A DNA stretch of 64,000 bases. Source: Emticicia agri. Its GTDB lineage: Bacteria > Bacteroidota > Bacteroidia > Cytophagales > Spirosomataceae. Within the stretch, counting starts at the first letter, position 1. Each line of letters begins with the position of its first letter. Of this stretch, positions 1 through 64,000 are shown one piece after another. The notes below the pieces were generated by a model. It was not told the origin of the DNA. It was given only the letters and a program-made list of their open reading frames with translations, and did no database searches. The stretch is from contig NZ_SEWF01000011.1 of the NCBI RefSeq assembly GCF_004168285.1, positions 62,001-126,000 of the forward strand, in the 5' to 3' direction. The position numbers and the translations under genes were made by a program.

Positions 1-1
1 A

Positions 2-343
2 GGCATCGCTTTCTCGCTGAATTATGGCATTCGTATTATGCAAGCCAATGGTGTTGAGCCCAAGGTTATCCGTGCCGGAAAAGCCAATATGTTTTTGAGC
101 GATATTTTCAGTAATGCGCTGGTAAATGTAAGCAATACGCCTATTGAACTTTATGATACAGATGGTGCCAAAGGAGCAGCTTTAGGCGCAGGTTATGGTG
201 TAAGGCATTATAGCACGCCAAAAGAAGCCATGAGCAAACTGATAAAACTGAAAGTAATAGAGCCTAAATCAGCAGATGTAATGGCCTATCAGGAAGCTTA
301 TGATAACTGGAAAGTGGTTTTGGAGAAATTGATGGCGGAGTGA
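2..343 (+). CDS. FGGY-family carbohydrate kinase (xylulokinase-like), C-terminal part
   Basis: Only the last ~114 codons are present; the reading frame is open from the window edge. The fragment carries the C-terminal ATP-binding half typical of FGGY sugar kinases: a segment reading NVSNTPIELYDTDGAKGAALGAG, which fits the family's conserved ADP-binding Gly/Ala-rich loop near the C-terminus of xylulokinases, followed by an amphipathic tail. Members of the family phosphorylate pentoses or related polyols in the cytoplasm; xylulokinase is the closest match by eye, but the substrate cannot be fixed from this part. A strong intrinsic terminator follows 40 bp downstream, so the gene ends its transcription unit. 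The 5' end and any xylose isomerase neighbour lie outside the window. Confidence 0.75.
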   Translation, partial: GIAFSLNYGIRIMQANGVEPKVIRAGKANMFLSDIFSNALVNVSNTPIELYDTDGAKGAALGAGYGVRHYSTPKEAMSKLIKLKVIEPKSADVMAYQEAYDNWKVVLEKLMAE

Positions 344-381
344 TTATTAGCATCGTGCAAATTTCTACTATAGACAAATTG

Positions 382-431
382 AACGATAGATTATTTACCT
401 TACTTGAAGGCAAATAATCTATCGTTTTTTT
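382..431 (+). terminator. Intrinsic terminator after the sugar kinase gene
   Basis: A perfect 15-bp inverted repeat (AACGATAGATTATTT and its complement) encloses a ~15-nt loop and runs directly into a tract of eight T residues. It lies just downstream of the kinase stop codon and is the clearest terminator of this part of the window. Confidence 0.9.
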
Positions 432-566
432 CATCTCTTCTCGTCTAAAATCTTTGATCAAAAAGCAATTATTTATTGCAATGGAACTTTCATTAATAAT
501 ACTTCTGTATTACTTATGTATTTAAAAAATTTATGTAATTTGCAATACTTAAATAGATAGAATACT

Positions 567-749
567 ATGGCAAAAGTAGAAACACCTGCAGATAGATATG
601 TTCGTTTACTAAAGGAGAGGCATGGCCAGATTACCTCATCACCTGAAAAATCAAAACAGTTTTTACAAAGTATAGGCTTAACGGAAGTAGTAAAAAATAC
701 TGTTTCTATTAAAAGCCCTGCGAAACGCAGTCTAAGCAAGACTAATTAA
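567..749 (+). CDS. Small hypothetical protein upstream of an ART-like protein
   Basis: A 60-residue basic protein with no recognised family. It begins MAKVETPADRYVRLLKERHG and ends in a Lys/Ser-rich tail (SPAKRSLSKTN). It is predicted soluble, with no signal peptide or membrane segment. The stop codon lies 19 bp upstream of the start of the next gene on the same strand, so the two are very probably cotranscribed. A small protein directly upstream of an ADP-ribosyltransferase-like protein is the usual layout of a toxin-antitoxin pair, which suggests an antitoxin or partner role. This is inference from context only; no DNA-binding fold is evident. The start codon is an ATG preceded by an A+T-rich segment with a degenerate TAATTTG element about 30 bp upstream. 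Confidence 0.6.
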   Translation: MAKVETPADRYVRLLKERHGQITSSPEKSKQFLQSIGLTEVVKNTVSIKSPAKRSLSKTN

Positions 750-768
750 TTTATCACAATATAAACTA

Positions 769-1389
769 ATGTATTTTCATAAAACAAGTTTTGTTCTTGG
801 ATTTCATGGTTGTGATGAAAGTATCAGAGATGCTTTACTTAAAGGAGAAATAGCGCTACATTATAGTACGAATGAATGGGACTGGCTTGGGCATGGTATG
901 TATTTTTGGGAATCAAGCCCATTAAGAGCCTTGGAATACGCCATTGAATTAAAAAATAACCCTCATAGAACAGCCGGAAAAATAGAAAAGCCTTCTGTAA
1001 TTGGCGCAATAATAGATTTAGGAAATTGCTTTGACCTTCTACAACATGAAAATCTAAAAGTCCTTAAAGAGACTTATGATATACTTCAGTTAACCTACCA
1101 AAGTTCTGGCATACAACCGCCTAAAAATCGAATTAGTAAAGAAACCGGCGAACTTTTAATCAGGAAGCTGGATTGTCTGCTAATTAATGCCGTACATGAA
1201 TATAAAGAAAAACTGAACATAGACGAGCTTTATGATAGTGTGAGAGGTGTATTTTTTGAAGGTCCGGAACTATATCCAAACGCTGGTTTTAGAGAAAAAA
1301 ACCATGTACAGTTATGTGTTCGTAATCCAAATTGTATAAAAGGATATTTTTTGCCCAGAGAATTAGATACACGCTATCGAATACCTTAA
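769..1389 (+). CDS. Putative ADP-ribosyltransferase (ART/PARP-like) protein
   Basis: A 206-residue soluble protein. Three segments match the core of the ART/PARP fold in order and spacing. An N-terminal beta strand ends in FHGCD (His13 in the NAD-ribose-binding position). A WLGHGMYFWE motif (Tyr45) resembles the PARP G-x-G-x-Y-F loop. A C-terminal strand NHVQLCVRNPNCIKGYF aligns with the PARP segment that ends in an Ile-Lys-x-x-Tyr-like pattern; the catalytic Glu position falls on Gln181, with Glu176 nearby. If so, the triad would be H-Y-Q rather than H-Y-E, a variant found in mono-ART or inactive members. The product is probably a toxin or effector modifying a host target by NAD-dependent ADP-ribosylation; target unknown. 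It follows a 60-codon gene by 19 bp. No signal peptide. Family assignment is by motif only. Confidence 0.6.
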   Translation: MYFHKTSFVLGFHGCDESIRDALLKGEIALHYSTNEWDWLGHGMYFWESSPLRALEYAIELKNNPHRTAGKIEKPSVIGAIIDLGNCFDLLQHENLKVLKETYDILQLTYQSSGIQPPKNRISKETGELLIRKLDCLLINAVHEYKEKLNIDELYDSVRGVFFEGPELYPNAGFREKNHVQLCVRNPNCIKGYFLPRELDTRYRIP

Positions 1390-1593
1390 TTCAACAATAT
1401 CTTCTATTAAAAAAATCCTAAAAATCATCTGAATAACAAAAACTTCAATTCTTTTTACTACATTCGCAACAGAAAGAATAGTATGTTTGCATACAAATAA
1501 TGTATTCTTTTTAAAGAATTATTTTATAAACAAATAGCTGACTTTTGACCGAATATTAACTAAAATTCTGCCTTTTCTCATCAAAAACCATTT

Positions 1594-4053
1594 ATGAAAT
1601 TTATTAAGTTTTTTGTAAGTCTGCTCATTGCTGCTGGTTTAACTTACATACTGAATCGCCCACTGGGAGCCTTGCCCGCTCTTGGAAAATTATTCAGCCC
1701 ATTTGAGGGTTTCTGGCAAAATGGCGGCAATCAATCTGCTCCTGACGAACTTACTTTAGAAGGGATTAAAGAAGAGGTAAGTGTTATTTTCGACGATAAC
1801 CGTGTACCCCACGTTTTTGCAAAAAATGACGACGACCTTTATTTTGCACAAGGGTATCTGGTAGCACAAGACCGTCTATGGCAAATGGAATTTTATACCT
1901 TAGCTGCCTCGGGCCGGTTATCAGAAGTAGTAGGCGAAAGAGCCATTGAGTTGGACAGGTACAATCGTCGTATGGGTATGGCCGAAACTGCCAGAAAAAT
2001 AGCAGAAAGCTACAAAAAAGATGACATTGCCTTTAAAGTGCTGACAGCCTATACAGCCGGAGTAAATGCTTACCTGAAACAACTATCTTATAAAAATACG
2101 CCTGTAGAATATAAAATCATTGGCTATCAGCCAGAAGAATGGTCGCCTTATAAAACGATTCTGATGCTGATGAATATGCGTCAGGTACTGAATGGTGGTA
2201 GCGAAGACTTCAGAATGAGCAATGCACTGGCTAAATATGGCCCTGATATAATCAAAGACTTATTTCCTGATTATCCTGTTACAGAGTCTCCGATTATACC
2301 CGTAGGTACCAAATGGGAATTTACACCCGTACCTGTTCCGGCTGTTCCGGCCGAGATTGCCGCCAAACCACTTACTAAAGATGGCGCAGTAGCGTTGAAT
2401 ATAGCTGCCCCTGCCCCAGAAATTGGCAGTAATAACTGGGCAGTAGGCGGTGGCAAATCAGCTTCAGGCTTGCCTATTTTAGCGAATGACCCTCACTTAC
2501 AACTGACCTTACCCTCTATCTGGTATCAGATGCAGTTAAGCACGCCTACCATGAATGTCTATGGTGCTTGTTTGCCTGGTACACCGGGTGTAACCATTGG
2601 TTTCAACAAAGATATAGCCTGGGGGGTTACCAATGTAGGCTCTGATGTAATGGATTTTTATCAGATAAAATTCAAAGATAAAACACAGAAAGAATACTGG
2701 TACAACGGTGCATGGAAGCCTGTAACCATAAAAATAGAAGAATTTAAGATTAAAGGAAAAGAGGCTCTAAAAGATACTGTTTTTTATACGCATCATGGCC
2801 CTGTTTTGTATAACCACACAAGCGAAAAAAACTTCTCTAAAAATGTACCTGTCGGCCATGCCATGAAGTGGGTAGGTCATGAATTGGACAACTCTGATTT
2901 AATGGGCTTCTATTACCTGAATCGTGCGAAAAATTATGACGATTACCGAAAAGCCCTTACCTATTACAAAGCCCCTGCCCAGAACTTTGTTTTTGCCGAT
3001 AACCATAATGATATTGCCATTACCCCCAATGGTAAATTGCCATTGAAATGGAAAGAACAAGGCAAGTTTATATTAGATGGCTCTAACCCGGCACATGACT
3101 GGCAGGGCTGGATACCTGCAGAGCAGAATCCGACTGTGAAGAACCCGCCTCGTGGATTTGTGAGTTCGGCCAACCAGTTTTCTACTGACCCCACTTATCC
3201 TTATTATTTAGGCTGGAAATTTGCCCCTGCCGAAAGAGGTATCCGTATCAACGAGCGTCTGGAAGCTATGCAAAAAGCAACTATTGATAGTTTGCGTTCG
3301 GTACAAAATGATAATTTTAATGTAGAAGCCCGCAGAGTTTTACCAGATGTATTAAAGATTTTAGCAGAAGACCCCGCTAATGCAAGCAATTCAGCGTATC
3401 AGGCTTTGGCAAAATGGAATATGAAAAATGACCCTTATGAAGTTGGGCCGACTATTTTTGAAAGATGGGTAAAAGAACTGCGCATATGGGTATGGGAGGA
3501 TGATTTTTCTGTGCAAAGTGAAAAAGAACCAATGAGCCATCCAACGAGAGATATAACCTGGAATTTAATTAAAAATACCCCTGATGCCAAATGGTTTGAT
3601 AATCTGAATACGAAAGATAAAGTTGAAACCATGCAGGATATTGTGAAAGAGAGTTTCAAAGCAACCGTAGATTCGCTGACTGCTAAACTTGGCCCATTGA
3701 ATGCAGAGACATGGGCATGGACCAAAGTAAAAAGTACAGATATTAATCATTTGGGCAGGCTACCCGGCTTTGGTAAACAAGATATACCCAATGGCGGCGG
3801 CGGTGGTATTGTCAATGCTACATCAGAAACACATGGCCCTTCATGGCGGATGGTAGTACAATTAGATAAAACCTGGCCTAAAGCCTACGGACTGTATCCG
3901 GGTGGACAATCGGGTAACCCGGGAAGCCCTTATTATGACAATATGGTTGACAAATGGGCAAAAGGTGAACTAAACGAATTGTTATTTATGAAAACAAAAG
4001 ATGAAAAAAGTAACAGAATCGTATCGACCACTAAAATAAGCGGAAAGAAATAA
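1594..4053 (+). CDS. Penicillin acylase family protein (Ntn hydrolase)
   Basis: An 819-residue precursor of the penicillin amidase family (PF01804), the usual length for the group. A hydrophobic N-terminal segment (residues ~3-22) acts as a signal or anchor, placing the enzyme in the periplasm. The autoprocessing site is visible: GSNNWAVGG with Ser279 as the predicted new N-terminal nucleophile, which would split the chain into a ~250-residue alpha subunit and a ~540-residue beta subunit. The beta part contains NDPHL shortly after the nucleophile and a conserved Asn in the C-terminal half, as in the family. These enzymes hydrolyse amides such as acyl-homoserine lactones, penicillins or acylated peptides; the natural substrate cannot be told. 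The downstream small membrane protein starts 49 bp later and may be cotranscribed. Confidence 0.9.
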   Translation: MKFIKFFVSLLIAAGLTYILNRPLGALPALGKLFSPFEGFWQNGGNQSAPDELTLEGIKEEVSVIFDDNRVPHVFAKNDDDLYFAQGYLVAQDRLWQMEFYTLAASGRLSEVVGERAIELDRYNRRMGMAETARKIAESYKKDDIAFKVLTAYTAGVNAYLKQLSYKNTPVEYKIIGYQPEEWSPYKTILMLMNMRQVLNGGSEDFRMSNALAKYGPDIIKDLFPDYPVTESPIIPVGTKWEFTPVPVPAVPAEIAAKPLTKDGAVALNIAAPAPEIGSNNWAVGGGKSASGLPILANDPHLQLTLPSIWYQMQLSTPTMNVYGACLPGTPGVTIGFNKDIAWGVTNVGSDVMDFYQIKFKDKTQKEYWYNGAWKPVTIKIEEFKIKGKEALKDTVFYTHHGPVLYNHTSEKNFSKNVPVGHAMKWVGHELDNSDLMGFYYLNRAKNYDDYRKALTYYKAPAQNFVFADNHNDIAITPNGKLPLKWKEQGKFILDGSNPAHDWQGWIPAEQNPTVKNPPRGFVSSANQFSTDPTYPYYLGWKFAPAERGIRINERLEAMQKATIDSLRSVQNDNFNVEARRVLPDVLKILAEDPANASNSAYQALAKWNMKNDPYEVGPTIFERWVKELRIWVWEDDFSVQSEKEPMSHPTRDITWNLIKNTPDAKWFDNLNTKDKVETMQDIVKESFKATVDSLTAKLGPLNAETWAWTKVKSTDINHLGRLPGFGKQDIPNGGGGGIVNATSETHGPSWRMVVQLDKTWPKAYGLYPGGQSGNPGSPYYDNMVDKWAKGELNELLFMKTKDEKSNRIVSTTKISGKK

Positions 4054-4102
4054 GTGTTTTCAGACCTGATTTTTTTTACTATCTCTTAAACGAAATTATC
4101 CG

Positions 4103-4459
4103 ATGCCTTATATAATTATTCTCGTTGTCAGTGCTATTGCACAATTATTTCTACCGTGGTGGGTTATCGCTCCTATTGCCTTTTTGGTAGGCATGATGAA
4201 ATCTAAATCAGCTGGTGGCTCTTTTTTTGCCGGAGCCGGAGCCATTATAACTCTATGGATAGCTTATGCCCTCTATCTGAATATTTCTTCTGACGGACTG
4301 ATGCTCGACCGTATTGGTGGTCTGTTTTCAGAGAGTCTGAAATTCCTGAAAAATATCCCTTATGAGGTTTCATTTTTTACTATTATGGCACTTATTGGAG
4401 CTTTAGTAGGTGGTTTTTCGGCTTTAGCAGGATATCAGTTCAAGCAATTAGTCAAATAA
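4103..4459 (+). CDS. Small integral membrane protein, function unknown
   Basis: A 118-residue protein with about four hydrophobic segments (approx. residues 3-31, 38-58, 80-95 and 94-114), so almost wholly embedded in the inner membrane. No catalytic or transport motif is recognised. It lies 49 bp downstream of the penicillin-acylase-family gene on the same strand and may share its transcript. The next gene downstream has its own promoter-like sequence. Confidence 0.7.
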   Translation: MPYIIILVVSAIAQLFLPWWVIAPIAFLVGMMKSKSAGGSFFAGAGAIITLWIAYALYLNISSDGLMLDRIGGLFSESLKFLKNIPYEVSFFTIMALIGALVGGFSALAGYQFKQLVK

Positions 4460-4495
4460 AAGCCTACATAATTCCTCTTTTTTGAGGGATTTTTC

Positions 4496-4503
4496 TATCT
4501 TTG
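4496..4503 (+). promoter_or_regulatory. Bacteroidota-type -7 promoter element
   Basis: The octamer TATCTTTG fits the TAnnTTTG -7 consensus of Bacteroidota sigma-ABfr promoters. It sits 73 bp upstream of the OmpH-like gene, in an A+T-rich spacer. A clear TTTG -33 box at the standard ~19-bp spacing was not found, so the call rests on the -7 element and position. Confidence 0.45.
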
Positions 4504-4575
4504 CAGGCTTTATTCCATTTATCAAATACTTTTCATAGTACACAAATATTGGGTGTACGCTAATTAATTTTTCAA

Positions 4576-5187
4576 ATGAAAAAACTTTCAGTTTTCGTTC
4601 TATTAGTTTCGCTTATTGCATGGGGTTGTGACAAATCAGCTTCTACTTCAACCACAGCAGGTGGAAAACAAGTAGCAGGTCGTATTGTTTATGTAAATAC
4701 AGATACCTTGCTTAACAAATATGATTATTATAAAGACATCAGTAAGGCTTCTGAAAATAAAAGATTTCAGTTAGAAAATGACTTACAGAATAAAGCCCGT
4801 ACCTTCCAGAACAAAGTAGCATTCTTTCAGCAAAGAGCTCAACAAGGCCACATGACTCAAGAGCAAGCACAAACTACCCAGATGCAATTGCAACAGGAGG
4901 AGCAGAACATCATGGCTTATCGTGATAAAAGTGCTCAGGCATTAGCACAGGAAGAAGGTAAAAAGACAGAAGATATTCTGAATAAAATTCATGAGTACCT
5001 GAAAGAGTTCAATACCTCAGACAAGTATGACATGGTAATCGGTTATTCTAAAGGTGGTGGTGTATTATATGCTAAAGAAGATTTAGACATTACCAAACAA
5101 GTATTAGAAGGTTTAAATAAGAAATATGCTGAAGACAAGAAAAGTGGCAAAATAACTATTGAAAAAGATAGTACGGCTAAAAAGTAA
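4576..5187 (+). CDS. OmpH/Skp family periplasmic chaperone-like lipoprotein
   Basis: A 203-residue protein with an N-terminal signal sequence ending at Cys18 (LIAWGC, a slightly atypical lipobox), followed by a Ser/Thr linker. The rest fits the OmpH/Skp family (PF03938): an opening beta strand (GRIVYVNTDTLLNKYD), a long Gln/Lys/Glu-rich helical region at residues ~60-135 that would form the coiled-coil tentacle, and a C-terminal strand-helix part (YDMVIGYSKGGGVLYA). Such proteins hold unfolded outer-membrane proteins in the periplasm. Being a lipoprotein is a variation on E. coli Skp, which is soluble. tatC follows after 49 bp on the same strand. Confidence 0.85.
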   Translation: MKKLSVFVLLVSLIAWGCDKSASTSTTAGGKQVAGRIVYVNTDTLLNKYDYYKDISKASENKRFQLENDLQNKARTFQNKVAFFQQRAQQGHMTQEQAQTTQMQLQQEEQNIMAYRDKSAQALAQEEGKKTEDILNKIHEYLKEFNTSDKYDMVIGYSKGGGVLYAKEDLDITKQVLEGLNKKYAEDKKSGKITIEKDSTAKK

Positions 5188-5236
5188 AACCATCTTGCGC
5201 TTTCTGCGTATGTTTAAAGAAAATTATTGAAATCAA

Positions 5237-6118
5237 ATGCCATTAGATCAAACTCCGTATTACGATTACGACGACGGTAAGGAAGAAGAAGTAGGTAAAG
5301 AGATGTCTTTTTTAGACCATCTCGAAGAACTTCGATGGCACCTAATCCGTGCGGCTGCAGCCATATTTTTCTTCATGATTTTTGCCTTTATCTATATTGA
5401 GGAAATTTATGAAACTGTTATCTTAGGCCCATCTAAGGTAGATTTCTGGACTTACCGTATGATGTGTAAGCTCGGGACAGCTGTTGGTGCACCCGGCCTT
5501 TGTGTTGAAAAACTACCATTTAGTTTAATGAGTCGGGAGGTATCGGGGCAATTTATTATGGCCTTTACTTCTGCGGCAATCATTGGTCTGGTCTTTGCGT
5601 TCCCTTATGTATTCTGGGAAATCTGGCGTTTCGTGAAACCCGGTTTAAAACCATCAGAAAGTAAGTCAGCCAGAGGTGCTGTTTTTTATGTTACTTTTTT
5701 ATTCTTTTCCGGGGTTTTATTCGGTTACTTTATTGTTTCGCCATTAGCCGTCAACTTTCTGGTTAATTTTCAGATTAGTAAGAGTATCGAAAATCAGTTT
5801 GATATTGGCTCCTATATTTCTTTGTTAGCTACACTTACATTAGCTTGCGGAGTGGCTTTCCAATTACCGGTTGCTATATTTGTATTAACCAAGATTGGGG
5901 TTATCGGGCCACAATTTATGAGAACCTATCGCAAGCATGCAGTAGTAGTTATTCTGATTGTAGCGGCTATTATTACGCCATCACCTGATGTTACCAGTCA
6001 GCTATTAGTAGCATTCCCACTCTATATTTTATATGAAGTAAGTATCGTTATATCGGCAAGGGAAGAAAAAAGACGCCTGGCCGAATTAGCTGCCGAGGGT
6101 AACGAAATAAAAGATTAA
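5237..6118 (+). CDS. tatC: Sec-independent protein translocase subunit TatC
   Basis: A 293-residue polytopic membrane protein with the TatC signature near the N-terminus (MSFLDHLEELRWHLIR, the conserved cytoplasmic region that binds the twin-arginine signal) and six predicted membrane segments. The second conserved region (WEIWRFVKPGLKPSE) follows the second membrane segment. The later TPSPDVTSQ motif precedes the last membrane helix. TatC recognises twin-arginine signal peptides and recruits TatA for export of folded proteins. The family is usually ~250 residues; here the first periplasmic loop is enlarged with two Cys (about residues 55-95), a feature I have the impression is usual in Bacteroidota. 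No tatA gene is adjacent in the window. Confidence 0.95.
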   Translation: MPLDQTPYYDYDDGKEEEVGKEMSFLDHLEELRWHLIRAAAAIFFFMIFAFIYIEEIYETVILGPSKVDFWTYRMMCKLGTAVGAPGLCVEKLPFSLMSREVSGQFIMAFTSAAIIGLVFAFPYVFWEIWRFVKPGLKPSESKSARGAVFYVTFLFFSGVLFGYFIVSPLAVNFLVNFQISKSIENQFDIGSYISLLATLTLACGVAFQLPVAIFVLTKIGVIGPQFMRTYRKHAVVVILIVAAIITPSPDVTSQLLVAFPLYILYEVSIVISAREEKRRLAELAAEGNEIKD

Positions 6119-6139
6119 TCTTAAGAATTATATTAAAGA

Positions 6140-6175
6140 GACTATCATAAATTTTATGGTAGCCTCCTTTTGTTT
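6140..6175. terminator. Terminator hairpin between convergent genes
   Basis: An A+T-rich inverted repeat (GAGaCTATCATAAA pairing with TTTTATGGTAGcCTC, allowing G-U) is followed on the plus strand by a T-rich run. It lies between the stop of tatC and the stop of the oppositely oriented iron-sulfur gene. Confidence 0.6.
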
Positions 6176-6178
6176 TCT

Positions 6179-6613
6179 TTAAGCTATAAAACCTATTTTG
6201 GTATGTGTGCCATCGCAAAAAGGTTTGTTTTCAGAAGAACCACAACGGCACAAGGCCGTAACTTTATGCTTTTTAGTAACATTGCCGTCTGAGTCCTTTA
6301 TTGATATATTACCATACACCAATAAAGGGCCGTTTTTGGTAGTTTCTACAATCGTTTCATTCTCTATTTGCTTCTCCTGCTCGCCTACTTCATTTTTGAA
6401 ATAAGATAATGCGCCCGAAGGGCATTTATCAATCTGTGCCATAATTTTCTCACCACTTTCATGCTCAGGCGTAACCCACGGACGCTTACGAGGGTCGAAT
6501 ACATTCGGTAAACCCCTGAAGCAGATAGCTGAGTGAATACACATATGCGGTTGCCAGACAACCGTTACCTCATTATTTGGATAATGCTTCGTGATTTTCT
6601 TTTGTTCTTCCAT
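6179..6613 (-). CDS. Fused (4Fe-4S) mono-cluster / CDGSH iron-sulfur protein
   Basis: A 144-residue cytoplasmic protein of two iron-sulfur modules. Residues ~8-72 fit the YjdI-like Fer4_19 family (PF06902), with conserved Cys in CIHSAIC and DKCPSGAL. Residues ~95-140 form a CDGSH (mitoNEET-like) zinc-finger-type module with the ligand set CRCGSSENKPFCDGTH (three Cys and one His, the pattern that binds a [2Fe-2S] cluster). The two modules are separate genes in many bacteria and fused in others; the protein likely carries two different cluster types for electron or cluster transfer. The physiological partner is not shown by the neighbourhood. It is a single gene, convergent with tatC. Confidence 0.88.
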   Translation of the reverse strand: MEEQKKITKHYPNNEVTVVWQPHMCIHSAICFRGLPNVFDPRKRPWVTPEHESGEKIMAQIDKCPSGALSYFKNEVGEQEKQIENETIVETTKNGPLLVYGNISIKDSDGNVTKKHKVTALCRCGSSENKPFCDGTHTKIGFIA

Positions 6614-6754
6614 TCAAGTCATAAATTTTATTCAATAATAAGCAAACTTATACTCATATCAAACTTGCCTATACGTAATCAGTTATATAGCATGTAAAAT
6701 TTCTATTAAAAGATTTTTTAAGAATTATTGAAAAAATAACTAAACAATTAGTTA

Positions 6755-6762
6755 TACATTTG
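6755..6762 (+). promoter_or_regulatory. Bacteroidota-type -7 promoter element
   Basis: TACATTTG fits the TAnnTTTG consensus. It ends 7 bp before the first ATG of the carboxypeptidase-regulatory-like gene, which would give a very short leader and may favour initiation at a downstream Met (Met2 or Met11). Confidence 0.4.
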
Positions 6763-6769
6763 CTTCTTA

Positions 6770-8029
6770 ATGATGAAATACTTATCCTATAAAACCTACA
6801 TGTTTACCAAGGCTATCACAATTGTTTTACTGTTACTCTGTTTTGCTTTACCGGGTGTTTGCCAGCTAAATATAGAAGGGCGTGTGATTGATGGGGCAGA
6901 TAACAAGCCTTTGATTTTTGCCAATGTATTTATTAGCAATACAACTAAGGGGCAGCAAACCGATGAAAAAGGCAGATTTAAACTGACAAATGTACCCTCA
7001 GGCACTATTGACCTGGTAATAAGTTATGTAGGCTATCAGACTTTCTCTTTACAACTGAAAGCCGATACCCTAAAAAAATCATTGTTAGTAATACTCAACG
7101 CCGATGCTATTGAGTTACAGGGAGTAACCGTCAAACGTGTCAGAGATGGTTTTAAGAAGTACTTCTATGTTTTTGAAGAAGGGTTTATGGGCAAAACCAA
7201 TTTTTCAAAAGAGTGCAAGCTGAAGAATCCGGGAGCCTTGACATTCAGTAAGAGTAATGATGATTCTGAACTGATTATCAGAGCCGAAGAACCACTGGAA
7301 ATTGAGAATAAAGTTTTAGGGTATGTAGTAAAATATCAGTTAGAAGAGTTCAGGTATAATTTCAAGGAGCATTATACTTCTTACTGGGGGTATCCTTTTT
7401 TTGAGGAAATGAAAACCAGGAGCGATAGAAGAAAAAAACAATGGATTGAGAATAGAAATAAAGCCTATTATGGCTCTTCACAACATTTTTTGAAAGCTCT
7501 GACAGAAGAGAAATTGAATGAAGAGGGCTATGTAATGCATACATTAATCAGGCAAGAGAAAAAATTCTTTTCTGTGCCTCTGGTAGCAGAGAAACGGGAT
7601 AGCACAGGTAATATCATTAATGAGGCATCTAAAGAAAAGATGATGGTCGATTCGACCGACCTTAAATTAAGAATCAATCAATCTTTAAAGAAAATCGCCA
7701 CTAACGGCTTTAGCCGACATGTACAGTATCTGGTAAGAACGCCTTTAAAAGAAAGTGAAATAGTAAGCCAGCATAAAGACTTGTTTGCGATTGAGTTCAG
7801 AAATCATTTATATGTAGTTTACAACAAAGAATTTGAAGAACCTCAATTTGCCAATGGTGGGTTGACCAATATCCCTCAAACTTCTATTATATCCTTACTT
7901 GAACCGCCTGCGCTGGTTGAGAAAAATGGACATCTGATTAACCCCTTAGCCTTCATTTTTGAGGGTAGATGGGGGAATGAAAAAATTGGTGAATTATTGC
8001 CTCTTGATTATCAGCCCGAATTACCTTAG
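6770..8029 (+). CDS. Secreted protein with CarboxypepD_reg-like domain
   Basis: A 419-residue protein with a signal peptide (hydrophobic run at residues ~16-31 ending PGVCQ) and then a ~90-residue carboxypeptidase-regulatory-like beta-sandwich (PF13715 type) starting INIEG-like and running through NKPLIFANVFI, TDEKGRFKL and DLVISYVGYQ. The remaining ~300 residues are unfamiliar, rich in charged residues, and are found in Bacteroidota after this domain; no TonB-receptor barrel or plug follows. Probably a periplasmic or outer-membrane-associated protein. Several Met codons are clustered at the start; the first was kept, although the -7 element lies very close to it. It stands alone between an oppositely oriented gene and the pnt operon. 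Confidence 0.75.
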   Translation: MMKYLSYKTYMFTKAITIVLLLLCFALPGVCQLNIEGRVIDGADNKPLIFANVFISNTTKGQQTDEKGRFKLTNVPSGTIDLVISYVGYQTFSLQLKADTLKKSLLVILNADAIELQGVTVKRVRDGFKKYFYVFEEGFMGKTNFSKECKLKNPGALTFSKSNDDSELIIRAEEPLEIENKVLGYVVKYQLEEFRYNFKEHYTSYWGYPFFEEMKTRSDRRKKQWIENRNKAYYGSSQHFLKALTEEKLNEEGYVMHTLIRQEKKFFSVPLVAEKRDSTGNIINEASKEKMMVDSTDLKLRINQSLKKIATNGFSRHVQYLVRTPLKESEIVSQHKDLFAIEFRNHLYVVYNKEFEEPQFANGGLTNIPQTSIISLLEPPALVEKNGHLINPLAFIFEGRWGNEKIGELLPLDYQPELP

Positions 8030-8077
8030 ACTATGTATCATGATTTTTTAAATCCTGGTTTTGTAAATATCTCAGCC

Positions 8078-8223
8078 TATCTATTCTATCGAAAGAATTA
8101 ATCAGAATTAGGGTTACCGACTTAACGGTTCGTCGGTACAAGAATCGCCATTCATATCTTCTCAGATACGTCGAAAAAACAGGGTAACATATAGGCTAAA
8201 AACAGCCTGTAAGTCGATAGATA
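8078..8223 (+). ncRNA. Candidate structured RNA upstream of pntAA
   Basis: A ~145-nt stretch of the 282-bp spacer with a dense set of complementary segments. There is a closing pair CTATCG (8086-8091) with CGATAG (8215-8220); a 7-bp hairpin TACCGAC/GTCGGTA (8115-8121/8132-8138); TATCT/AGATA around a 4-nt loop (8155-8168); AGGCT/AGCCT (8193-8197/8204-8208); and GGTTACC (8112-8118), which could pair with GGTAAC (8183-8188) as a long-range helix. It is richer in G+C than the flanking DNA and has no convincing ORF. It could be a free small RNA or the 5' leader of pntAA, whose GTG lies ~90 nt downstream. It was not matched to any RNA family I know. Confidence 0.4.
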
Positions 8224-8311
8224 ATTTAATTCCAATTTAAGTTATGAATATATTGATAAATATTTGAATTATTTCTATATTAGGGGCAACATAAACTAAG
8301 TTTACGACCCT

Positions 8312-9430
8312 GTGAAAATAGCAATAATCAAAGAAACCAAAGCATTTGAAAAACGTGTTGCCCTAAGTCCCGAAGTCTGCAAACAACTGATTCAAGCCGG
8401 ATTTGAGTGTGCGATTGAAAAAGAAGCCGGAGTCTCCTCCTTTTTTGAAGATACTGCTTACGAAGCCATTGGCGCTAAAGCAGAAAAAAATAAATCTTCC
8501 CTACTTTCAGGTGCCGATATAGTATTAAAAGTAAACCCACTCACTGTTGAAGAAGTCGGCCACATGAAAAAAGGAGCGGTAGCTATCTCATTCATGTATG
8601 CTGCTACTAATCCTGAACTGATAGAAGCCTGTACCAAACAGGGTATTTCTGCTTTTTCGGTCGATGCTATTCCCCGTATTTCCAGAGCCCAGAAAATGGA
8701 TGCCCTGAGTTCACAAGCCAATCTTGGGGGTTATAAGTCTGTTATTATCGGTGCTTATCACTTAGGTAAAATCTTTCCTCTGTTAATGACTGCTGCAGGA
8801 ACTATCAAACCTGCCAAAGTAGTAATTATGGGTGCTGGAGTGGCTGGTTTACAAGCCATTGCCACAGCCAAGCGTCTGGGGGCAGTAGTTGAAGTAAGTG
8901 ATATTCGCCCAGAAACCAAAGAACAGGTACAATCATTAGGGGGTAAATTTATAGAAGTGAAAGGTGATGATTCTGTTAAAATTGAAGGGGGTTATGTGAA
9001 AGGCATATCAGAAGATTTCCTCAAAAAACAACAGGAAGTAATTGCCAGACATATCAGCGAAGCCGATTTAGTAATTACTACAGCCCTGATACCCGGTAAA
9101 AAAGCACCTATGCTCGTACCGGAAGAAGTAGTAAAAAGCATGAAATTAGGTTCGGTAATCGTAGATATGGCGGTAGAACAAGGCGGTAATTGCGCATGTA
9201 GCGAATACGGCAAAACTATTGTAAAACATGGGGTAACTATTGTTGGAGAACCCAATATCCCCTCACTCCTACCCTTGAATGCCAGTGAGCTATATGCCAA
9301 AAACATTGCCACTTTCTTGTTGCATCTGGCAACTAAAGACGGATTCAAATGGGAAATGGATGAAGAGATAACCAAAGGCTCATTGATTGTTCATAATGGC
9401 AAAGCAGTACATCCATCTATAGTCAAATAG
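8312..9430 (+). CDS. pntAA: NAD(P) transhydrogenase subunit alpha part 1 (NAD-binding)
   Basis: A 372-residue protein of the alanine dehydrogenase/PNT family, matching the separate alpha-1 subunit of three-part proton-translocating transhydrogenases (Rhodospirillum type). The N-terminal domain opens MKIAIIKETKAFEKRVALSP. A central Rossmann domain carries the NAD-binding fingerprint GAGVAGLQAI (residues ~173-182), and SQANLGGYKSV lies before it. It binds NAD(H) in the cytoplasm and transfers hydride to NADP+ bound on PntB, driven by proton re-entry. The start is GTG; it gives the canonical family N-terminus and no ATG upstream does. The membrane subunit follows after 49 bp, then pntB. A structured sequence lies upstream. 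Confidence 0.95.
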   Translation: MKIAIIKETKAFEKRVALSPEVCKQLIQAGFECAIEKEAGVSSFFEDTAYEAIGAKAEKNKSSLLSGADIVLKVNPLTVEEVGHMKKGAVAISFMYAATNPELIEACTKQGISAFSVDAIPRISRAQKMDALSSQANLGGYKSVIIGAYHLGKIFPLLMTAAGTIKPAKVVIMGAGVAGLQAIATAKRLGAVVEVSDIRPETKEQVQSLGGKFIEVKGDDSVKIEGGYVKGISEDFLKKQQEVIARHISEADLVITTALIPGKKAPMLVPEEVVKSMKLGSVIVDMAVEQGGNCACSEYGKTIVKHGVTIVGEPNIPSLLPLNASELYAKNIATFLLHLATKDGFKWEMDEEITKGSLIVHNGKAVHPSIVK

Positions 9431-9479
9431 ATTAAAAATAATAATTCAACTCATCATATTCTAAATAACCTTATTTACA

Positions 9480-9788
9480 ATGATTAACGACATAGTCAGT
9501 TTTTTAGGCGAAAATATTGAGATGATATACATTCTTGTATTATCTGTTTTTGTAGGTGTAGAAGTAATTGGCAAAGTACCAGCTGTATTACATACCCCAC
9601 TCATGAGCGGTGCCAATGCCATTCATGGGGTAGTAATTGTAGGTGCCATTATAGTAATGCTTAATACTCCTGCTGATAATATACTGGCATTAGCCTTGGG
9701 TTTTGTGGCGGTAGTATTAGGAACACTCAATGTAGTAGGAGGATTTGCTGTAACAGACCGAATGCTTGAAATGTTTAAGAAAAAATAA
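9480..9788 (+). CDS. pntAB: NAD(P) transhydrogenase subunit alpha part 2 (membrane)
   Basis: A 102-residue membrane protein with three or four hydrophobic segments, the size and composition of the separate alpha-2 subunit that forms half of the proton channel. It contains the family-typical sequence LHTPLMSGANAIHGVVIVGA, the conserved region in the second membrane part. Its position between the NAD-binding alpha-1 gene and the beta-subunit gene confirms the assignment. 31 bp separate it from the chosen pntB start. Confidence 0.95.
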   Translation: MINDIVSFLGENIEMIYILVLSVFVGVEVIGKVPAVLHTPLMSGANAIHGVVIVGAIIVMLNTPADNILALALGFVAVVLGTLNVVGGFAVTDRMLEMFKKK

Positions 9789-9819
9789 AAACACACACCT
9801 AACCTATCAAAACCTGACA

Positions 9820-11220
9820 ATGGAGATAAAATATATTCTTGACATAATTTATTTAATAGGTTCTGTAACCTTTGTCATTGGCTTGAAAATGTTAAGCCAT
9901 CCCGACACCGCCCGAAGAGGGAATTTATATGCCGCTTTCGGGATGGCATTAGCCATAGCAGGCACTATTCTATGGTATAATCATCCGAATGGTTATACGA
10001 CAAGAGAGCCACTGAAAATCATTCTGATTTTAGCCGCTATTGGTATCGGCACTGTAGCAGGCTGGCTGACAGCCAATCGTGTGCAAATGACCAAAATGCC
10101 CGAATTGGTTTCATTGTTCAACGGAATGGGAGGAGCCTGTGCGGCATTGATTGGTATTATGGAATATGAGCATAATATCGGTAAAACAGGGGCTTTGGCA
10201 ACTATTATAGCCGGAATGATTATCGGCTCGGTTTCTTTCAGCGGAAGTATCATCGCTTTTCTGAAACTCAATGAAACTATGAAAAAGCCAATCAGGCTGC
10301 CGTCTTATAATATTCTCAATACAATGGTCATGGTAGGCTTAATCGCCTTTGGTATATTCATTGTTTATGCACAACCAGAACATCTGTTTCTTCCGATATT
10401 GCTTTTCGTAGCAGCTTTGGTCTATGGTGTTTTATTCGTAATTCCTATCGGTGGAGCAGATATGCCTGTGGTTATCTCCTTACTTAACTCTTTTACAGGA
10501 TTAGCGGCGGCTTTTGGTGGCTTTCTTTATCAGAATCAGGTGATGCTTACGGGTGGTATCCTGGTTGGCTCGGCAGGCACAATCCTTACTTTGGCCATGT
10601 GCAAAGCCATGAACCGTCCTTTGAGCAACGTAATTTTCGGTGCCTTTGGTGCAGGTGGTGCCAGTGGCGCAGGCAATGAGGTAAATGGAAGCATCAAAGA
10701 TATTTCGATTTCAGATACAGCTATCCTGATGAACTACGCCAAAAAAGTAGTAATAGTACCTGGTTATGGTCTGGCTGTGGCGCAGGCGCAGCATGTGATT
10801 CATGAACTGGAAACCTTGCTTGAAGAAAGAGGCGTCGATGTGGAATATGCGATTCACCCGGTGGCAGGTCGTATGCCGGGACACATGAATGTATTGCTGG
10901 CAGAAAGTAATGTATCTTATGACAAACTGGTTGAGATGGAAGACATCAACCCTGAATTTGCCAAAACAGATGTAGTATTGGTAGTGGGTGCCAATGATGT
11001 GGTGAACCCTGCAGCTAAGACAGACCCATCATCGCCTATATTCGGGATGCCTATTCTTGATGTAGAAAATGCTCGTAATGTCATTGTCAACAAAAGGAGT
11101 ATGAATGCTGGCTATGCAGGCATTGACAATTTGCTTTTTTATCAACCAAAAACAAGTATGCTTTTCGGCGATGCCAAAGGAGTACTGACCAAACTGGTTA
11201 GTGAACTGAAACAGATGTAA
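9820..11220 (+). CDS. pntB: NAD(P) transhydrogenase subunit beta
   Basis: A 466-residue protein. The N-terminal ~270 residues hold eight or nine membrane segments, including the conserved NGMGGACAALIG and SFTGLAAAFGGF stretches. The C-terminal ~190 residues form the NADP-binding domain III: GYGLAVAQAQH, GRMPGHMNVLLAE and GANDVVNPAA, all hallmark motifs for NADP(H) binding in this unusual orientation. With PntAA and PntAB it makes NADPH from NADH using the proton gradient. The frame is open 18 codons further upstream, overlapping pntAB, but the ATG at 9820 gives the standard family N-terminus. A hairpin follows the gene, so the next genes may be a separate transcription unit. Confidence 0.95.
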   Translation: MEIKYILDIIYLIGSVTFVIGLKMLSHPDTARRGNLYAAFGMALAIAGTILWYNHPNGYTTREPLKIILILAAIGIGTVAGWLTANRVQMTKMPELVSLFNGMGGACAALIGIMEYEHNIGKTGALATIIAGMIIGSVSFSGSIIAFLKLNETMKKPIRLPSYNILNTMVMVGLIAFGIFIVYAQPEHLFLPILLFVAALVYGVLFVIPIGGADMPVVISLLNSFTGLAAAFGGFLYQNQVMLTGGILVGSAGTILTLAMCKAMNRPLSNVIFGAFGAGGASGAGNEVNGSIKDISISDTAILMNYAKKVVIVPGYGLAVAQAQHVIHELETLLEERGVDVEYAIHPVAGRMPGHMNVLLAESNVSYDKLVEMEDINPEFAKTDVVLVVGANDVVNPAAKTDPSSPIFGMPILDVENARNVIVNKRSMNAGYAGIDNLLFYQPKTSMLFGDAKGVLTKLVSELKQM

Positions 11221-11266
11221 AATTTGTACTTTCTTGACAAAATATCATAGAATCATTGCCAGTTTT

Positions 11267-11296
11267 ACCAAATACAAAATATTGTTTGGTTTTAGA
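11267..11296 (+). terminator. Probable terminator or attenuator after pntB
   Basis: ACCAAA and TTTGGT form an inverted repeat, with CAA/TTG extending the stem, followed by TTTTAG. It lies 47 bp past the pntB stop and 52 bp before the next gene's start, so it may separate or attenuate the pnt and gltD-kor units. Confidence 0.45.
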
Positions 11297-11347
11297 TTTT
11301 AAATTTGAGTAGTTTTACTTACGACTTAACTATAAAAATATTTACCG

Positions 11348-13138
11348 TTGGAACCTACAAACGTCAATGACCCCGAGTACTATCACAAGGTAGTAGATTG
11401 CCAGTACGCTTGTCCTGCGCATACTCCTGTGCCTGAGTACATCAGATTAATTGCGGCCGAACGCTATACCGAAGCATACATGATTAACTGGGAATCGAAC
11501 GTATTTCCGGGTGTATTAGGCCGTACCTGCGACAGGCCATGCGAACCAGCCTGCCGCCGTGGAAGAGTAGAAGAAGAACCCGTAGCCATCTGCCGTTTAA
11601 AAAGAGTAGCCGCCGATAACAAAGGCGATGTCAAGAACCTTATTCCCAAAGCTCCCAAACAAGGCAATGGCAAAAAAGTGGCGCTGATTGGTGCCGGCCC
11701 GGCCTCCCTGACAGTTGCCCGGGATTTAGCACCGTTGGGCTATGAAATCCACGTTTTCGATGAACAAATCAAAGGTGGTGGTATGATGCGCAGCCAGATT
11801 CCCTCCTTCCGCTTACCCGAAGCCGTGTTAGATGAAGAAGTGAATAATATTCTGGACATGGGTATCCATACCCATTTCAAAACCTATGTTTCAAGCCTGA
11901 AAGATGTTTTAGCCAAAGATTACGATGCCGTTTTTGTGGGCACAGGTGCGCCGAGAGGCAGAGATTTGTCTGATTTACAGGGCCGTAAAGAAGGGGCTGC
12001 TAACATCCATATCGGCATTGAATGGCTGGCAAGTGTAGCTTTTGAACATACCAGCAAGATTGGGAAAAATGTAATTGTATTAGGTGGGGGAAATACCGCT
12101 ATGGACTGCTGCCGTACTTCCCGCCGTTTAGGTGGCGAAAACGTAAAAGTTGTTGTACGTAGTCCATTTACCGAAATGAAAGCATCTCCCTGGGAAAAAG
12201 AAGATGCCATGCACGAAGATATTCCTATTTTAGACAATCATGTACCTAAATCTTTTGTAGTAGAAAATGGGCAATTAAAAGGAATGACCTTTGAAAAAGT
12301 ACATGCAGTATATGATGAAAAAGGCAAACGCTCATTGGTATCTACTGGCGAAGACCACGTGTTTATAGAAGCCGATGATGTACTGGTAGCTATCGGACAA
12401 GAAAATAGTTTCCCCTGGATAGAGCGTGATTTAGGCATTGAGTTCGACAAATGGGAAATGCCTAAGGTAGATGCCGTAACGTTTCAATCGACCAATCCTA
12501 AAGTATTTTTTGGCGGTGATGCTGCCTTAGGGCCTAAAAATGTAATTACTGCAGTAGCGCAAGGGCATCAGGGAGCAATTTCGATAGACTTATTCTGTCA
12601 GGGCAAATCATTAGCTGACAGACCTGCACCATTTACTAACCTGATTTCACAAAAAATGGGTATCCATGAGTGGAGTTATGATAGTGTAGTAGCTAACGAC
12701 CATCGTTTTGTAGTAGCTCAGGCCGATAAAACTATTACCCTGAAAGACCGTAAAAAAGAGGTTGAATTAGGTTTTAACAAATTAGAAGGATTTAAAGAAG
12801 CACAACGTTGCCTCAACTGTGATGTACAGACAGTATTTACTGTTAATCGTTGTATAGAGTGTGACGCCTGTATGGATATATGCCCTACTTCGTGCATTAC
12901 TTTTACTGATAATGGTACAGAAGAAGACCTGAGAACGCGCCTGATGGCACCTGCATTGAATCTTGAGCAAGACCTCTTAGTATCAGGTACTTTAGCTACT
13001 GGTAGAGTGATGGTAAAAGATGAAGACGTATGCCTGCATTGTGGTTTGTGCGCCGAAAGATGCCCGACCTCAGCCTGGGATATGCAGAAGTTTTTCTATA
13101 ATGTTACCAAAGCACATCATGGTTGCCAGACAGCCTGA
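11348..13138 (+). CDS. GltD-like FAD/NAD(P) oxidoreductase with two C-terminal [4Fe-4S] motifs
   Basis: A 596-residue iron-sulfur flavoprotein related to the small subunit of glutamate synthase. The N-terminal Cys-rich domain (residues ~15-90; CQYACPAHTP, GRTCDRPCEPACRRG) fits Fer4_20 and binds [4Fe-4S]. An FAD fold starts at IGAGPASLTVARDL and the NAD(P) fold at VLGGGNTAMDCCR. A C-terminal extension (from ~residue 490) adds two ferredoxin motifs, CIECDACMDICP and CLHCGLCAERCP. No glutamate synthase large subunit is adjacent; the next genes, 58 bp on, are korA and korB. This suggests it passes electrons between NAD(P)H and the 2-oxoacid oxidoreductase in place of, or together with, free ferredoxin. 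Start is TTG, judged from the conserved N-terminal Cys region. Role is inference from context. Confidence 0.85.
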   Translation: MEPTNVNDPEYYHKVVDCQYACPAHTPVPEYIRLIAAERYTEAYMINWESNVFPGVLGRTCDRPCEPACRRGRVEEEPVAICRLKRVAADNKGDVKNLIPKAPKQGNGKKVALIGAGPASLTVARDLAPLGYEIHVFDEQIKGGGMMRSQIPSFRLPEAVLDEEVNNILDMGIHTHFKTYVSSLKDVLAKDYDAVFVGTGAPRGRDLSDLQGRKEGAANIHIGIEWLASVAFEHTSKIGKNVIVLGGGNTAMDCCRTSRRLGGENVKVVVRSPFTEMKASPWEKEDAMHEDIPILDNHVPKSFVVENGQLKGMTFEKVHAVYDEKGKRSLVSTGEDHVFIEADDVLVAIGQENSFPWIERDLGIEFDKWEMPKVDAVTFQSTNPKVFFGGDAALGPKNVITAVAQGHQGAISIDLFCQGKSLADRPAPFTNLISQKMGIHEWSYDSVVANDHRFVVAQADKTITLKDRKKEVELGFNKLEGFKEAQRCLNCDVQTVFTVNRCIECDACMDICPTSCITFTDNGTEEDLRTRLMAPALNLEQDLLVSGTLATGRVMVKDEDVCLHCGLCAERCPTSAWDMQKFFYNVTKAHHGCQTA

Positions 13139-13196
13139 TTTTTACAAGACTATTATTTAATAACGATAAAACTTTCCGACAGAGGATCGGCTTAAA

Positions 13197-14999
13197 ATGT
13201 CAGAACTTATCAATGATTTTGTAGTTCGCTTTGCTAATGTAAACGGTACAGGTTCGGCCAGTGCCAATGGCATGTTTGCCAAAGCAATCTTCCGCATGGG
13301 GATTCCCGTTACACCCAAAAATATCTTCCCCTCTAATATTCAAGGCTTACCTACCTGGTACGAAGTACGCATCAGCGAAAAAGGCTATTTAGGCCGTCGT
13401 GAGGGCATAGATTTGATGGTGTCGGTCAACCCGCAAAGCATGCTGAAAGATGTACAGAGTGTGCGCCCCGGCGGATACTTTATGTACGATAGTACCAAGC
13501 CTCTTCATAAAGAATATATCAGAGAAGATATTACTTATTTAGGTATTCCGCTTATGGCCATTTGTCTGGAACAGTACTCAGACCCCCGCCAAAGACAATT
13601 GTTCAAGAATATCATCTATGTCGGTGCGCTTTCAGCATTATTAGCTATTGAATTTGGTGTATTGGAACAATTGTTGGCCGAGCAATTCAAGGGAAAAGAG
13701 AAACTGATACCAGCCAACGTTCAGGCTTTGCAATTAGGCGTAAAATATGTACAGGATAACTTTAATTATCCGCTGGATATCCGGGTAGAGCGCAGAGACA
13801 AAGTAGGTAAAAAAATCATGATTGATGGCAACGGTGCCTGTGGTTTAGGAGCGGTGTTTGCCGGAGCTACTGTTGCGGCATGGTATCCCATTACCCCCTC
13901 AACATCTGTAGTAGAGAAATTTGAAAAATATGCCAAAAAATATCGGGTAGACAAAGCAACAGGCAAGAAAAACTACGCCATTGTGCAGGCAGAAGATGAA
14001 CTGGCCGCCATAGGTATGGTAATAGGAGCCAACTGGAATGGCGCAAGGTCTTTTACGGCAACCAGTGGACCGGGAGTTTCGTTGATGAACGAGTTTTTAG
14101 GCTTAGGCTACTTTGCAGAAGTGCCAGCAGTATTGATTGATGTACAACGCACAGGCCCCTCAACAGGAATGCCTACCCGTACACAACAATCTGATATTAT
14201 GATTGCCGCTTATGCTTCGCATGGCGATACCAAACACGTTGTATTGTTTCCAAGTAACCCTAAAGAGTGCTTTGAACTAACAGCCGATGCTTTTGATTTA
14301 GCCGAACGGCTGCAAACACCTGTCATTGTTTTAACAGACCTTGACTTAGGCATGAACGACCACATGAGTGAGCCTTTTGAATGGAATAAAGACAGACAAT
14401 ATGACAGAGGTAAGGTATTAACGGCTGAAGACCTTGAAAACATGGGACGCTTCGGGCGTTACCTTGATGTAGATGGCGACGGGATTCCTTACAGAACCTA
14501 TCCGGGTACGCACCCAACCAAAGGCTCTTATTTTACTCGTGGTACTTCTCGTGACGAATATGCGGTTTATACCGAAGATAGTGCCGTATATATCAGAAAT
14601 ATGGAGCGTCTCGTAAAGAAATGGGAAACAGCTAAAACCATCATGCCTGCCCCCTATTTTTATCAGCAGAAAAACATGAGTCCGATAGGCGTTATTTTCT
14701 TTGGCACCTCTACCTATTCATCAGAAGAAGCCATTGATATATTACGGGAACAGGAAGTCGTGATGGATGCCATGCGTATCAAGGCTTTTCCTTTCAATGA
14801 AGAAGTGGCTCAGTTTATTGAAGACCATGAGGTAGTATATGTAATTGAGCAGAACCGTGATGCCCAGATGCGCTCACTACTGATTAACGAACTGGAAATC
14901 AATCCTAAAAAACTGATTCGTATTCTGAATTACGACGGAATGCCAATTACAGCAGATAAAATTGTTAAGGAAATCACTCAAACGCTTGTAACTACCTGA
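13197..14999 (+). CDS. korA: 2-oxoacid:acceptor oxidoreductase, fused gamma-alpha subunit
   Basis: A 600-residue protein combining the gamma domain (residues ~1-190, opening with NVNGTGSASANGMFAKA) and the alpha (pyrimidine-binding) domain (from ~residue 205, GNGACGLGAVFAG and WYPITPSTSVVEKF) of the ferredoxin-type 2-oxoacid oxidoreductases. EDELAAIGMVIGANWNGAR and SGPGVSLMNEFLGL are typical of the thiamine-diphosphate-assisting face. With the beta subunit it oxidatively decarboxylates a 2-oxoacid to the acyl-CoA, most likely 2-oxoglutarate, and passes electrons to iron-sulfur acceptors. No Fer4 motif is present here; those are supplied by the preceding gene product. korB begins 4 bp downstream, so translation is tightly coupled. 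Confidence 0.9.
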   Translation: MSELINDFVVRFANVNGTGSASANGMFAKAIFRMGIPVTPKNIFPSNIQGLPTWYEVRISEKGYLGRREGIDLMVSVNPQSMLKDVQSVRPGGYFMYDSTKPLHKEYIREDITYLGIPLMAICLEQYSDPRQRQLFKNIIYVGALSALLAIEFGVLEQLLAEQFKGKEKLIPANVQALQLGVKYVQDNFNYPLDIRVERRDKVGKKIMIDGNGACGLGAVFAGATVAAWYPITPSTSVVEKFEKYAKKYRVDKATGKKNYAIVQAEDELAAIGMVIGANWNGARSFTATSGPGVSLMNEFLGLGYFAEVPAVLIDVQRTGPSTGMPTRTQQSDIMIAAYASHGDTKHVVLFPSNPKECFELTADAFDLAERLQTPVIVLTDLDLGMNDHMSEPFEWNKDRQYDRGKVLTAEDLENMGRFGRYLDVDGDGIPYRTYPGTHPTKGSYFTRGTSRDEYAVYTEDSAVYIRNMERLVKKWETAKTIMPAPYFYQQKNMSPIGVIFFGTSTYSSEEAIDILREQEVVMDAMRIKAFPFNEEVAQFIEDHEVVYVIEQNRDAQMRSLLINELEINPKKLIRILNYDGMPITADKIVKEITQTLVTT

Positions 15000-15003
15000 A
15001 ATC

Positions 15004-16056
15004 ATGACATACATTCGTCCAACCTTTCGGCATCCTAATTTACCGAAAAATAAAATAAACTATACCAAGAAAGATTACGAAGGCGCACTTTCAACCCTTT
15101 GTGCGGGCTGTGGTCATGATTCTATCAGCGGAGCCATTATTCAGGCTTGTTTTGAATTAGCTATTGAGCCCCATCGGTTAGCCAAGTTATCAGGCATTGG
15201 CTGTTCGTCCAAAACACCTGCTTATTTCTTAGGCAATTCGCATGGTTTCAACTCTGTTCATGGCCGTATGCCATCAGTGGCTACGGGAGCTTACTTAGCG
15301 AACCGTGATTTAGTTTATTTTGGGGTATCAGGCGATGGAGACTCTGCTTCTATTGGTATGGGGCAATTTGTGCATGCCATTCGTCGAAACCTCAATATGA
15401 CATATATTGTGATGAATAATGGTTGCTATGGATTAACGAAAGGACAAGACTCTGCAACAGCAGATGCTGGTTCTATCAGTAAGGCAGGTTCAACTAATCT
15501 ATTCAATGCTATTGATTTAGTAGGTTTAGGCTTAGAATTAGGAGCCACATTCATAGCCCGTAGCTTCTCAGGCGATAAAACCCAGTTAATTCCCTTAATC
15601 AAAGCAGCAATGTCGCACCCGGGTTTTGCCCTCATTGATGTTATTTCTCCTTGTGTAACTTTCAACAACAATACCGGTTCTACCAAATCTTATGATTATG
15701 TACGTGAGCACATTGAGGCTACATCGACTATAGATTTTGTGCCCACTATGGAAGAAATTACAACTTCATACGAAGAAGGAGATAGCAAAGAAGTAGCTCT
15801 GCACGATGGCTCGGTTCTGAACTTGCAGAAACTTAATCAGGGTTGGAATCCGGAAGATAAATTATCTGCCATGATTGCCTTGCAAAACGCCAAAACCAAA
15901 GGAGAGATTTTGACCGGATTAATTTACATTGAACCTAAAACCCAAAGTTTACACGAGGTTTTAGGTACTTGTGAAACACCTCTCAATGAACTCAAGGAAG
16001 ATTTACTTTGTCCTGGTCAGGATGCGTTAGAAGCCCTGAATCAGAGTTTGAGATAA
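15004..16056 (+). CDS. korB: 2-oxoacid:acceptor oxidoreductase, beta subunit
   Basis: A 350-residue protein of the thiamine-diphosphate-binding beta subunit family. Seen in order: LCAGCGHDSISGA (residues ~31-43), SGIGCSSKTPAY, HGRMPSVATGAYLAN, the TPP motif GDGDSASIGMGQF (~residues 110-122) ending near VMNNGCYGLTKGQ, and ISPCVTFNNN near the Cys-containing loop found in 2-oxoglutarate- and pyruvate-specific members. The CVTFN motif favours the KorB group. It lies 4 bp after korA and is followed by a terminator, which closes the gltD-like-korA-korB unit. Confidence 0.92.
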   Translation: MTYIRPTFRHPNLPKNKINYTKKDYEGALSTLCAGCGHDSISGAIIQACFELAIEPHRLAKLSGIGCSSKTPAYFLGNSHGFNSVHGRMPSVATGAYLANRDLVYFGVSGDGDSASIGMGQFVHAIRRNLNMTYIVMNNGCYGLTKGQDSATADAGSISKAGSTNLFNAIDLVGLGLELGATFIARSFSGDKTQLIPLIKAAMSHPGFALIDVISPCVTFNNNTGSTKSYDYVREHIEATSTIDFVPTMEEITTSYEEGDSKEVALHDGSVLNLQKLNQGWNPEDKLSAMIALQNAKTKGEILTGLIYIEPKTQSLHEVLGTCETPLNELKEDLLCPGQDALEALNQSLR

Positions 16057-16072
16057 CCGAAAAATGATAGAA

Positions 16073-16119
16073 AGGGCTTATACATGGATATACAAGTTTC
16101 ATGGATAAGCCCTATTTTT
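16073..16119 (+). terminator. Intrinsic terminator of the kor unit
   Basis: AGGGCTTAT and ATAAGCCCT form a 9-bp perfect stem, with CATG/CATG pairing also possible inside, followed by ATTTTTG. It lies 17 bp after the korB stop. Confidence 0.8.
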
Positions 16120-16171
16120 GTGCATACTATTTTACCCGTTCTATTATCAATTTATCTTTACCTATATTTCT

Positions 16172-16678
16172 ATGAAAAAATCAACACGTATTCTATCCCT
16201 TCTATCAGTTGTGCTTGTCTGCTTGTTATTCAGTAAAAACACTTTCGGGCAAGCTAAAGCTAACTTAAACGATGTAGCTTTTATGCACGGTCATTGGCAA
16301 GGTACATTTAATGGTGGTCCCATTGAAGCGTTCTGGGCTAAACCTGCAGGCGATAACCTCACAGGTTTTATGCGCATGATGAAAGACGACAAAGTAACCA
16401 TGTATGAAATGCTTATTTTTGAGCAGACCGACAAAGGCCCTATTGTACTGGTAAAACACTTTAAACCCGGCCTGGTAGGTGTAGAAGACAAAGATGTATC
16501 AGACCGTTATAGTTTTATTGAGTCTAAAAAAGAATGGGCATTGTTTGAAAAACAAGATGGTTCTATCCGTATCATCTACGAAAAACGTGGTGCAGACCAA
16601 TTGGTAATTCAACGTGGCAAACAAGAAAACGGCAAATGGGTATTTGCTGATTTATTTGTATTTAACAAAGTAAAGTAG
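16172..16678 (+). CDS. DUF6265-like exported protein
   Basis: A 168-residue protein with a signal peptide (MKKSTRILSLLSVVLVCLLF, cleavage near TFGQA). The mature part opens with LNDVAFMHGHWQGTFNGGP and continues with FWAKPAGDNLTGFMRMM, a pattern seen in the DUF6265 family of small beta-barrel-like (lipocalin/THAP4-like) proteins in Bacteroidota. Function is not known. The frame is open 18 codons upstream, but the ATG at 16172 gives the proper signal peptide. It is a single gene after the kor terminator. Confidence 0.75.
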   Translation: MKKSTRILSLLSVVLVCLLFSKNTFGQAKANLNDVAFMHGHWQGTFNGGPIEAFWAKPAGDNLTGFMRMMKDDKVTMYEMLIFEQTDKGPIVLVKHFKPGLVGVEDKDVSDRYSFIESKKEWALFEKQDGSIRIIYEKRGADQLVIQRGKQENGKWVFADLFVFNKVK

Positions 16679-17121
16679 TTGATAGAGCTTAATAATGAGT
16701 CGTCTTGTAATAGACAGATAACTTATGAAAGATAAAATACTCACCAGTTAAGTTGGCTTCACTGGTTTTCTGATAAATCTGCTCAGATGTAACTCTCTTC
16801 AAAATAAATTAAATCTTAATGGATTATAACTACGATTTGATGCTTTAATAAGTTTTCTAAATCGCTTTTTGATTTATAATCATACTCATCCGCCTTAGAT
16901 GAAGTTACGTGTGTGTACCCCAAAAATTTATCCACATAAACTATTAGTTGGAATTCCTGTTAAAGAAATGCAAAAACATCAGAATGAAAAGCAGATGGAA
17001 GAGCTACTAAGAAAGACACGCTGCGTAATGATTTAATAACCGCAATTTGGGTACTTCCACTTGCTTCCCTTGACGTGGAGATTTTAAATTGGATACAATT
17101 TTCAAGAAAAAGATTTCAACA
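16679..17121 (+). other. Intergenic region before the NRPS-like gene, with a hairpin
   Basis: The 440-bp spacer has a hairpin at 16743-16766 (ACCAGT/ACTGGT) followed by TTTTC, similar in sequence to a second hairpin after the NRPS-like gene. It also holds a short open frame of 45 codons (16899-17036, starting MKLRVCTPKIYPHKLLVG) without recognised family; it could be a remnant or chance. A second small inverted repeat (TCCAC/GTGGA, about 17057-17080) lies shortly before the NRPS-like start and may belong to its leader. Confidence 0.4.
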
Positions 17122-19656
17122 ATGCAGTTAGATTTTCAAGGCCCATTAGACATTCAGTTCAGAAAATTTGAGGAGGCTTGGCTTGACATCCCCGTTTTTG
17201 AGCTTTTCACCAAAATAGTTGAAAGAAAGCCTGATAAAATAGCTTTAATCTGTGGGGAAAACCAACTAAGCTATAAGGAAGTTTATGAATGGGTACTGCT
17301 TATAGCAAATGAGCTTAAAATACAACATTCAAAACAAGAGCCAGTTGGTATTGCTTTACCTAATGACGTATTTTTCCCAATCTCTATGTTAGCTTCATTG
17401 GCAGCAGGCTGCCCTTATGTGCCTCTGGATATAGATTTACCTGTTTTGCGTAATCAACTTATTATAGAACAATCTGGTTTAAAGTCAATTATTACCTTCT
17501 CCGACTCTTATAAATTTGAGGGTATGGCTGAACTTATAAATCTTGATATACTATCCTCAGCAGAATGCCTTCAAAATGATTTTAATACTTTTCCTGAAGA
17601 TATAGCCTACATTATTTATACATCGGGTTCTACCGGCATACCCAAAGGTGTTTACCAAAATCAACGTAACTTATTACATGATGTAATGCAATATACCAAC
17701 TCTGTACATTTAAACGAAAACGACCGTTTAACACTACTGTATTCACCAAGTGTTGGGGGGGCTAATAGAGACATTTACGGAGCACTTTTAAATGGCGCAA
17801 CTTTGGTAATCAACAATCTTAAACTCAATAAATTATATGACCTAAGTAAATTTCTCAGAAAAGAGCGCATTACTATCTATCATTCAATACCCAATATTTT
17901 TAGAACTTTTCTTCTATTAAAACCAGATAAATCTGATTTGGAAACAGTAAGACTTATTTATCTGGCAGGAGACCGAATTTATAATACTGATGTTGATTTA
18001 TATAAATCTTTTTTTACTGACAATTGTCTGTTATATGTGGGTATTGGAGCTACAGAAATAGCCACCATATATCGGCAATGGTTTATTAATAAAAATACAC
18101 TTATTAATACTGAACTTATCCCATTAGGCTACGCTGTTGAAGATAGAGAAATGCAATTGCTTGATAGTGATCATAAACAGGTAGTTGACGACAAGGCAGG
18201 TGAAATTACCGTTTACAGTAAGTTTATTTCTTTAGGATACTGGAATGATTCCATACAAACAGAAAAGTCTTTTACCAATTGTGCTGGTGATTCAGCAATA
18301 AGGATTTATAAGACAGGTGATTTAGGGAGAATTAACAGAGATGGTCTTTTAGAATTTATAGGAAGAAAAGACAGCCAGGTGAAAATTAATGGGTATAGAG
18401 TCGAGTTAAATGAAATAGAAGGGCTATTAATGAATTATCCTTCAATAACACATTGCAGCGTGGTTTTATATACAACAGAGAAGCACAATGCAATATTTGC
18501 CTTTTACGTGAGCACAATTGAACTATTAGAAATAGTAGTAAAAAGCTGGCTTAAAGAACGTTTACCCGACTATATGATTCCTCAAAGGTGTATTCAAGTT
18601 GATGAAATACCTCTTTTACATAACTTTAAAAACGATAATAAATCATTAAGAGTCTTAGCTGAAAACTATATTGGCAATGTGCCAGAAACTGAAAAACAGC
18701 CAGAAGATTCTTTATTTACTATTCTTAGAGGAACATGGAGCCGATTCTTAGATAAAGAATCTTTTGATAGAAATATCAAATGGAAATATGCCGGAGGCGA
18801 CTCAGTAAATGCTGTTAATTTTTTAGTTCAACTGGAAGCAGATTTAGGCACTACGCTGCCTACCGATTGGATAGACGGTGAAATGTCTCCCAACGGAATT
18901 TATAATTACCTGAAAACATTAGATTTAACCAGAAAAATTAACGAGAAGAAAATAATTTATTTTTTCCCTTCTTTATCGGGTATGGAAGAAAATACCCGTC
19001 TATTTTTAAATAAACTATCTGCACTTGTCTCAGTCACAATAATCAATTACCCTAAATTCAGTAATACCCCATTAAAAGACAGAAATTTAAATTACATAAC
19101 AGCGTTCATAGAAAAGCAAATTCCTAATTATGGTGGTCCGAACACAGGCTTTATCAGTACCTGTTCAGGTGGCTCAATTATGCACCATTTTATTACAAGC
19201 AAACAGACTCAACACTATAGTTTCATCGGAATTATAGAAGGTCGGGCTCAGTACAAAGCTCCGCCATTGTATAAAGGTTTTTTTAAAAGAGTAAAACTTT
19301 TTTTAAAAAGAGAGAATATTATCAACGATATGATATTTGCCCTCTATACCCGCTCTGATTATTGTAAAAAAATAATCCACTACATGGAGAGAAAAAAATA
19401 CTATTCATTTAAAAATCGTTCAACTCTATTAAGTATATATCAAAACTTATGTCTTTCTTATTTTGATGGTGAAGCTGTATACTTTAACTGTGAGCAATCT
19501 TCCATAAATCCTGTGAGTGCTCAATGGGAGTTATATTATAAAAAAATCAGGCTGATTTCATTAACCGGGCATCATCAAGATATGTTAAATGAGTATAATG
19601 CTAAAATAGTAATAGATAAAATAGCAGAAGTTCTTACCCTCATGAAAGTAGAGTAA
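17122..19656 (+). CDS. Monomodular NRPS-like enzyme (adenylation-carrier-thioesterase)
   Basis: An 844-residue protein with three domains. The AMP-binding adenylation domain (residues ~15-510) shows YTSGSTGIPKG (from ~166), YKTGDLGR (TGD at ~398) and GRKDSQVKINGYRVE. A carrier domain (~535-615) has the 4'-phosphopantetheine site GGDS at Ser561. An alpha/beta-hydrolase thioesterase (~625-844) has a TCSGGS elbow (Ser682) and GHHQDML (His818). There is no condensation domain. At the position where amino-acid-activating domains carry the Asp that binds the amino group (FDxS), this protein has Gly212 (SVGGANRD), so the substrate is probably not an ordinary alpha-amino acid. No phosphopantetheinyl transferase or tailoring gene is adjacent. 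The frame is open to a TTG at 17089; the ATG at 17122 was preferred. Product unknown. Confidence 0.85.
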   Translation: MQLDFQGPLDIQFRKFEEAWLDIPVFELFTKIVERKPDKIALICGENQLSYKEVYEWVLLIANELKIQHSKQEPVGIALPNDVFFPISMLASLAAGCPYVPLDIDLPVLRNQLIIEQSGLKSIITFSDSYKFEGMAELINLDILSSAECLQNDFNTFPEDIAYIIYTSGSTGIPKGVYQNQRNLLHDVMQYTNSVHLNENDRLTLLYSPSVGGANRDIYGALLNGATLVINNLKLNKLYDLSKFLRKERITIYHSIPNIFRTFLLLKPDKSDLETVRLIYLAGDRIYNTDVDLYKSFFTDNCLLYVGIGATEIATIYRQWFINKNTLINTELIPLGYAVEDREMQLLDSDHKQVVDDKAGEITVYSKFISLGYWNDSIQTEKSFTNCAGDSAIRIYKTGDLGRINRDGLLEFIGRKDSQVKINGYRVELNEIEGLLMNYPSITHCSVVLYTTEKHNAIFAFYVSTIELLEIVVKSWLKERLPDYMIPQRCIQVDEIPLLHNFKNDNKSLRVLAENYIGNVPETEKQPEDSLFTILRGTWSRFLDKESFDRNIKWKYAGGDSVNAVNFLVQLEADLGTTLPTDWIDGEMSPNGIYNYLKTLDLTRKINEKKIIYFFPSLSGMEENTRLFLNKLSALVSVTIINYPKFSNTPLKDRNLNYITAFIEKQIPNYGGPNTGFISTCSGGSIMHHFITSKQTQHYSFIGIIEGRAQYKAPPLYKGFFKRVKLFLKRENIINDMIFALYTRSDYCKKIIHYMERKKYYSFKNRSTLLSIYQNLCLSYFDGEAVYFNCEQSSINPVSAQWELYYKKIRLISLTGHHQDMLNEYNAKIVIDKIAEVLTLMKVE

Positions 19657-19707
19657 TAAGTGAATCATCCTCTAATAGATTGACAAGGTATTAAAGCTAA
19701 AATACTG

Positions 19708-19736
19708 ACCAGTAAAGCCAACTTTACTGTTTTTTA
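19708..19736 (+). terminator. Terminator after the NRPS-like gene
   Basis: CAGTAAAG and CTTTACTG form an 8-bp perfect stem with a 4-nt loop, followed by TTTTTT. It resembles the hairpin found upstream of the NRPS-like gene at 16743-16766. Confidence 0.75.
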
Positions 19737-19774
19737 GAGAAACCTATTCAGGCATTAATTACTGTTTTTAAGGT

Positions 19775-21877
19775 TTACCCTTTCATAAACCGAATCAACA
19801 ATATTTCAATGGCTAAAAAAGCCAAAGCCAATATCACACAATATTTCCAAAGCGGTGTACCAATGTTATTCTCCTGAAAAGTCTTTACAAAGTCTCCATC
19901 TAAAAGATTATTGAAGATAGTTACATTCTTTTGTCCGGCAAAGAAATTTCGTAGTTCTTCAGGCGTATAGAACTCCATTTTCGACTCTTCATTGTCATGG
20001 TTTAAAGCTAATAGTTTCTCTGTTTTACCATCTAACTGCAATTCATAATAGCCCGACTCTAATATCTGATTATCGCTTAACTGAGTAGCTTTGGGCAATT
20101 CTAAAGTCAGTTGGTTACCACTGATTCGTTGAATCGGAATAATTTCTATATTATTTTTATTAGCCTCTGTTACAACGCTTTTCAGCTTATAGGTAGCATT
20201 TTTCTTTACGTTCGGTATATCAATGGTAATGCTTCCCTCACTAAAGTTATAAGCCGCTCTTTCCTGCCTTACACTCATGGAGGCTATTTTAAACATAGTT
20301 GGCACAAAAAAAGCGTGTTCAGCAAAATTACCATAGGTTCTTTCTACCGGAGACGCACATAAATATATCTTACCTTTAGTGGATGTATTGGTTGCTGTAA
20401 TAAAGTTCTGGAGATTTCTGAAAGTAAGTATTTTCTCCCCTATGCCCGACCAGTTCCATACAGGCTGCATAACAGGTGTATTGGCTACACCCTGCAAGGT
20501 TGTTCGTTCAAATACATCGGCATAGAACGGATTCTGACGATTGGGTTCAGCAACCGGCAACTGGCTTTGCGGTAATGGTGGCTGGTTAATCACGGTAATG
20601 CCTTGTATGCCAAACCCAGCTAAAAACTGCCCGTAATCTGCTGCATCAGGATTTGAAGGCGGAAAAATCAGCAAACTTCCCCCCTGACGAATAAACTCTT
20701 CCAGACTTGCCCTGAAAGTGCCACTTACCTGCTCTACGCCCTCTAATACAATCAGATTGGCATTCTTAAATTGCCCGACGTCCACATTATTGGCACTATA
20801 AGGCTGGTAGGCAAAAAGGCTGTCGTTATCAAATACTTTGCCTATATAATCGGCTGCGCTGCGTTGTTGGTAAAGATGCAATACCTGAATAACAGGCGAA
20901 GCATCTAATACAAAGTAATAATCGTTATCGAAAGTAATTGGCTGGTCGTCGAAAGAGACTTTACCTTTATGGAAACCTTTATCTTTTACCGTAAAATTAA
21001 AGGTTGCTGTAGCAGAACTATTAGGCGCAATATCAACCGAAGCAGTAGAAGCCTGCGCATTGTCAATAAATAACTTTACCGGAAGTTTCTCTACCTCATT
21101 ATCGCCCGAATTAAACACTTTTACATACAACACATTATTCTGCATTTCTCTGATAAAAGGTGAAGCTAACCAAACCGAATCAACAAATACATTTTGCGAG
21201 GCTTTGCCTTGTACAGGCACTAGAAATAGTTTATCTAATGAATCTATTTTTAATTGCTTCATATTTCCGGCCGTACTTTTCTGAAAATCAGAAAACCAGA
21301 AAAACTGGTTATTGGCATTGGCATTATGTTTCTGTGCCAGGCTTCTCTGACGCTTATAGACATTCTCGAATGTACGGGGATTAGGAGATAAACCAATTGA
21401 GGTTAATCTGTCTTTTACCTTAGTTGCATTTGTTACAGCCTGGTCTTCACCTGAAAAATCGTTGGTTACTAATTGCACATTAGGCGACTGGCTGAATAGC
21501 GTTAGTAATTCATCTATTTTGGTAACGGCAAGGTCTAAATAACGTTTGTTTTCTGTAGTATTCTGCATACTCAAAGAATTATCCAGATAAAGACTGCTTA
21601 CTCCTAACCCTGATGAGCGATTAGTTGTATTGTTTTTGGCAGGCAGAAAAGGCTGCGCAAAAGCAAAAGCTAAAAAAGCAAGAAATAGCACGCGTGAGGC
21701 AAGAATCAGCCATTGTTTAATACGCCTAAAAGAGCTTGTCTCTGTCTCGACCGCTTTCAGAAATGCAACATTCGTAAAAAATACCTTTTTGGTACGACGA
21801 AAGTTAAACAGATGAATAATAATTGGCACCGAAACAGCCAATAAACCCCACAAGAAAGACGGAAAGAGAAACTGCAT
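19775..21877 (-). CDS. BatA domain-containing membrane protein
   Basis: A 700-residue inner-membrane protein. The N-terminal ~85 residues match the aerotolerance BatA domain (PF07584): MQFLFPSFLWGLLAVSVPII, the Arg-rich NFRRTKKV, then a second membrane segment ending AFAFAQPFLP. The periplasmic part (residues ~85-670) includes a degenerate von Willebrand-A-like section (LYLDNSLSMQNT in place of the full MIDAS DxSxS set) and a beta-rich region. A C-terminal membrane helix ends with RFMKG. Homologues are usual in Bacteroidota and often lie near MoxR/BatB genes, which are absent here. Function: probably cell-envelope related; unproven. It is transcribed alone and its 3' end faces the NRPS-like gene. 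Confidence 0.85.
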   Translation of the reverse strand: MQFLFPSFLWGLLAVSVPIIIHLFNFRRTKKVFFTNVAFLKAVETETSSFRRIKQWLILASRVLFLAFLAFAFAQPFLPAKNNTTNRSSGLGVSSLYLDNSLSMQNTTENKRYLDLAVTKIDELLTLFSQSPNVQLVTNDFSGEDQAVTNATKVKDRLTSIGLSPNPRTFENVYKRQRSLAQKHNANANNQFFWFSDFQKSTAGNMKQLKIDSLDKLFLVPVQGKASQNVFVDSVWLASPFIREMQNNVLYVKVFNSGDNEVEKLPVKLFIDNAQASTASVDIAPNSSATATFNFTVKDKGFHKGKVSFDDQPITFDNDYYFVLDASPVIQVLHLYQQRSAADYIGKVFDNDSLFAYQPYSANNVDVGQFKNANLIVLEGVEQVSGTFRASLEEFIRQGGSLLIFPPSNPDAADYGQFLAGFGIQGITVINQPPLPQSQLPVAEPNRQNPFYADVFERTTLQGVANTPVMQPVWNWSGIGEKILTFRNLQNFITATNTSTKGKIYLCASPVERTYGNFAEHAFFVPTMFKIASMSVRQERAAYNFSEGSITIDIPNVKKNATYKLKSVVTEANKNNIEIIPIQRISGNQLTLELPKATQLSDNQILESGYYELQLDGKTEKLLALNHDNEESKMEFYTPEELRNFFAGQKNVTIFNNLLDGDFVKTFQENNIGTPLWKYCVILALAFLAIEILLIRFMKG

Positions 21878-22097
21878 ATGTAAGCCCCTAAAGGTATATC
21901 TTTTTAAGTTTTATAAATAAACGTAAAAGTCTGTAAATCCTTTCAATGTTTCATTGATATTTTACGCTTATTCGACACAACAGCCAATTATTATGCCAAA
22001 CCCCGGTAATATTCAACATTGAAAGTATAATTGAGAAGTTTTTCAGGTAATAGCTAATCAATCAATAAATCAGATTAGCAAACTTAATAAAATACAG

Positions 22098-22105
22098 TAA
22101 TTTTG
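22098..22105 (+). promoter_or_regulatory. Bacteroidota-type -7 promoter element
   Basis: TAATTTTG matches TAnnTTTG, 26 bp before the ATG of the S9 peptidase gene. No clear -33 box was identified. Confidence 0.5.
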
Positions 22106-22131
22106 TCAAAACTTATTACACCCTGAAACAC

Positions 22132-24486
22132 ATGAAAAAACACTTCATTCTACTATCTGTTTTACTGTTTTCTTTTGCAAGCCAAGCCCAGTTAACCGTC
22201 GAGAAAATCATGCAGGAACCTTATAAATGGATAGGGACTTCGCCCAGCAATATTTTCTGGTCGGAAGACTCCAAAACCATTTATTTTTCCTGGAATCCTG
22301 ATAAAAACAAGGCTGATTCTTTGTATAAAATTGTTTTACCTAACCATACGCCTGTTAAAGTTACTCCCAAAGAAAGAAGAGCCCTGCCTGCACAAACCGG
22401 CACTTATAATCGGGATAATTCGCTGAAAGTATATGAAAAACAAGGTGAGTTATACCTGATGTATTGTAAAACCCTGAAAATTAAACAACTGACCAACACC
22501 ATTGAGCGGGAATCGAACCCTTATTTTAATGGTGATGAAACAAAGGTTATTTTTTCAAGAGCGGGCAACGTGTTCAGTCTTAATCTGGCTGACGGGCTTA
22601 TCTCACAATTATCAAATTTTATTGTAGGCAGCAAAAAAGCAGAAGCCAAAGTGAGCGAGGAGGAAAAATGGTTAAAAGCCGACCAACTGGCCATGTTTGA
22701 AATACTGAAAGAACGCAAAGCAAAGAAAGACGAAACCGAAAAAAATACTAAAGCCGACCAGCCCAAACGTCCGAAAGAAATTTATTTAGAAGGTAAGAAT
22801 CTGGAAGTTCCGATGGTAAGCCCGGATATGCGCTATATTACCTATCGGCTTTCTACGCCTGCTGTTGGCGCTAAAGCTACTATTGTGCCCAGTTATGTAA
22901 CAGAATCGGGTTTTACAGAAGATTTGCCTGCCCGTACCAAAGTAGGTAGCCCCATGACCAGCTACGACAGCTATGTATATGATACCCGAAAAGATACAGT
23001 ATATCAGATTAGCACAAAAGACTTAGTAGGTCTTACGCAACAACCTGAATTTCTGAAAGATTATCAGAAACAGTCTGATACTACCAAAAAGAAGCCTGCC
23101 AACCGTAAGCTGATTATTACAGCACCTAACTGGTCGGATAATGGCTCAAATGCCGTAGTAGTGGTACGCTCATTTGATAATAAAGACCGTTGGCTCATGT
23201 TGTTAGACCCTGCAACCGGAAAACTCAAATTATTAGATCGCCAGCATGATGAGGCATGGATAGGTGGGCCGGGTATGGGTTTTACACTAAGCGCAGGCAA
23301 TATCGGTTGGGTTGATGAGCAGACGTTGTACTTCCAGTCAGAGGCTGAGGGGTATTCGCATCTTTATACGGTAAATGTACTTACAGGCGAGAAAAAACAA
23401 TTAACCACAGGCAAGTTTGAGGTACAACAGGCACAATTATCTAAAGATAAGCAATGGTTTTACCTGACTACCAACGAGGTACACCCGGGAGAAACCCATT
23501 TTTATAAAATGGCGGTAAGTGGTGGCGAACGCACAAAAATTACAAGCCTGGTAGGCGGGAATGATGCCACGCTATCACCAGATGAATCGACCATTGCTTT
23601 ACGCTATTCTTATATGAATAAACCCTGGGAATTGTTTGTACAAGAGAATATACCAGCCGCAAAAGCCGAACAATTAACCAGTTCACTAACCGATGAGTTT
23701 AAAGCCTATGCCTGGAAAGAGCCTCAGATTATTACTTTTAAAGCCCGTGATGGCGTTGATATCTATGCCCGTATTTATGAACCAGCCAAAAAATTAAAGA
23801 ATAAAAAAGCGGTCGTATTTGTGCATGGCGCAGGATACCTGCAAAATGTGCATAAATGGTGGAGCCAGTATTTCCGTGAGTATATGTTCCATAATTTATT
23901 AGTTGATAAAGGCTATACGGTTTTAGATATTGATTACCGTGCAAGTTCAGGATATGGCCGTGACGTGCGTACAGGCATTTATCGTTTTATGGGTGGCAAA
24001 GATTTAACCGATAACGTAGATGGGGCTAAACTTTTAGTTGATAAATATGGCATCGACCCTAAGAAAATCGGCATTTATGGTGGGTCTTATGGTGGTTTTA
24101 TTACCTTGATGGCTTTATTTACTACGCCTGATGTATTTGCCGCAGGCGCAGCTTTAAGACCTGTAACCGACTGGGCAGCCTATAACCACGGCTATACAGC
24201 CAATATCTTAAACGAACCACAAAACGATAGTCTGGCATATCGTAAAAGTTCCCCTATTTACCATGCTGCAGGATTGAAAGGACATTTACTGATTTGTCAT
24301 GGAATGGTTGATGTAAACGTCCATATTCAGGATTCTTACCGATTGGTTCAACGCCTGATAGAATTGAAAAAAGAAAACTGGGAAATGGCAAGCTACCCGA
24401 TGGAAGACCACGGTTTTGTAGAGCCTACCTCTTGGATGGATGAATATAAGCGGATTCTGAAATTGTTTGAAGAACGATTGAAGTAA
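22132..24486 (+). CDS. S9 family prolyl oligopeptidase / dipeptidyl-peptidase IV-like protein
   Basis: A 784-residue protein with a signal peptide (MKKHFILLSVLLFSFASQAQ), an N-terminal beta-propeller region (~20-520) with repeated D-x-x-x-L/I-x-x-S-type strands, and a C-terminal alpha/beta-hydrolase domain. Catalytic residues are visible: Ser652 in GGSYGG, Asp727 in GMVDVNVH and His760 in EDHGF, in the expected order. Such enzymes cleave short peptides after proline or alanine in the periplasm. Length and layout are normal for the family. A convergent hairpin (24498-24523) follows the stop codon. Confidence 0.93.
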   Translation: MKKHFILLSVLLFSFASQAQLTVEKIMQEPYKWIGTSPSNIFWSEDSKTIYFSWNPDKNKADSLYKIVLPNHTPVKVTPKERRALPAQTGTYNRDNSLKVYEKQGELYLMYCKTLKIKQLTNTIERESNPYFNGDETKVIFSRAGNVFSLNLADGLISQLSNFIVGSKKAEAKVSEEEKWLKADQLAMFEILKERKAKKDETEKNTKADQPKRPKEIYLEGKNLEVPMVSPDMRYITYRLSTPAVGAKATIVPSYVTESGFTEDLPARTKVGSPMTSYDSYVYDTRKDTVYQISTKDLVGLTQQPEFLKDYQKQSDTTKKKPANRKLIITAPNWSDNGSNAVVVVRSFDNKDRWLMLLDPATGKLKLLDRQHDEAWIGGPGMGFTLSAGNIGWVDEQTLYFQSEAEGYSHLYTVNVLTGEKKQLTTGKFEVQQAQLSKDKQWFYLTTNEVHPGETHFYKMAVSGGERTKITSLVGGNDATLSPDESTIALRYSYMNKPWELFVQENIPAAKAEQLTSSLTDEFKAYAWKEPQIITFKARDGVDIYARIYEPAKKLKNKKAVVFVHGAGYLQNVHKWWSQYFREYMFHNLLVDKGYTVLDIDYRASSGYGRDVRTGIYRFMGGKDLTDNVDGAKLLVDKYGIDPKKIGIYGGSYGGFITLMALFTTPDVFAAGAALRPVTDWAAYNHGYTANILNEPQNDSLAYRKSSPIYHAAGLKGHLLICHGMVDVNVHIQDSYRLVQRLIELKKENWEMASYPMEDHGFVEPTSWMDEYKRILKLFEERLK

Positions 24487-24497
24487 GCCCATCCCTA

Positions 24498-24523
24498 ACC
24501 CTTCTCCAACAATGGGGAAGGGT
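24498..24523. terminator. Hairpin between convergent genes
   Basis: ACCCTTC and GAAGGGT pair around a loop in which TCC/GGG can extend the stem. It lies between the S9 peptidase stop and the pnuC stop. No long T tract follows, so it may be a REP-like or processing hairpin instead. Confidence 0.4.
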
Positions 24524-24540
24524 ACAAAACACCTCCTATT

Positions 24541-25215
24541 CTACTGGCTGGAGATAGGTTTATTTTCTGCCTTTTTATATTCTCTCGTCCAGTTTATAGC
24601 CCCAAATAAGGCTATGACACAAAATACGGCATAGAGTAGCGAGTACAGTTTTACCTCTTTTACATAGTACATATAAGTACTGATAATATCTACGCCTAAC
24701 CACACCCACCAGGCTTCTACCTTCTTACGGATAAGCAAAAATGTAGCAAAAATGCTCATAACGGTTGTGAAAGAATCCATGTAAGGAAAGGCGCTTGGCA
24801 GGCTGAAAACCATAGGTAGCCATTCGTGAAGGTTTTTGGCAAATGTACCCAATAAGGCAGTGCCTGTGAGCCCTATGAGTGTCAATAAGCCAAACTGTTG
24901 TACTGACAACTGGCTTATTTTTAATTCGTTCTTTTTATTGGCTTCCTGTTGTTTCGGGTATTTCCATTGCCAGAAACCAATCAGATTAGTAATGAAAAAA
25001 AATACCTGCAGAAACATATCAGGATATAACTGAATCTGATAAAACATCATAAAAGCTAACACAACATTTACCAATCCTATAATCCAGCTCCATACATTTT
25101 CCTGAGCCGATAGAATCACCGCTACCAAACCTGTGAGGGTAGCATAAAATTCTAAATGACTCATTTTTACCCCCCAAAGCTCAAAAAATATATGATTGAT
25201 GTCGAAAAAATCCAT
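24541..25215 (-). CDS. pnuC: Nicotinamide riboside transporter PnuC
   Basis: A 224-residue membrane protein with about seven hydrophobic segments. The PnuC family features are present: AQENVWSWIIGLVNVVLAF near residues 40-58, NLIGFWQWKYP (the conserved Trp-rich stretch in the NR-binding part) and WWVWLGVDIISTYMY near the C-terminus. PnuC proteins are facilitators for nicotinamide riboside (or thiamine as PnuT), normally trapped by NadR phosphorylation inside the cell. The start lies 3 bp downstream of the stop of the preceding sensor kinase gene on the same strand, so the two are likely cotranscribed. No NadR gene or TPP-riboswitch is seen here, so the NR assignment is by family default. Confidence 0.9.
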   Translation of the reverse strand: MDFFDINHIFFELWGVKMSHLEFYATLTGLVAVILSAQENVWSWIIGLVNVVLAFMMFYQIQLYPDMFLQVFFFITNLIGFWQWKYPKQQEANKKNELKISQLSVQQFGLLTLIGLTGTALLGTFAKNLHEWLPMVFSLPSAFPYMDSFTTVMSIFATFLLIRKKVEAWWVWLGVDIISTYMYYVKEVKLYSLLYAVFCVIALFGAINWTREYKKAENKPISSQ

Positions 25216-25218
25216 GCT

Positions 25219-28200
25219 TTATTCTTTTTCCTCCAAGATAGGAATTGTAATGGTTACTTTAGTACCCAAAGCCTTTTTTTCTTCATCATATAAATCTTCA
25301 ATAATTACCTTACCTAAGTTTGTATTATATTGCTTATTGAGTGTCTCTATGGTTTCCAATACATTTTTTGTTCCTTTAGAGTCTCGGCGGTTAGCACTCA
25401 ATTGGTTCAGTTCTCTCGATTTAGCACGGCCTACGCCATTATCCTCAATAGAACACGAAACTGTATTTTCTTCCTCATTCAGCGAGTAATACACGGTTAT
25501 ATTTCCAACCCCATCGGTTTTCTGCATAAGGCCATGCCATATCGCATTCTCTATATGTGGCTGTACAATCATAGTCGGAAAGAGTATTTCGTGAATATTG
25601 ATACTTTCATCAACTTTAATGATAAAATCAAACCTTTTTTCTCCAAACCGCAATTGCTCCAGTTCAACATAGAGTTTCAGAAAACTGATATTCTTTTCAA
25701 TAGGCACATAAGGTTTATCGGTATTATCTAATATCTGACGTATCAGCTTGGCAAACTTTGACAGGTATCTTGATGCTTCATGGTTTTCGTTATAAAGAAT
25801 AAAACTGTTAATGGAGTTCAGGCAATTAAATAAAAAGTGAGGATTCATCTGCGCCCTTAAAGCACGCATTTCCAATTCTGCAATTTTTCGGTTCAGCAAG
25901 GTTTTCTCGGTTTCTTCTCTCTTTACCTTATTCAGTCTGAAAGTAAAAAATAACACTATACCTCCGATAGCAAGTCCGACCAATGTATAGGCAAACCAAC
26001 TATGTCTCCAGAATGGTGCCGTTACACGCACTTTCACTTCTAAAGGCTTATCGTTCCAGACACCGTCTGAATTAGCAGCTTTTACCCTGAATACATAATC
26101 ACCGATAGGTAGTTGCGAATAGCTGACAAAATGCCTGTTTCCACTCTGTACCCAGTCATCATCAATACCCGATAACTGATAGGCATATTGGTTTTTTTGG
26201 GGAGAAATAAAATCTAATGCAGCAAAATCAAACGAAATAAAATTATTCAGATAGCTTATTTCTATCGGTTTGGCGTGGTCATAAGCAAAAGGCTGATTCA
26301 TTACTTTTACCTCAGTAATCGCCACTTGTGGTTTGTTGTTATTAGTCGGGATTCTGTCGGGATGAAAAATATTAAACCCATTTACACCACCAAAAGCCAG
26401 TTCGTCTGTCGATAATTTAATGGCTGCACCACCGTTAAATTCATTATTCTGCAAACCATCGCTTACATCATAATTGGTAAAGGTTTTTCTTTTTTTATTA
26501 AATTTTGATAGTCCGAAATTAGTACTTATCCAGATGTCGTCTCCATGTGGTAAAGCGCAATATGCAGTATTATTAGCCAGGCCCTCGCTTACATTATAAG
26601 AAATAAACTTATTGCTACTTATATCAAAATGCGCCAACCCTTGTGTATAACTTGTAATCCAAAGATGCTTGTCATCATCCTGAAAAATTGAGCCAATATC
26701 GTCTAAATCGATATTACGGTTGATACACTGCGTACGTATAACACTCACTTTTTTTGTCTGTCTGTCATATTTCAGCAGGTTTATTCTCCCTCCTATCCAG
26801 ATATTGCCTTTACGGTCTTCGTGCAGTGTATTTACTAATTCTGATTCGTTTTCAGTTTCGTTGAAAGTTTCAATCTGATGATTTACCGGACTATATTTTA
26901 CTACTCCATTCTGCGTACCTAACCAGATACTCCCATCTGATGTATGAAGAATTTTCTTGATAAACTGATTGATAAATCGCTTTGTTAAAACCTCATGTTC
27001 AGGTGCTAACGGATAGACTCGCTTTTTTGCCAGATTAAACTCAGTTATATTATCAGAAGTTGCCAGCCAATAAATACCCGGTTTTACTTCTGTAATAGAA
27101 AAAATACGGTTCTGCTGAATATTGGCACTTAAAATATACTCAAATGTATTGGTCTTCCGGTTCCATAAATTCAGGCCTCCGCCATCTGTACCTATCATCA
27201 GGTAGTCTCCTGCTTCACAGAAACTAAGAATAAATTTATTGTTCAGCCCATTATTCATATTAATGGTCTTGAACTTAATATTACTAAGGTTTATTTTACT
27301 GATACCGGAGTTATTACTACCGACCCAAACTACGCCTGTATGGTCTTGAAAAGAAGTATAAAGCGGAGAGCCATGAACAAAGTTAGGCTTATTATCGTCG
27401 GAGGGAAGCATGAGTAAAGAATTATCAACAGGATTATACTTAAAAAGCCCTGTTAGGGCACTTGCCCATATATTCCCTTGTTTATCCAGATTAAGTCCAT
27501 TAACGCTGAATTCTTTCAAATCGGGAAAATACTTTTTAAAATTGACTATTCTGTTTTCGTTCCAGTTATCATCTAAGGCTATCATCCCTACATTATCCAC
27601 GTTCACCCAGGTCTGATTCCCAGCTTTTAACAGGCCAAAGGATACATTTTCATTGAAATTTTTAAAAACTCGCTTGGTTAAACTTGCTGAGGAAATGTTA
27701 TATTCAAAAAAACCTTCCGAGGTTGAGTAAAAAATTTTAGTATGCTTATTATTCAATACTAAATCAAACACATTGCCCGTAGCATGTTTTTTAAAGGCTT
27801 TTGTCTGAATATTAAACTCATAGATGCCTTGATTGGAAGCTAACCAGAAAATATCTTTACCATCAGGATAAATAGCTCTTATCCGAAAACCATTCATATA
27901 GTTATGAAAAGACTCATCGTTCAGATTCATCTCCGATAAGCCATTTCCGGTGGCAATCCACATTTTATCCTTGAACTGATAGAGATTATATATTCGTGAA
28001 TGAGGTAAGGAGTTCTTTGGTTTATCAGGGTCAGGCCGGAAAACTTTAAATTGATAGCCATCATACCGAAGTAATCCATCATGTGAGCCTAACCATAAAA
28101 AACCTCTTGCATCTTCTGTAATAGCTACTACTGTATTTTGTGTCAGGCCATTGGTATTATCAAAATGCTCTATAATCCCGCTTCCGATTTCCTGTCCGAA

Positions 28201-28284
28201 AAGCGATAGATTGAATAGGCAGAAGAAGAAAACCTGATAGATTTTCGTATAGTGAAGTTTAGTATATGCTTGCTTTATTTTCAA
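25219..28284 (-). CDS. Two-component regulator propeller sensor histidine kinase (Reg_prop-Y_Y_Y-LytS type)
   Basis: A 1021-residue membrane kinase. After a signal segment (to ~residue 30), residues ~35-640 hold Reg_prop repeats of the IFWLASNQGI / IWIGGRINLL type that build two seven-blade propellers. A Y_Y_Y domain follows (~680-755, ending RVKAANSDGVWN), then a single membrane helix (~770-790), a short coiled coil and a LytS-type His_kinase domain with ALRAQMNPHFLFN (phospho-acceptor His816) and an ATPase domain with IEDNGVGR. In the family, propeller sensors respond to extracellular glycans or other ligands. No receiver domain is fused and the neighbour is pnuC; a free-standing LytTR gene lies about 9 kb away. 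Ligand unknown. Confidence 0.9.
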   Translation of the reverse strand: MKIKQAYTKLHYTKIYQVFFFCLFNLSLFGQEIGSGIIEHFDNTNGLTQNTVVAITEDARGFLWLGSHDGLLRYDGYQFKVFRPDPDKPKNSLPHSRIYNLYQFKDKMWIATGNGLSEMNLNDESFHNYMNGFRIRAIYPDGKDIFWLASNQGIYEFNIQTKAFKKHATGNVFDLVLNNKHTKIFYSTSEGFFEYNISSASLTKRVFKNFNENVSFGLLKAGNQTWVNVDNVGMIALDDNWNENRIVNFKKYFPDLKEFSVNGLNLDKQGNIWASALTGLFKYNPVDNSLLMLPSDDNKPNFVHGSPLYTSFQDHTGVVWVGSNNSGISKINLSNIKFKTINMNNGLNNKFILSFCEAGDYLMIGTDGGGLNLWNRKTNTFEYILSANIQQNRIFSITEVKPGIYWLATSDNITEFNLAKKRVYPLAPEHEVLTKRFINQFIKKILHTSDGSIWLGTQNGVVKYSPVNHQIETFNETENESELVNTLHEDRKGNIWIGGRINLLKYDRQTKKVSVIRTQCINRNIDLDDIGSIFQDDDKHLWITSYTQGLAHFDISSNKFISYNVSEGLANNTAYCALPHGDDIWISTNFGLSKFNKKRKTFTNYDVSDGLQNNEFNGGAAIKLSTDELAFGGVNGFNIFHPDRIPTNNNKPQVAITEVKVMNQPFAYDHAKPIEISYLNNFISFDFAALDFISPQKNQYAYQLSGIDDDWVQSGNRHFVSYSQLPIGDYVFRVKAANSDGVWNDKPLEVKVRVTAPFWRHSWFAYTLVGLAIGGIVLFFTFRLNKVKREETEKTLLNRKIAELEMRALRAQMNPHFLFNCLNSINSFILYNENHEASRYLSKFAKLIRQILDNTDKPYVPIEKNISFLKLYVELEQLRFGEKRFDFIIKVDESINIHEILFPTMIVQPHIENAIWHGLMQKTDGVGNITVYYSLNEEENTVSCSIEDNGVGRAKSRELNQLSANRRDSKGTKNVLETIETLNKQYNTNLGKVIIEDLYDEEKKALGTKVTITIPILEEKE

Positions 28285-28541
28285 GATTCTATAGGGTTAA
28301 AAATAGGTATCGTTGCCCTCTGTATGCTAAAACTTTATTCAATATAAATAAAAACTTTTTTATCAATCAAACTACAAATTCTTATACTTCCTCAAACACT
28401 CCTTATTTCCTGCCAAATATCAATCAACTTCTGCCAGCTATCAATTGAAACCTGCCAAAAAAAAATCTGTGCATTCCCTAAAAAAAAAATAGACTTATAT
28501 TAGTCTGCCAGACAGTTAGGAATACAGCATCATTAAAAGCC
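28285..28541. other. Intergenic spacer between divergent genes
   Basis: The 257-bp A+T-rich spacer has long A-tracts (around 28457 and 28482) and no convincing ORF. It must hold promoters for both the propeller kinase gene and the following small gene; no clear TAnnTTTG element was fixed. Confidence 0.3.
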
Positions 28542-28943
28542 ATGAATTTATTTTTCTTGATATTGACGGGAGTCTTTATGATTACGGCATTTTGGGTAGC
28601 CTTACTCAAAATCATTGCTCATTTAAGCGGGTGGAATACCCTGAAACATACCTATGAAACTACTTATACACACAATGAAATCAATTACTTTGGTGTATCC
28701 GGAAAAATCGGTGGGTTTTACTATAACAGCATATTAAATGTATCTCTTTCAGAGGCAGGTGTGTATTTATCTGTTAGGCCTTTATTCCGTTTCGGGCATC
28801 CGTTTCTATTGATTCCGTGGAGTGCTATTAAAAATATCCGGGAGAAAGACAAGACTCTTTTCTGTGAGGTAGATGGCATACAGATTGGTTTATCTAATAA
28901 AATTCATAATATTTTTAAAAGTTATTTAAGTGCCTACTCTTAA
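28542..28943 (+). CDS. Hypothetical membrane-anchored protein
   Basis: A 133-residue protein with one N-terminal membrane helix (residues ~2-30) and a cytoplasmic or periplasmic beta-rich remainder, including ISAIKN-like IPWSAIKNIREKDK, a pattern reminiscent of small PH-like membrane proteins where an Ile/Val strand follows a Trp-Ser motif. It is not recognised as a named family. It stands alone between divergent and codirectional genes. Confidence 0.6.
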   Translation: MNLFFLILTGVFMITAFWVALLKIIAHLSGWNTLKHTYETTYTHNEINYFGVSGKIGGFYYNSILNVSLSEAGVYLSVRPLFRFGHPFLLIPWSAIKNIREKDKTLFCEVDGIQIGLSNKIHNIFKSYLSAYS

Positions 28944-29136
28944 GAGTGTCAGTGCTGTTTTGTACTAAAAACTATTCTCGTCCTAAGCGAAATTAGTATT
29001 ATCTACGTCTTTTCATAGTATCTGTACTATAAGTTGTTTAGCTTTACTAATAAGTTGAAAAAAAGGCTAAATAATGCTTCATGCTTATACGTTTAGATAG
29101 GGTGTTTCGGCATAGTACATTATGAGCATTACCTGA

Positions 29137-30960
29137 ATGAAAAAAAAACTACTATTATTTATACTGTTTCCGCTTATTGGTTATTGTCAGCTATTTCAGG
29201 AAGAAACCGAAATCAGAAAATACTATAACCAACCTGCTTCTTTGGCCAATCTTAATCAGGTTTCTTTTTTATTGAATGATTTAAGTCTCTACGATAGTAG
29301 TTTTCATATTTCAAGGCGTTGTATAGCATTAGCCAGAGAAACCCGGAACTACCAGGAGTTAGGTCTTGCCCAATTTAATATCGGGCTTCTTTATCAGCGA
29401 ACAAGTAAATATTATCAGGCCGTTGAATATTACGAAGCCGCCATCAGAAGTTTTCAAAGAGCAAAAGATGCCAGGCACGAAATTGAAGCGTATAGCTACT
29501 TGGGAATGTGTTACCGGGGGCAGGATATGTCGGATAAAAACATCGAATTTCAAAGAAGAGCTATCCAGCTTTCTTATCAATATAAAAACTATCAGTTTCT
29601 TGGTATGTGCCATAGTGCACTTGGTTTAGGATTCTTAAAGGTTTCAGAAATTGATTCTGCAAAAAAACACTTTAATCTGGCACTGAAATTTGCCCGTGAA
29701 TATGCCGACACCATGACGGTTGGCGGTTCGCTAAAAAATTTAGGTATTATTCTGTTAGCCGAAAATGAAGACAAAAAAGGGCTGACACTTCTGAAACAAT
29801 CCATTGAAGTTTTCGGGAATAGTTCCTGGATGAAAATCAGTAATAACCAAGCATTTTCTTATATGGCGCTGGCTGATTATTATCATAAATATAAAGACTA
29901 TCAGGCTTCTATTGACTATGCGCAAAAGGCATTTGCTATTACACAAAAATCTGACTGGATTGAAGAATCAGAGGCTGCTTCTGCAAAGCTCTACGAGAAT
30001 TTCAGCGCAATTGGTAACCAGGCCAAGGCTTTGTACTATTTAGAACTCAACCAAATCTACAATAAACAACTGACCCAGCAGAGGCTACGTGTACAGCAGG
30101 AAGCGCTTAACAGTCGGCTACAATATGAGTTGCAACAGAACAAAATAAAACTACTGAATAATGAGAGTGAAAAACAAGAGTTGCAGCGTAATTCGCTCAT
30201 TATTATTCTGTTAGTGGTTTCGGTGGGTAGTTTTGTTATTTTCAGCCTTTATCGTACCAACCGCAAACAGAAAAAAGAGATAGAGGAAATTAATCTGGGG
30301 CTTGAACAAAAAGTAGCAGCCCGCACAACCGAGTTGCAAAAGGCTTATAACGAAATAAAAGATGCTACCATGATTGGGCAAACAATTGAGCGCAAACGTG
30401 TAGCTGCCGACTTGCATGATAATTTAGGGAGTTTGTTATCGGCATTGACTTTCAGCCTTGAAGCCGTTGACACAACTCATTCATCGCCGGGCGAACGCAA
30501 GATTTTAAATACGATTAAAGAGCAGGTAAATCAGGCACATGAAGAAGTAAGGTTGTTTTCTCATAATCTGCAACCTACCGAACTTGAAAAAGAAGGTTTA
30601 TACAATGCGCTTGAGATACTGGCAGCTAAAATAAATACCCTGAACAAGATAAAACTTGAACTCGACTTAAAACAACTTACCCCACAAGCCAAAAACATTG
30701 AGTTTAATCTTTATTCTATTTGTCTTGAAGGCATCAACAATATTCTTAAACACGCACAAGCCACTTACGCCAGTATTTCATTCAAAAACACTAATGGGCA
30801 GCTAACTATGTCGATTGCCGACAATGGCAAGGGGATTCAGGCTAATAAAATAACAGGCATCGGGCTGAATAATATTAAAAGCAGGGTTGAGCAGATAGGG
30901 GCTCATTTCAGTATTAAATCTGATGAAAAGGGTACTGTTTTAAATGTAACACTTACCTAA
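29137..30960 (+). CDS. Tetratricopeptide-repeat sensor histidine kinase (NarX/HisKA_3 type)
   Basis: A 607-residue kinase. A signal peptide (MKKKLLLFILFPLIGYCQLF) is followed by TPR repeats over residues ~60-310 (for example AQFNIGLLYQRTSKYYQAVEYYEAAI), a coiled segment, a single membrane helix (~353-373), a second coiled coil, a HisKA_3 dimerisation domain with ADLHDNLGSLLSAL (His427) and an HATPase domain ending GIGLNNIKSRVEQIG. Such kinases phosphorylate NarL/LuxR-type regulators; one lies about 6.6 kb downstream on the opposite strand. It overlaps the stop region of the convergent NTF2-like gene by a few bp. Confidence 0.9.
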   Translation: MKKKLLLFILFPLIGYCQLFQEETEIRKYYNQPASLANLNQVSFLLNDLSLYDSSFHISRRCIALARETRNYQELGLAQFNIGLLYQRTSKYYQAVEYYEAAIRSFQRAKDARHEIEAYSYLGMCYRGQDMSDKNIEFQRRAIQLSYQYKNYQFLGMCHSALGLGFLKVSEIDSAKKHFNLALKFAREYADTMTVGGSLKNLGIILLAENEDKKGLTLLKQSIEVFGNSSWMKISNNQAFSYMALADYYHKYKDYQASIDYAQKAFAITQKSDWIEESEAASAKLYENFSAIGNQAKALYYLELNQIYNKQLTQQRLRVQQEALNSRLQYELQQNKIKLLNNESEKQELQRNSLIIILLVVSVGSFVIFSLYRTNRKQKKEIEEINLGLEQKVAARTTELQKAYNEIKDATMIGQTIERKRVAADLHDNLGSLLSALTFSLEAVDTTHSSPGERKILNTIKEQVNQAHEEVRLFSHNLQPTELEKEGLYNALEILAAKINTLNKIKLELDLKQLTPQAKNIEFNLYSICLEGINNILKHAQATYASISFKNTNGQLTMSIADNGKGIQANKITGIGLNNIKSRVEQIGAHFSIKSDEKGTVLNVTLT

Positions 30961-31865
30961 TCTCTGATAGAGGTATTATTGCCTGATATACAGACCCAAT
31001 TATCATTGCGTTTGATATATACATCATTATATTGTGTAGCTTTTTTGCTACCATCTTTCATTTGCTCTATCATGGCAGCGTGAATCATGGCTATGTCTTT
31101 AGCTACAAACCTAATCTGGAGGTTCTCTATGCTATAAGATGCTAAATTGCTATTTGTAGTACTTTTCAGTTTTGCCAATACTGCTTGTTTCTCATAAAGT
31201 TGTCCATTACTCGAAAGCAGAATAAAATCATCGGCCAGTATTTTATCTAATACGTCAGGCTTTGCTTGCATAAATGCTTCAGCATGCTGGCGGTTCAGCT
31301 CAGTAAGTTTTTTAATATCAGTTTCTGAGCCTTTATAGAAAGATATTAACGGAATATTTGTAGGTAGTTTTGTAAAAGCTGGTGCTTTATCTTCTGCTTT
31401 TGAAATACCTGTGATATTGGCTGAAACACAAATCCATGCACCGTTCCGTCTTATATATACGTCGTTATACTGGCTTAGTGATTCCTCTTTATCTTTTATG
31501 CCTTTATAGGGTGTGCTGGAAAAAACCAAAGCGGCATCATTACTGATAAACTGGATTTTAGTTTTGTCTGCAAAAAAATAGTCGATGGTATTGAAACGAG
31601 GCTTACCAAATTCCTGAGCAATCTGTTTTTTAGGATATAATCTACCATTACTCCCACTCTGATGCACAAAATCATCAGCCCATAGTAACCTGTTGTAAGT
31701 AGCAGTATCAGACCTTACCCACGATTGTATATATTGTACATTGAGGTAGTAAAGCCTTTTATAGTCGACATCAGTACCATATTTCTGATTAAATGTAACC
31801 TGACTGACACACAAATGACTGGAAGCCATCAGCAAAAAACTAATGAAGGGTAAAGTAGCTTTCAT
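30957..31865 (-). CDS. Exported protein with two NTF2-like (DUF4440/SnoaL-type) domains
   Basis: A 302-residue protein with a signal peptide (cleavage near SHLCVSQ). Two tandem ~120-residue NTF2-like units follow: each has the leading helix with RLLWADDFVHQSGSNG or KILADDFILLSSNG, then a central strand pair and an ending with YNDVYIRRNGAWICVS or YNDVYIKRNDNWVCIS. The two repeats are clearly homologous, so the protein is an internal duplication, likely a pseudo-dimer. Substrate or catalytic role is unknown; the exported location suggests a periplasmic binding or enzyme function. It is convergent with the TPR kinase gene and overlaps its stop region. Confidence 0.8.
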   Translation of the reverse strand: MKATLPFISFLLMASSHLCVSQVTFNQKYGTDVDYKRLYYLNVQYIQSWVRSDTATYNRLLWADDFVHQSGSNGRLYPKKQIAQEFGKPRFNTIDYFFADKTKIQFISNDAALVFSSTPYKGIKDKEESLSQYNDVYIRRNGAWICVSANITGISKAEDKAPAFTKLPTNIPLISFYKGSETDIKKLTELNRQHAEAFMQAKPDVLDKILADDFILLSSNGQLYEKQAVLAKLKSTTNSNLASYSIENLQIRFVAKDIAMIHAAMIEQMKDGSKKATQYNDVYIKRNDNWVCISGNNTSIRD

Positions 31866-31951
31866 TTTTTATAGTTTTTAGATGAGAATCTTTAGGTACA
31901 AACTAAAAAATGATACATTGCCATATTCTACTTCAGCCATAAAAACAGGTT

Positions 31952-32647
31952 TCATATAGAAACTGCAAAGTCAACTGCGGCATTGGCATGAATCAATGTA
32001 GTATCAAAAATGGGTACTGATACATCATTCTGACTTAAAAGCAATGGAATTTCGGTACATCCAAAGATAATTGCCTCGGCACCATTGCGAATCATATCAT
32101 TAATAATGGAAATATAAGCGGCCTTGGTCTCTTGCCTGACAATACCTCTACCCAACTCTTCTTTAAGTGTCTGCTGAATAAAGTCTCTTGTTTCCTGAGA
32201 TTCAGGTATCAGGGCCTCTATCCCATTTTCAAGAAGTTTTGCTTTATAAAAATCCATTTCCATCGTGAATTTAGTACCCATTAGTCCCACTTTTGTAAAT
32301 CCATGCGTATGTATCTCTTTAGCCGTTTCTTCTACCACATGAATAACAGGCAAGCTGACATTTTTTTGTAACTTATCAGCAATGGCGTGGGCAGTATTGG
32401 CGCACAAGACTATTGCTTCAGCACCTGCTTTTTCTAAACTCCGGCAGGCTTCAAAAATAAGTTCATAGGTCTTATCCCAGTAACCAAGCGTATTATTACG
32501 TTGAAAATCGTCAAAATTGAGAGAGTAAATAATACATTCAGCAAAGTTAAGCCCTCCTAATTTTCGGTTAACTCCCTCATTGATATACCGATAATAATCT
32601 ATTGTTGAAACCCAACTGATACCTCCTACCAAACCTATTTTCTTCAT
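31952..32647 (-). CDS. Aspartate/glutamate racemase family protein
   Basis: A 231-residue cytoplasmic protein of the Asp/Glu racemase family (PF01177). Both catalytic cysteines are present in the expected motifs: Cys82 in LCANTAH and Cys197 in IFGCTEIP. The N-terminus MKKIGLVGGISWVSTIDYY is typical of the YgeA/aspartate racemase group. The likely reaction is interconversion of L- and D-aspartate (or glutamate, or a related amino acid); the substrate cannot be fixed. It is a single gene 86 bp from the start of the neighbouring gene on the same strand. Confidence 0.88.
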   Translation of the reverse strand: MKKIGLVGGISWVSTIDYYRYINEGVNRKLGGLNFAECIIYSLNFDDFQRNNTLGYWDKTYELIFEACRSLEKAGAEAIVLCANTAHAIADKLQKNVSLPVIHVVEETAKEIHTHGFTKVGLMGTKFTMEMDFYKAKLLENGIEALIPESQETRDFIQQTLKEELGRGIVRQETKAAYISIINDMIRNGAEAIIFGCTEIPLLLSQNDVSVPIFDTTLIHANAAVDFAVSI

Positions 32648-32856
32648 TATTAGAGTTATTTTAAATTTACCAAAAAGAATTAATTAGTAAATGCCTAATA
32701 CTATTTGCTTTCTTTGATAGTAACAGAACGTTGCCCACTCTGTAATGGCTCTTTTTTGGTCAAGGGTAAATCCTCATAATTATAACTTAGCAAAATCAGG
32801 GTTTGTACTTTAAGAAAATCCTGTTTCTGCTAAACTTATCAACTTGATTTCTGATA

Positions 32857-33699
32857 TTATACAAGATGCAACAGCTCGTTCCACAGGCTTTTCTCAAATT
32901 TTTTTCTGAAAATGCCTGTGTGTCCTACTTTATCGCTTGTAAATTTTTCTACTTCTATTTTATGAATCTGAAAATGTGTATTCGGAAAAAACTGTTGCAT
33001 CATGGGTGCAGTTTTATCATTAGCGATATAATCGTCGCTGATATAAACGGCCGTGATAGGTACATTAAATTCCTGAAACAAAGGTTTCTGAAAGTACTTC
33101 TGTAAAAAAACACCATAATAGTTTTTGCTCATGCACCATTGTCGCCACTCAAGCAGAATATTCTTGGGTAAGTCTTCTCCCCAGCCTACTTTGCGCATGG
33201 TTCCATAGCCATATATCTTTACTAAAACCGGACTGATAATATACCATAACAGCCACACTATCCATTTCATAGGCGCAGGAAAATATCCCCAGTAGCCTAA
33301 AGCGGCATTGAGCATAATTACTTTTTTTACATGCACTTTTTTGTCTAAAAATCCTACCAACTGCCCTCCGATACTATGACCCAGCCAGACTATATCGGTA
33401 AAGCCAACCTCATTCACCATAAAATTAAGCGCAGCATTCATATCTAAAATACCCCAGTCGTGCATATATGCCTCTGATGCTCTGAGGTTTTCAGGAGCTG
33501 ATTCTCCCACGCCACGGTAATCGAAAAGTAAGACATTATACCCTTTGGTAATCAGAAATTCTGCAAAGTTTAAGTAAAACTCTTTTTTTACGGCGGTAGC
33601 CGAACTGATAATAATGGTTTTACCAAGATTATTTCGGGCAATACCCAACAATGCACTTAGCTGATAGCCATCTGCGGCAATAATTGTAACTTTATTCAT
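32857..33699 (-). CDS. Alpha/beta hydrolase (COG4757-like)
   Basis: A 280-residue cytoplasmic protein. The nucleophile elbow is GHSIGG (Ser109) and the oxyanion region FDYRGVGES lies before it. The likely acid is Asp in YISDDYIAND (~residue 220) and the His in GHTGIFR near the C-terminus. The N-terminus (ITIIAADGYQLSALLG-like) and overall length match the predicted alpha/beta-hydrolase group COG4757. It is likely an esterase or acyl-hydrolase; no substrate is shown. A perfect hairpin lies 47 bp upstream of its start. Confidence 0.85.
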   Translation of the reverse strand: MNKVTIIAADGYQLSALLGIARNNLGKTIIISSATAVKKEFYLNFAEFLITKGYNVLLFDYRGVGESAPENLRASEAYMHDWGILDMNAALNFMVNEVGFTDIVWLGHSIGGQLVGFLDKKVHVKKVIMLNAALGYWGYFPAPMKWIVWLLWYIISPVLVKIYGYGTMRKVGWGEDLPKNILLEWRQWCMSKNYYGVFLQKYFQKPLFQEFNVPITAVYISDDYIANDKTAPMMQQFFPNTHFQIHKIEVEKFTSDKVGHTGIFRKKFEKSLWNELLHLV

Positions 33700-33746
33700 A
33701 GGTTAAAAAATTTAAAGTATGGCCTGTATCTGTTAAAATATTCATT

Positions 33747-33767
33747 GGAACGCACAAGGTGCGTTCC
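33747..33767. repeat. Perfect palindromic hairpin
   Basis: GGAACGCAC and GTGCGTTCC form a 9-bp perfect stem with a 3-nt loop. It lies in the short spacer between two minus-strand genes and lacks a T tract on the minus strand, so it may be a REP-like element or an mRNA-stabilising hairpin for the upstream gene. Confidence 0.55.
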
Positions 33768-33809
33768 ATGAATCACTCACTGTTTACTGTTACGCTGTTT
33801 GTTAACACC

Positions 33810-36800
33810 TTAATTCTGACAACCTTCTATCTCGGCTTTGAAATTGCTACCATTATCAGCCCTGAATCCTTCGTTCAGTTCAATAGATTTTCCTGCTTTA
33901 TAAGTAGCCCTTGCTCCCGGAAAGACTTTGTTAGTTGCCGTGATTTTGTTATTAGTTTGTTGAAGAACTGTTCCCTGTGTATAATTATCTGTCGGACTTA
34001 TCAGGTTAATCAGGGCATTGCCTGTTACCAGAATCGTTATCGGATTTGAGCCGCAACTACTGCAAGTCTGGAAATTACAATGTGCCGTAAAAGTTGTTGT
34101 CTGGTTTACTGTTACCGTAATACTTACCCCTGTCATATTATTGCTCCATACGACTGCCCCTACGCAATTAGCAGCAGTTAAGGTTACATTGCCGCTACCA
34201 CAAATGGTGGTTCTATCGGCCGTAATTGACGGCGTTTGTGGCAAAGGATTAGCAGAAACTGTCAGTTGATTTGAGTTAGGACTACTACACCCACCCGCAT
34301 TTCTGCAAACTGCCGAATAAGCAGTACTCACAAAAACGGTATCTACAAAACTGGCTGTCGTTTTTCCATTATTCCATAAAATTCCACCTGTACAGCCTGT
34401 TGCCGAAATAGTTACAATTGCCACGCCACATACAGCGTTTTGTGAGGCAGAAATGACGGGTGCGGCTGGCACCTCACTGATGCTGACCGAGGTAGTAGCG
34501 GTTGTAATACAACTGTTGGTATCTGTAATAGTAAGGGTATAAATCCCTTGTGCTACTGGTGTAGCATTGTTGATAGCAGGGTTTTGCAAAGTTGAACTGA
34601 AACTGTTTGGCCCCTGCCAGTTATAAGTATATGGAGACATACCTCCGGTTACTGTGCTGGTCAAGTTCAGTGTATTACCACTACAAAAAGGTGAATTATT
34701 ATTAGCTGTAACCCTTAAAAAGGCAGGTTGATTCACTGTAACACTTACGGTAGCGGTTACACCTCCCCCATCTCTGGCTGTAATGATATAATTACCCGCA
34801 GCAAGGTCAGGGAATATACCAGATGATTGGAAAGTTGTGCCATTTCTTGAATAAGTAATCACATTATTTCCTCCCGAGGCACTTACAGTAATTTTTCCGT
34901 TTGTAGCACCATTACATTTGATATGCTCCACTACGGGTGTGGTAAAAGTAATACCCGTAAAAAGTGAATTATGCTGAAATTCCAGGATACCTGCCGCAGT
35001 GGTCTGAATAATTGAAGCATTCGGAATCGGATTGAGCGATACGTGCACATCTAACAAATTAGCCATATTGGTACGGGCTACATAATAATTGGTTGATAGC
35101 CGCAATCCTGCAATATAATGATGGCTCCGTCGGGCATTATCAATCTGATAACGTAACGAATCATAACTATACTGGGCACTATCTCCAGCAAATAATACGG
35201 CAAAATTGGTTGAATCGCCTGCTACTAAACTGCCATAGAAATCAGAAAGTGTTACATTTCCAGTAGCTCTGCTGATAGCCGATACATTTCTCGTAGTATC
35301 AGCATTAGGTTTGGTATAGACAACATTTACAAAATAATTCTTCTTCTGCTGGGTAGTATATTTAGCATCTATATACCGATAACGCGTTCTGCAATTATCA
35401 CAAGTACCAAAGGTTTCAACAGGTTGAAAGAAACTTATGTTTTGCGGAAATACAGTATGGTTATACACTTTGGTAGTAGCATTGGCATACCTCATTACTT
35501 TACCATTATAGGAAGGTATTCCCTGAAATGTTAAGCGATAAGCCTTTGTATTGGTATCTCTCAGGGTTTCGGCATTGTCAAAAACAACCATCATCTTTTG
35601 CGCAGGCAGATAGAACCATTGTCTTTCTGCTTTTTTCACCACATTGCTTTCGGTACGGGTAACAAATACTGGGGTATTATCTGAATGAATATAAGAGTAG
35701 TTGGGAGTAAATTCCCGTCTTGGAATATTGGCATGTTCTGTATTATTCAGATATCCTCGTCTTGGATATTTAATCTGCTTGTTGTTGCCGTAAAACTGAA
35801 AAGCATTACTAAAATCATCTTGTGCTTCAATGCCTGATGGGTTAATTGTATTTCGGTCCACAATTAACCAGCCATTTTCCCAGAGATTAAAATGCCCGTG
35901 TCCGTCATGCGCATGGTCGCCGTAGTGTCCACCTGCCCTGAAACTCGCCCACTGCCCATTGGTCTGCCAGTTGGTTCTTTGCATAAACTGCCCTGTTCCG
36001 GTAGTATCTGTAAAAACATAGTTTTGTGTATTATAAGGTGCCACTGTTCTGTAATCTAATGGGGTAATTTCCTGATTTGAGAACAGAAAGAAATTCCACC
36101 AGGTTGCGGGGGTCTGCCATTTGTTATCCGGCACTGTTTCTATACCATAAAAACGGGCTACTCTTTTGGTAGTTTCATCGTCAGAATAAGAAGAAACCAT
36201 ATCCGCTATAAAACGATTTATATCCCAAATCTCTCCCGAGCTTTCTCTTGACCAGTCTCCTTCCGCAAGCATATGTGTTTTACTGGGCATAACTGCATAA
36301 ATCAAAAAGCGTTGGGCTTCTTCCTCATAATTGGTCTGTGTAAAATAATCAGTATGCGCACTTGAGGCAGATTTATAGATAGCAAAAATCTTCATTAAGT
36401 TATGAAAATACCCTGCGCCATAGCTCCATCCCTCATTGGCATCTCCCCCTTTCAGCCGGGTATTAAGAAAAGGCAGAATACGCTCCAATTGCGTAGTGGC
36501 AATGTTTAAAAGTCGCGCGCCATTTACATTATCTTCATGGTAGATAGCATGGGCCGTAGCCGAAATACCTAAAATATGCCCTAATACATAGTTATTGCCC
36601 TGGAAGTAATAAGGGCCATTCCAGGTACCATACCCGTTTTGTAGAATCCAGTCTGCCCATACTACCAAACGAGCCCTGATTTGTGCCCTGAGGGGTTCAT
36701 CTAAATAAGGATACAGCCAGTCATACCAGATGGCACAGTCTGTCATCATTCCCCGTGAATCGAATCCTTTATCACGTGTAATCGAACCATCGGTTTTTGT

Positions 36801-37130
36801 AGCCCAGTATGCTTTAAAAACCTCTACCGCTTTATCCCGATAAGTTACATCACGCCCCGACCAGTATGCCAGCATAAAACCATAAATATATAGTTGCCCT
36901 TCATATAAAATTCTTTCATTTAAAAAATCACTCACAGGTCTTGGTTTTACTATATCGACCCATGTACTCATTTTCTGCCATTCTATTGTATTTCTCAGCC
37001 TTCTGCTTTCAAGTGTCTGCATCATAGTACTGTCAATAAGAATACGGGGGTGATTTGGTAATACCTGCGCCTGAATAACCGTAGAGCAAAGCGCAAGAAT
37101 AACAACAATCAGAATAAAAGTTTTTTTCAT
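33810..37130 (-). CDS. Secreted heparinase II/III-like lyase with SprB-like repeat and coathanger C-terminus
   Basis: A 1106-residue secreted protein. After a signal peptide (residues 1-21), an (alpha/alpha)-toroid region (~25-350) is followed by a beta-sandwich with GDHAHDGHGHFNLW (~400-415), the His-rich signature of heparinase II/III and alginate lyases. Residues ~755-830 resemble a SprB repeat (IKCNGATNGKITVSASGG). Ig-like or PKD-like Gly/Thr/Cys-rich modules follow. The last ~65 residues form a '3-coathanger stack' module (LISPTDNY..., AGKSIELNEGFRADNGSNF), also found at the end of the BspA-like protein near 62.4 kb. It probably degrades an acidic polysaccharide outside the cell. No T9SS C-terminal domain is evident. 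Substrate not assignable. Confidence 0.85.
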   Translation of the reverse strand: MKKTFILIVVILALCSTVIQAQVLPNHPRILIDSTMMQTLESRRLRNTIEWQKMSTWVDIVKPRPVSDFLNERILYEGQLYIYGFMLAYWSGRDVTYRDKAVEVFKAYWATKTDGSITRDKGFDSRGMMTDCAIWYDWLYPYLDEPLRAQIRARLVVWADWILQNGYGTWNGPYYFQGNNYVLGHILGISATAHAIYHEDNVNGARLLNIATTQLERILPFLNTRLKGGDANEGWSYGAGYFHNLMKIFAIYKSASSAHTDYFTQTNYEEEAQRFLIYAVMPSKTHMLAEGDWSRESSGEIWDINRFIADMVSSYSDDETTKRVARFYGIETVPDNKWQTPATWWNFFLFSNQEITPLDYRTVAPYNTQNYVFTDTTGTGQFMQRTNWQTNGQWASFRAGGHYGDHAHDGHGHFNLWENGWLIVDRNTINPSGIEAQDDFSNAFQFYGNNKQIKYPRRGYLNNTEHANIPRREFTPNYSYIHSDNTPVFVTRTESNVVKKAERQWFYLPAQKMMVVFDNAETLRDTNTKAYRLTFQGIPSYNGKVMRYANATTKVYNHTVFPQNISFFQPVETFGTCDNCRTRYRYIDAKYTTQQKKNYFVNVVYTKPNADTTRNVSAISRATGNVTLSDFYGSLVAGDSTNFAVLFAGDSAQYSYDSLRYQIDNARRSHHYIAGLRLSTNYYVARTNMANLLDVHVSLNPIPNASIIQTTAAGILEFQHNSLFTGITFTTPVVEHIKCNGATNGKITVSASGGNNVITYSRNGTTFQSSGIFPDLAAGNYIITARDGGGVTATVSVTVNQPAFLRVTANNNSPFCSGNTLNLTSTVTGGMSPYTYNWQGPNSFSSTLQNPAINNATPVAQGIYTLTITDTNSCITTATTSVSISEVPAAPVISASQNAVCGVAIVTISATGCTGGILWNNGKTTASFVDTVFVSTAYSAVCRNAGGCSSPNSNQLTVSANPLPQTPSITADRTTICGSGNVTLTAANCVGAVVWSNNMTGVSITVTVNQTTTFTAHCNFQTCSSCGSNPITILVTGNALINLISPTDNYTQGTVLQQTNNKITATNKVFPGARATYKAGKSIELNEGFRADNGSNFKAEIEGCQN

Positions 37131-37146
37131 GGTTAAATAAGATGGA

Positions 37147-37461
37147 TTAGTAAAGGAAAGAATTCAGATTACTTAAAACTTCATTTTTTCTTCTTCTCGA
37201 AGGTGCAATCGAAAAACCGTTTTTGAGGTGTATTATCTTATTTTCTATTTTCTGTACAAAGTTCTGGTTGATAAGATAGGTTTTGTTTAGTCTGAGAAAT
37301 TCAGGAATTTTCTGTTCAAACATTCCCAGGTTTCGGGAACTCAAAAACGAGGAGCCATCATCGGCATGAATCATGGTATAGTTATTTTTGGCCTCAAGAA
37401 GCACGACATTTTCCAAGGGCAAGAGGATTCTCTCTTTGCCCAAAATCCGCAGGGTTTTCAT
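37147..37461 (-). CDS. Free-standing LytTR DNA-binding protein
   Basis: A 104-residue protein consisting of one LytTR domain (PF04397), with LLEAKNNYTMIHADDG, FLRLNKTYLINQNFVQKIE and the C-terminal APSRRRKNEVL strand-helix expected for DNA contacts. There is no receiver domain, which normally makes up the N-terminal half of LytTR response regulators. The 16-bp gap to the heparinase-like gene, on the same strand and downstream, suggests that it may regulate or be cotranscribed with it. Its cognate kinase is unknown; the LytS-type propeller kinase in the window would be a candidate only through an unlinked phosphorelay, since no receiver is present. Confidence 0.85.
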   Translation of the reverse strand: MKTLRILGKERILLPLENVVLLEAKNNYTMIHADDGSSFLSSRNLGMFEQKIPEFLRLNKTYLINQNFVQKIENKIIHLKNGFSIAPSRRRKNEVLSNLNSFLY

Positions 37462-37596
37462 GGTTTATCTTCTGGTTTATTTTAATAGCTTTTCCAATAC
37501 TCACTTAAAACCTTAAGTAATTTCGTCTAATTGGGATTGCAAAGGTAGAAGCTATCAGGTAGCCAAAAAATAGCTGATTTCAGGTAAATTATATCC

Positions 37597-38241
37597 CTAA
37601 TTTTGGGGATATATGCCATGCTGCATGGCATATTTTATAAGCGCATAGGTAGAATTAACCCCGATTTTGCGAAAGAGGCTTTTGCGATGAGACTCAACCG
37701 TGTGATGGCTGATATGTAGTTTATCGGCAATCTGCATACCCGATAACTCTTGGGCAATTAATTTCAGTACATCTATTTCCCGACTGGTAAGGGCTACTGG
37801 AGCCGTTTCTTCGGTCGATGAAAATTCTTTACTTGCCAGTATTTTCATCACCTCTTCAGAATAATACGTCAGACCCATTTGCAGGCACATAATTGCCTTT
37901 TGTAACTCGGCTTTGTTGGTTTTTTTTGAGACAAACCCTTTTACACCCGCCTGAATGGCACTCCTGATACCTTCTGTATCTTCTCGGCTTGTAAGCATCA
38001 GAATTTTTATATGAGGATAATTTTCTTTCAGGCGGAATGTTAACTGCACGCCGTCCATTTCAGGCATCATATAATCGCATACAATAATGTCAACAGGTTC
38101 TTGGTAGGCTAATTTTTTTAAAACTTCTAATCCGTTATTAGCAGTTCCTACAAGCTCTATTTCCTCAATAGTACTCAGAAGCATTGAGAGGCTCTCAACA
38201 AAAATAGGATGGTCATCGGCCAGAAGTAATTTGATAGACAT
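37597..38241 (-). CDS. NarL/LuxR-family response regulator
   Basis: A 214-residue response regulator. The receiver domain (residues ~1-125) has acidic DD at 9-10, phospho-acceptor Asp56 in VCDYMMPEMDG, Thr in LTSRED and Lys in VSKKT. The LuxR-type HTH follows (~145-210; LTSREIDVLKLIAQELSG, ISHHTVESHRKSLFRKIGV). The only HisKA_3-type kinase in the window lies 6.6 kb away on the other strand, so pairing is a guess. It is the third regulatory gene in a 5-kb area but is not obviously cotranscribed with the LytTR gene (135 bp apart). Confidence 0.93.
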   Translation of the reverse strand: MSIKLLLADDHPIFVESLSMLLSTIEEIELVGTANNGLEVLKKLAYQEPVDIIVCDYMMPEMDGVQLTFRLKENYPHIKILMLTSREDTEGIRSAIQAGVKGFVSKKTNKAELQKAIMCLQMGLTYYSEEVMKILASKEFSSTEETAPVALTSREIDVLKLIAQELSGMQIADKLHISHHTVESHRKSLFRKIGVNSTYALIKYAMQHGIYPQN

Positions 38242-38482
38242 ATACTTTCTATTTGTCTATTGGTAACAGCATTAACAAAACCTGTTAAATACTTTATTAC
38301 TAAATAGGTTCAGTGAGTTATCGGCAAAAATACTATAAAAAGGCAACGAAAGTATGAAATCTCTATTCATTGCCGTTTAAATAACCGCCTGAGTTATTTA
38401 TAAATTTATTAAACGGCAAAATTATCCCTATCGTGAGCCCTGACAATTTTATGCTGTATATTTACTGATATAAATAGCCCTC
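38242..38482. other. Intergenic region with an inverted repeat
   Basis: A 241-bp A+T-rich spacer. TGCCGTTTAA (38371-38380) and TTAAACGGCA (38409-38418) form a 10-bp perfect inverted repeat with ATAA/TTAT pairing inside. No ORF is seen. It may be a terminator or a palindromic repeat. Confidence 0.45.
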
Positions 38483-38548
38483 ATGGAATTTGAAACTATC
38501 GTCCCTGATAAATCGGTTTCTTTATTTGTAAAGAATGAGACTGTTTAA
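38483..38548 (+). pseudogene. 5' fragment of a probable AraC-family regulator gene, cut by an IS5-type end
   Basis: Codons from ATG 38483 read MEFETIVPDKSVSLFVKN and then run into GAGACTGTTTAAAC, which looks like the terminal inverted repeat of an IS5-type element and supplies a stop. The 18 residues resemble the N-terminus of Bacteroidota AraC-type regulators (I-x-P-x-x-x-L-x-x-F-V-K pattern), but the evidence is thin. The rest of the gene is not found on the far side of the mobile-element remnants. Confidence 0.35.
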
Positions 38549-38727
38549 ACTTTTATTTTTTTATTGATTTTATGTAAAAAGATAACTGAGGATGAGATAA
38601 GATGGAATGACACCCAATTTTTAACTGAAAACTCAAACCTCACTAATAAAACTTTAAACCTATCAATCCATGCATTGGAATGCTCAATGACAGACCTATT
38701 CTTGACTAGGCGTCCCCATATAATTCT
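38545..38727 (-). pseudogene. IS5-family transposase, C-terminal fragment
   Basis: A frame without start codon, reading KNRSVIEHSNAWIDRFKVLL and then VRFE, NWVSFHLISSSVIFLHKIN and a stop. This is the C-terminal signature of IS5-family transposases (a VER-type motif before a conserved Asn-Ala-Trp, then LLVRFE and a hydrophobic end). The upstream two-thirds of the gene, including two catalytic Asp, are missing. It stops 8 bp from the presumed IS terminal repeat. Confidence 0.7.
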
Positions 38728-38730
38728 TCA

Positions 38731-39036
38731 TCGAAGGGCAAAATATTCATCTTGCCATTCAAATTTTTATTCTGTAATCTTCTGTTTATTTATCCAGAAA
38801 GATGATTCTCCCTTAATGAGATGCATAATTTTCTGAATAGTCTGGTCAACTCCGAGTGATACCAAGCAATGGCAGTGGTCAGAATATCCATTGACACAGT
38901 CTATAAAAATATCTTTTTCTTTGGCATTTTCTCTGATATGTTGCCAAACCATTTGTCTCGTCTCTTTTGTATTGAATAATGCCTCTCGATTTTTGGTGCT
39001 CCAAACAAAATGAATATAGATTTTGATGAAAGGCAT
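38731..39036 (-). pseudogene. IS200/RAYT-type transposase fragment with in-frame stop
   Basis: The product starts MPFIKIYIHFVWSTKNREAL and carries the HUH metal-binding motif in SDHCHCLVSL (~residues 52-61), as in Y1 transposases of the IS200/IS605 and REP-associated families. An in-frame TAA at 38767-38769 stops it at 89 residues; beyond it the same frame still reads KFEWQDEYFA, the family's next conserved strand, before the junction with the IS5 fragment. The catalytic Tyr (expected ~20 residues later) and C-terminus are missing. The normal length is ~150 residues. So the gene is dead twice over. Confidence 0.85.
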
Positions 39037-39078
39037 AGTTTTTTTGTAAATAATTAATTAGCTCGTTATAGAAATATG

Positions 39079-39201
39079 TTTTGGCTAAAGCCGATTAGGA
39101 TTGTATTGATTTAGTACCTCCAGCTAAAGCAGGAGGCAATTGAAACAGAAAAAAAATCTCAGTAGCAAGAATGTAATCATCATTTTCGGCTTTAGCCAAA
39201 A
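39079..39201. repeat. REP-like palindromic element, family A, copy 1
   Basis: Ends TTTTGGCTAAAGCC (39079-39092) and GGCTTTAGCCAAAA (39188-39201) are perfect inverted repeats; an inner palindrome CCTCCAGCTAAAGCAGGAGG lies at 39117-39136. The element lies 43 bp from the truncated IS200/RAYT gene start. The same pattern recurs at 39257, 56823 and 58030. Confidence 0.7.
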
Positions 39202-39256
39202 TTAATTGCTAAAAATCAGATCACAACCTTACATTATTGGTATCCTTAGTACTATG

Positions 39257-39315
39257 AATTTGGCTAAAACCAATTTGATAGTTCAATTTATTGTACCTCC
39301 AGCTAAAGCAGGATG
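39257..39315. repeat. REP-like element, family A, copy 2 (partial)
   Basis: TTTGGCTAAAACC and CCTCCAGCTAAAGCAGGATG repeat the first half of copy 1 with small changes. The right-hand end (GGCTTTAGCC) is missing, so the copy is truncated or decayed. Confidence 0.6.
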
Positions 39316-39413
39316 CGAATGATTTTTTATTCACTTCAAAGATATAAGCCAAAGTATATTGTTTAATAATTTATCTGCACAAAGTTATTTTTGAAATAGG
39401 CATTTGTTTATAA

Positions 39414-40115
39414 TTATATTGCCAATAGTTTTGGTCTTACAGTATTACAGAAGGCATTTAAAGTTTCATATTTACATTGGTCGGCCCTTGTAAATCCACA
39501 ATTTTTAAAGGTTAGTCTTAGATAATTAATGAAAGGAATATCCCAACCAATAAGTAAACTATCAATAGATGGAGAGGCTGTTAATTCAAGATTATAACAA
39601 GAACCGCTTATATTATCCTTTTGCAAATAATCACCTGCCAATAGAATCTCATTTAGGTCATAGTCGTCATAAATCAAATCAGTCAGTAAAGTCTTAATTG
39701 GCGGAATATCTATAGGGTCGGCACCTTCCCAAGGAATATCAGGATACATTTTCCAGTCCCAGCAAAAATTACAAGAGCCCACAATTCTATAAAAATATTC
39801 TAACGACAAAGGGATGTATCCGGCATGTTTAAGTTTAGATTTTAACTTAACTAATAGCAAGTCAACATCTGGGTCTGGTGGCAGAACTGGTATCTGCCAG
39901 TCATATTCTGTAGGAGATACAAATTTATAGTCAATGTTTTTTAACTCATTATAAATGATATCCAGATTCAATTGAACTCTTTTAAAGGTTTCTTTTAGAA
40001 TCAAATCTATTTGAATGAAGTTTTTTGAACTGAACGCTTCTTGCCCTAACACCAGAAGTTCTTCGTAAACTTCTACCGTCTCACCTTTTAAATACCTGTC
40101 GAGTAGTGTCATCAT
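39414..40115 (-). CDS. Hypothetical protein in the accessory region
   Basis: A 233-residue soluble acidic protein without signal or membrane segments. No named family was recognised. Trp and Cys residues are clustered in WDWKMYPDIPWEG and near GSCNFCWDW; the section LSLEYFYRIVGSCNF resembles the IPLSLRxFYxxVG pattern of a family of uncharacterised proteins, some of them near toxin/immunity loci, but this is not firm. The gene starts with two adjacent Met codons and lies between the REP-like repeats and the restriction-modification cassette, transcribed away from it. Confidence 0.6.
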   Translation of the reverse strand: MMTLLDRYLKGETVEVYEELLVLGQEAFSSKNFIQIDLILKETFKRVQLNLDIIYNELKNIDYKFVSPTEYDWQIPVLPPDPDVDLLLVKLKSKLKHAGYIPLSLEYFYRIVGSCNFCWDWKMYPDIPWEGADPIDIPPIKTLLTDLIYDDYDLNEILLAGDYLQKDNISGSCYNLELTASPSIDSLLIGWDIPFINYLRLTFKNCGFTRADQCKYETLNAFCNTVRPKLLAI

Positions 40116-40356
40116 GTAGAATTATAGCTGAATTGTAAATATGCAAAATTTTGGAATAATTCTCATTCAGTCATTGTTTCTGCCGTTTTTAAAACGGCTT
40201 TTTTGTTCCGTTCATAAAGAACCCCCTAATTCTTTGATGTCTGAGTGATATTAAAAGAATTGTTTCGAAAATGAGTTTACCTAAAACCATTTAGAAAAAA
40301 GAATATGTTGACAGTAGTCCGTTGTATGGTAATCAACATTAATAGATTTTTGTAAA
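40116..40356. other. Intergenic region upstream of the RM controller gene, with an inverted repeat
   Basis: The 241-bp spacer between divergent genes contains ATGTTGA (40305-40311) and TCAACAT (40333-40339), a perfect 7-bp inverted repeat centred 35 bp before the controller gene start. C-proteins bind such paired sites (C-boxes) in front of their own gene, so this is a likely operator, though the sequence does not match a C-box I know. Confidence 0.4.
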
Positions 40357-40563
40357 ATGGATATTAAGCAAAAATTTGGCAAAAATCTCAAAAGACTGCG
40401 ATTAGAGAAGAATCTTTCTCAGGAATCCCTTGCACTAACTGCCGACTTAGACAGAACATACATTCCAAGTATTGAAAAAGGTTTACGAAATGTATCAATT
40501 ACTGTTATTGAAAAGTTAGCTATTGCACTTAATACCGACATTTCTGAATTCTTTAAAGACTAA
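40357..40563 (+). CDS. XRE-family HTH protein, probable restriction controller (C protein)
   Basis: A 68-residue protein that is one helix-turn-helix domain: IKQKFGKNLKRLRLEKNLSQ, ESLALTADLDRTYIPSIEKG, and VIEKLAIALNTDISEFF. Size and sequence match controller (C) proteins of type II restriction-modification systems, which delay nuclease expression until the host is methylated. It ends 3 bp before the nuclease gene and has an inverted repeat upstream. Its target is inferred from context. Confidence 0.85.
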   Translation: MDIKQKFGKNLKRLRLEKNLSQESLALTADLDRTYIPSIEKGLRNVSITVIEKLAIALNTDISEFFKD

Positions 40564-40566
40564 CAA

Positions 40567-41517
40567 ATGGACTTATTAGAAAAATATATAAATAGAAAAT
40601 TTGGTATCGACGAAAATAAGTTTTTGGAAGTTCTAATAAAAAGCCCGGGAGCCGAAGGCTATATTTTAGGCAACATTGGAGAAGAACTTTTTAAAGAATA
40701 TGCTAATTCAATAGGATATGAAGCTTTAAGAATTAAAGAGAAACCAGAAGGCGGCAATAATGCTAAAAGTGTAGATGCTAAAGGAGATTTTTACATTAGA
40801 AAAATTGGTAATACAAAAGACGAATGGCTCGTTGTTGAATGTAAAGGAGTAAAATCTAATGCTGAAAAACGTTGTGGACTTACTAATCCAACTTCTTGTT
40901 TGACTTTATTGTACAAACATTCAGTTGAAAGAGCAAAACATGTTGAAAGTATCTACAAGTCAGGAAATTTAGCTTATTTACATGCAAAGAAACAATGGGA
41001 AGAGAAAAATAATGGAAAGTTTTTCCCATCATTTGGTTGGAGCAAAACTAACCCTGGTGCTGGCGTACCTGATTTAACAGGGCTTTGGCTAAGCAAAGTT
41101 GAAATTAAGGAATGGTTAGATACTTTTAAGGCAAGTGATTTTGATGAAAACGCCTATTGGGATTTGACAGCACCAATCAGACTTTTACAAACACATATGC
41201 CCTCAACAAGAATTGATATAGAAACTAATATAAAAAGTACAGGACCTTTAGTTTCTGAATTCAATATTTTATGTGTAGATCTATTTCTAAAAACAGGCAA
41301 ACACGAATTTGTATTTGTGAATAGTACAAATCTAAACCATCAAGGCAAATCACCCAATCATTTACAACAGAATTACACAATTGATATTTTGACGGCAAAA
41401 GATGGATATAAACGCCACAATTTATTAAAACCTTGGTATAATGACCTCAATTTATGTATTGAAGAGACAATGCCTAAATACCGAAAATTGGATGAAAGTC
41501 AATTAGATAGAAGATAA
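40567..41517 (+). CDS. Probable type II restriction endonuclease (PD-(D/E)xK)
   Basis: A 316-residue protein with a PD-(D/E)xK-like catalytic core: Asp74 in KGDFYI, then Glu91 and Lys93 in WLVVECKGV, with the expected ~17-residue spacing. The sequence around it (GNIGEELFKEYANSIGYEAL) is a typical lead helix for restriction nucleases. It lies 3 bp after the C gene and 49 bp before the methylase, so the order is C-R-M. The recognition site cannot be told. The rest of the protein has no family assignment, so it is called an endonuclease from motif plus context. Confidence 0.75.
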   Translation: MDLLEKYINRKFGIDENKFLEVLIKSPGAEGYILGNIGEELFKEYANSIGYEALRIKEKPEGGNNAKSVDAKGDFYIRKIGNTKDEWLVVECKGVKSNAEKRCGLTNPTSCLTLLYKHSVERAKHVESIYKSGNLAYLHAKKQWEEKNNGKFFPSFGWSKTNPGAGVPDLTGLWLSKVEIKEWLDTFKASDFDENAYWDLTAPIRLLQTHMPSTRIDIETNIKSTGPLVSEFNILCVDLFLKTGKHEFVFVNSTNLNHQGKSPNHLQQNYTIDILTAKDGYKRHNLLKPWYNDLNLCIEETMPKYRKLDESQLDRR

Positions 41518-41528
41518 TTTGCAATTTA

Positions 41529-41560
41529 CACATTTGTGGTGTATTTTTGTCACAAATGTG
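41529..41560. promoter_or_regulatory. 10-bp inverted repeat between nuclease and methylase genes
   Basis: CACATTTGTG (41529-41538) and CACAAATGTG (41551-41560) form a perfect 10-bp inverted repeat with a 12-bp spacer, seven bases upstream of the methylase ATG. Each half is itself nearly palindromic (CACAnnTGTG). It may be the operator of a methylase promoter inside the cassette, or an mRNA hairpin that limits translation of the methylase. Confidence 0.45.
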
Positions 41561-41566
41561 CAAAGT

Positions 41567-43552
41567 ATGAATTTATTATTTGAACTACCACTTGCCAAAG
41601 AAGATAATCTACTAAAAAAATTTGAAGAAATCCATGATTATATCTACGCAAATGATGGATTATCGCCACAGCAAACATTGGAGGAATTTGTCAAAATTTT
41701 GTTTATCAAAATTTGTGATGAGAATGAAAACCTAAATCAGTTTAAAATTTCTTCGGAGGACTGGAACGAATTGAAATCTGGTAAAGTAAGCCAATCAATT
41801 GTAGAACGCATTTCAATTATTTTTGAACAGACTAAGCGAGTCTATAAAGATATTTTTGATTCGGACGACCGAATTAGAATTAGCCCTATTGCTTTAGGTT
41901 TTACAATAAATAAATTACAAGGAATTTCTTTAATAAATTCTTCTCAAGATGCAAAGGGTTTAGCATTTCAAAAATTCTTATCACATCACGAAAAAGACGG
42001 ACGAGGACAATTTTTTACACCTGAACCTGTAATTGATTTTTGTGTGGCAATGATGCAGCCAAAGCCAAATGAAGCAGTCATTGACCCAGCATGCGGGAGT
42101 GGTGGTTTTTTAATGTCAGTTTTAAAGTATTTACGAAGTAATAACGCTGAACTGGATAGTAGCAAAATTGTATCTAAAAACCTATTTGGCTTGGATATAA
42201 ATAAAAGTATTGCCCGAATTGCAAAAATGAAATTACTTTTGGAAGCAAATGGAAAAACAAACATTCTTTGTATCAATTCATTAGAGGATTTAGACAGTTT
42301 GAAACTTACTTTATCTCATTCACAAGGCTTTGATTTGGTTTTGGCAAATCCTCCATTTGGGGCAAAAATTACAAATCTATTAACCCTCTCGAAATTTGAT
42401 TTGGGTCATAAATGGACTTCTTACGAAGGGGAATATAGTAAAACAAAATCTGTTTATCCAAACCAAAATGCCGAAGTTTTGTTTATTGAACGTTGCTTAC
42501 AACTTCTAAAAGAAGGGGGTAGAATGGCAATTGTTTTGCCAAATGGTAATTTTGAAAACCCATCATTAGAGTATTTACGCTATTATATAAAGATAAAAGC
42601 AAAAATTTTAGCTATTATTAATTTACCACAAGAAACTTTTATTCCTTTTGGAACAGGAGTAAAAACGTCAATTTTATTTTTAGAAAAAGATACTCCAAAT
42701 AAGTTTAGAAAGTATCCCATATTCTTTGGAAGAGTTACAAAATTGGGTTACCAAGGTAACAAAAATGGGACACCACAGTATAAAAAAGATAAATATGGAC
42801 AAGTCATAAAAGATAATTTAGGGCAGCCGATTTTAGACGAAGATTTTAGTTTAATTGTTGATGCTTACAAAAAATTTCAAAGTGGGGAAGAAATTGAAAA
42901 GGATAATTCTTTTTCAATTAACTTCAGCGAATTAAATGGAAGATTTGACTATGATTTCTATTCGCCAGAAAATAGGAGAATGTTTAATAAGTTACATACA
43001 GGAAAAAGTGTTCGTTTAGGGGACATTTGCGAAATTATAAAAGTAAAAAGCAAAAAATTAAAAGACCAAAATCAGACTGTTGAATATGTTGAGCTTTCGG
43101 ATATAAACACCCATTCTTATGAAATAATAAACTCAACAACTTATCAAGTTCACGAGTTACCCAGTAGAGCAAGTTATGAAATTGAAAATGGAGATATAAT
43201 TACTGCAATTGCAGGAAATTCAGTAGGTACAAGAAAACACGCTACAGCATTAGTAAATAAAGACTTTGAAGGTAGTATTTGTACAAATGGTTTTAGAGTA
43301 TTAAGAAATTTTAGAATAGATACTTATTATTTGCTTTACTTTTTAAAATCGGAAGCATTCTTAAAACAAATGTTCATGTATAGGACAGGTGCAGCCATTC
43401 CAAACGTTTCTGATTCAGACCTAGCAAATACATTAATTCATTTACCTAATGATAAGATAATAGAAGAAGTTAGTTCAAAAATGAAACGAGCGTTTGAACT
43501 TCGACAAGAATCAAGAAACCAAATCGAAAGTATTAGCCTTAAACTTGCTTAA
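41567..43552 (+). CDS. N6-adenine DNA methyltransferase fused to a specificity domain
   Basis: A 661-residue protein. Residues ~1-100 are HsdM-like N-terminal helices. A gamma-class methylase core follows, with GRGQFFTPEPVIDF, motif I DPACGSGGF (residues 173-181) and motif IV NPPF (261-264). The C-terminal ~200 residues (from ~470) form one HsdS-type target-recognition domain: VRLGDICEIIKV, then a central helix-rich part ending with KMKRAFELRQES. So modification and specificity sit in one chain with a single TRD, as in type II systems derived from type I. No nuclease domain is fused; that function is the preceding gene. A TTG 16 codons upstream is open, but the ATG at 41567 is preferred, since the extension is not family-like. 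Confidence 0.9.
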   Translation: MNLLFELPLAKEDNLLKKFEEIHDYIYANDGLSPQQTLEEFVKILFIKICDENENLNQFKISSEDWNELKSGKVSQSIVERISIIFEQTKRVYKDIFDSDDRIRISPIALGFTINKLQGISLINSSQDAKGLAFQKFLSHHEKDGRGQFFTPEPVIDFCVAMMQPKPNEAVIDPACGSGGFLMSVLKYLRSNNAELDSSKIVSKNLFGLDINKSIARIAKMKLLLEANGKTNILCINSLEDLDSLKLTLSHSQGFDLVLANPPFGAKITNLLTLSKFDLGHKWTSYEGEYSKTKSVYPNQNAEVLFIERCLQLLKEGGRMAIVLPNGNFENPSLEYLRYYIKIKAKILAIINLPQETFIPFGTGVKTSILFLEKDTPNKFRKYPIFFGRVTKLGYQGNKNGTPQYKKDKYGQVIKDNLGQPILDEDFSLIVDAYKKFQSGEEIEKDNSFSINFSELNGRFDYDFYSPENRRMFNKLHTGKSVRLGDICEIIKVKSKKLKDQNQTVEYVELSDINTHSYEIINSTTYQVHELPSRASYEIENGDIITAIAGNSVGTRKHATALVNKDFEGSICTNGFRVLRNFRIDTYYLLYFLKSEAFLKQMFMYRTGAAIPNVSDSDLANTLIHLPNDKIIEEVSSKMKRAFELRQESRNQIESISLKLA

Positions 43553-43605
43553 AACTTTTTAGAGATGGTTACTGCTAAAATAGATACCCAATTTTAAGGT
43601 TAAAC

Positions 43606-43640
43606 AAAAAAAACGCCCCAAACCACCGTCTGGAGCGTTT
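43606..43640 (-). terminator. Terminator after the outer-membrane barrel gene
   Basis: AAACGCCCC and GGAGCGTTT pair as a near-perfect stem. On the minus strand the hairpin is followed by a run of eight T residues, giving a terminator for the gene ending at 43664. It is also at the end of the RM cassette. Confidence 0.8.
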
Positions 43641-43663
43641 CCAAATTTATAGACTATTAACAA

Positions 43664-46231
43664 TTAGTTTCCTCCTGTTCTGCGTTGTTCGGCTTCTGTG
43701 GCGGTGCTGCGGTTACGGGCACTTTTCACGTTCTGGTTACCGAACTTGTATGAGAACGATAAACGTACCTGTCTGCTATCCCAACGGTTATTCAGGGTCA
43801 TATTTACGCCTGCAAAGTTGGTTTTGCCACTCCAGAAACTGGTCAGGAAGATGTCGTTGACGTTCAGGCGAAGGGTAGCCTTTTTCTTCCATAAGCTTTT
43901 TTGCAAACCTGCATTTACGGCATATTGCGCTTTGCCTTGCATGATACCATACACGTTTGGCGAATTGTACCACATAGATACTTCGGCCGACAAGTCTTTT
44001 GGTAATTTAAAGTTCTGACTTGTGTAGAAGTTGTATGCCCATTGACCTACATTCAGCGGTTGGTCTGATACTTCACCTTTGAATTTGTTATAAAAGAACG
44101 AGAAGTTGTTTTGGGAATTCCACCATTTGGTAATGGGTACGGGAGCACTAAAATTCACGTTCAGATTTTCAAATCTGGCAATGTTTTCCTGTGTCGCAAA
44201 GGTGATTTTCTCAGGGTCGATGCCTTGAATATTGTTGTATTTTTTCAGTTTCTCCAATACTTCTGGTACACTTACAGCATTTTTGATAACTTCCGACATA
44301 AAATCGTTGGTGATGCTATAACCTACGCTTGTTACAAAACCTTGTTTATAAGTATGTGTCAATTCGAACGAGTTAGTATATTGAGGCATCAGGTATTCGT
44401 TTCCTAACTGATACGTGTATGGGTCAAGGAAAAAGATGAACGGATTCAGTGAGTTATATCCAGGACGATCGATACGACGGCTGTACGAGTATGTTACCTG
44501 ATTGTTTTTGTTGATGGTTTGGGTCAAAAACAAACTTGGGAATAACTTCACATAATTGCGTTCACGAGATTCGTTCAATGTTACTGATTTACCTTCTGAA
44601 TGGGTATGCTCTACACGTAAACCCGCCTGCAAATTGAATTTCTTGCTTAATGGTGCGTTAAAATTGGCATAAGCGGCATTGATATTTTCGGTATAGATGA
44701 AGTAGTTGGTACGTCCTTTATCAACTTCGCCATTCTGATAGAAACGGATGTCGTTATCTGATTTTACCCAGCTGCTTTTTACCCCAAACTCCAGTCTTCC
44801 TTTAATTTTTGGTAATGGGTTTATATAATCAGCTTTTACGGCAAAAATGTTGTATTTATTGGGCGTATTACTGGTGATGTTGAGCGGTGTGTTGTACTCG
44901 GTTTCTACCTTATCTATATATTTATAGAATCTTGAAATCATGCCTCTTTCTATACCCTGGTTATCATACACCGAATAGTCTATGTCAGCAGTCAATTCTT
45001 TGCCTGTCGAATCAAATGTATGTTTCAGGTTGGCATTAAAAGTGGTGTTTGTCCAGGTTCTGATATTGCTTGAGGTGGTCAGCAGGCTTGAATCAGGCGT
45101 AACAGCACCAATCTTTTTTATATACGTAATGTTGCGGTTTGGATTCGAGCTTTCCCACGAACCTAAGTTGCCCGTTACCAGCACACCTAAGGTGGTTTTT
45201 TTAGTAGCGTAATAATCTGCGCCTAATTTATAGCTGAAATTCTGGTTCATCTGATAACGATAGGCATATTGTTCAAAAGTTTGTCCACCAATTTCTCTGA
45301 CAAAGGCATTGTTATTGAATCGTTGGTTGTCAGAAAACGTAAGATTCGTAAACGTATTGAATTTGCCCTGACGGTTGTTTAGATTGAGGCTGGTATTGAA
45401 CTTTGGCATGAGACCGGGCTTCATTGTTTCTACAGCGGTGAGTTCTTTGTTTAGCCCAGTTTTTAGAAAAGGGGGCAAACTTACGGCTCCTCCTACTGAT
45501 ACACTTCCGTTTGTACCAAAGTTTTTATTTTTCTTGGTTATAATGTTGATAACGGCTTTTCCGGCTGCATCGTAGCGTGACGATGGATTAGAAACAATTT
45601 CGATTTTCTCAATCTGGTCGCTGTTCATGCTTTTCAATAGAGTAGCCAAATCGCTTTGCGACATATACGTTTGCTTGCCATCCATTAGTATCAAAACGCC
45701 TTGTTTGCCTTTTACACTGATGTTGTCGTTATTATCAACCGTAACACCCGGAGATTTCTGTAAAACCTCTAAAGCGGTGTTACCGTTAGCCACTATACTC
45801 CCTTCCACATTTACCACCAGTTTATCGGCTTGTTGCTCAATAAATGGTTTTCTGGCTGTTACCGTTACTTCTTTCAGGTTCTGTGTATCTAACTCTAACT
45901 GAATGTTAGAAAGTTTTACCTCAAGATTTTCGGTACTGATAACAATCTTCGGAGAATAATATTTTCTATAACCAACCATTGAAACCGATACAATAAACTG
46001 GTTCTGGGTTTCGCTGCTCACAAATTGTTCGATTAAGAATTTTCCTTCCATATCACTTACACCACCTTTTACCAGAGTAGAGTCTTGTGCTTTCAACAAT
46101 AAGACAGTGGCAAACGGAAGTGCTTGTTTTTTTTCGTCGTAGAGGCTTCCTGAAATCTTTCCTTTGGTCGATTGGGCAAAAGAAATTAAACTCGCTCCTG
46201 CCAGCAGGAGTGTTAGTAATAGCTTTTTCAT
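43664..46231 (-). CDS. TonB-receptor-like outer membrane beta-barrel protein (OMP_b-brl_3)
   Basis: An 855-residue outer-membrane protein. A signal peptide (to ~residue 20) is followed by a carboxypeptidase-regulatory-like domain (~25-115), a plug domain (~125-235, including DGKQTYMSQSDL and RYDAAGKAVINIITKK) and a large C-terminal barrel (~250-855) of the OMP_b-brl_3 family (PF14905). No SusD partner gene is adjacent, so it is not an obvious glycan-uptake system. It may transport or bind an unknown ligand. The gene is monocistronic, with a terminator following and a long spacer upstream. Confidence 0.9.
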   Translation of the reverse strand: MKKLLLTLLLAGASLISFAQSTKGKISGSLYDEKKQALPFATVLLLKAQDSTLVKGGVSDMEGKFLIEQFVSSETQNQFIVSVSMVGYRKYYSPKIVISTENLEVKLSNIQLELDTQNLKEVTVTARKPFIEQQADKLVVNVEGSIVANGNTALEVLQKSPGVTVDNNDNISVKGKQGVLILMDGKQTYMSQSDLATLLKSMNSDQIEKIEIVSNPSSRYDAAGKAVINIITKKNKNFGTNGSVSVGGAVSLPPFLKTGLNKELTAVETMKPGLMPKFNTSLNLNNRQGKFNTFTNLTFSDNQRFNNNAFVREIGGQTFEQYAYRYQMNQNFSYKLGADYYATKKTTLGVLVTGNLGSWESSNPNRNITYIKKIGAVTPDSSLLTTSSNIRTWTNTTFNANLKHTFDSTGKELTADIDYSVYDNQGIERGMISRFYKYIDKVETEYNTPLNITSNTPNKYNIFAVKADYINPLPKIKGRLEFGVKSSWVKSDNDIRFYQNGEVDKGRTNYFIYTENINAAYANFNAPLSKKFNLQAGLRVEHTHSEGKSVTLNESRERNYVKLFPSLFLTQTINKNNQVTYSYSRRIDRPGYNSLNPFIFFLDPYTYQLGNEYLMPQYTNSFELTHTYKQGFVTSVGYSITNDFMSEVIKNAVSVPEVLEKLKKYNNIQGIDPEKITFATQENIARFENLNVNFSAPVPITKWWNSQNNFSFFYNKFKGEVSDQPLNVGQWAYNFYTSQNFKLPKDLSAEVSMWYNSPNVYGIMQGKAQYAVNAGLQKSLWKKKATLRLNVNDIFLTSFWSGKTNFAGVNMTLNNRWDSRQVRLSFSYKFGNQNVKSARNRSTATEAEQRRTGGN

Positions 46232-46793
46232 TAGATTTAATTATTTACTTAGTAATAGCTTTGTTTTTTAGCGTATGCTTTTTAGAAGCAAATGCACTGT
46301 TGGTATGTATTGTTTTATTAATGCTTTTTCAAAAATTTTCTATTGTTTTCTTTCAACTATCCTATTAGATGGTAAAAGAGGTGCTCAGGTTACACTTTGT
46401 TTAAAAAACTGCCTCTAAAGGCTGAGACAGTTTTAATCTTAATTAACCTAAACTAAACTAAATATCGTAAGCTTTTTCATAATTTTCTGATACAAACTTA
46501 TAGTACTTTGTAATGCAAGGTAACTGATATTACATAAGTGGTTTTAATAATATGATGAGTGGTAAAACCTTGCATAGAGTAGATTTAAATATTATTATTC
46601 TGACCGAAAAGAACAGATTTTTTAGATAGACAAGGCACATTTTGCAGATGTAGCCATCGGACCGCCGAAGCGGCAGCTACATCGAAAAAATGTAACGCAG
46701 TATATCTGAAAAAGATGTCTTTGTAGGGCGAATCATAATGTTTAAATATGCTCTTGTGTACTGTAGATGCAGCTATTTATAGTTCGGTTGCAC
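46232..46793. other. Long intergenic region with two hairpins
   Basis: The 562-bp spacer between two minus-strand genes has no convincing ORF. At 46406-46434 AAAACTG and CAGTTTT form an inverted repeat with pairing inside (GCCTC/GAG). At 46647-46683 GATGTAGC and GCTACATC enclose a second stem CCGC/GCGG. The first may be a terminator for an upstream transcript, the second a REP-like palindrome. The promoter of the outer-membrane barrel gene should lie at its left end. Confidence 0.5.
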
Positions 46794-47015
46794 CTAATTG
46801 TTAATTTTTTTTTCTGAAACAAATTCAAGTATATCTCCCGGCTGGCAGTCAAGTGCTTCGCAAATGGCCTCTAAGGTTGAAAAACGCACGGCTTTGGCCT
46901 TTCCGGTTTTTAAAATAGACAGATTCGGGAGGGTGATATCTACTTTTTCTGCTAAATCTGAAAGCGGCATTTTTCTTCTGGCGAGCATTACATCTAAGTT
47001 TACAATGATGGGCAT
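46794..47015 (-). CDS. YozG-like XRE-family HTH regulator
   Basis: A 73-residue helix-turn-helix protein opening MPIIVNLDVMLARRKMPLSD and ending CQPGDILEFV. This is the typical form of the small regulators that accompany DUF2975 membrane proteins. The two DUF2975 genes lie directly upstream on the same strand (76 bp from the nearer), so the three probably form one unit in which the HTH controls its own expression. Function of the module is unknown. Confidence 0.88.
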   Translation of the reverse strand: MPIIVNLDVMLARRKMPLSDLAEKVDITLPNLSILKTGKAKAVRFSTLEAICEALDCQPGDILEFVSEKKINN

Positions 47016-47090
47016 TGGTAATTAATTTTAAATGTTGAACAGATGTATGACAATGCTTTTTTAGCTCCCCTTCAGGGGCGGGGGGCGGTC

Positions 47091-47618
47091 TTATACTGTC
47101 AATTCGTTTTCTTCCTGTAACTCTACACCTCGTCTAAAGATTTGCGCTACAATAAAAATAATTCCGGCAGCGAATAGAAACTGCAAATCAGTTCTGAAAG
47201 GGTTACTATTGATGTTACCTATGGCTCTTTCGAATAGATTCACCCAGAAGTCGCCAATTATATGCATTAACCATAAGCTGAATAAGGTAAAGCTTAGTTT
47301 CTCAACCCTCGAAACCACTCTTGTTGAAAAAGGTGAACTCAGGTTAATTTCTCTCAGAATTTTCCTGAGCATATCCCATATTTCAATCTGAATAACCGCA
47401 ATGGTAATCACAAAAATCATTAACAATACATAAGGAAACACATGGTGGTTGTTTCGTAGATGGTCGAGATTAGTTCCTGTTGAAATCGGGAATTTATTAG
47501 TAAAAAAACCAATAATGTAAGGAACAATGAGGCGAATGGCATGAATAATGGCGCCTATATAGCCTACCAAGGCAATAATACGGGCAATGCTTAGTATCAG
47601 TTGAGCTCTGGTTTTCAT
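47091..47618 (-). CDS. DUF2975 membrane protein, copy 2
   Basis: A 175-residue protein with four membrane segments, matching DUF2975 (PF11188). The region FLFAAGIIFIVAQIFRRGVE near the C-terminus and ENELTV at the end are shared with the neighbouring gene copy. It lies 24 bp after the other copy and before the YozG-like HTH gene. The function of this family is not known. Confidence 0.85.
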   Translation of the reverse strand: MKTRAQLILSIARIIALVGYIGAIIHAIRLIVPYIIGFFTNKFPISTGTNLDHLRNNHHVFPYVLLMIFVITIAVIQIEIWDMLRKILREINLSSPFSTRVVSRVEKLSFTLFSLWLMHIIGDFWVNLFERAIGNINSNPFRTDLQFLFAAGIIFIVAQIFRRGVELQEENELTV

Positions 47619-47642
47619 AATTGTATTTGTTTTGCGTTTTTT

Positions 47643-48167
47643 TTAAACAGTTAATTCATTTTCTTCCTGTATCTCAACCCCACGCTTGAAGATTTGCGCC
47701 ACTACATAGATAATTCCGGCAGCGAACAAAAACTGAAAGGCAGTTTTGAAATAGCCTACATCAAGACCAGGAATACTTTTGGCTAAGTATTTCATGTATA
47801 AATCGGCTATAATAAATAAACCACCTAACACCAGAATGATATAACTCATGTTTTCAAGCATTTTGGCTACTTTCATCGAAAAAGGTGTATTCAGATTTAT
47901 TTCATCCAGAATATTACGCAGGCTTTCCCATATCTGCACCTGAATAATGGCAATAGCAATCACAAATGACATAAGCCCGATATAGGGTAATAAGTGGTCT
48001 TGTTTCAGAAAGTCAAGCCCTGTGCCGGTATCCGACCAGAGATTGTCATTGATAAAACCCATTATAAAAGGAATAATAATCCGGCCGGCATGAATGGCAG
48101 CTCCGATATAAATGATTAAAGCGATAATTCTGACTACACTTAGAATATTTTGTGTTCTCGTTTTCAT
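47643..48167 (-). CDS. DUF2975 membrane protein, copy 1
   Basis: A 174-residue paralogue of the following gene, with four membrane segments and the same C-terminal end FLFAAGIIYVVAQIF ... EIQEENELTV. The two copies are about half identical by eye over the full length and most similar at the C-terminus. Order on the minus strand is copy 1, copy 2, HTH. The tandem duplication suggests that the two proteins may pair in the membrane. Confidence 0.85.
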   Translation of the reverse strand: MKTRTQNILSVVRIIALIIYIGAAIHAGRIIIPFIMGFINDNLWSDTGTGLDFLKQDHLLPYIGLMSFVIAIAIIQVQIWESLRNILDEINLNTPFSMKVAKMLENMSYIILVLGGLFIIADLYMKYLAKSIPGLDVGYFKTAFQFLFAAGIIYVVAQIFKRGVEIQEENELTV

Positions 48168-48283
48168 AAGGTTTTAATTTTGATTGATTTGATGATACAA
48201 ATGTATATGACTATTTATTGATAAACAATAAATATATGCTAATAAATAGTAAATTATTTATGAATAACAGTTTTTTAGTGATG

Positions 48284-48341
48284 AGTGGCACGAGCCTGCG
48301 TGGCACGCATATACTCGTCCGCAAGCGGCGTGTCACGCATA
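48284..48341. repeat. REP-like element, family B, copy 1 (inverted)
   Basis: Contains ATACTCGTCC (48311-48320, complement of the shared core GGACGAGTAT) and two self-palindromic direct repeats GCGTG-G-CACGC and GCGTG-T-CACGC, with CCGCAAGCGG between. It lies 275 bp upstream of the RAYT gene. Confidence 0.7.
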
Positions 48342-48522
48342 TTGAGATGGAATAATTGAAATGGGAGAAAATAATTGGCAAGAAGGTTCTATAACTGTAA
48401 TACGAAAACTGGGAAGTAATGGTGAGAGAAGGAAAATTAAGCTCCTCTATGCATAAAATGAAGTTTAGGAGAGATTATGGGTATGATATGTTTGTCAAGC
48501 TGTGCCATCGTGCGACGACCAC

Positions 48523-48560
48523 GGCCTTTTACGGACGAGTATAAGCGTGACACAAGGCCA
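48523..48560. repeat. REP-like element, family B, copy 2
   Basis: GGACGAGTATAAGCGTGACAC (48533-48553) flanked by GGCCTT and AAGGCC, which form an outer stem. In the same orientation as copy 3 and opposite to copy 1. Confidence 0.7.
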
Positions 48561-48615
48561 TTATTTGCCTTTAACTGAAATAAGAAGTATTTTGCACAAA
48601 TGTTATCAAAACTTA

Positions 48616-49210
48616 ATGCAATATCAGATAAACCATATCTATCATCTATACAACCGAGGAAATAACCGACAAAAGCTGTTTTTTTACAAGAGATAATTAT
48701 TTATTCTTTTTAGCAAAGATTCGGAAATTCCTACTGCCGCATTGTGATATTTTATCCTATTGCTTAATGCCCAATCATTTCCATTTTAAAATACGTGCTA
48801 ATGAAAATTCAATAAAAACTATTACAATAAAAGACGAGGAAAGAAATGTGATTTCAGAAGCATTACGCAATCTATTAAGCAGTTATTCATTGGCTATTAA
48901 TAAACAGGAAAGACGTACAGGGTCTTTATTTACCCAAAATACAAAGGTAAAAGATTTGAACCCTGCTCCTGTAGATTGGGAGTATCCAATAACTTGTTTT
49001 CACTATATTCACCAAAATCCTTATGTAGCTTTGTTGGTAGAAAAAATAGACGATTGGGAGTTCTCGTCTTTTAGAGATTATCATCAATTAAGAAATGGGA
49101 CATTATGCAACCAAATACTGGCAAAAGAGGTTCTAAAAATAGATTTTGGTAATTTTTATGAAGAATCATATAAAAGCATAAATCCTGATAAGATTTTAAA
49201 AATCTGGTGA
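48616..49210 (+). pseudogene. REP-associated tyrosine transposase (RAYT), frameshifted
   Basis: The ORF starts MQYQINHIYHLYNRGNNRQK, a typical RAYT N-terminus, and after 26 codons meets a stop following a run of seven T (48679-48685). Skipping one T restores the frame: LFFTRDNYLFFLAKIRKFL, then CLMPNHFHFKIR with the HUH motif, SSYSLAINKQERRTGSLF, and the Tyr region in CFHYIHQNPY that holds the catalytic tyrosine. The reconstructed product (~197 residues) is full-length. So the element is either recently inactivated by a homopolymer insertion or read by slippage at the T run. It is flanked by three copies of one REP-like motif. Confidence 0.88.
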
Positions 49211-49213
49211 TAG

Positions 49214-49256
49214 CTACCGTACCCGTCTTCGGACGAGTATAGGCATGACGCGGTAG
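49214..49256. repeat. REP-like element, family B, copy 3
   Basis: GGACGAGTATAGGCATGACG (from 49231) with CTACCG and CGGTAG (49214-49219 and 49251-49256) as outer stem and CGTCTTCGGACG as inner hairpin. Lies just after the RAYT stop codon. Confidence 0.7.
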
Positions 49257-49279
49257 AAGATTTTACTCTATTTTAAAAT

Positions 49280-49918
49280 ATGAAAATAGCAACTGCATTT
49301 TTAATGACACTTTTACACCTCTCTTGCATAGATACTAAACCGATATTTAGTATAAAAGAAGACTATCCGAGAGATGAGATAAAAGCTACGCATAAAAAAG
49401 TGGCTGTTTTGCCTGTTAATTATGTAACTAATGCTGATAGTGAGAATGCCTTAGAAAAGATGATGGACAGCAATACTGACCCGCTGGCCAGACAGGAAGA
49501 GAAAGCCCATAAATATCAACAAATGATTTATGAAGAATTATCTATCGCTAATAAACAAACAGACTGGCTTACTGCTCAGGCAACGAACAATATATTGAAA
49601 GAAAAGAACATTAATTTTCAGGACATCAGACAACTGTCGAAATCTGAAATAGCTAAACAGTTGCAGGTAGATGCAGTGATTTATTTTGATTTCTTTTTTA
49701 AAACTGAAGCCGTAAGTCAGACAGATGCGAAGAGCATTTTGCTTACCAATGATGACAAAAAAACTGTCGTGGAGTTTACAGTAGAAATTTATAGTGCTAT
49801 AGAAGATAACCTGATATGGAAAGCAAAAAGCACGATGAGCAGACAAAAAATTTATTCACCGACACTTTTCAGAGAGTTGATAGGTCGTCAACTGGAGCCT
49901 GTTTTACCATTTAATTGA
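49280..49918 (+). CDS. Putative lipoprotein, DUF799/CsgG-like
   Basis: A 212-residue protein with a lipoprotein signal (MKIATAFLMTLLHLSC, Cys16 as the modified residue). The mature part opens with a strand KKVAVLPVNYVT and later LQVDAVIYFDFFF, VVEFTVEIYSAIEDNLIWKA. This alternation of short strands and helices, with the phrase 'AVLP' and 'DAVI', is typical of CsgG/GNA1162-type periplasmic lipoproteins; assignment is tentative. It is a single gene, 32 bp upstream of nadE on the same strand. Confidence 0.65.
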   Translation: MKIATAFLMTLLHLSCIDTKPIFSIKEDYPRDEIKATHKKVAVLPVNYVTNADSENALEKMMDSNTDPLARQEEKAHKYQQMIYEELSIANKQTDWLTAQATNNILKEKNINFQDIRQLSKSEIAKQLQVDAVIYFDFFFKTEAVSQTDAKSILLTNDDKKTVVEFTVEIYSAIEDNLIWKAKSTMSRQKIYSPTLFRELIGRQLEPVLPFN

Positions 49919-49950
49919 AAGATACTCAGAAGAAAATATAAACAGATAGT

Positions 49951-51978
49951 ATGAAACTAATAAAAGTTGCTGCAGGAACGCTGAATCAGACTCCACTGGC
50001 CTGGGAGCAGAACCGCAAAAATATCATTGATTGCATCAAAGAAGCTGATAAGCAGAACGTGAGTCTGTTGTGCCTGCCCGAGTTATGTATTACAGGATAT
50101 GGATGCGAAGATGCTTTTTATTCGTTTGATGTAACCGAACAGGCCAAAGAAAGTTTGTTAGAAATAGTGCCTTATACTTCAGGCATGATAGTCTCAGTAG
50201 GTTTGCCTATAAGATTTAATAATAAGGTGTTTAATACTTCTTGCCTGATAGCCAATAAGCGGATTTTAGGATTTGTATGCAAACAGCATCTGCCTAATTA
50301 TGGCGTATTTTACGAAGACCGCTGGTTTCATCGTTGGGTAACGGGTATGCGTGATGAAATAGAGATAGACGAATTCAAGTATCCGATAGGCGACCTGGTT
50401 TTTGAGTTGAGTGGGGTGCGCATCGGCTTTGAGATTTGTGAAGATGCCTGGGTAGCTAATCGTCCGGGTAGAGTGTTGTTTGACAGAGCCGTTGACATTA
50501 TTCTGAACCCGAGTGCCAGTCCGTTTTCATTTTCAAAATTTATGACCCGTGAACGTTTTGTGATTGATGGCAGCCGTTCGTTTGCTTGTAGCTATATCTA
50601 TACCAATCTTCTGGGCAATGAGTCAGGCCGTTTGATTTTTGATGGTGATGCCATGATTGCTTCCGATGGAAATCTGTTGGTTTCATCGCCTCGTTTCGGG
50701 TATAACGATTTTTATGTAACCAGTGCTACCATTGATATTGAAGCACCAAAGGTGAATCATTCGCAAATTAAATCGCCGATACTGGCCAGTACCTGGAAAG
50801 TTGTTTCATTGTTCGACTTTCCTGAAATCAGACCTGTAGGCAATCAACATGCCGAATTAGAGCATTTTGAAAGAGGAGGCTACCTGAAAGAAGAAGAATT
50901 TGCCCGTGCGGTATCATTGGCTTTGTTCGATTATCTGCGTAAATCCCGTTCGCAAGGGTTTACAGTGTCTTTATCGGGTGGGGCAGATTCTTGCGCCTGC
51001 GTAGCTCTGTGTGGATTAATGATTCGGCTGGCCGATGAAAGCATTGGTTTAGAGGCATTCAAAAAGAAGTTATCCTATATCAAAAAAATACAGGATTGTA
51101 AGACGGTAGAAGAAGTAACCAGAGAAATGATTCATAGTATTTATCAGGGTACAGAAAACAGTTCTACTGATACTTATGAGTCGGCAGAGAGTCTGGCTAA
51201 ATCAATTGGAGCAACTTTCTACAATGTAAATATCAACGGTCTGGTAGAAACCTATAAGAATTTGATTGAAACCCAGATAGGCCGTAACCTGACATGGGAA
51301 ACAGATGATTTGCCTTTGCAGAATATTCAGGCAAGGGTACGTGCCCCAAGTGTATGGTTACTCACAAACTTATATAACCATCTGCTACTGGCAACGTCTA
51401 ACCGCTCAGAAGTAGCAGTTGGGTATTGCACGATGGATGGCGACACGGCAGGGAGTATCAACCCGATAGCAGGGATTGATAAATTCTGGCTAAAGCAATG
51501 GTTGGTCTGGTTAGAAACCATAGGATGTGAGGTAAAAGGTAAACATATTAGAATTGAAGGTTTGCACAAAGTAAATAATCTGCAACCAACAGCAGAATTA
51601 CGACCATTAGACCAGAAGCAGACCGACGAAAAAGATTTGATGCCTTATGAAGTGCTGAACGAGATTGAGAAAGTAGCTATCAGAGACAAAAAGCCACCTT
51701 TGGAATGTTTGTTATTTATGGAAGCACAATTTGCCGGACGTTTCGACAAGGATACGCTGGCAACCTGGGTAGAAAGATTTTTCAGACTCTGGAGTCGTAA
51801 TCAATGGAAACGTGAACGTTATGCGCCAAGTTTCCACCTGGATAGTCATAATCTCGACCCCCGTAGCTGGTGCCGCTTCCCGATTCTGAGTGGTGGTTTT
51901 GAGAAGGAATTAGAAGATATGAGAGAATATCTGGCTAAGGGAGAACGGAAAAAGGCTAAAGGAAGAATTGGGTTTTAA
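49951..51978 (+). CDS. nadE: Glutamine-dependent NAD+ synthetase
   Basis: A 675-residue cytoplasmic enzyme. An N-terminal nitrilase-type glutaminase domain (residues ~1-290) has the Glu-Lys-Cys triad: Glu44 in LCLPELCITG, Lys111 in KQHLPNYG, Cys163 in GFEICEDAW. The C-terminal synthetase domain (~from 320) has the PP-loop SLSGGADS, the region ATSNRSEVAVGYCTMDGD, and the C-terminal helices. It makes NAD+ from deamido-NAD+, ATP and the ammonia released from glutamine. Length is normal for the fused type. The 3' end is followed by a hairpin (GGCACG/CGTGCC, ~51989-52020). Confidence 0.95.
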   Translation: MKLIKVAAGTLNQTPLAWEQNRKNIIDCIKEADKQNVSLLCLPELCITGYGCEDAFYSFDVTEQAKESLLEIVPYTSGMIVSVGLPIRFNNKVFNTSCLIANKRILGFVCKQHLPNYGVFYEDRWFHRWVTGMRDEIEIDEFKYPIGDLVFELSGVRIGFEICEDAWVANRPGRVLFDRAVDIILNPSASPFSFSKFMTRERFVIDGSRSFACSYIYTNLLGNESGRLIFDGDAMIASDGNLLVSSPRFGYNDFYVTSATIDIEAPKVNHSQIKSPILASTWKVVSLFDFPEIRPVGNQHAELEHFERGGYLKEEEFARAVSLALFDYLRKSRSQGFTVSLSGGADSCACVALCGLMIRLADESIGLEAFKKKLSYIKKIQDCKTVEEVTREMIHSIYQGTENSSTDTYESAESLAKSIGATFYNVNINGLVETYKNLIETQIGRNLTWETDDLPLQNIQARVRAPSVWLLTNLYNHLLLATSNRSEVAVGYCTMDGDTAGSINPIAGIDKFWLKQWLVWLETIGCEVKGKHIRIEGLHKVNNLQPTAELRPLDQKQTDEKDLMPYEVLNEIEKVAIRDKKPPLECLLFMEAQFAGRFDKDTLATWVERFFRLWSRNQWKRERYAPSFHLDSHNLDPRSWCRFPILSGGFEKELEDMREYLAKGERKKAKGRIGF

Positions 51979-51987
51979 CCATTTTGG

Positions 51988-52021
51988 CACGGTTATTTTC
52001 GAAAGAGCATAGTCGTGCCAC
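51988..52021 (+). terminator. Hairpin after nadE
   Basis: TGGCACG and CGTGCCA pair around a ~20-nt loop, just after the nadE stop codon. The tail is TTTATTTTG, so it may act as a terminator. Confidence 0.5.
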
Positions 52022-52229
52022 AGTTTATTTTGTTGCCGCATTGTCAAGGTTTTTCACGACAGACAATACAATCACACTCTTTACCTTTCTTAATCCATTC
52101 TTTTTATTTAATATCCAATATTTTCTACTCAAACCTGTATTTATACGGCAATTGCCGTATTGAATGAGAGACAAACAGGAGGTTAATTTGTGGCGATTAT
52201 TATTCGCTATCAAATAAACCTTAACAGAT

Positions 52230-53708
52230 ATGATTAGAATCATACTCACCGCCCTATTCCTTGTTTCAGGTCTTAATACTTTACTTGCTCAGTCAGGCAC
52301 CATAGCTACCGATGGGGTATATGTACCCAGAATATCAACCGCTCAGCGTAATGCTTTAAATGCTCCCGTGAATGGGCAGATGATTTATAATACCGACGAC
52401 GATTGTTTCAATATCTATCAGAAAGATGTCTGGCAGAAACTTTGTGGGTATCAGATGGCTGTAAACCAATCAGATGCCTGGTTTAGAAAGGCTTTTTTTG
52501 GTGGTACTGCCCGACGAGATGCCGTTGGTTTTTCAATTGGTGATAAAGGCTATATCGGCACAGGAGGTATTACAGCTGCTATTAGTGATTTCTGGGAATA
52601 TAACCCAACTACTGATGTCTGGACGCAGAAAGCTAATTTTGGCGGTGGTGTCCGAACAAGTGCTGTTGGTTTTTCGATAGGTAATAAAGGCTATGTCGGA
52701 ACGGGAACCGGAGCAAGTTCGGCAGTCAAAGATGATTTTTGGGAGTACAATCCTGCTACTAATATCTGGACACAGAAAGCCAATGTTGGTGGAGGTACCC
52801 GAAATAGTGCTGTGGGCTTTTCTATCGGTAATAAAGGCTATATTGGTACAGGAACTAATAAAGAAGATTTCTGGGCATATGATACAACTGCCAACGCCTG
52901 GAGTCAGAAAGCTAATGTAGGTGGTGGTGTACGAGCCAATGCCGCCGGTTTTTCAATGGGAAATAAAGGCTATATCGGAACAGGTATAAATGGAAGTACA
53001 AGAAAGGCAGATTTCTGGGAATATGACCCATCAGCCAATACATGGACACAGAAAGCCAATTTCGGAGGAACTGCCCGAAATAGTGCTGTAGGTTTTTCTT
53101 TGTTGGGTAAAGGTTATATTGCTTCAGGAAATGTAGGAGTTCCTGAAAACGATTTATGGGAATATAGCCCAAATGCTAATACCTGGACAGAAAAAAAGAG
53201 TTTCTGGCGTGAAGGCCGTGCAGATGCAGTTGGGTTTTCGATAGGCAATATAGGGTATGTAGGCACGGGTTATTCTATTAGCGCCCGTTCAGGTGAAACC
53301 TATCTGACGAATGATTTCTGGGAATACACTCCTAATATAACCAACCTGAGTATAGACGGTAATTTAAGCATTGGTGGCATACTCAATAGTCCTGAGTTTG
53401 TGGCACCTACATTACTGAATAACTGGGTAAATTTTGGAGGTGTTTTTTCAACAGCCGGATATTATAAAGACAAAGAATCGGTAGTTCATCTGAAAGGGTT
53501 TATGAAAGGAGGCACTACTACTGCTTCAACTAATTTATTTGTTCTTCCCTATGGTTATCAGCCTGCTCAAACAATGATTTTTACAGTAGCCAGTGGCGAT
53601 GGAACCTTTGGACGGATAGACATTACTTCTCTTGGAGAAGTTAAATTTATGAGCGGTGTCAATACCTATCTGAGTCTGGATGGTATCACCTTCAGAACAG
53701 ACCAGTAA
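52230..53708 (+). CDS. Secreted six-blade kelch-type protein
   Basis: A 492-residue secreted protein. A signal peptide (cleavage after LLAQ, ~residue 21) is followed by a ~55-residue N-terminal module (YVPRISTAQRNAL, NGQMIYNTDDDCFNIYQ) commonly found in Bacteroidota surface proteins. Then come six ~45-50-residue repeats, each with a GGxxRxxAVGFSIGNKGYIGTG core and a DFWEYNPxTNxWTQKANF tail; this is the kelch pattern (double Gly, Tyr, Trp) and a six-bladed propeller is expected. The last ~150 residues are a beta-rich C-terminal domain. The role is probably binding or adhesion. No catalytic motif is seen. Confidence 0.85.
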   Translation: MIRIILTALFLVSGLNTLLAQSGTIATDGVYVPRISTAQRNALNAPVNGQMIYNTDDDCFNIYQKDVWQKLCGYQMAVNQSDAWFRKAFFGGTARRDAVGFSIGDKGYIGTGGITAAISDFWEYNPTTDVWTQKANFGGGVRTSAVGFSIGNKGYVGTGTGASSAVKDDFWEYNPATNIWTQKANVGGGTRNSAVGFSIGNKGYIGTGTNKEDFWAYDTTANAWSQKANVGGGVRANAAGFSMGNKGYIGTGINGSTRKADFWEYDPSANTWTQKANFGGTARNSAVGFSLLGKGYIASGNVGVPENDLWEYSPNANTWTEKKSFWREGRADAVGFSIGNIGYVGTGYSISARSGETYLTNDFWEYTPNITNLSIDGNLSIGGILNSPEFVAPTLLNNWVNFGGVFSTAGYYKDKESVVHLKGFMKGGTTTASTNLFVLPYGYQPAQTMIFTVASGDGTFGRIDITSLGEVKFMSGVNTYLSLDGITFRTDQ

Positions 53709-53820
53709 AGTAGATTGGCACACTCTGCTGTTCAGAACTGATAAGCGACTTACGTGCATTTTATTGAATACTATCTGGCACTTTTCAATGACTATTTTGG
53801 TAAAATGAATTATCAATTAA

Positions 53821-53865
53821 AAAAGTCTCAACTTTGCTGATATCCACCATAGTTGAGACTTTTTT
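53821..53865. terminator. Bidirectional terminator between kelch gene and peptidase gene
   Basis: AGTCTCAACT and AGTTGAGACT form a 10-bp perfect stem, with AAAA before and TTTTTT after. It can act on both strands, which matches the convergent genes on each side. Confidence 0.88.
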
Positions 53866-53901
53866 ATTAGCCAATTCAATAAATTTATCAGTTTATATCC
53901 C

Positions 53902-55914
53902 TTACCACACCGTTATCCTCTCCCCTTCAGGCTTATACATTTTATCTCCCGGTTGCACATTAAATGCCTTGTAGAAAGGGGTAAAATTCATTAATGGGCC
54001 GTTTACACGCCATTTGGCGGGTGAGTGCGGATTGGTATTGACATACATGCGCATATAGGCGTCTTTGGTTTTTACACGCCAGATACGGGCAATCGAAATA
54101 AAGAATCGTTGCTCAGGTGTAAATCCATCTATTTTTTCACCTTTCTTGTATTGATCGGTCAGCTTAAAGGCATCAAAGGCAATGGCAATTCCGGCAATGT
54201 CGGCTGTGTTTTCGCCTACGGTTAAAGCACCTTTTACATGCACTGAATCTAATACGGTGTACTGATTATACTGGTCTATTACCTGTTGGGTACGGGCTTT
54301 AAATTTCTTAAAATCCTCGTCTTTCCACCAGTTTTTCACATTACCTACTTTGTCAAATTGCGCTCCCTGGTCGTCGAATGAGTGGGTAATCTCATGACCA
54401 ATCACCATGCCTATGCCGCCATAATTCAACGCATCGTCGGCATTCAAATCAAAATAAGGTGGTTGCAGAATACCTGCCGGAAAAACAATTTCATTGAGCG
54501 GAGGATTATTGTAGGCCGTTACAGTTGGCGGTGTAGTACCCCATTCAGTACGGTCAACTGGCTTACCTAATTTTGATAGCATATAATTAAAATCGTTCTG
54601 ACTGGTAGCCAGACGGTTTTCAAAATAAGTCCCACGGTTGATTTTCACGGCCGAGTAGTCTCTCCATTTATCAGGGTAGCCAATTTTTTCGGTAAAGGCA
54701 TACAGTTTTTCTTTGGCCTTGGCTTTGGTTTCATCACTCATCCAGTCGAGTCTGGTAATACGGGCTTCAAAAGCGGTTTTCAAATTATCTACCAATACCC
54801 GCATACGTTTCTTGGCCTCTTCCGGAAAATACTTTTTCACATACAATTGTGCCAGTCCATGTCCAAGCGACCTGTCCACAGCCTCAGTAATTTCTTCACC
54901 ACGTGGTTTTTGTGTAGTCTGTCCTGTCAGAATCTTTGAATAATCAAACGCTGCCGTAGTAAAATCTTTGCTCAGAAAATCGGCATAGGTGGTCAATGAT
55001 TTTGCCTTTAAATACGCTTTCCAGTCTTCTATAGAGGCCGAAGTGAGTAAAGTGTTCAAACGGTCATAGTAAGCAGGTTGCTGCATATTCAGCGTGTCCA
55101 CTTTTACGCCTAAGCCGCTAAAATAGGCTGCCCAGCCGATATTGGGCTGTTTGGCAACAATATCTGTCAGCTTCAACTTATTGTAATTGGCCTGTACATT
55201 TCTGCGCTCGATATTAGTTTTGTGCGAAGCCGCCAGTTCTTTCTCAATGGCATAAGCAGCCGACGCCATTTTAGCCGCAGCCGACGCCTCTGTACCTGAT
55301 AGTACGAACAATTTAGTAAGATAAGCGACATATGCCTTTTGAATATTAAGTGTAGAAGAATCGGTTCTGAAATAATAGTCTCTTTCAGGTAAACCGATGC
55401 CTGTTTGCGACAAGTTGGCGATGTTGATGGCGCTATTTTTAATGTCAGGCCCTACCCGAAAACCGATGATGGAGTAATTGTTAGACTTGGTTTGTTCGGT
55501 TACAAATTTCATCAGCGACGCTACATCTTTGATACCATCAATGCTTTTGAGCAAAGGTTTGATGGGTTCGTAGCCACGTTTGTTGATGGTAGCAATATCA
55601 AGCCCCGAGGCATAAAAATCACCTACTTTCTGTTCGATACTTCCTGTCGGACTTTTAGCGGCAGAAACGCTGTCGAGAATGCCCTGCATACGGATACGCT
55701 GCGGAAAATTCAGAAATGAATAAGACCCTACACCCGTTTGCGTAGAAGGAATCTCTACAGAATTATACCATTTCCCGTTGACATACATAAAGAAGTCGTC
55801 GCCGGGTTTAACAGTCGGGTCAATATCGGTAATGTGTACTTTCTGCGCCAATGCAGGTTGGATACCCACCAAAGCCAATAGCAGAAGAAGGGCAAGAGGA
55901 AAAATTTTTTTCAT
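53902..55914 (-). CDS. M13 family zinc metallopeptidase (neprilysin/PepO-like)
   Basis: A 670-residue protein with a signal peptide (to ~residue 23). The M13 N-terminal lid domain (~25-440) and the catalytic domain have their motifs in order: Zn ligands His507 and His511 with catalytic Glu508 in VIGHEITHSFDDQG, and the third ligand Glu in GENTADIAG (~residue 568). The C-terminal conserved phrase VNTNPHSPAKWRVNGPL also fits. It cleaves small peptides in the periplasm or outside the cell. Length is normal for the family. Confidence 0.95.
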   Translation of the reverse strand: MKKIFPLALLLLLALVGIQPALAQKVHITDIDPTVKPGDDFFMYVNGKWYNSVEIPSTQTGVGSYSFLNFPQRIRMQGILDSVSAAKSPTGSIEQKVGDFYASGLDIATINKRGYEPIKPLLKSIDGIKDVASLMKFVTEQTKSNNYSIIGFRVGPDIKNSAINIANLSQTGIGLPERDYYFRTDSSTLNIQKAYVAYLTKLFVLSGTEASAAAKMASAAYAIEKELAASHKTNIERRNVQANYNKLKLTDIVAKQPNIGWAAYFSGLGVKVDTLNMQQPAYYDRLNTLLTSASIEDWKAYLKAKSLTTYADFLSKDFTTAAFDYSKILTGQTTQKPRGEEITEAVDRSLGHGLAQLYVKKYFPEEAKKRMRVLVDNLKTAFEARITRLDWMSDETKAKAKEKLYAFTEKIGYPDKWRDYSAVKINRGTYFENRLATSQNDFNYMLSKLGKPVDRTEWGTTPPTVTAYNNPPLNEIVFPAGILQPPYFDLNADDALNYGGIGMVIGHEITHSFDDQGAQFDKVGNVKNWWKDEDFKKFKARTQQVIDQYNQYTVLDSVHVKGALTVGENTADIAGIAIAFDAFKLTDQYKKGEKIDGFTPEQRFFISIARIWRVKTKDAYMRMYVNTNPHSPAKWRVNGPLMNFTPFYKAFNVQPGDKMYKPEGERITVW

Positions 55915-56030
55915 GTTTTGTTTCAGAGTGTTGAGTAAGCGTGATTTTTAGTGGAAAAATACGAAAAACATTTTTCTATCCAAAGAAACAAAAACTTTGT
56001 ATATTTCTTGTCAAACCCTATTTACTATTT

Positions 56031-56798
56031 ATGGATGAACTGCATACTGAGCATGACATAGAGGCAAAAAAAGCTATACTTGCTGATGTAGAAAAATTTG
56101 GATGTCATTTTGCTTTAATCCCTCACGATAACTATTTACCCGGTTTTGCTTATACAATTGGGTTATACAAAACTTATGGACATCCTGAAATAATTTGTTT
56201 TGGATTGAAAACAGAAGTACTGGGAAGTATTCTTACACATGTGCAGGACTTAATAAAAAGCGGTGAATCATTTACACCAAACCAATTGTATTCCGGCTTT
56301 CTGGAAGGTTATTCCATTCGGTTTGTTAAAGTGAATAAAGCATTTTATCCCGACTATCTGGGATATGCAGGTTGGTTTTATGATATGGTTTTTAATTTTT
56401 CGGTACTGGAATTGGTATGGCCTGATAAACAACATAATTTCCCGTGGGATGAGGATTTTAATCCTGACTGGAAGTTTAGTCAACCGTTACTTGATAGAAA
56501 TATGGATTTTAAATTTTATGAAGAAAGGAATTTAGCCGTTTATACAACCAAGCAAGCATTTGAGGGAGACCCCATTTTATATGTGTATCATAATGAAGAT
56601 GGAGACTGGCAATTTCATACGAGTTTAAACCCTGATTTGAATGATGCTAAATTGGTATGTCTGGAAGAAATCACAAAACTCGACCCCTCTATCAACGAAA
56701 TATATCATTTACAATATGGTTGGCGTGCATGGAGAAATAGTAAAAAGGATGATTGGGAGTGGATTGAAAATGAGCCAAAGGATTCTGACTCAAACTAA
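56031..56798 (+). CDS. DUF4262 domain-containing protein
   Basis: A 255-residue soluble protein. Residues ~20-150 match DUF4262, with GCHFALIPHDNYLPGFAYTIGL and HPEIICFGL as the recognisable core. The family is widely distributed in bacteria but without assigned function. The frame is open 30 codons upstream; the ATG at 56031 gives the family-type N-terminus. The gene ends beside a REP-like element and faces a convergent gene. Confidence 0.85.
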   Translation: MDELHTEHDIEAKKAILADVEKFGCHFALIPHDNYLPGFAYTIGLYKTYGHPEIICFGLKTEVLGSILTHVQDLIKSGESFTPNQLYSGFLEGYSIRFVKVNKAFYPDYLGYAGWFYDMVFNFSVLELVWPDKQHNFPWDEDFNPDWKFSQPLLDRNMDFKFYEERNLAVYTTKQAFEGDPILYVYHNEDGDWQFHTSLNPDLNDAKLVCLEEITKLDPSINEIYHLQYGWRAWRNSKKDDWEWIENEPKDSDSN

Positions 56799-56822
56799 AA
56801 TACTTTTCACTGGCAATATGAA

Positions 56823-56964
56823 TTTTGGCTAAAGCCTATAAGGATACTGTTTTCTTTTTACCCCCATTTAAAAATGGGGCAATTGATTCAATTCCTCATC
56901 AATTGCCTCCAGCTTTAGCTGGAGGATACTAAATTTATAATATCCTAATTGGCTTTAGCCGAAA
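56823..56964. repeat. REP-like palindromic element, family A, copy 3 (full)
   Basis: TTTTGGCTAAAGCC (56823-56836) and GGCTTTAGCC (56951-56960) are inverted ends; the ends continue with GGATA and TATCC. Inside are CCCCATTTAAAAATGGGG (56862-56879) and CCTCCAGCTTTAGCTGGAGG (56906-56925), two perfect palindromes. It lies between convergent genes (DUF4262 and the isomerase-like gene). It is the longest and best preserved copy of this family in the window. Confidence 0.8.
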
Positions 56965-56978
56965 TGTTTTACTCGCAA

Positions 56979-57848
56979 TCAATTAAACCCAAATTTCTGC
57001 AAGCCTTCTTTGCTGATTTTCAGCGCTTCGAAAGGTTTCATGCCGTCGAAAGTCTGGTCTTGTTCTACTATATAGTATTTCATGCCCGAAAGCTTTTTAT
57101 GCGCCAGAATTCGCTTGAAATCTATTTTTCCTTGTCCGACAGGCGCAAAACGCTCTTGCGAATCCATGTCTTTTACATGCCACATTTTGAAACGACCCGG
57201 ATATTTCTTGAAATAATCTACCGGGTCAACGCCTGCTTTGGTTACCCAATATAAATCCATCTGGAAATTCACATATTTAGGGTCAAGTTTTTCGAGCAGA
57301 TAATCTATCGGCACAATGCCATCTTTATTCTTTTCGAACTCAAAATTATGATTATGATACAGAAACTCTAATCCGGCATCTTTGGCTTTATGCGCAATCG
57401 TGTTCAGAATATTGGCCAGTTTCTCTACATCTGGATCCATTGTTAAACTTTTGGCCTTGGGGTCATATTTAAACATGCCCATCGGAGGCACCGGAGCGAT
57501 AAAATATTTAAAACCTGCAGCTTTTACGTCTGCCACCAGTTTATCTGCATTATCTAAGGTCATAGACCCCATGTGAACTGAAATAGGTGTAAGTCCTAAG
57601 CTTTTCAGATAAGATTTGAATTCGTCAGGAGTCATTCCATAAAATTTGCCATCTTTATAATCTACTGCTTCTATGTATTTAAAACCCAGGTCTGCCACTT
57701 GCTTCAGGGTAGCTTTAGGGTCTTTGCCCATTTCATTGCGAACAGTATAGAGTGTCATACCTCCCGATTTCTTCTGAGAAAAACCAGATAAGCTCACCGA
57801 CAGCAGAATAGCCAGACTTAAAAGTCTGAAAAAAAGTACTTTTTTCAT
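56979..57848 (-). CDS. Secreted sugar phosphate isomerase/epimerase-like protein
   Basis: A 289-residue protein with a signal peptide (to ~residue 24, SLSGFSQ), followed by an AP-endonuclease-2-type TIM barrel (PF01261): TLYTVRNEMGKDPKATLKQV, GFKYIEAVDYKDG, LTPISVHMG, YHNHNFEFEKNKDG (typical metal-binding His) and MWHVKDMD. The barrel is intact and metal ligands (His, Glu, Asp) are present in the expected places. Exported members of this family are usual in Bacteroidota and may act on keto-sugars or inositol derivatives. Reaction not assignable. Confidence 0.87.
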   Translation of the reverse strand: MKKVLFFRLLSLAILLSVSLSGFSQKKSGGMTLYTVRNEMGKDPKATLKQVADLGFKYIEAVDYKDGKFYGMTPDEFKSYLKSLGLTPISVHMGSMTLDNADKLVADVKAAGFKYFIAPVPPMGMFKYDPKAKSLTMDPDVEKLANILNTIAHKAKDAGLEFLYHNHNFEFEKNKDGIVPIDYLLEKLDPKYVNFQMDLYWVTKAGVDPVDYFKKYPGRFKMWHVKDMDSQERFAPVGQGKIDFKRILAHKKLSGMKYYIVEQDQTFDGMKPFEALKISKEGLQKFGFN

Positions 57849-58180
57849 TTGATAAGAGTTTTAGAGAATATTTAATGATGAGGTTTATCTCATTCCGGAA
57901 GCAAATGTAGGAAACAATTATCAATATCTAAAAAAAAGACAATAAAGAAATTTATAGTTTTTTCTTCGTACAATCCAAAAATGAGTGGATGAGAATTTGT
58001 TTCAGAACCTAAAAAGAGACGAAATCACCTTTGGTTGAAGCCAATTGGATAATTGTTTTTCTGTTAGCCCCATTTAAAAATGGGGGCTATTGATTAAATT
58101 GCTTTCTCAATTACGTTAGTAGCAGAGGCCGGGCAGCCAAAATGTATAGTTCTTAATTTTACCCAAAATATTTTTCTCCA
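57849..58180. other. Intergenic region with family A repeat between divergent genes
   Basis: The 332-bp spacer contains a degenerate copy of the family A palindrome (58030 to about 58143) and otherwise A+T-rich sequence with no ORF. The promoters for the divergent isomerase-like and ceramidase-like genes must lie here. Confidence 0.5.
58030..58143. repeat. REP-like element, family A, copy 4 (degenerate)
   Basis: TTTGGTTGAAGCCAATTGGAT at the left and GGCAGCCAAAATG at the right are decayed versions of the family ends. The inner AGCCCCATTTAAAAATGGGGGCT (58066-58088) is similar to the CCCCATTTAAAAATGGGG palindrome of copy 3. The CCTCCAGC palindrome is missing. Confidence 0.6.
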
Positions 58181-59524
58181 TTGAAAAAATTCATTAAAAT
58201 CCTCACCTGGTTTATGATTGTATTGGCAATATTAGCTATAAGCCTGCTTACTTTGTCTGATAATACACCCCTTGAAGAAACCGACTATTATGCAACCACC
58301 CAAAGGCAACTTAAAAGCCTTAAAATCGGTGGCGGATACGGAAACGCTCTCAGAGGCGGGTGGAGCAAAGAAAATATTCCGACAAATGCTGAGACTTATA
58401 TTGCCGGATACGGCCTTCGTGAAAATCCGGCGACGTCGGTACATGATAGTATCTATGTGCGTACTATTGTTTTAGATAACGGACAACAAAAGGTAGCCAT
58501 GATTACGATGGATTTGCTGATTGCGCCTCCGTTGGTTGTAGCGCAGGTAATTCCGGCTTTGGGGAAGATGGGTTTTGGACGTGAGCAGATTTATTTCAGT
58601 GCTACACATACACATAGTAGTGCAGGTGGCTGGGCGGGTGGCCCTGCAGGTCGGGCGATGGCTGGCCCCAGAGACGACCAGATGATTAAAACCATTGCCG
58701 AAGCTATTGTGAGAAGCGTAAAAAAGGCTGAATCTACGGCATCTGATTGTACGATAGGATTTCAGAAAATTAACGCCAGAGACTATATAACCAACCGATT
58801 GTTTGGAGAAACAGCTCTTGAAGACCCGTGGCTGCGTATCATGAAAATAGAAAAAGCTAATCAGGAGTCGGCATTGATACTCACTTATGCCGCCCACCCT
58901 ACTGATATTCCGAAGGCTGATAACCGCATAAGTGCCGACTATCCGGGCATGTTAGTGAGGAATCTGGAGAAATCAGGATTCTGTAATTTCGCTGCTTTTT
59001 TTGCAGGAGCAGTAGGCAGCATGCGTCCGGCAGATAATGGGGAAGATGCTTATAAAAAAGCTGAATTGATTGCCGACAATCTCGCTAATCTCATCAAATC
59101 CGGTACAGGCTCGTTAAAAACAGATACTACTTCGCTTATCCGGACGGTTTATTTTCCGCTGGCTTTGCATGAGCCTCAACTGCGGTTAAGTAAACATATC
59201 CGCATTCGTCCGTGGGTATTCAACTGGTTGATGGGCAAGCAAGAAGTCGGCATGAATGCCTTACGTATCGGCGATATGGTCTGGATTGGCACCCCCTGCG
59301 ATTATTCAGGCATGTTATATGGATTATCTGATGCCGTAGCCCAAAAAGTGGGCAAGGATTTAATAATTACCTCGTTTAATGGTGGATACGTAGGTTACAT
59401 TACCCCTGACGAGTATTACAACGAACATAAGATGGAAACGCAGGAAATGAACTGGTTCGGGCCATATAACGGGCGGTATTTTGGGGAGGTGATTGATGGG
59501 TTGGTTGTTGGCGTGGGGAGGTGA
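58181..59524 (+). CDS. Neutral/alkaline non-lysosomal ceramidase N-terminal domain protein
   Basis: A 447-residue protein with an N-terminal membrane anchor or signal (residues ~7-26). The catalytic part resembles the ceramidase-like N-terminal domain (PF04734): YIAGYGLRENPATSVHDSIYVR, VAMITMDLL, FSATHTHSSAGG (His pair for the metal), LTYAAHPTDIP and FFAGAVGSMRP. Members hydrolyse ceramide or related N-acyl amino lipids, but many bacterial forms are not characterised. The length is shorter than that of the animal enzymes because the C-terminal domain is absent. Start is TTG; it provides the anchor segment and there is no ATG nearby. Confidence 0.82.
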   Translation: MKKFIKILTWFMIVLAILAISLLTLSDNTPLEETDYYATTQRQLKSLKIGGGYGNALRGGWSKENIPTNAETYIAGYGLRENPATSVHDSIYVRTIVLDNGQQKVAMITMDLLIAPPLVVAQVIPALGKMGFGREQIYFSATHTHSSAGGWAGGPAGRAMAGPRDDQMIKTIAEAIVRSVKKAESTASDCTIGFQKINARDYITNRLFGETALEDPWLRIMKIEKANQESALILTYAAHPTDIPKADNRISADYPGMLVRNLEKSGFCNFAAFFAGAVGSMRPADNGEDAYKKAELIADNLANLIKSGTGSLKTDTTSLIRTVYFPLALHEPQLRLSKHIRIRPWVFNWLMGKQEVGMNALRIGDMVWIGTPCDYSGMLYGLSDAVAQKVGKDLIITSFNGGYVGYITPDEYYNEHKMETQEMNWFGPYNGRYFGEVIDGLVVGVGR

Positions 59525-59777
59525 ATTCCTCCTCAACCCTCAGAGTCCAGTCCTTTTGCCTGGCTTTGGCTTACACACACAGTATTATGCCGTTTGGGAG
59601 GCACTGAGGGAGAATAAATAACCACTCAATAAATGGAATTGTGTAAGTTATTTTTATAAAGCATATTTGCTTGATGCCCTGCGATGGGTTAAGAAACAAT
59701 CATTTAAACTATTGCAGGTGAAAAATCAAATAAATTTTGTCAGTACATCTAAATCTTACACAAAATACCATTGTCTT
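59525..59777. other. Spacer upstream of the BspA-like gene
   Basis: The 253-bp spacer has no recognised element. An open frame of 37 codons upstream of the chosen start of the BspA-like gene is not coding by appearance, since the ATG at 59778 begins a proper signal peptide. Confidence 0.35.
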
Positions 59778-62483
59778 ATGAAGTTTCTCTTTTACTATGT
59801 TGCATTGGCTATACTAAGCCTTAATACCTTGGCTATTGCTTCTCCAAAACTATCTTTTAAGCTTTCTGATAAAAATCCTGATAAAAAAGTAAGTGTAAAA
59901 TCACTCAGCACTACTCCGGAAACCGATACGATTGTAGATTTTGGCAGTATTTTCAGGCAAATGTCTAACATCGGTACCTTGAATATTGGTGTAGCCACTG
60001 AAGTAACAGCCACTTCAGGCGTTGGAACAACTTCTACAGACGATTCTGCTACTACTTCAGGCTCAAATCAGGCAGTAGCACAAAAGTTGGTAGTTGCCTC
60101 AGATACTTCATTCATCACTCGCTGGAATCTGGCAACCGCAGGTTCGGGAAATACACAATTGCTTTTTGACATATCTATCTCAGGCCCGGTGAGCTATACC
60201 TGGACGACCGTTCCTGCCGGGACAAGTGGTTCAGGAACCTTTACCGTACAAGGTGCATATATTACAGGATTGCCCGCAGGGGCAACGATTGATCTGAGCA
60301 TAAGTCCAACCAATTTTCATCGAATCATGCTTGACAGTAGGGCAGATAAAAATCGACTAATAGACATAAAACAGTGGGGTACAGCGGCCTGGACTTCGAT
60401 GGCATCTGCATTTTATGGGTGTACTAATTTAGCTGTTTCAGCAACTGATATTCCTGATTTATCGGGCGTTACCGATATGTCGTTTATGTTTGCCAATTGT
60501 GTTAATCTTAATGGCCCTGCCAATATAGGTTCATGGAATACTTCGACAGTCACCAATATGAGTTTTATGTTTTATCGTACCTTCGCTTTTAATCAGAATA
60601 TTGGTTCATGGAATACTTCGACAGTGACCAATATGGCTTATATGCTTCAAAGTGCCTTCGCTTTTAACCAGAATATAGGTGCATGGAACACTTCGGGAGT
60701 AACTAATATGACTAACATGTTTTATAATGCCAGTGCTTTTAATCAGAATATAGGTGCGTGGAACACTTCGGCAGTGACCAATATGGCTAATATGTTTAAT
60801 GGTGCCAGTGCTTTTAATCATGACATTGGTGCATGGAACACTTCGGCAGTGACTAATATGGCTAATATGTTTAATGGTGCCAGTGCTTTTAATCAGAACA
60901 TTGGTGCATGGAATACTTCGGCAGTGACTAATATGAGTTATATGTTTTATAATGCCGGCGTTTTTAATCAGAACATTGGTGCATGGAATACTTCGGCGGT
61001 GACCAATATGACTAATATGTTTTATGGAGCAAGCGCTTTTGATCAGAATATAGGTACATGGAATACTTCGGCAGTGACCAATATGAGTTACCTGTTTTCA
61101 GGTGCCAGTGCTTTTAATCAGAATATAAGTGCATGGAACACTTCGGGAGTAACTAATATGACTAACATGTTTTATAATGCCAGTGTTTTTAATCAGAATA
61201 TAAGTTCATGGAACACTTCGGCGGTGACTAATATGTCTAGCATGTTCTCTGGAGCCAGTGCTTTTAATCAGGATATTGGTTCATGGAGCACTTCGGCGGT
61301 GACTAATATGAGTTTGATGTTTCGTTACACCATTGCTTTTAATCAGGATATTAGTTTGTGGAATACTTCAGCGGTGACCAATATGAGTAATATGTTTTAT
61401 TATGCCAGCGCATTTAACCAGAACATTGGTTCATGGAATATAGGAGCAGTTACTGATATGAATAGTATGTTTTATGGGGCAAGAGCTTTTAATCAAAGTC
61501 TGGCAGCGTGGGGGACAAAATTTAACCCTAATGTTAATCTGACTTTTTTACTTAATAACTGCGGTATGAACATCAGTAATTATGATGCTACCCTGGCTGG
61601 TTTTAATGCTGGCACGCTAACAGGCAGAACAATGGGAGCCGCAGGGCTTAAATATTGTACTTCGGCAACCGACAGAGCTAATCTGGTTTTAGCTACAAGC
61701 AGTGGCGGAAAAGGCTGGACTATTACTGGTGATAGCTATGGAACCCCTGCTAACCCTACAAGCACTAACAACCCAACCATATGCGCTGGCGCTACAGCAT
61801 CATTAAATGCTACGTGTACAGATGGAATAGTAAGTTGGTATAATGCAAGCAGTAGCTCGCTGCTTTCAACGGGCTCTCCTTTCGTTACACCCAATTTAAC
61901 TACTGCTACTACTTATCAGGTTCGTTGTGAAATGCAAGGTGGAACGCCACCCGGTGGAACGCCACCCGGAGCCAGTTGTACCAGTGGTTTCGTAGCAGTT
62001 TCAGTAAGCATAGATACGATAGCTCCTCCAACGAATGTAACGGTAAGTAAAACCGTTATTTGTGCCAATACCCAAGTTACCTTATCAGCTACCTGCGCCA
62101 CAGGAACACCCATCTGGTATAACCAGCCGACAGGTGGAACGGCAATCGGTACAGGAACCCTTGTGCAATCACCCAGCACCACTACTACTTATTATGCAGG
62201 CTGTACCAATGGAACCTGCCCATCAGGCAGCCGGGTAGCTACGGCTACGGTGGCAGTGACGGATATAGGTTCCAATCTCAACCTGACTACCAATCTTTCA
62301 GGCACAAGCATTCAGGCCTCATCAAATACCATAACAGCCACAAATACCATCCTGACTGGTGCCAAAGTGCGGTATGTGGCCAGTCAGAGTATTACTTTAC
62401 TCCCACAAACTGGGGGTAGTTTTCAGGTAAACAATGGGGCTGTGTTTGCGGCGGAAATTATGCCATTGGTGGGGTGTAATTGA
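59778..62483 (+). CDS. BspA-type surface protein with 25-residue repeats and coathanger C-terminus
   Basis: A 901-residue surface protein. A signal peptide ([20 protein letters not shown]) leads into a Ser/Thr-rich N-terminal region. From ~residue 225 to ~570 come twelve full 25-residue repeats of the type [15 protein letters not shown] plus a MFxxASAF part, the DUF285/BspA-type leucine-rich-like pattern, with degenerate copies at each end. The next ~260 residues hold Ig-like Cys/Thr-rich modules and a [11 protein letters not shown] tandem duplication. The last ~65 residues are a '3-coathanger stack' module ([30 protein letters not shown]), also found on the heparinase-like protein at 33.8 kb. 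It probably mediates adhesion or surface binding. Confidence 0.87.
60530..61500 (+). repeat. Tandem 75-bp repeats inside the BspA-type gene
   Basis: About thirteen tandem units of 75 bp, in frame, code for the 25-residue repeats. The phrase TGGAATACTTCGGCAGTGAC or close variants recurs in most units, and two adjacent units (60760-60900) are almost identical at the nucleotide level, so recent duplication or recombination between units is likely. Confidence 0.9.
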
Positions 62484-62621
62484 GACCTAAAGCGAGTGTT
62501 AAGTACTATATTACAATCGCAGTTACTAACACCACTACTAACAAACCCACCACCCCAACAAAACAAAAAACCGTAACTAACTGAAAATCAATTAATTACG
62601 GTCATTTATTTGTTCACTGCG

Positions 62622-62705
62622 TACCCAGAGCCGGAGTCGAACCGGCATGCCCGTGAAGGCATTGGTGTTTGAGACCAACGCGTCTACCGATTCCGCCATC
62701 TGGGC
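62622..62705 (-). tRNA. tRNA-Leu (anticodon CAA)
   Basis: Read on the minus strand, an 84-nt sequence folds as a tRNA with a long variable arm. The acceptor GCCCAGA pairs with TCTGGGT; the D-arm follows (GGCGGAATCGGTAGACGC); the anticodon stem TTGGT/ACCAA encloses loop CTCAAAC, with anticodon CAA (UUG codons); then the variable arm and T-arm (GGTTCGACTCC). The long variable arm is typical of Leu. The 3' CCA is not encoded. Confidence 0.95.
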
Positions 62706-62796
62706 ATTTGCTTTCGGTATTATTCGAATTGGGATTGCAAAGGTAGGTGTTTGCGTTTACAATTCAAAATTACTTTTTAAAAAAATTGCGAATTAG

Positions 62797-62864
62797 CGAA
62801 TGGTGAATTAGTGAATATTATTAAACCATATTCTACATTAAATTATTCGCTAATTCACCATTCG
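62797..62864. repeat. Long near-perfect inverted repeat between tRNA-Leu and murA
   Basis: CGAATGGTGAATTAGTGAATA (62797-62817) and the complement of TATTCGCTAATTCACCATTCG (62844-62864) differ in one base. A 26-bp spacer separates the arms. Related short motifs (GCGAATTAGCGAAT, TAATTCGCTATTCATCATTC) flank it. The element looks like an intergenic palindromic repeat. Confidence 0.65.
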
Positions 62865-62906
62865 TAATTCACGATTAAACCATTAGTAATTCGCTATTCA
62901 TCATTC

Positions 62907-64000
62907 CTAAATCCTCACTATCTCCGCCCCAATAGCATTCAGGCGGCCGTCAATATTCTGGTAACCTCTGTCTATTTGTTCGATATTGTCGATGATGCTC
63001 GTGCCTTCGGCTGATAGAGCGGCTATCAGTAAAGATACCCCTGCACGTATATCCGGCGAACTCATACGGATGCCTCTTAGTTTGTGCTCACGGTTCAAAC
63101 CGATTACGTTGGCACGGTGTGGGTCGCAGAGAATAATCTGTGCACCCATGTCAATCAGTTTATCTACAAAAAACAGTCGGCTTTCAAACATCTTCTGGTG
63201 TATCAGTACTGTTCCTTTAGCTTGTATGGCTGTTACCAGTACAATCGAAATCAAATCAGGGGTAAAGCCCGGCCAGGGAGCATCGTAGATAGTCAGGATA
63301 GAGCCGTCAATCAACGAACTGATTTCATAATGGGTTTGTGCCGGAATATGAATATCGTCTCCCCTGAACTCCATCTGAATCCCTAATTTCTTAAATACAT
63401 CGGGTATAATTCCCAACTCCGGTATTTTGCAGTTCTTAATCGTGATTTCTGATTGGGTCATAGCCGCCAGACCAATAAAACTTCCAATCTCAATCATATC
63501 AGGCAACATGGTATGCTCGCAGCCGTGTAGTTCTTTTACTCCTTCAATATGCAGTAAATTAGACCCTACACCTGTAATTTTTGCGCCCATACTATTCAAC
63601 ATCTTACTCAACTGTTGCAGGTAAGGCTCGCAGGCAGCATTATAGATAGTGGTAGTTCCTTCGGTCATTACAGCGGCCATCAATACGTTGGCTGTACCTG
63701 TTACCGAAATCTCGTCCATCCATACATACGCTCCTTTCATTTTTGAGCCTTCTACGGTATAAAAGGCATCATTTGGGTCATAGATAAACTCTGCACCTAA
63801 TTTCTGAAAACCTGTAAAGTGGGTATCCAAAGGTCGGCGACCGATTTTATCTCCACCCGGGCGAGGTGCTTTCCCTTTGCCAAAGCGGGCAAGCATCGGC
63901 CCTAATAGCATGATAGACCCACGCAACGCAGACGCTTTATCTTTGTATTCAGGGGTTTCGAAATAATCAAAATTTACTTTATCGGCCTGAAAACGATAGG
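62907..64000 (-). CDS. murA: UDP-N-acetylglucosamine 1-carboxyvinyltransferase, C-terminal part
   Basis: The frame is open through the window edge at 64000, so the N-terminal ~70-80 residues are missing. The enzyme transfers enolpyruvate from PEP to UDP-GlcNAc, the first committed step of peptidoglycan synthesis. The sequence has the MurA core: LRGSIMLLGPMLARFG and PGGDKIGRRPLDTHFTGFQKLGAE. In most MurA the loop reads PGG-Cys-x-I-G, and the Cys is the fosfomycin target; here it is Asp (codon at 63849-63851). C-terminal motifs (PDIRAGVSLLIAAL, EQIDRGYQNIDGRL) are intact. Asp-type MurA is active and resistant to fosfomycin. Confidence 0.93.
   Translation of the reverse strand, partial: YRFQADKVNFDYFETPEYKDKASALRGSIMLLGPMLARFGKGKAPRPGGDKIGRRPLDTHFTGFQKLGAEFIYDPNDAFYTVEGSKMKGAYVWMDEISVTGTANVLMAAVMTEGTTTIYNAACEPYLQQLSKMLNSMGAKITGVGSNLLHIEGVKELHGCEHTMLPDMIEIGSFIGLAAMTQSEITIKNCKIPELGIIPDVFKKLGIQMEFRGDDIHIPAQTHYEISSLIDGSILTIYDAPWPGFTPDLISIVLVTAIQAKGTVLIHQKMFESRLFFVDKLIDMGAQIILCDPHRANVIGLNREHKLRGIRMSSPDIRAGVSLLIAALSAEGTSIIDNIEQIDRGYQNIDGRLNAIGAEIVRI

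Follow-up and report, generated by a model that had tools for sequence, protein, structure and literature searches.

Results

A two-gene module near the start of the window

The window analysed here is a stretch of 64,000 nucleotides from the genome of Emticicia agri (6.65 Mb, 99.9% complete). Close to its beginning lie two co-directional genes, the stop codon of the first and the ATG of the second being 19 nt apart. The first encodes a small basic protein (computed pI 10.3) and the second a 206-residue protein of the ADP-ribosyltransferase (ART) type, the sole match of its kind in this genome. Both open reading frames sit where a sequence-only reading of this DNA had placed them, with the spacing and the basic upstream product that it had described. 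The features of the locus are the following:

344..1404, no strand: module-bearing segment without counterpart in two close relatives (blastn and comparison by eye)
382-396 / 412-426, no strand: perfect 15-bp inverted repeat followed by T, a terminator-like hairpin (read directly from the sequence)
567..749, plus strand: small basic protein gene, putative antitoxin (60 codons, ATG start)
769..1389, plus strand: ART-fold enzyme gene, putative toxin (206 codons, ATG start)
805-807, 901-903 and 1309-1311: codons of the ART triad, His13, Tyr45 and Gln181

The start of the ART gene at 769 is supported by the Met-Tyr opening found in at least 90% of family sequences. Upstream, the module is preceded by the end of a gene (38-343) with no Pfam match, which we take to be a sugar kinase, and it is followed by a penicillin acylase gene (Pfam E 5.8e-217). 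The limits of the module-bearing segment come from a blastn search of window positions 1-1800 against the same-genus loci L099 and L101, after which the sequences were compared by eye. Between the matched flanks (up to 334 and from 1405) there are 1,070 nt here versus 106 nt in the relative G396 and 92 nt in G397. The hairpin at 382..426 is 3' of the upstream gene and inside the segment that the relatives lack; they carry another hairpin-like stretch in its place. In a third relative, G395, the DNA upstream is unrelated to that of the window, and the remaining seven loci of the genus have no upstream match and are thus uninformative on the module site. The ART gene is present in one of 11 genomes of the genus: within it, the module was either gained recently or lost in relatives. 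An unrelated gene occupies the same place in G395 (L100, reverse complement 1-1128; presumably membrane peptidase-like, judging by its HEFGH motif), so insertions may recur here.

Base composition is uninformative about a foreign origin: the ART gene has a GC content of 0.349, and 23% of the 621-bp stretches of the window are equally low or lower. Scans for Rfam families and tRNAs turned up a single tRNA-Leu in the window, at 62621-62705, and nothing at the module, and no defence genes were recognised among about a dozen window ORFs scanned. Elsewhere in the window, genes at 40567-43552 and 48767-49210 are low in GC (0.31-0.32 versus 0.38 for the window) and possibly foreign, the latter stretch having no Pfam match at E 0.001; a protein with AMP-binding and carrier-protein domains, encoded at 17089-19656, also has a low GC content (0.33).

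The ART protein and its triad

The motifs FHGCD (residues 12-16), WLGHGMYFWE (39-48) and NHVQLCVRNPNCIKGYF (178-194) follow each other in the order of the PARP/ART fold, as the sequence-only reading had proposed together with the His13-Tyr45-Gln181 triad. We aligned the window protein with those of 62 of the 80 genome-contig loci (alignment A1; 18 loci were left out for length, for a broken frame or, in the case of L067, L078, L083 and L085, by hand). The three triad residues are invariant in all 63 intact sequences, so the Gln is not peculiar to the window. The same holds for W39, L40, G41, G43, F46, W47, E48, R53, A54, G79, N120, D135, C136, F162, E164, H179 and N186. When ORFs of 180-245 aa were admitted from 89 loci (16 being dropped by length), His and Tyr were kept in 72/73 and Gln in 71/73; the exceptions are L083, which has lost all three residues, and L078, which has lost the Gln, and both are frame-broken.

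The structure prediction and fold search that had been suggested as a check gave a model with the ART fold (VIA-align structure comparison). In the ranking by structure, MbcT and NatT, toxins with a RES domain (complexes 6fkg and 8qnq), stand within the first three rows; rows within 1 Z are tied, and PARPs come next at Z 7.1. Model residues 4..199 were matched to residues 853..1006 of PARP1, and from the offsets at either end of these ranges His13 would correspond to PARP1 862 and Gln181 to PARP1 988. Glu988 of PARP1 is the glutamate needed for poly-ADP-ribosylation. The window ART thus differs from PARP-type ARTs (PARP1, PARP2, tankyrase) in having a Gln at this place; it is also a small bacterial protein that stands alone and is encoded next to its partner.

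Family libraries say little about the pair. Pfam has no match for the window ART at E 10 and no family for the small protein, and NCBIfam has none for either. With the 63 members of A1, Pfam returned at E 0.01 only PARP, Flu_M1 and ART-PolyVal, in one member each. The sole PHROG match of the window ART is PHROG 14664 (residues 8-197, E 8.6e-24), a family of unrecorded function for which we give here a predicted fold, a partner and a likely role. A PDB sequence search with the ART protein and with the family profile returned chance matches only.

A class of ARTs with an H-Y-[E,D,Q] triad has already been published (PMC9503650; PMC11618068). Both of its marks, the ART fold and the triad positions, are found in the window ART family, which by sequence belongs to this known class, with Gln throughout the family, and would be catalytically active.

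The small gene encodes a divergent member of a conserved family

The small ORFs next to ART homologues share a motif, roughly (S/T)KEEAxxxLxxAGIxxxxGxxxxxYxxL. In the window protein the core SSPEKSKQFLQSIGL matches the (S/T)KEEAxxFLxxAGI of the family, and the usual G...Y tail of the C-terminal motif is not recognisable. A profile built from 24 viral-contig copies ranks ORF 567-749 first of the 950 window ORFs (E 8.2e-4; next 3.0). Another, partly hand-chosen profile also puts it on top of the 950 (E 6.6e-6; next 1.3), but its training set was in part picked for likeness to the window small protein, so that the value from the viral-only profile is the fair one. With a broad profile the match is weak (E 0.022 among 950 ORFs, 0.33 among 14,360), and the best identity to any training copy is 39%. 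Ranking first with the viral-only profile and yet weak with the broad one, the window small gene is a divergent member of the family.

The small gene is under selection as a protein, given a pooled pN of 0.089 versus a pS of 0.520 (15 hand-chosen close pairs, one of them identical); together with the profile tests, this rules out a chance or non-coding ORF. The lone-chain model is poor (pLDDT 59, residues 45-60 below 50), with helices at 7-22, 26-35 and 39-46, so the protein is predicted, at low confidence, to be mostly helical with a loose tail. A search of the PDB with the small-protein profile returned mostly helical proteins, designed ones first, which we read as helix composition. Pfam gave scattered weak matches on 73 small proteins, at most five members for any one family.

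ART and small gene are paired nearly always

That homologues might never occur with the small upstream gene was the other observation named as counting against the sequence-only reading; we found the small gene nearly always present. At nearly all homologous loci a small ORF ends a few nucleotides before the ART start, the median gap between its stop and the ART start being 8 nt and the gap lying between -30 and +40 in 69/72 loci (a count that leaves out the loci without a small ORF plus L049, L076, L077 and L079). Alignment A2 left out eight of the 80 loci (L014, L067, L083, L085, L049, L077, L079 and L069).

As most of the 80 upstream matches of the broad profile lay in its training set, they describe the pairing and do not test it. 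The profile was trained without L001-L006, of which L005 coincides with training locus L081 and L006 shares 90% identity with training copy L068; the independent tests are therefore L002-L004, the viral loci without repeats and training copies, and nine further loci. In L002, L003 and L004 the small gene is found beside the ART (E 1.5e-8 to 3.4e-5), with 33-45% identity to the nearest training copy. In the viral contigs (26 loci, 3,440 ORFs) the broad profile finds a small ORF directly upstream in 25/26; the match is weak in L122 (0.34) and has an E-value of 0.005 or lower in the other 24. The one locus left, L133, has a candidate immediately downstream of the ART (E 0.041), and nothing else matches at E 1 or better. 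The count becomes 22/23 once L130, the same as training locus L063 and thus not an independent test, and the repeats L121 and L135 are dropped. Finally, the viral-only profile finds the small ORF directly upstream, and no other match at E 1, in 9/9 loci: eight plasmid records, picked from the 66 so as to be varied, and Synechococcus phage S-B28. Their small proteins are 29-53% identical to the nearest training copy.

Eleven matches of the broad profile were marked as lying elsewhere than directly upstream. Three of them, L004, L005 and L006, are reverse-oriented loci in which the small gene is in fact upstream; in L067, L079 and L083 it is upstream too, the ART start being miscalled, the gene broken or the gap longer; L015, L016, L032, L077 and L086 concern other or extra small ORFs. 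There is no match at E 0.01 in the window and L001 (the same place), in L014 (a contig end) and in L085. The exceptions to the pairing are thus L085, where no small gene was found, and L133, where it is downstream. ART homologues are paired with the small gene near-invariantly, and the arrangement shares these features with type II toxin-antitoxin systems: small, adjacent, co-directional genes, the putative antitoxin first, and a partner kept with the toxin over distant hosts and mobile elements.

Some loci hold additional small genes, like spare antitoxins, before a single ART (L015 4414-4962, L016 4386-4965, L086 4552-4985) or after it (L032 5703-5888), and in L092 (1498-1671) and L093 (1474-1611) there is a small gene but, within the stretch read, no ART gene.

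A mobile and sporadic module and its pattern of loss

ART relatives were found in 80 genome-contig loci (the best 80 of 81), 66 plasmid records and 26 viral contigs, with few repeats, which takes the original observation beyond chance. Besides bacteria, the carriers of the module include plasmids, viral contigs and one archaeal bin; 35 of the 66 plasmid records are typed conjugative, and only two of 50,697 phage records match, both being phage S-B28 with a shortened ART gene. In the phylum, the ART is present in 6/395 genomes and a small-gene match in 8/395, including all six (the training rows of this profile include the window). The match in G099 was reported on a different contig from the ART, and that in G148 is inside a 275-aa frame and probably due to chance. 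The module is mobile and sporadic.

Across 106 loci (80 genome-contig and 26 viral; 104 distinct by core stretch), the ART is intact in 89, broken in 16 and cut by a contig end in one. Fifteen of the 16 loci with a broken ART retain a small ORF of at least 50 aa, and L084 keeps 36 aa. Among the 89 with an intact ART, L014 is not judgeable, L085 has no recognisable small gene and L133 has it downstream. If breaks followed gene length alone, the small gene should, by our own arithmetic, be broken beside an intact ART in four or five loci; L085 is the only candidate. This pattern of loss is support, not proof, of an antidote role, since frameshifts in metagenome bins may be errors.

A distant sequence relative of CmdT, with no linked chaperone found

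The PADLOC profile PD-T4-9_A (PDLC04069), which presumably represents the toxin CmdT, matches every one of the 63 A1 sequences with an E-value no higher than 0.01 (best 2.3e-10); with the window ART the match covers residues 9-57 only (E 1.9e-4). In a six-frame search of the phylum at E 0.001 this profile has six matches, the window's genome not being among them. Three full-length ones directly adjoin SecB genes (PF02556, E 3.1e-9 to 6.7e-9): L136 (1483-2734), L137 (1495-2724) and L138 (795-2067), each a Bacteroidota CmdT-like ART beside a SecB-family gene. Their order, small gene, SecB and ART, differs from the toxin-antitoxin-chaperone order described for E. coli.

What PMC11618068 reports of CmdTAC offers a frame of comparison: the CmdT logo is HY-[E,D,Q], the Y41A form of CmdT is inactive, CmdT failed to accumulate by itself and required CmdA, and the two without the chaperone are toxic. 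The window family resembles CmdTAC in an ART toxin of similar size, in the HY-[E,D,Q] triad and in the 63/63 PD-T4-9_A matches, and it has WLGxGxYFW and IQIC motifs in common with two of the three SecB-linked Bacteroidota proteins. It differs in being a two-gene module with the small partner first and no SecB chaperone found, and in a segment of its own, with invariant N120, D135 and C136 and nearly invariant R132 and L134. At the column of Gln181, two of the SecB-linked proteins (L136, L137) have Gln and the third has Ile; all three share the Tyr, and one only has the His. The triad is thus genuine and belongs to an established class, and CmdT is a distant relation.

No SecB-family gene was found in the window's 99.9%-complete genome by a search that finds SecB in 4/14 control genomes. 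None of the 17,800 ORFs of the ART loci is CmdC-like (best E 0.28, in L025), as judged with a profile of three sequences whose leave-one-out recall is at E 9.4e-13 or better. One of the 26 viral records has a SecB gene, at 86.5 kb with the ART near 57 kb (more than 24 kb apart). The small-gene profiles do not match the putative antitoxins of the three SecB-linked loci significantly (best E 0.15); this best value belongs to the putative antitoxin ORF of L136, the best match of the broad profile among 130 ORFs, and CmdTAC antitoxins are themselves described as very variable. As no linked SecB-like chaperone was found, the module was not filed as CmdTAC.

Discussion

We consider the pair to be probably a mobile, chaperone-free toxin-antitoxin module whose ART is a distant relative of CmdT. 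The enzyme would be an H-Y-[E,D,Q] ADP-ribosyltransferase in which His13 and Tyr45 hold NAD+ and Gln181 stands where PARPs have a Glu. The small protein, translated first from a transcript that both genes presumably share, would be an antitoxin of about 60 residues, mostly helical and partly disordered, that binds and blocks the ART. It may also assist folding, since CmdT needed CmdA to accumulate (PMC11618068). If the small protein is lost, for instance because it is degraded when a phage infects or because the element disappears, the freed ART would mono-ADP-ribosylate a target that the cell needs, RNA being the likeliest, and growth would stop. RNA is favoured because of the kinship with CmdT, and we give it slightly less than an even chance, the main rival being a destruction of NAD+ as in RES-domain toxins. 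The sequence-only reading had proposed a toxin-antitoxin or a phage-defence role: the former has become the best reading of the pattern, while the latter is plausible, drawing on the remote likeness to the CmdTAC toxin and on the mobile, sporadic spread.

One can tentatively go further and see here a minimal relative of CmdT in which a protein of about 60 residues does the work of both CmdA and SecB, restraining an RNA-targeting ART and acting as the infection sensor. Its variable N-terminal part could be tuned to different triggers and its conserved AGI...G...Y part could plug the enzyme, and CmdTAC could have evolved from two-gene modules of this kind. This is a speculative proposal, to which we lend limited credence.

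It is unlikely that the ART is instead an NAD+-destroying toxin (hydrolase or phosphorylase) like MbcT or NatT, neutralised by the small protein and performing no ADP-ribosylation. These RES-domain toxins do share an ART-like fold with the window ART, being among the top three structure rows, and they come in toxin-antitoxin pairs. However, those rows are tied within 1 Z and followed by PARPs at 7.1, and the profiles point to the CmdTAC toxin in 63/63 members and to PARP in one, with RES in neither listing and no RES sequence-profile match seen for the family. RES-domain toxins also differ from the window pair in active-site class and in partner type. The RES systems described in PMC9503650 pair with a helix-turn-helix antitoxin, not with a 60-aa protein bearing the motif found here.

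The near-invariant pairing would suit any obligate partner, and the small protein might be a required folding partner, an activator or a sensor in a two-part effector switched on by infection; the dependence of CmdT on CmdA, and the toxicity of the two without the chaperone (PMC11618068), speak for it. Yet the retention of the small gene beside a broken ART in 15/16 loci fits an antidote better, and the extra small genes (L015, L016, L032, L086) and those without an ART (L092, L093) favour an antidote as well, which makes such a role, in place of an antitoxin, quite unlikely.

Because the ART is found in 26 viral contigs and 66 plasmid records, one could also think of an ART with which phages and plasmids counter defence or take over the host, the small gene supplying a co-factor: ARTs are described as common phage weapons (PMC9503650), and AcrIF11 is reported as an ART encoded by phage and plasmid. 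We judge this decidedly unlikely: phage records yield only the two S-B28 entries with their shortened ART, chromosomal and plasmid copies are many, and the IMG/VR contigs may be prophages. That the Gln, standing in place of the PARP1 Glu needed for poly-ADP-ribosylation, makes the enzyme a dead pseudo-ART with a binding role is very improbable, as H, Y and Q are invariant in 63/63 and some members of the H-Y-[E,D,Q] class are active, including CmdT, whichever third residue it has. Finally, a CmdTAC-type system with its chaperone encoded elsewhere is scarcely credible and already disfavoured, in spite of the PD-T4-9_A matches and the L136 putative antitoxin (best though non-significant), given that no SecB was found in the window's genome and no CmdC-like protein among the 17,800 ORFs, and that SecB occurs in one of the 26 viral records only, far from the ART.

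The ART fold and the triad class are already known, and the link to CmdT is drawn from sequence. We did not find the two-gene, chaperone-free arrangement of ART and small gene in literature titles and abstract openings among the matches listed; the family may already be classified under another name, such as the p0068-like family (PMC9503650). We also drew on passages of PMC9519451, PMC11833690 and PMC13036486. Like the pair described here, DarTG, which is reported as anti-phage, combines an ART toxin with a partner gene. Unlike it, DarTG has as partner DarG, described as a macrodomain hydrolase; the window partner of about 60 aa is too small for a macrodomain.

As there are many loci, yet no Pfam or NCBIfam match and only a PHROG family without function, these libraries leave unannotated a substantial group of probable ART toxins that have a defined partner. 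Should the pair be a toxin-antitoxin system, it would provide a small two-protein system for studying target choice by Gln-class ARTs and a model for how a 60-residue protein restrains an ART, and it would let one ask whether mRNA ADP-ribosylation extends beyond CmdTAC.

Several assemblies hold more than one copy of the module's ART. Four ART loci (L017, L023, L030, L031), each with the small gene upstream, lie on four contigs of one assembly titled Bacteroides fragilis metagenome bin, and several Chitinophaga and Mucilaginibacter assemblies have two ART loci each. Among plasmid copies, L143, L145 and L087 have annotated toxin genes within a few kb (AbiEii-type, HipA, RelE/ParE), and a copy on a Rhizobium gallicum plasmid (L146 1-1864) lies near genes for a multiubiquitin-domain protein and a ThiF-family adenylyltransferase.
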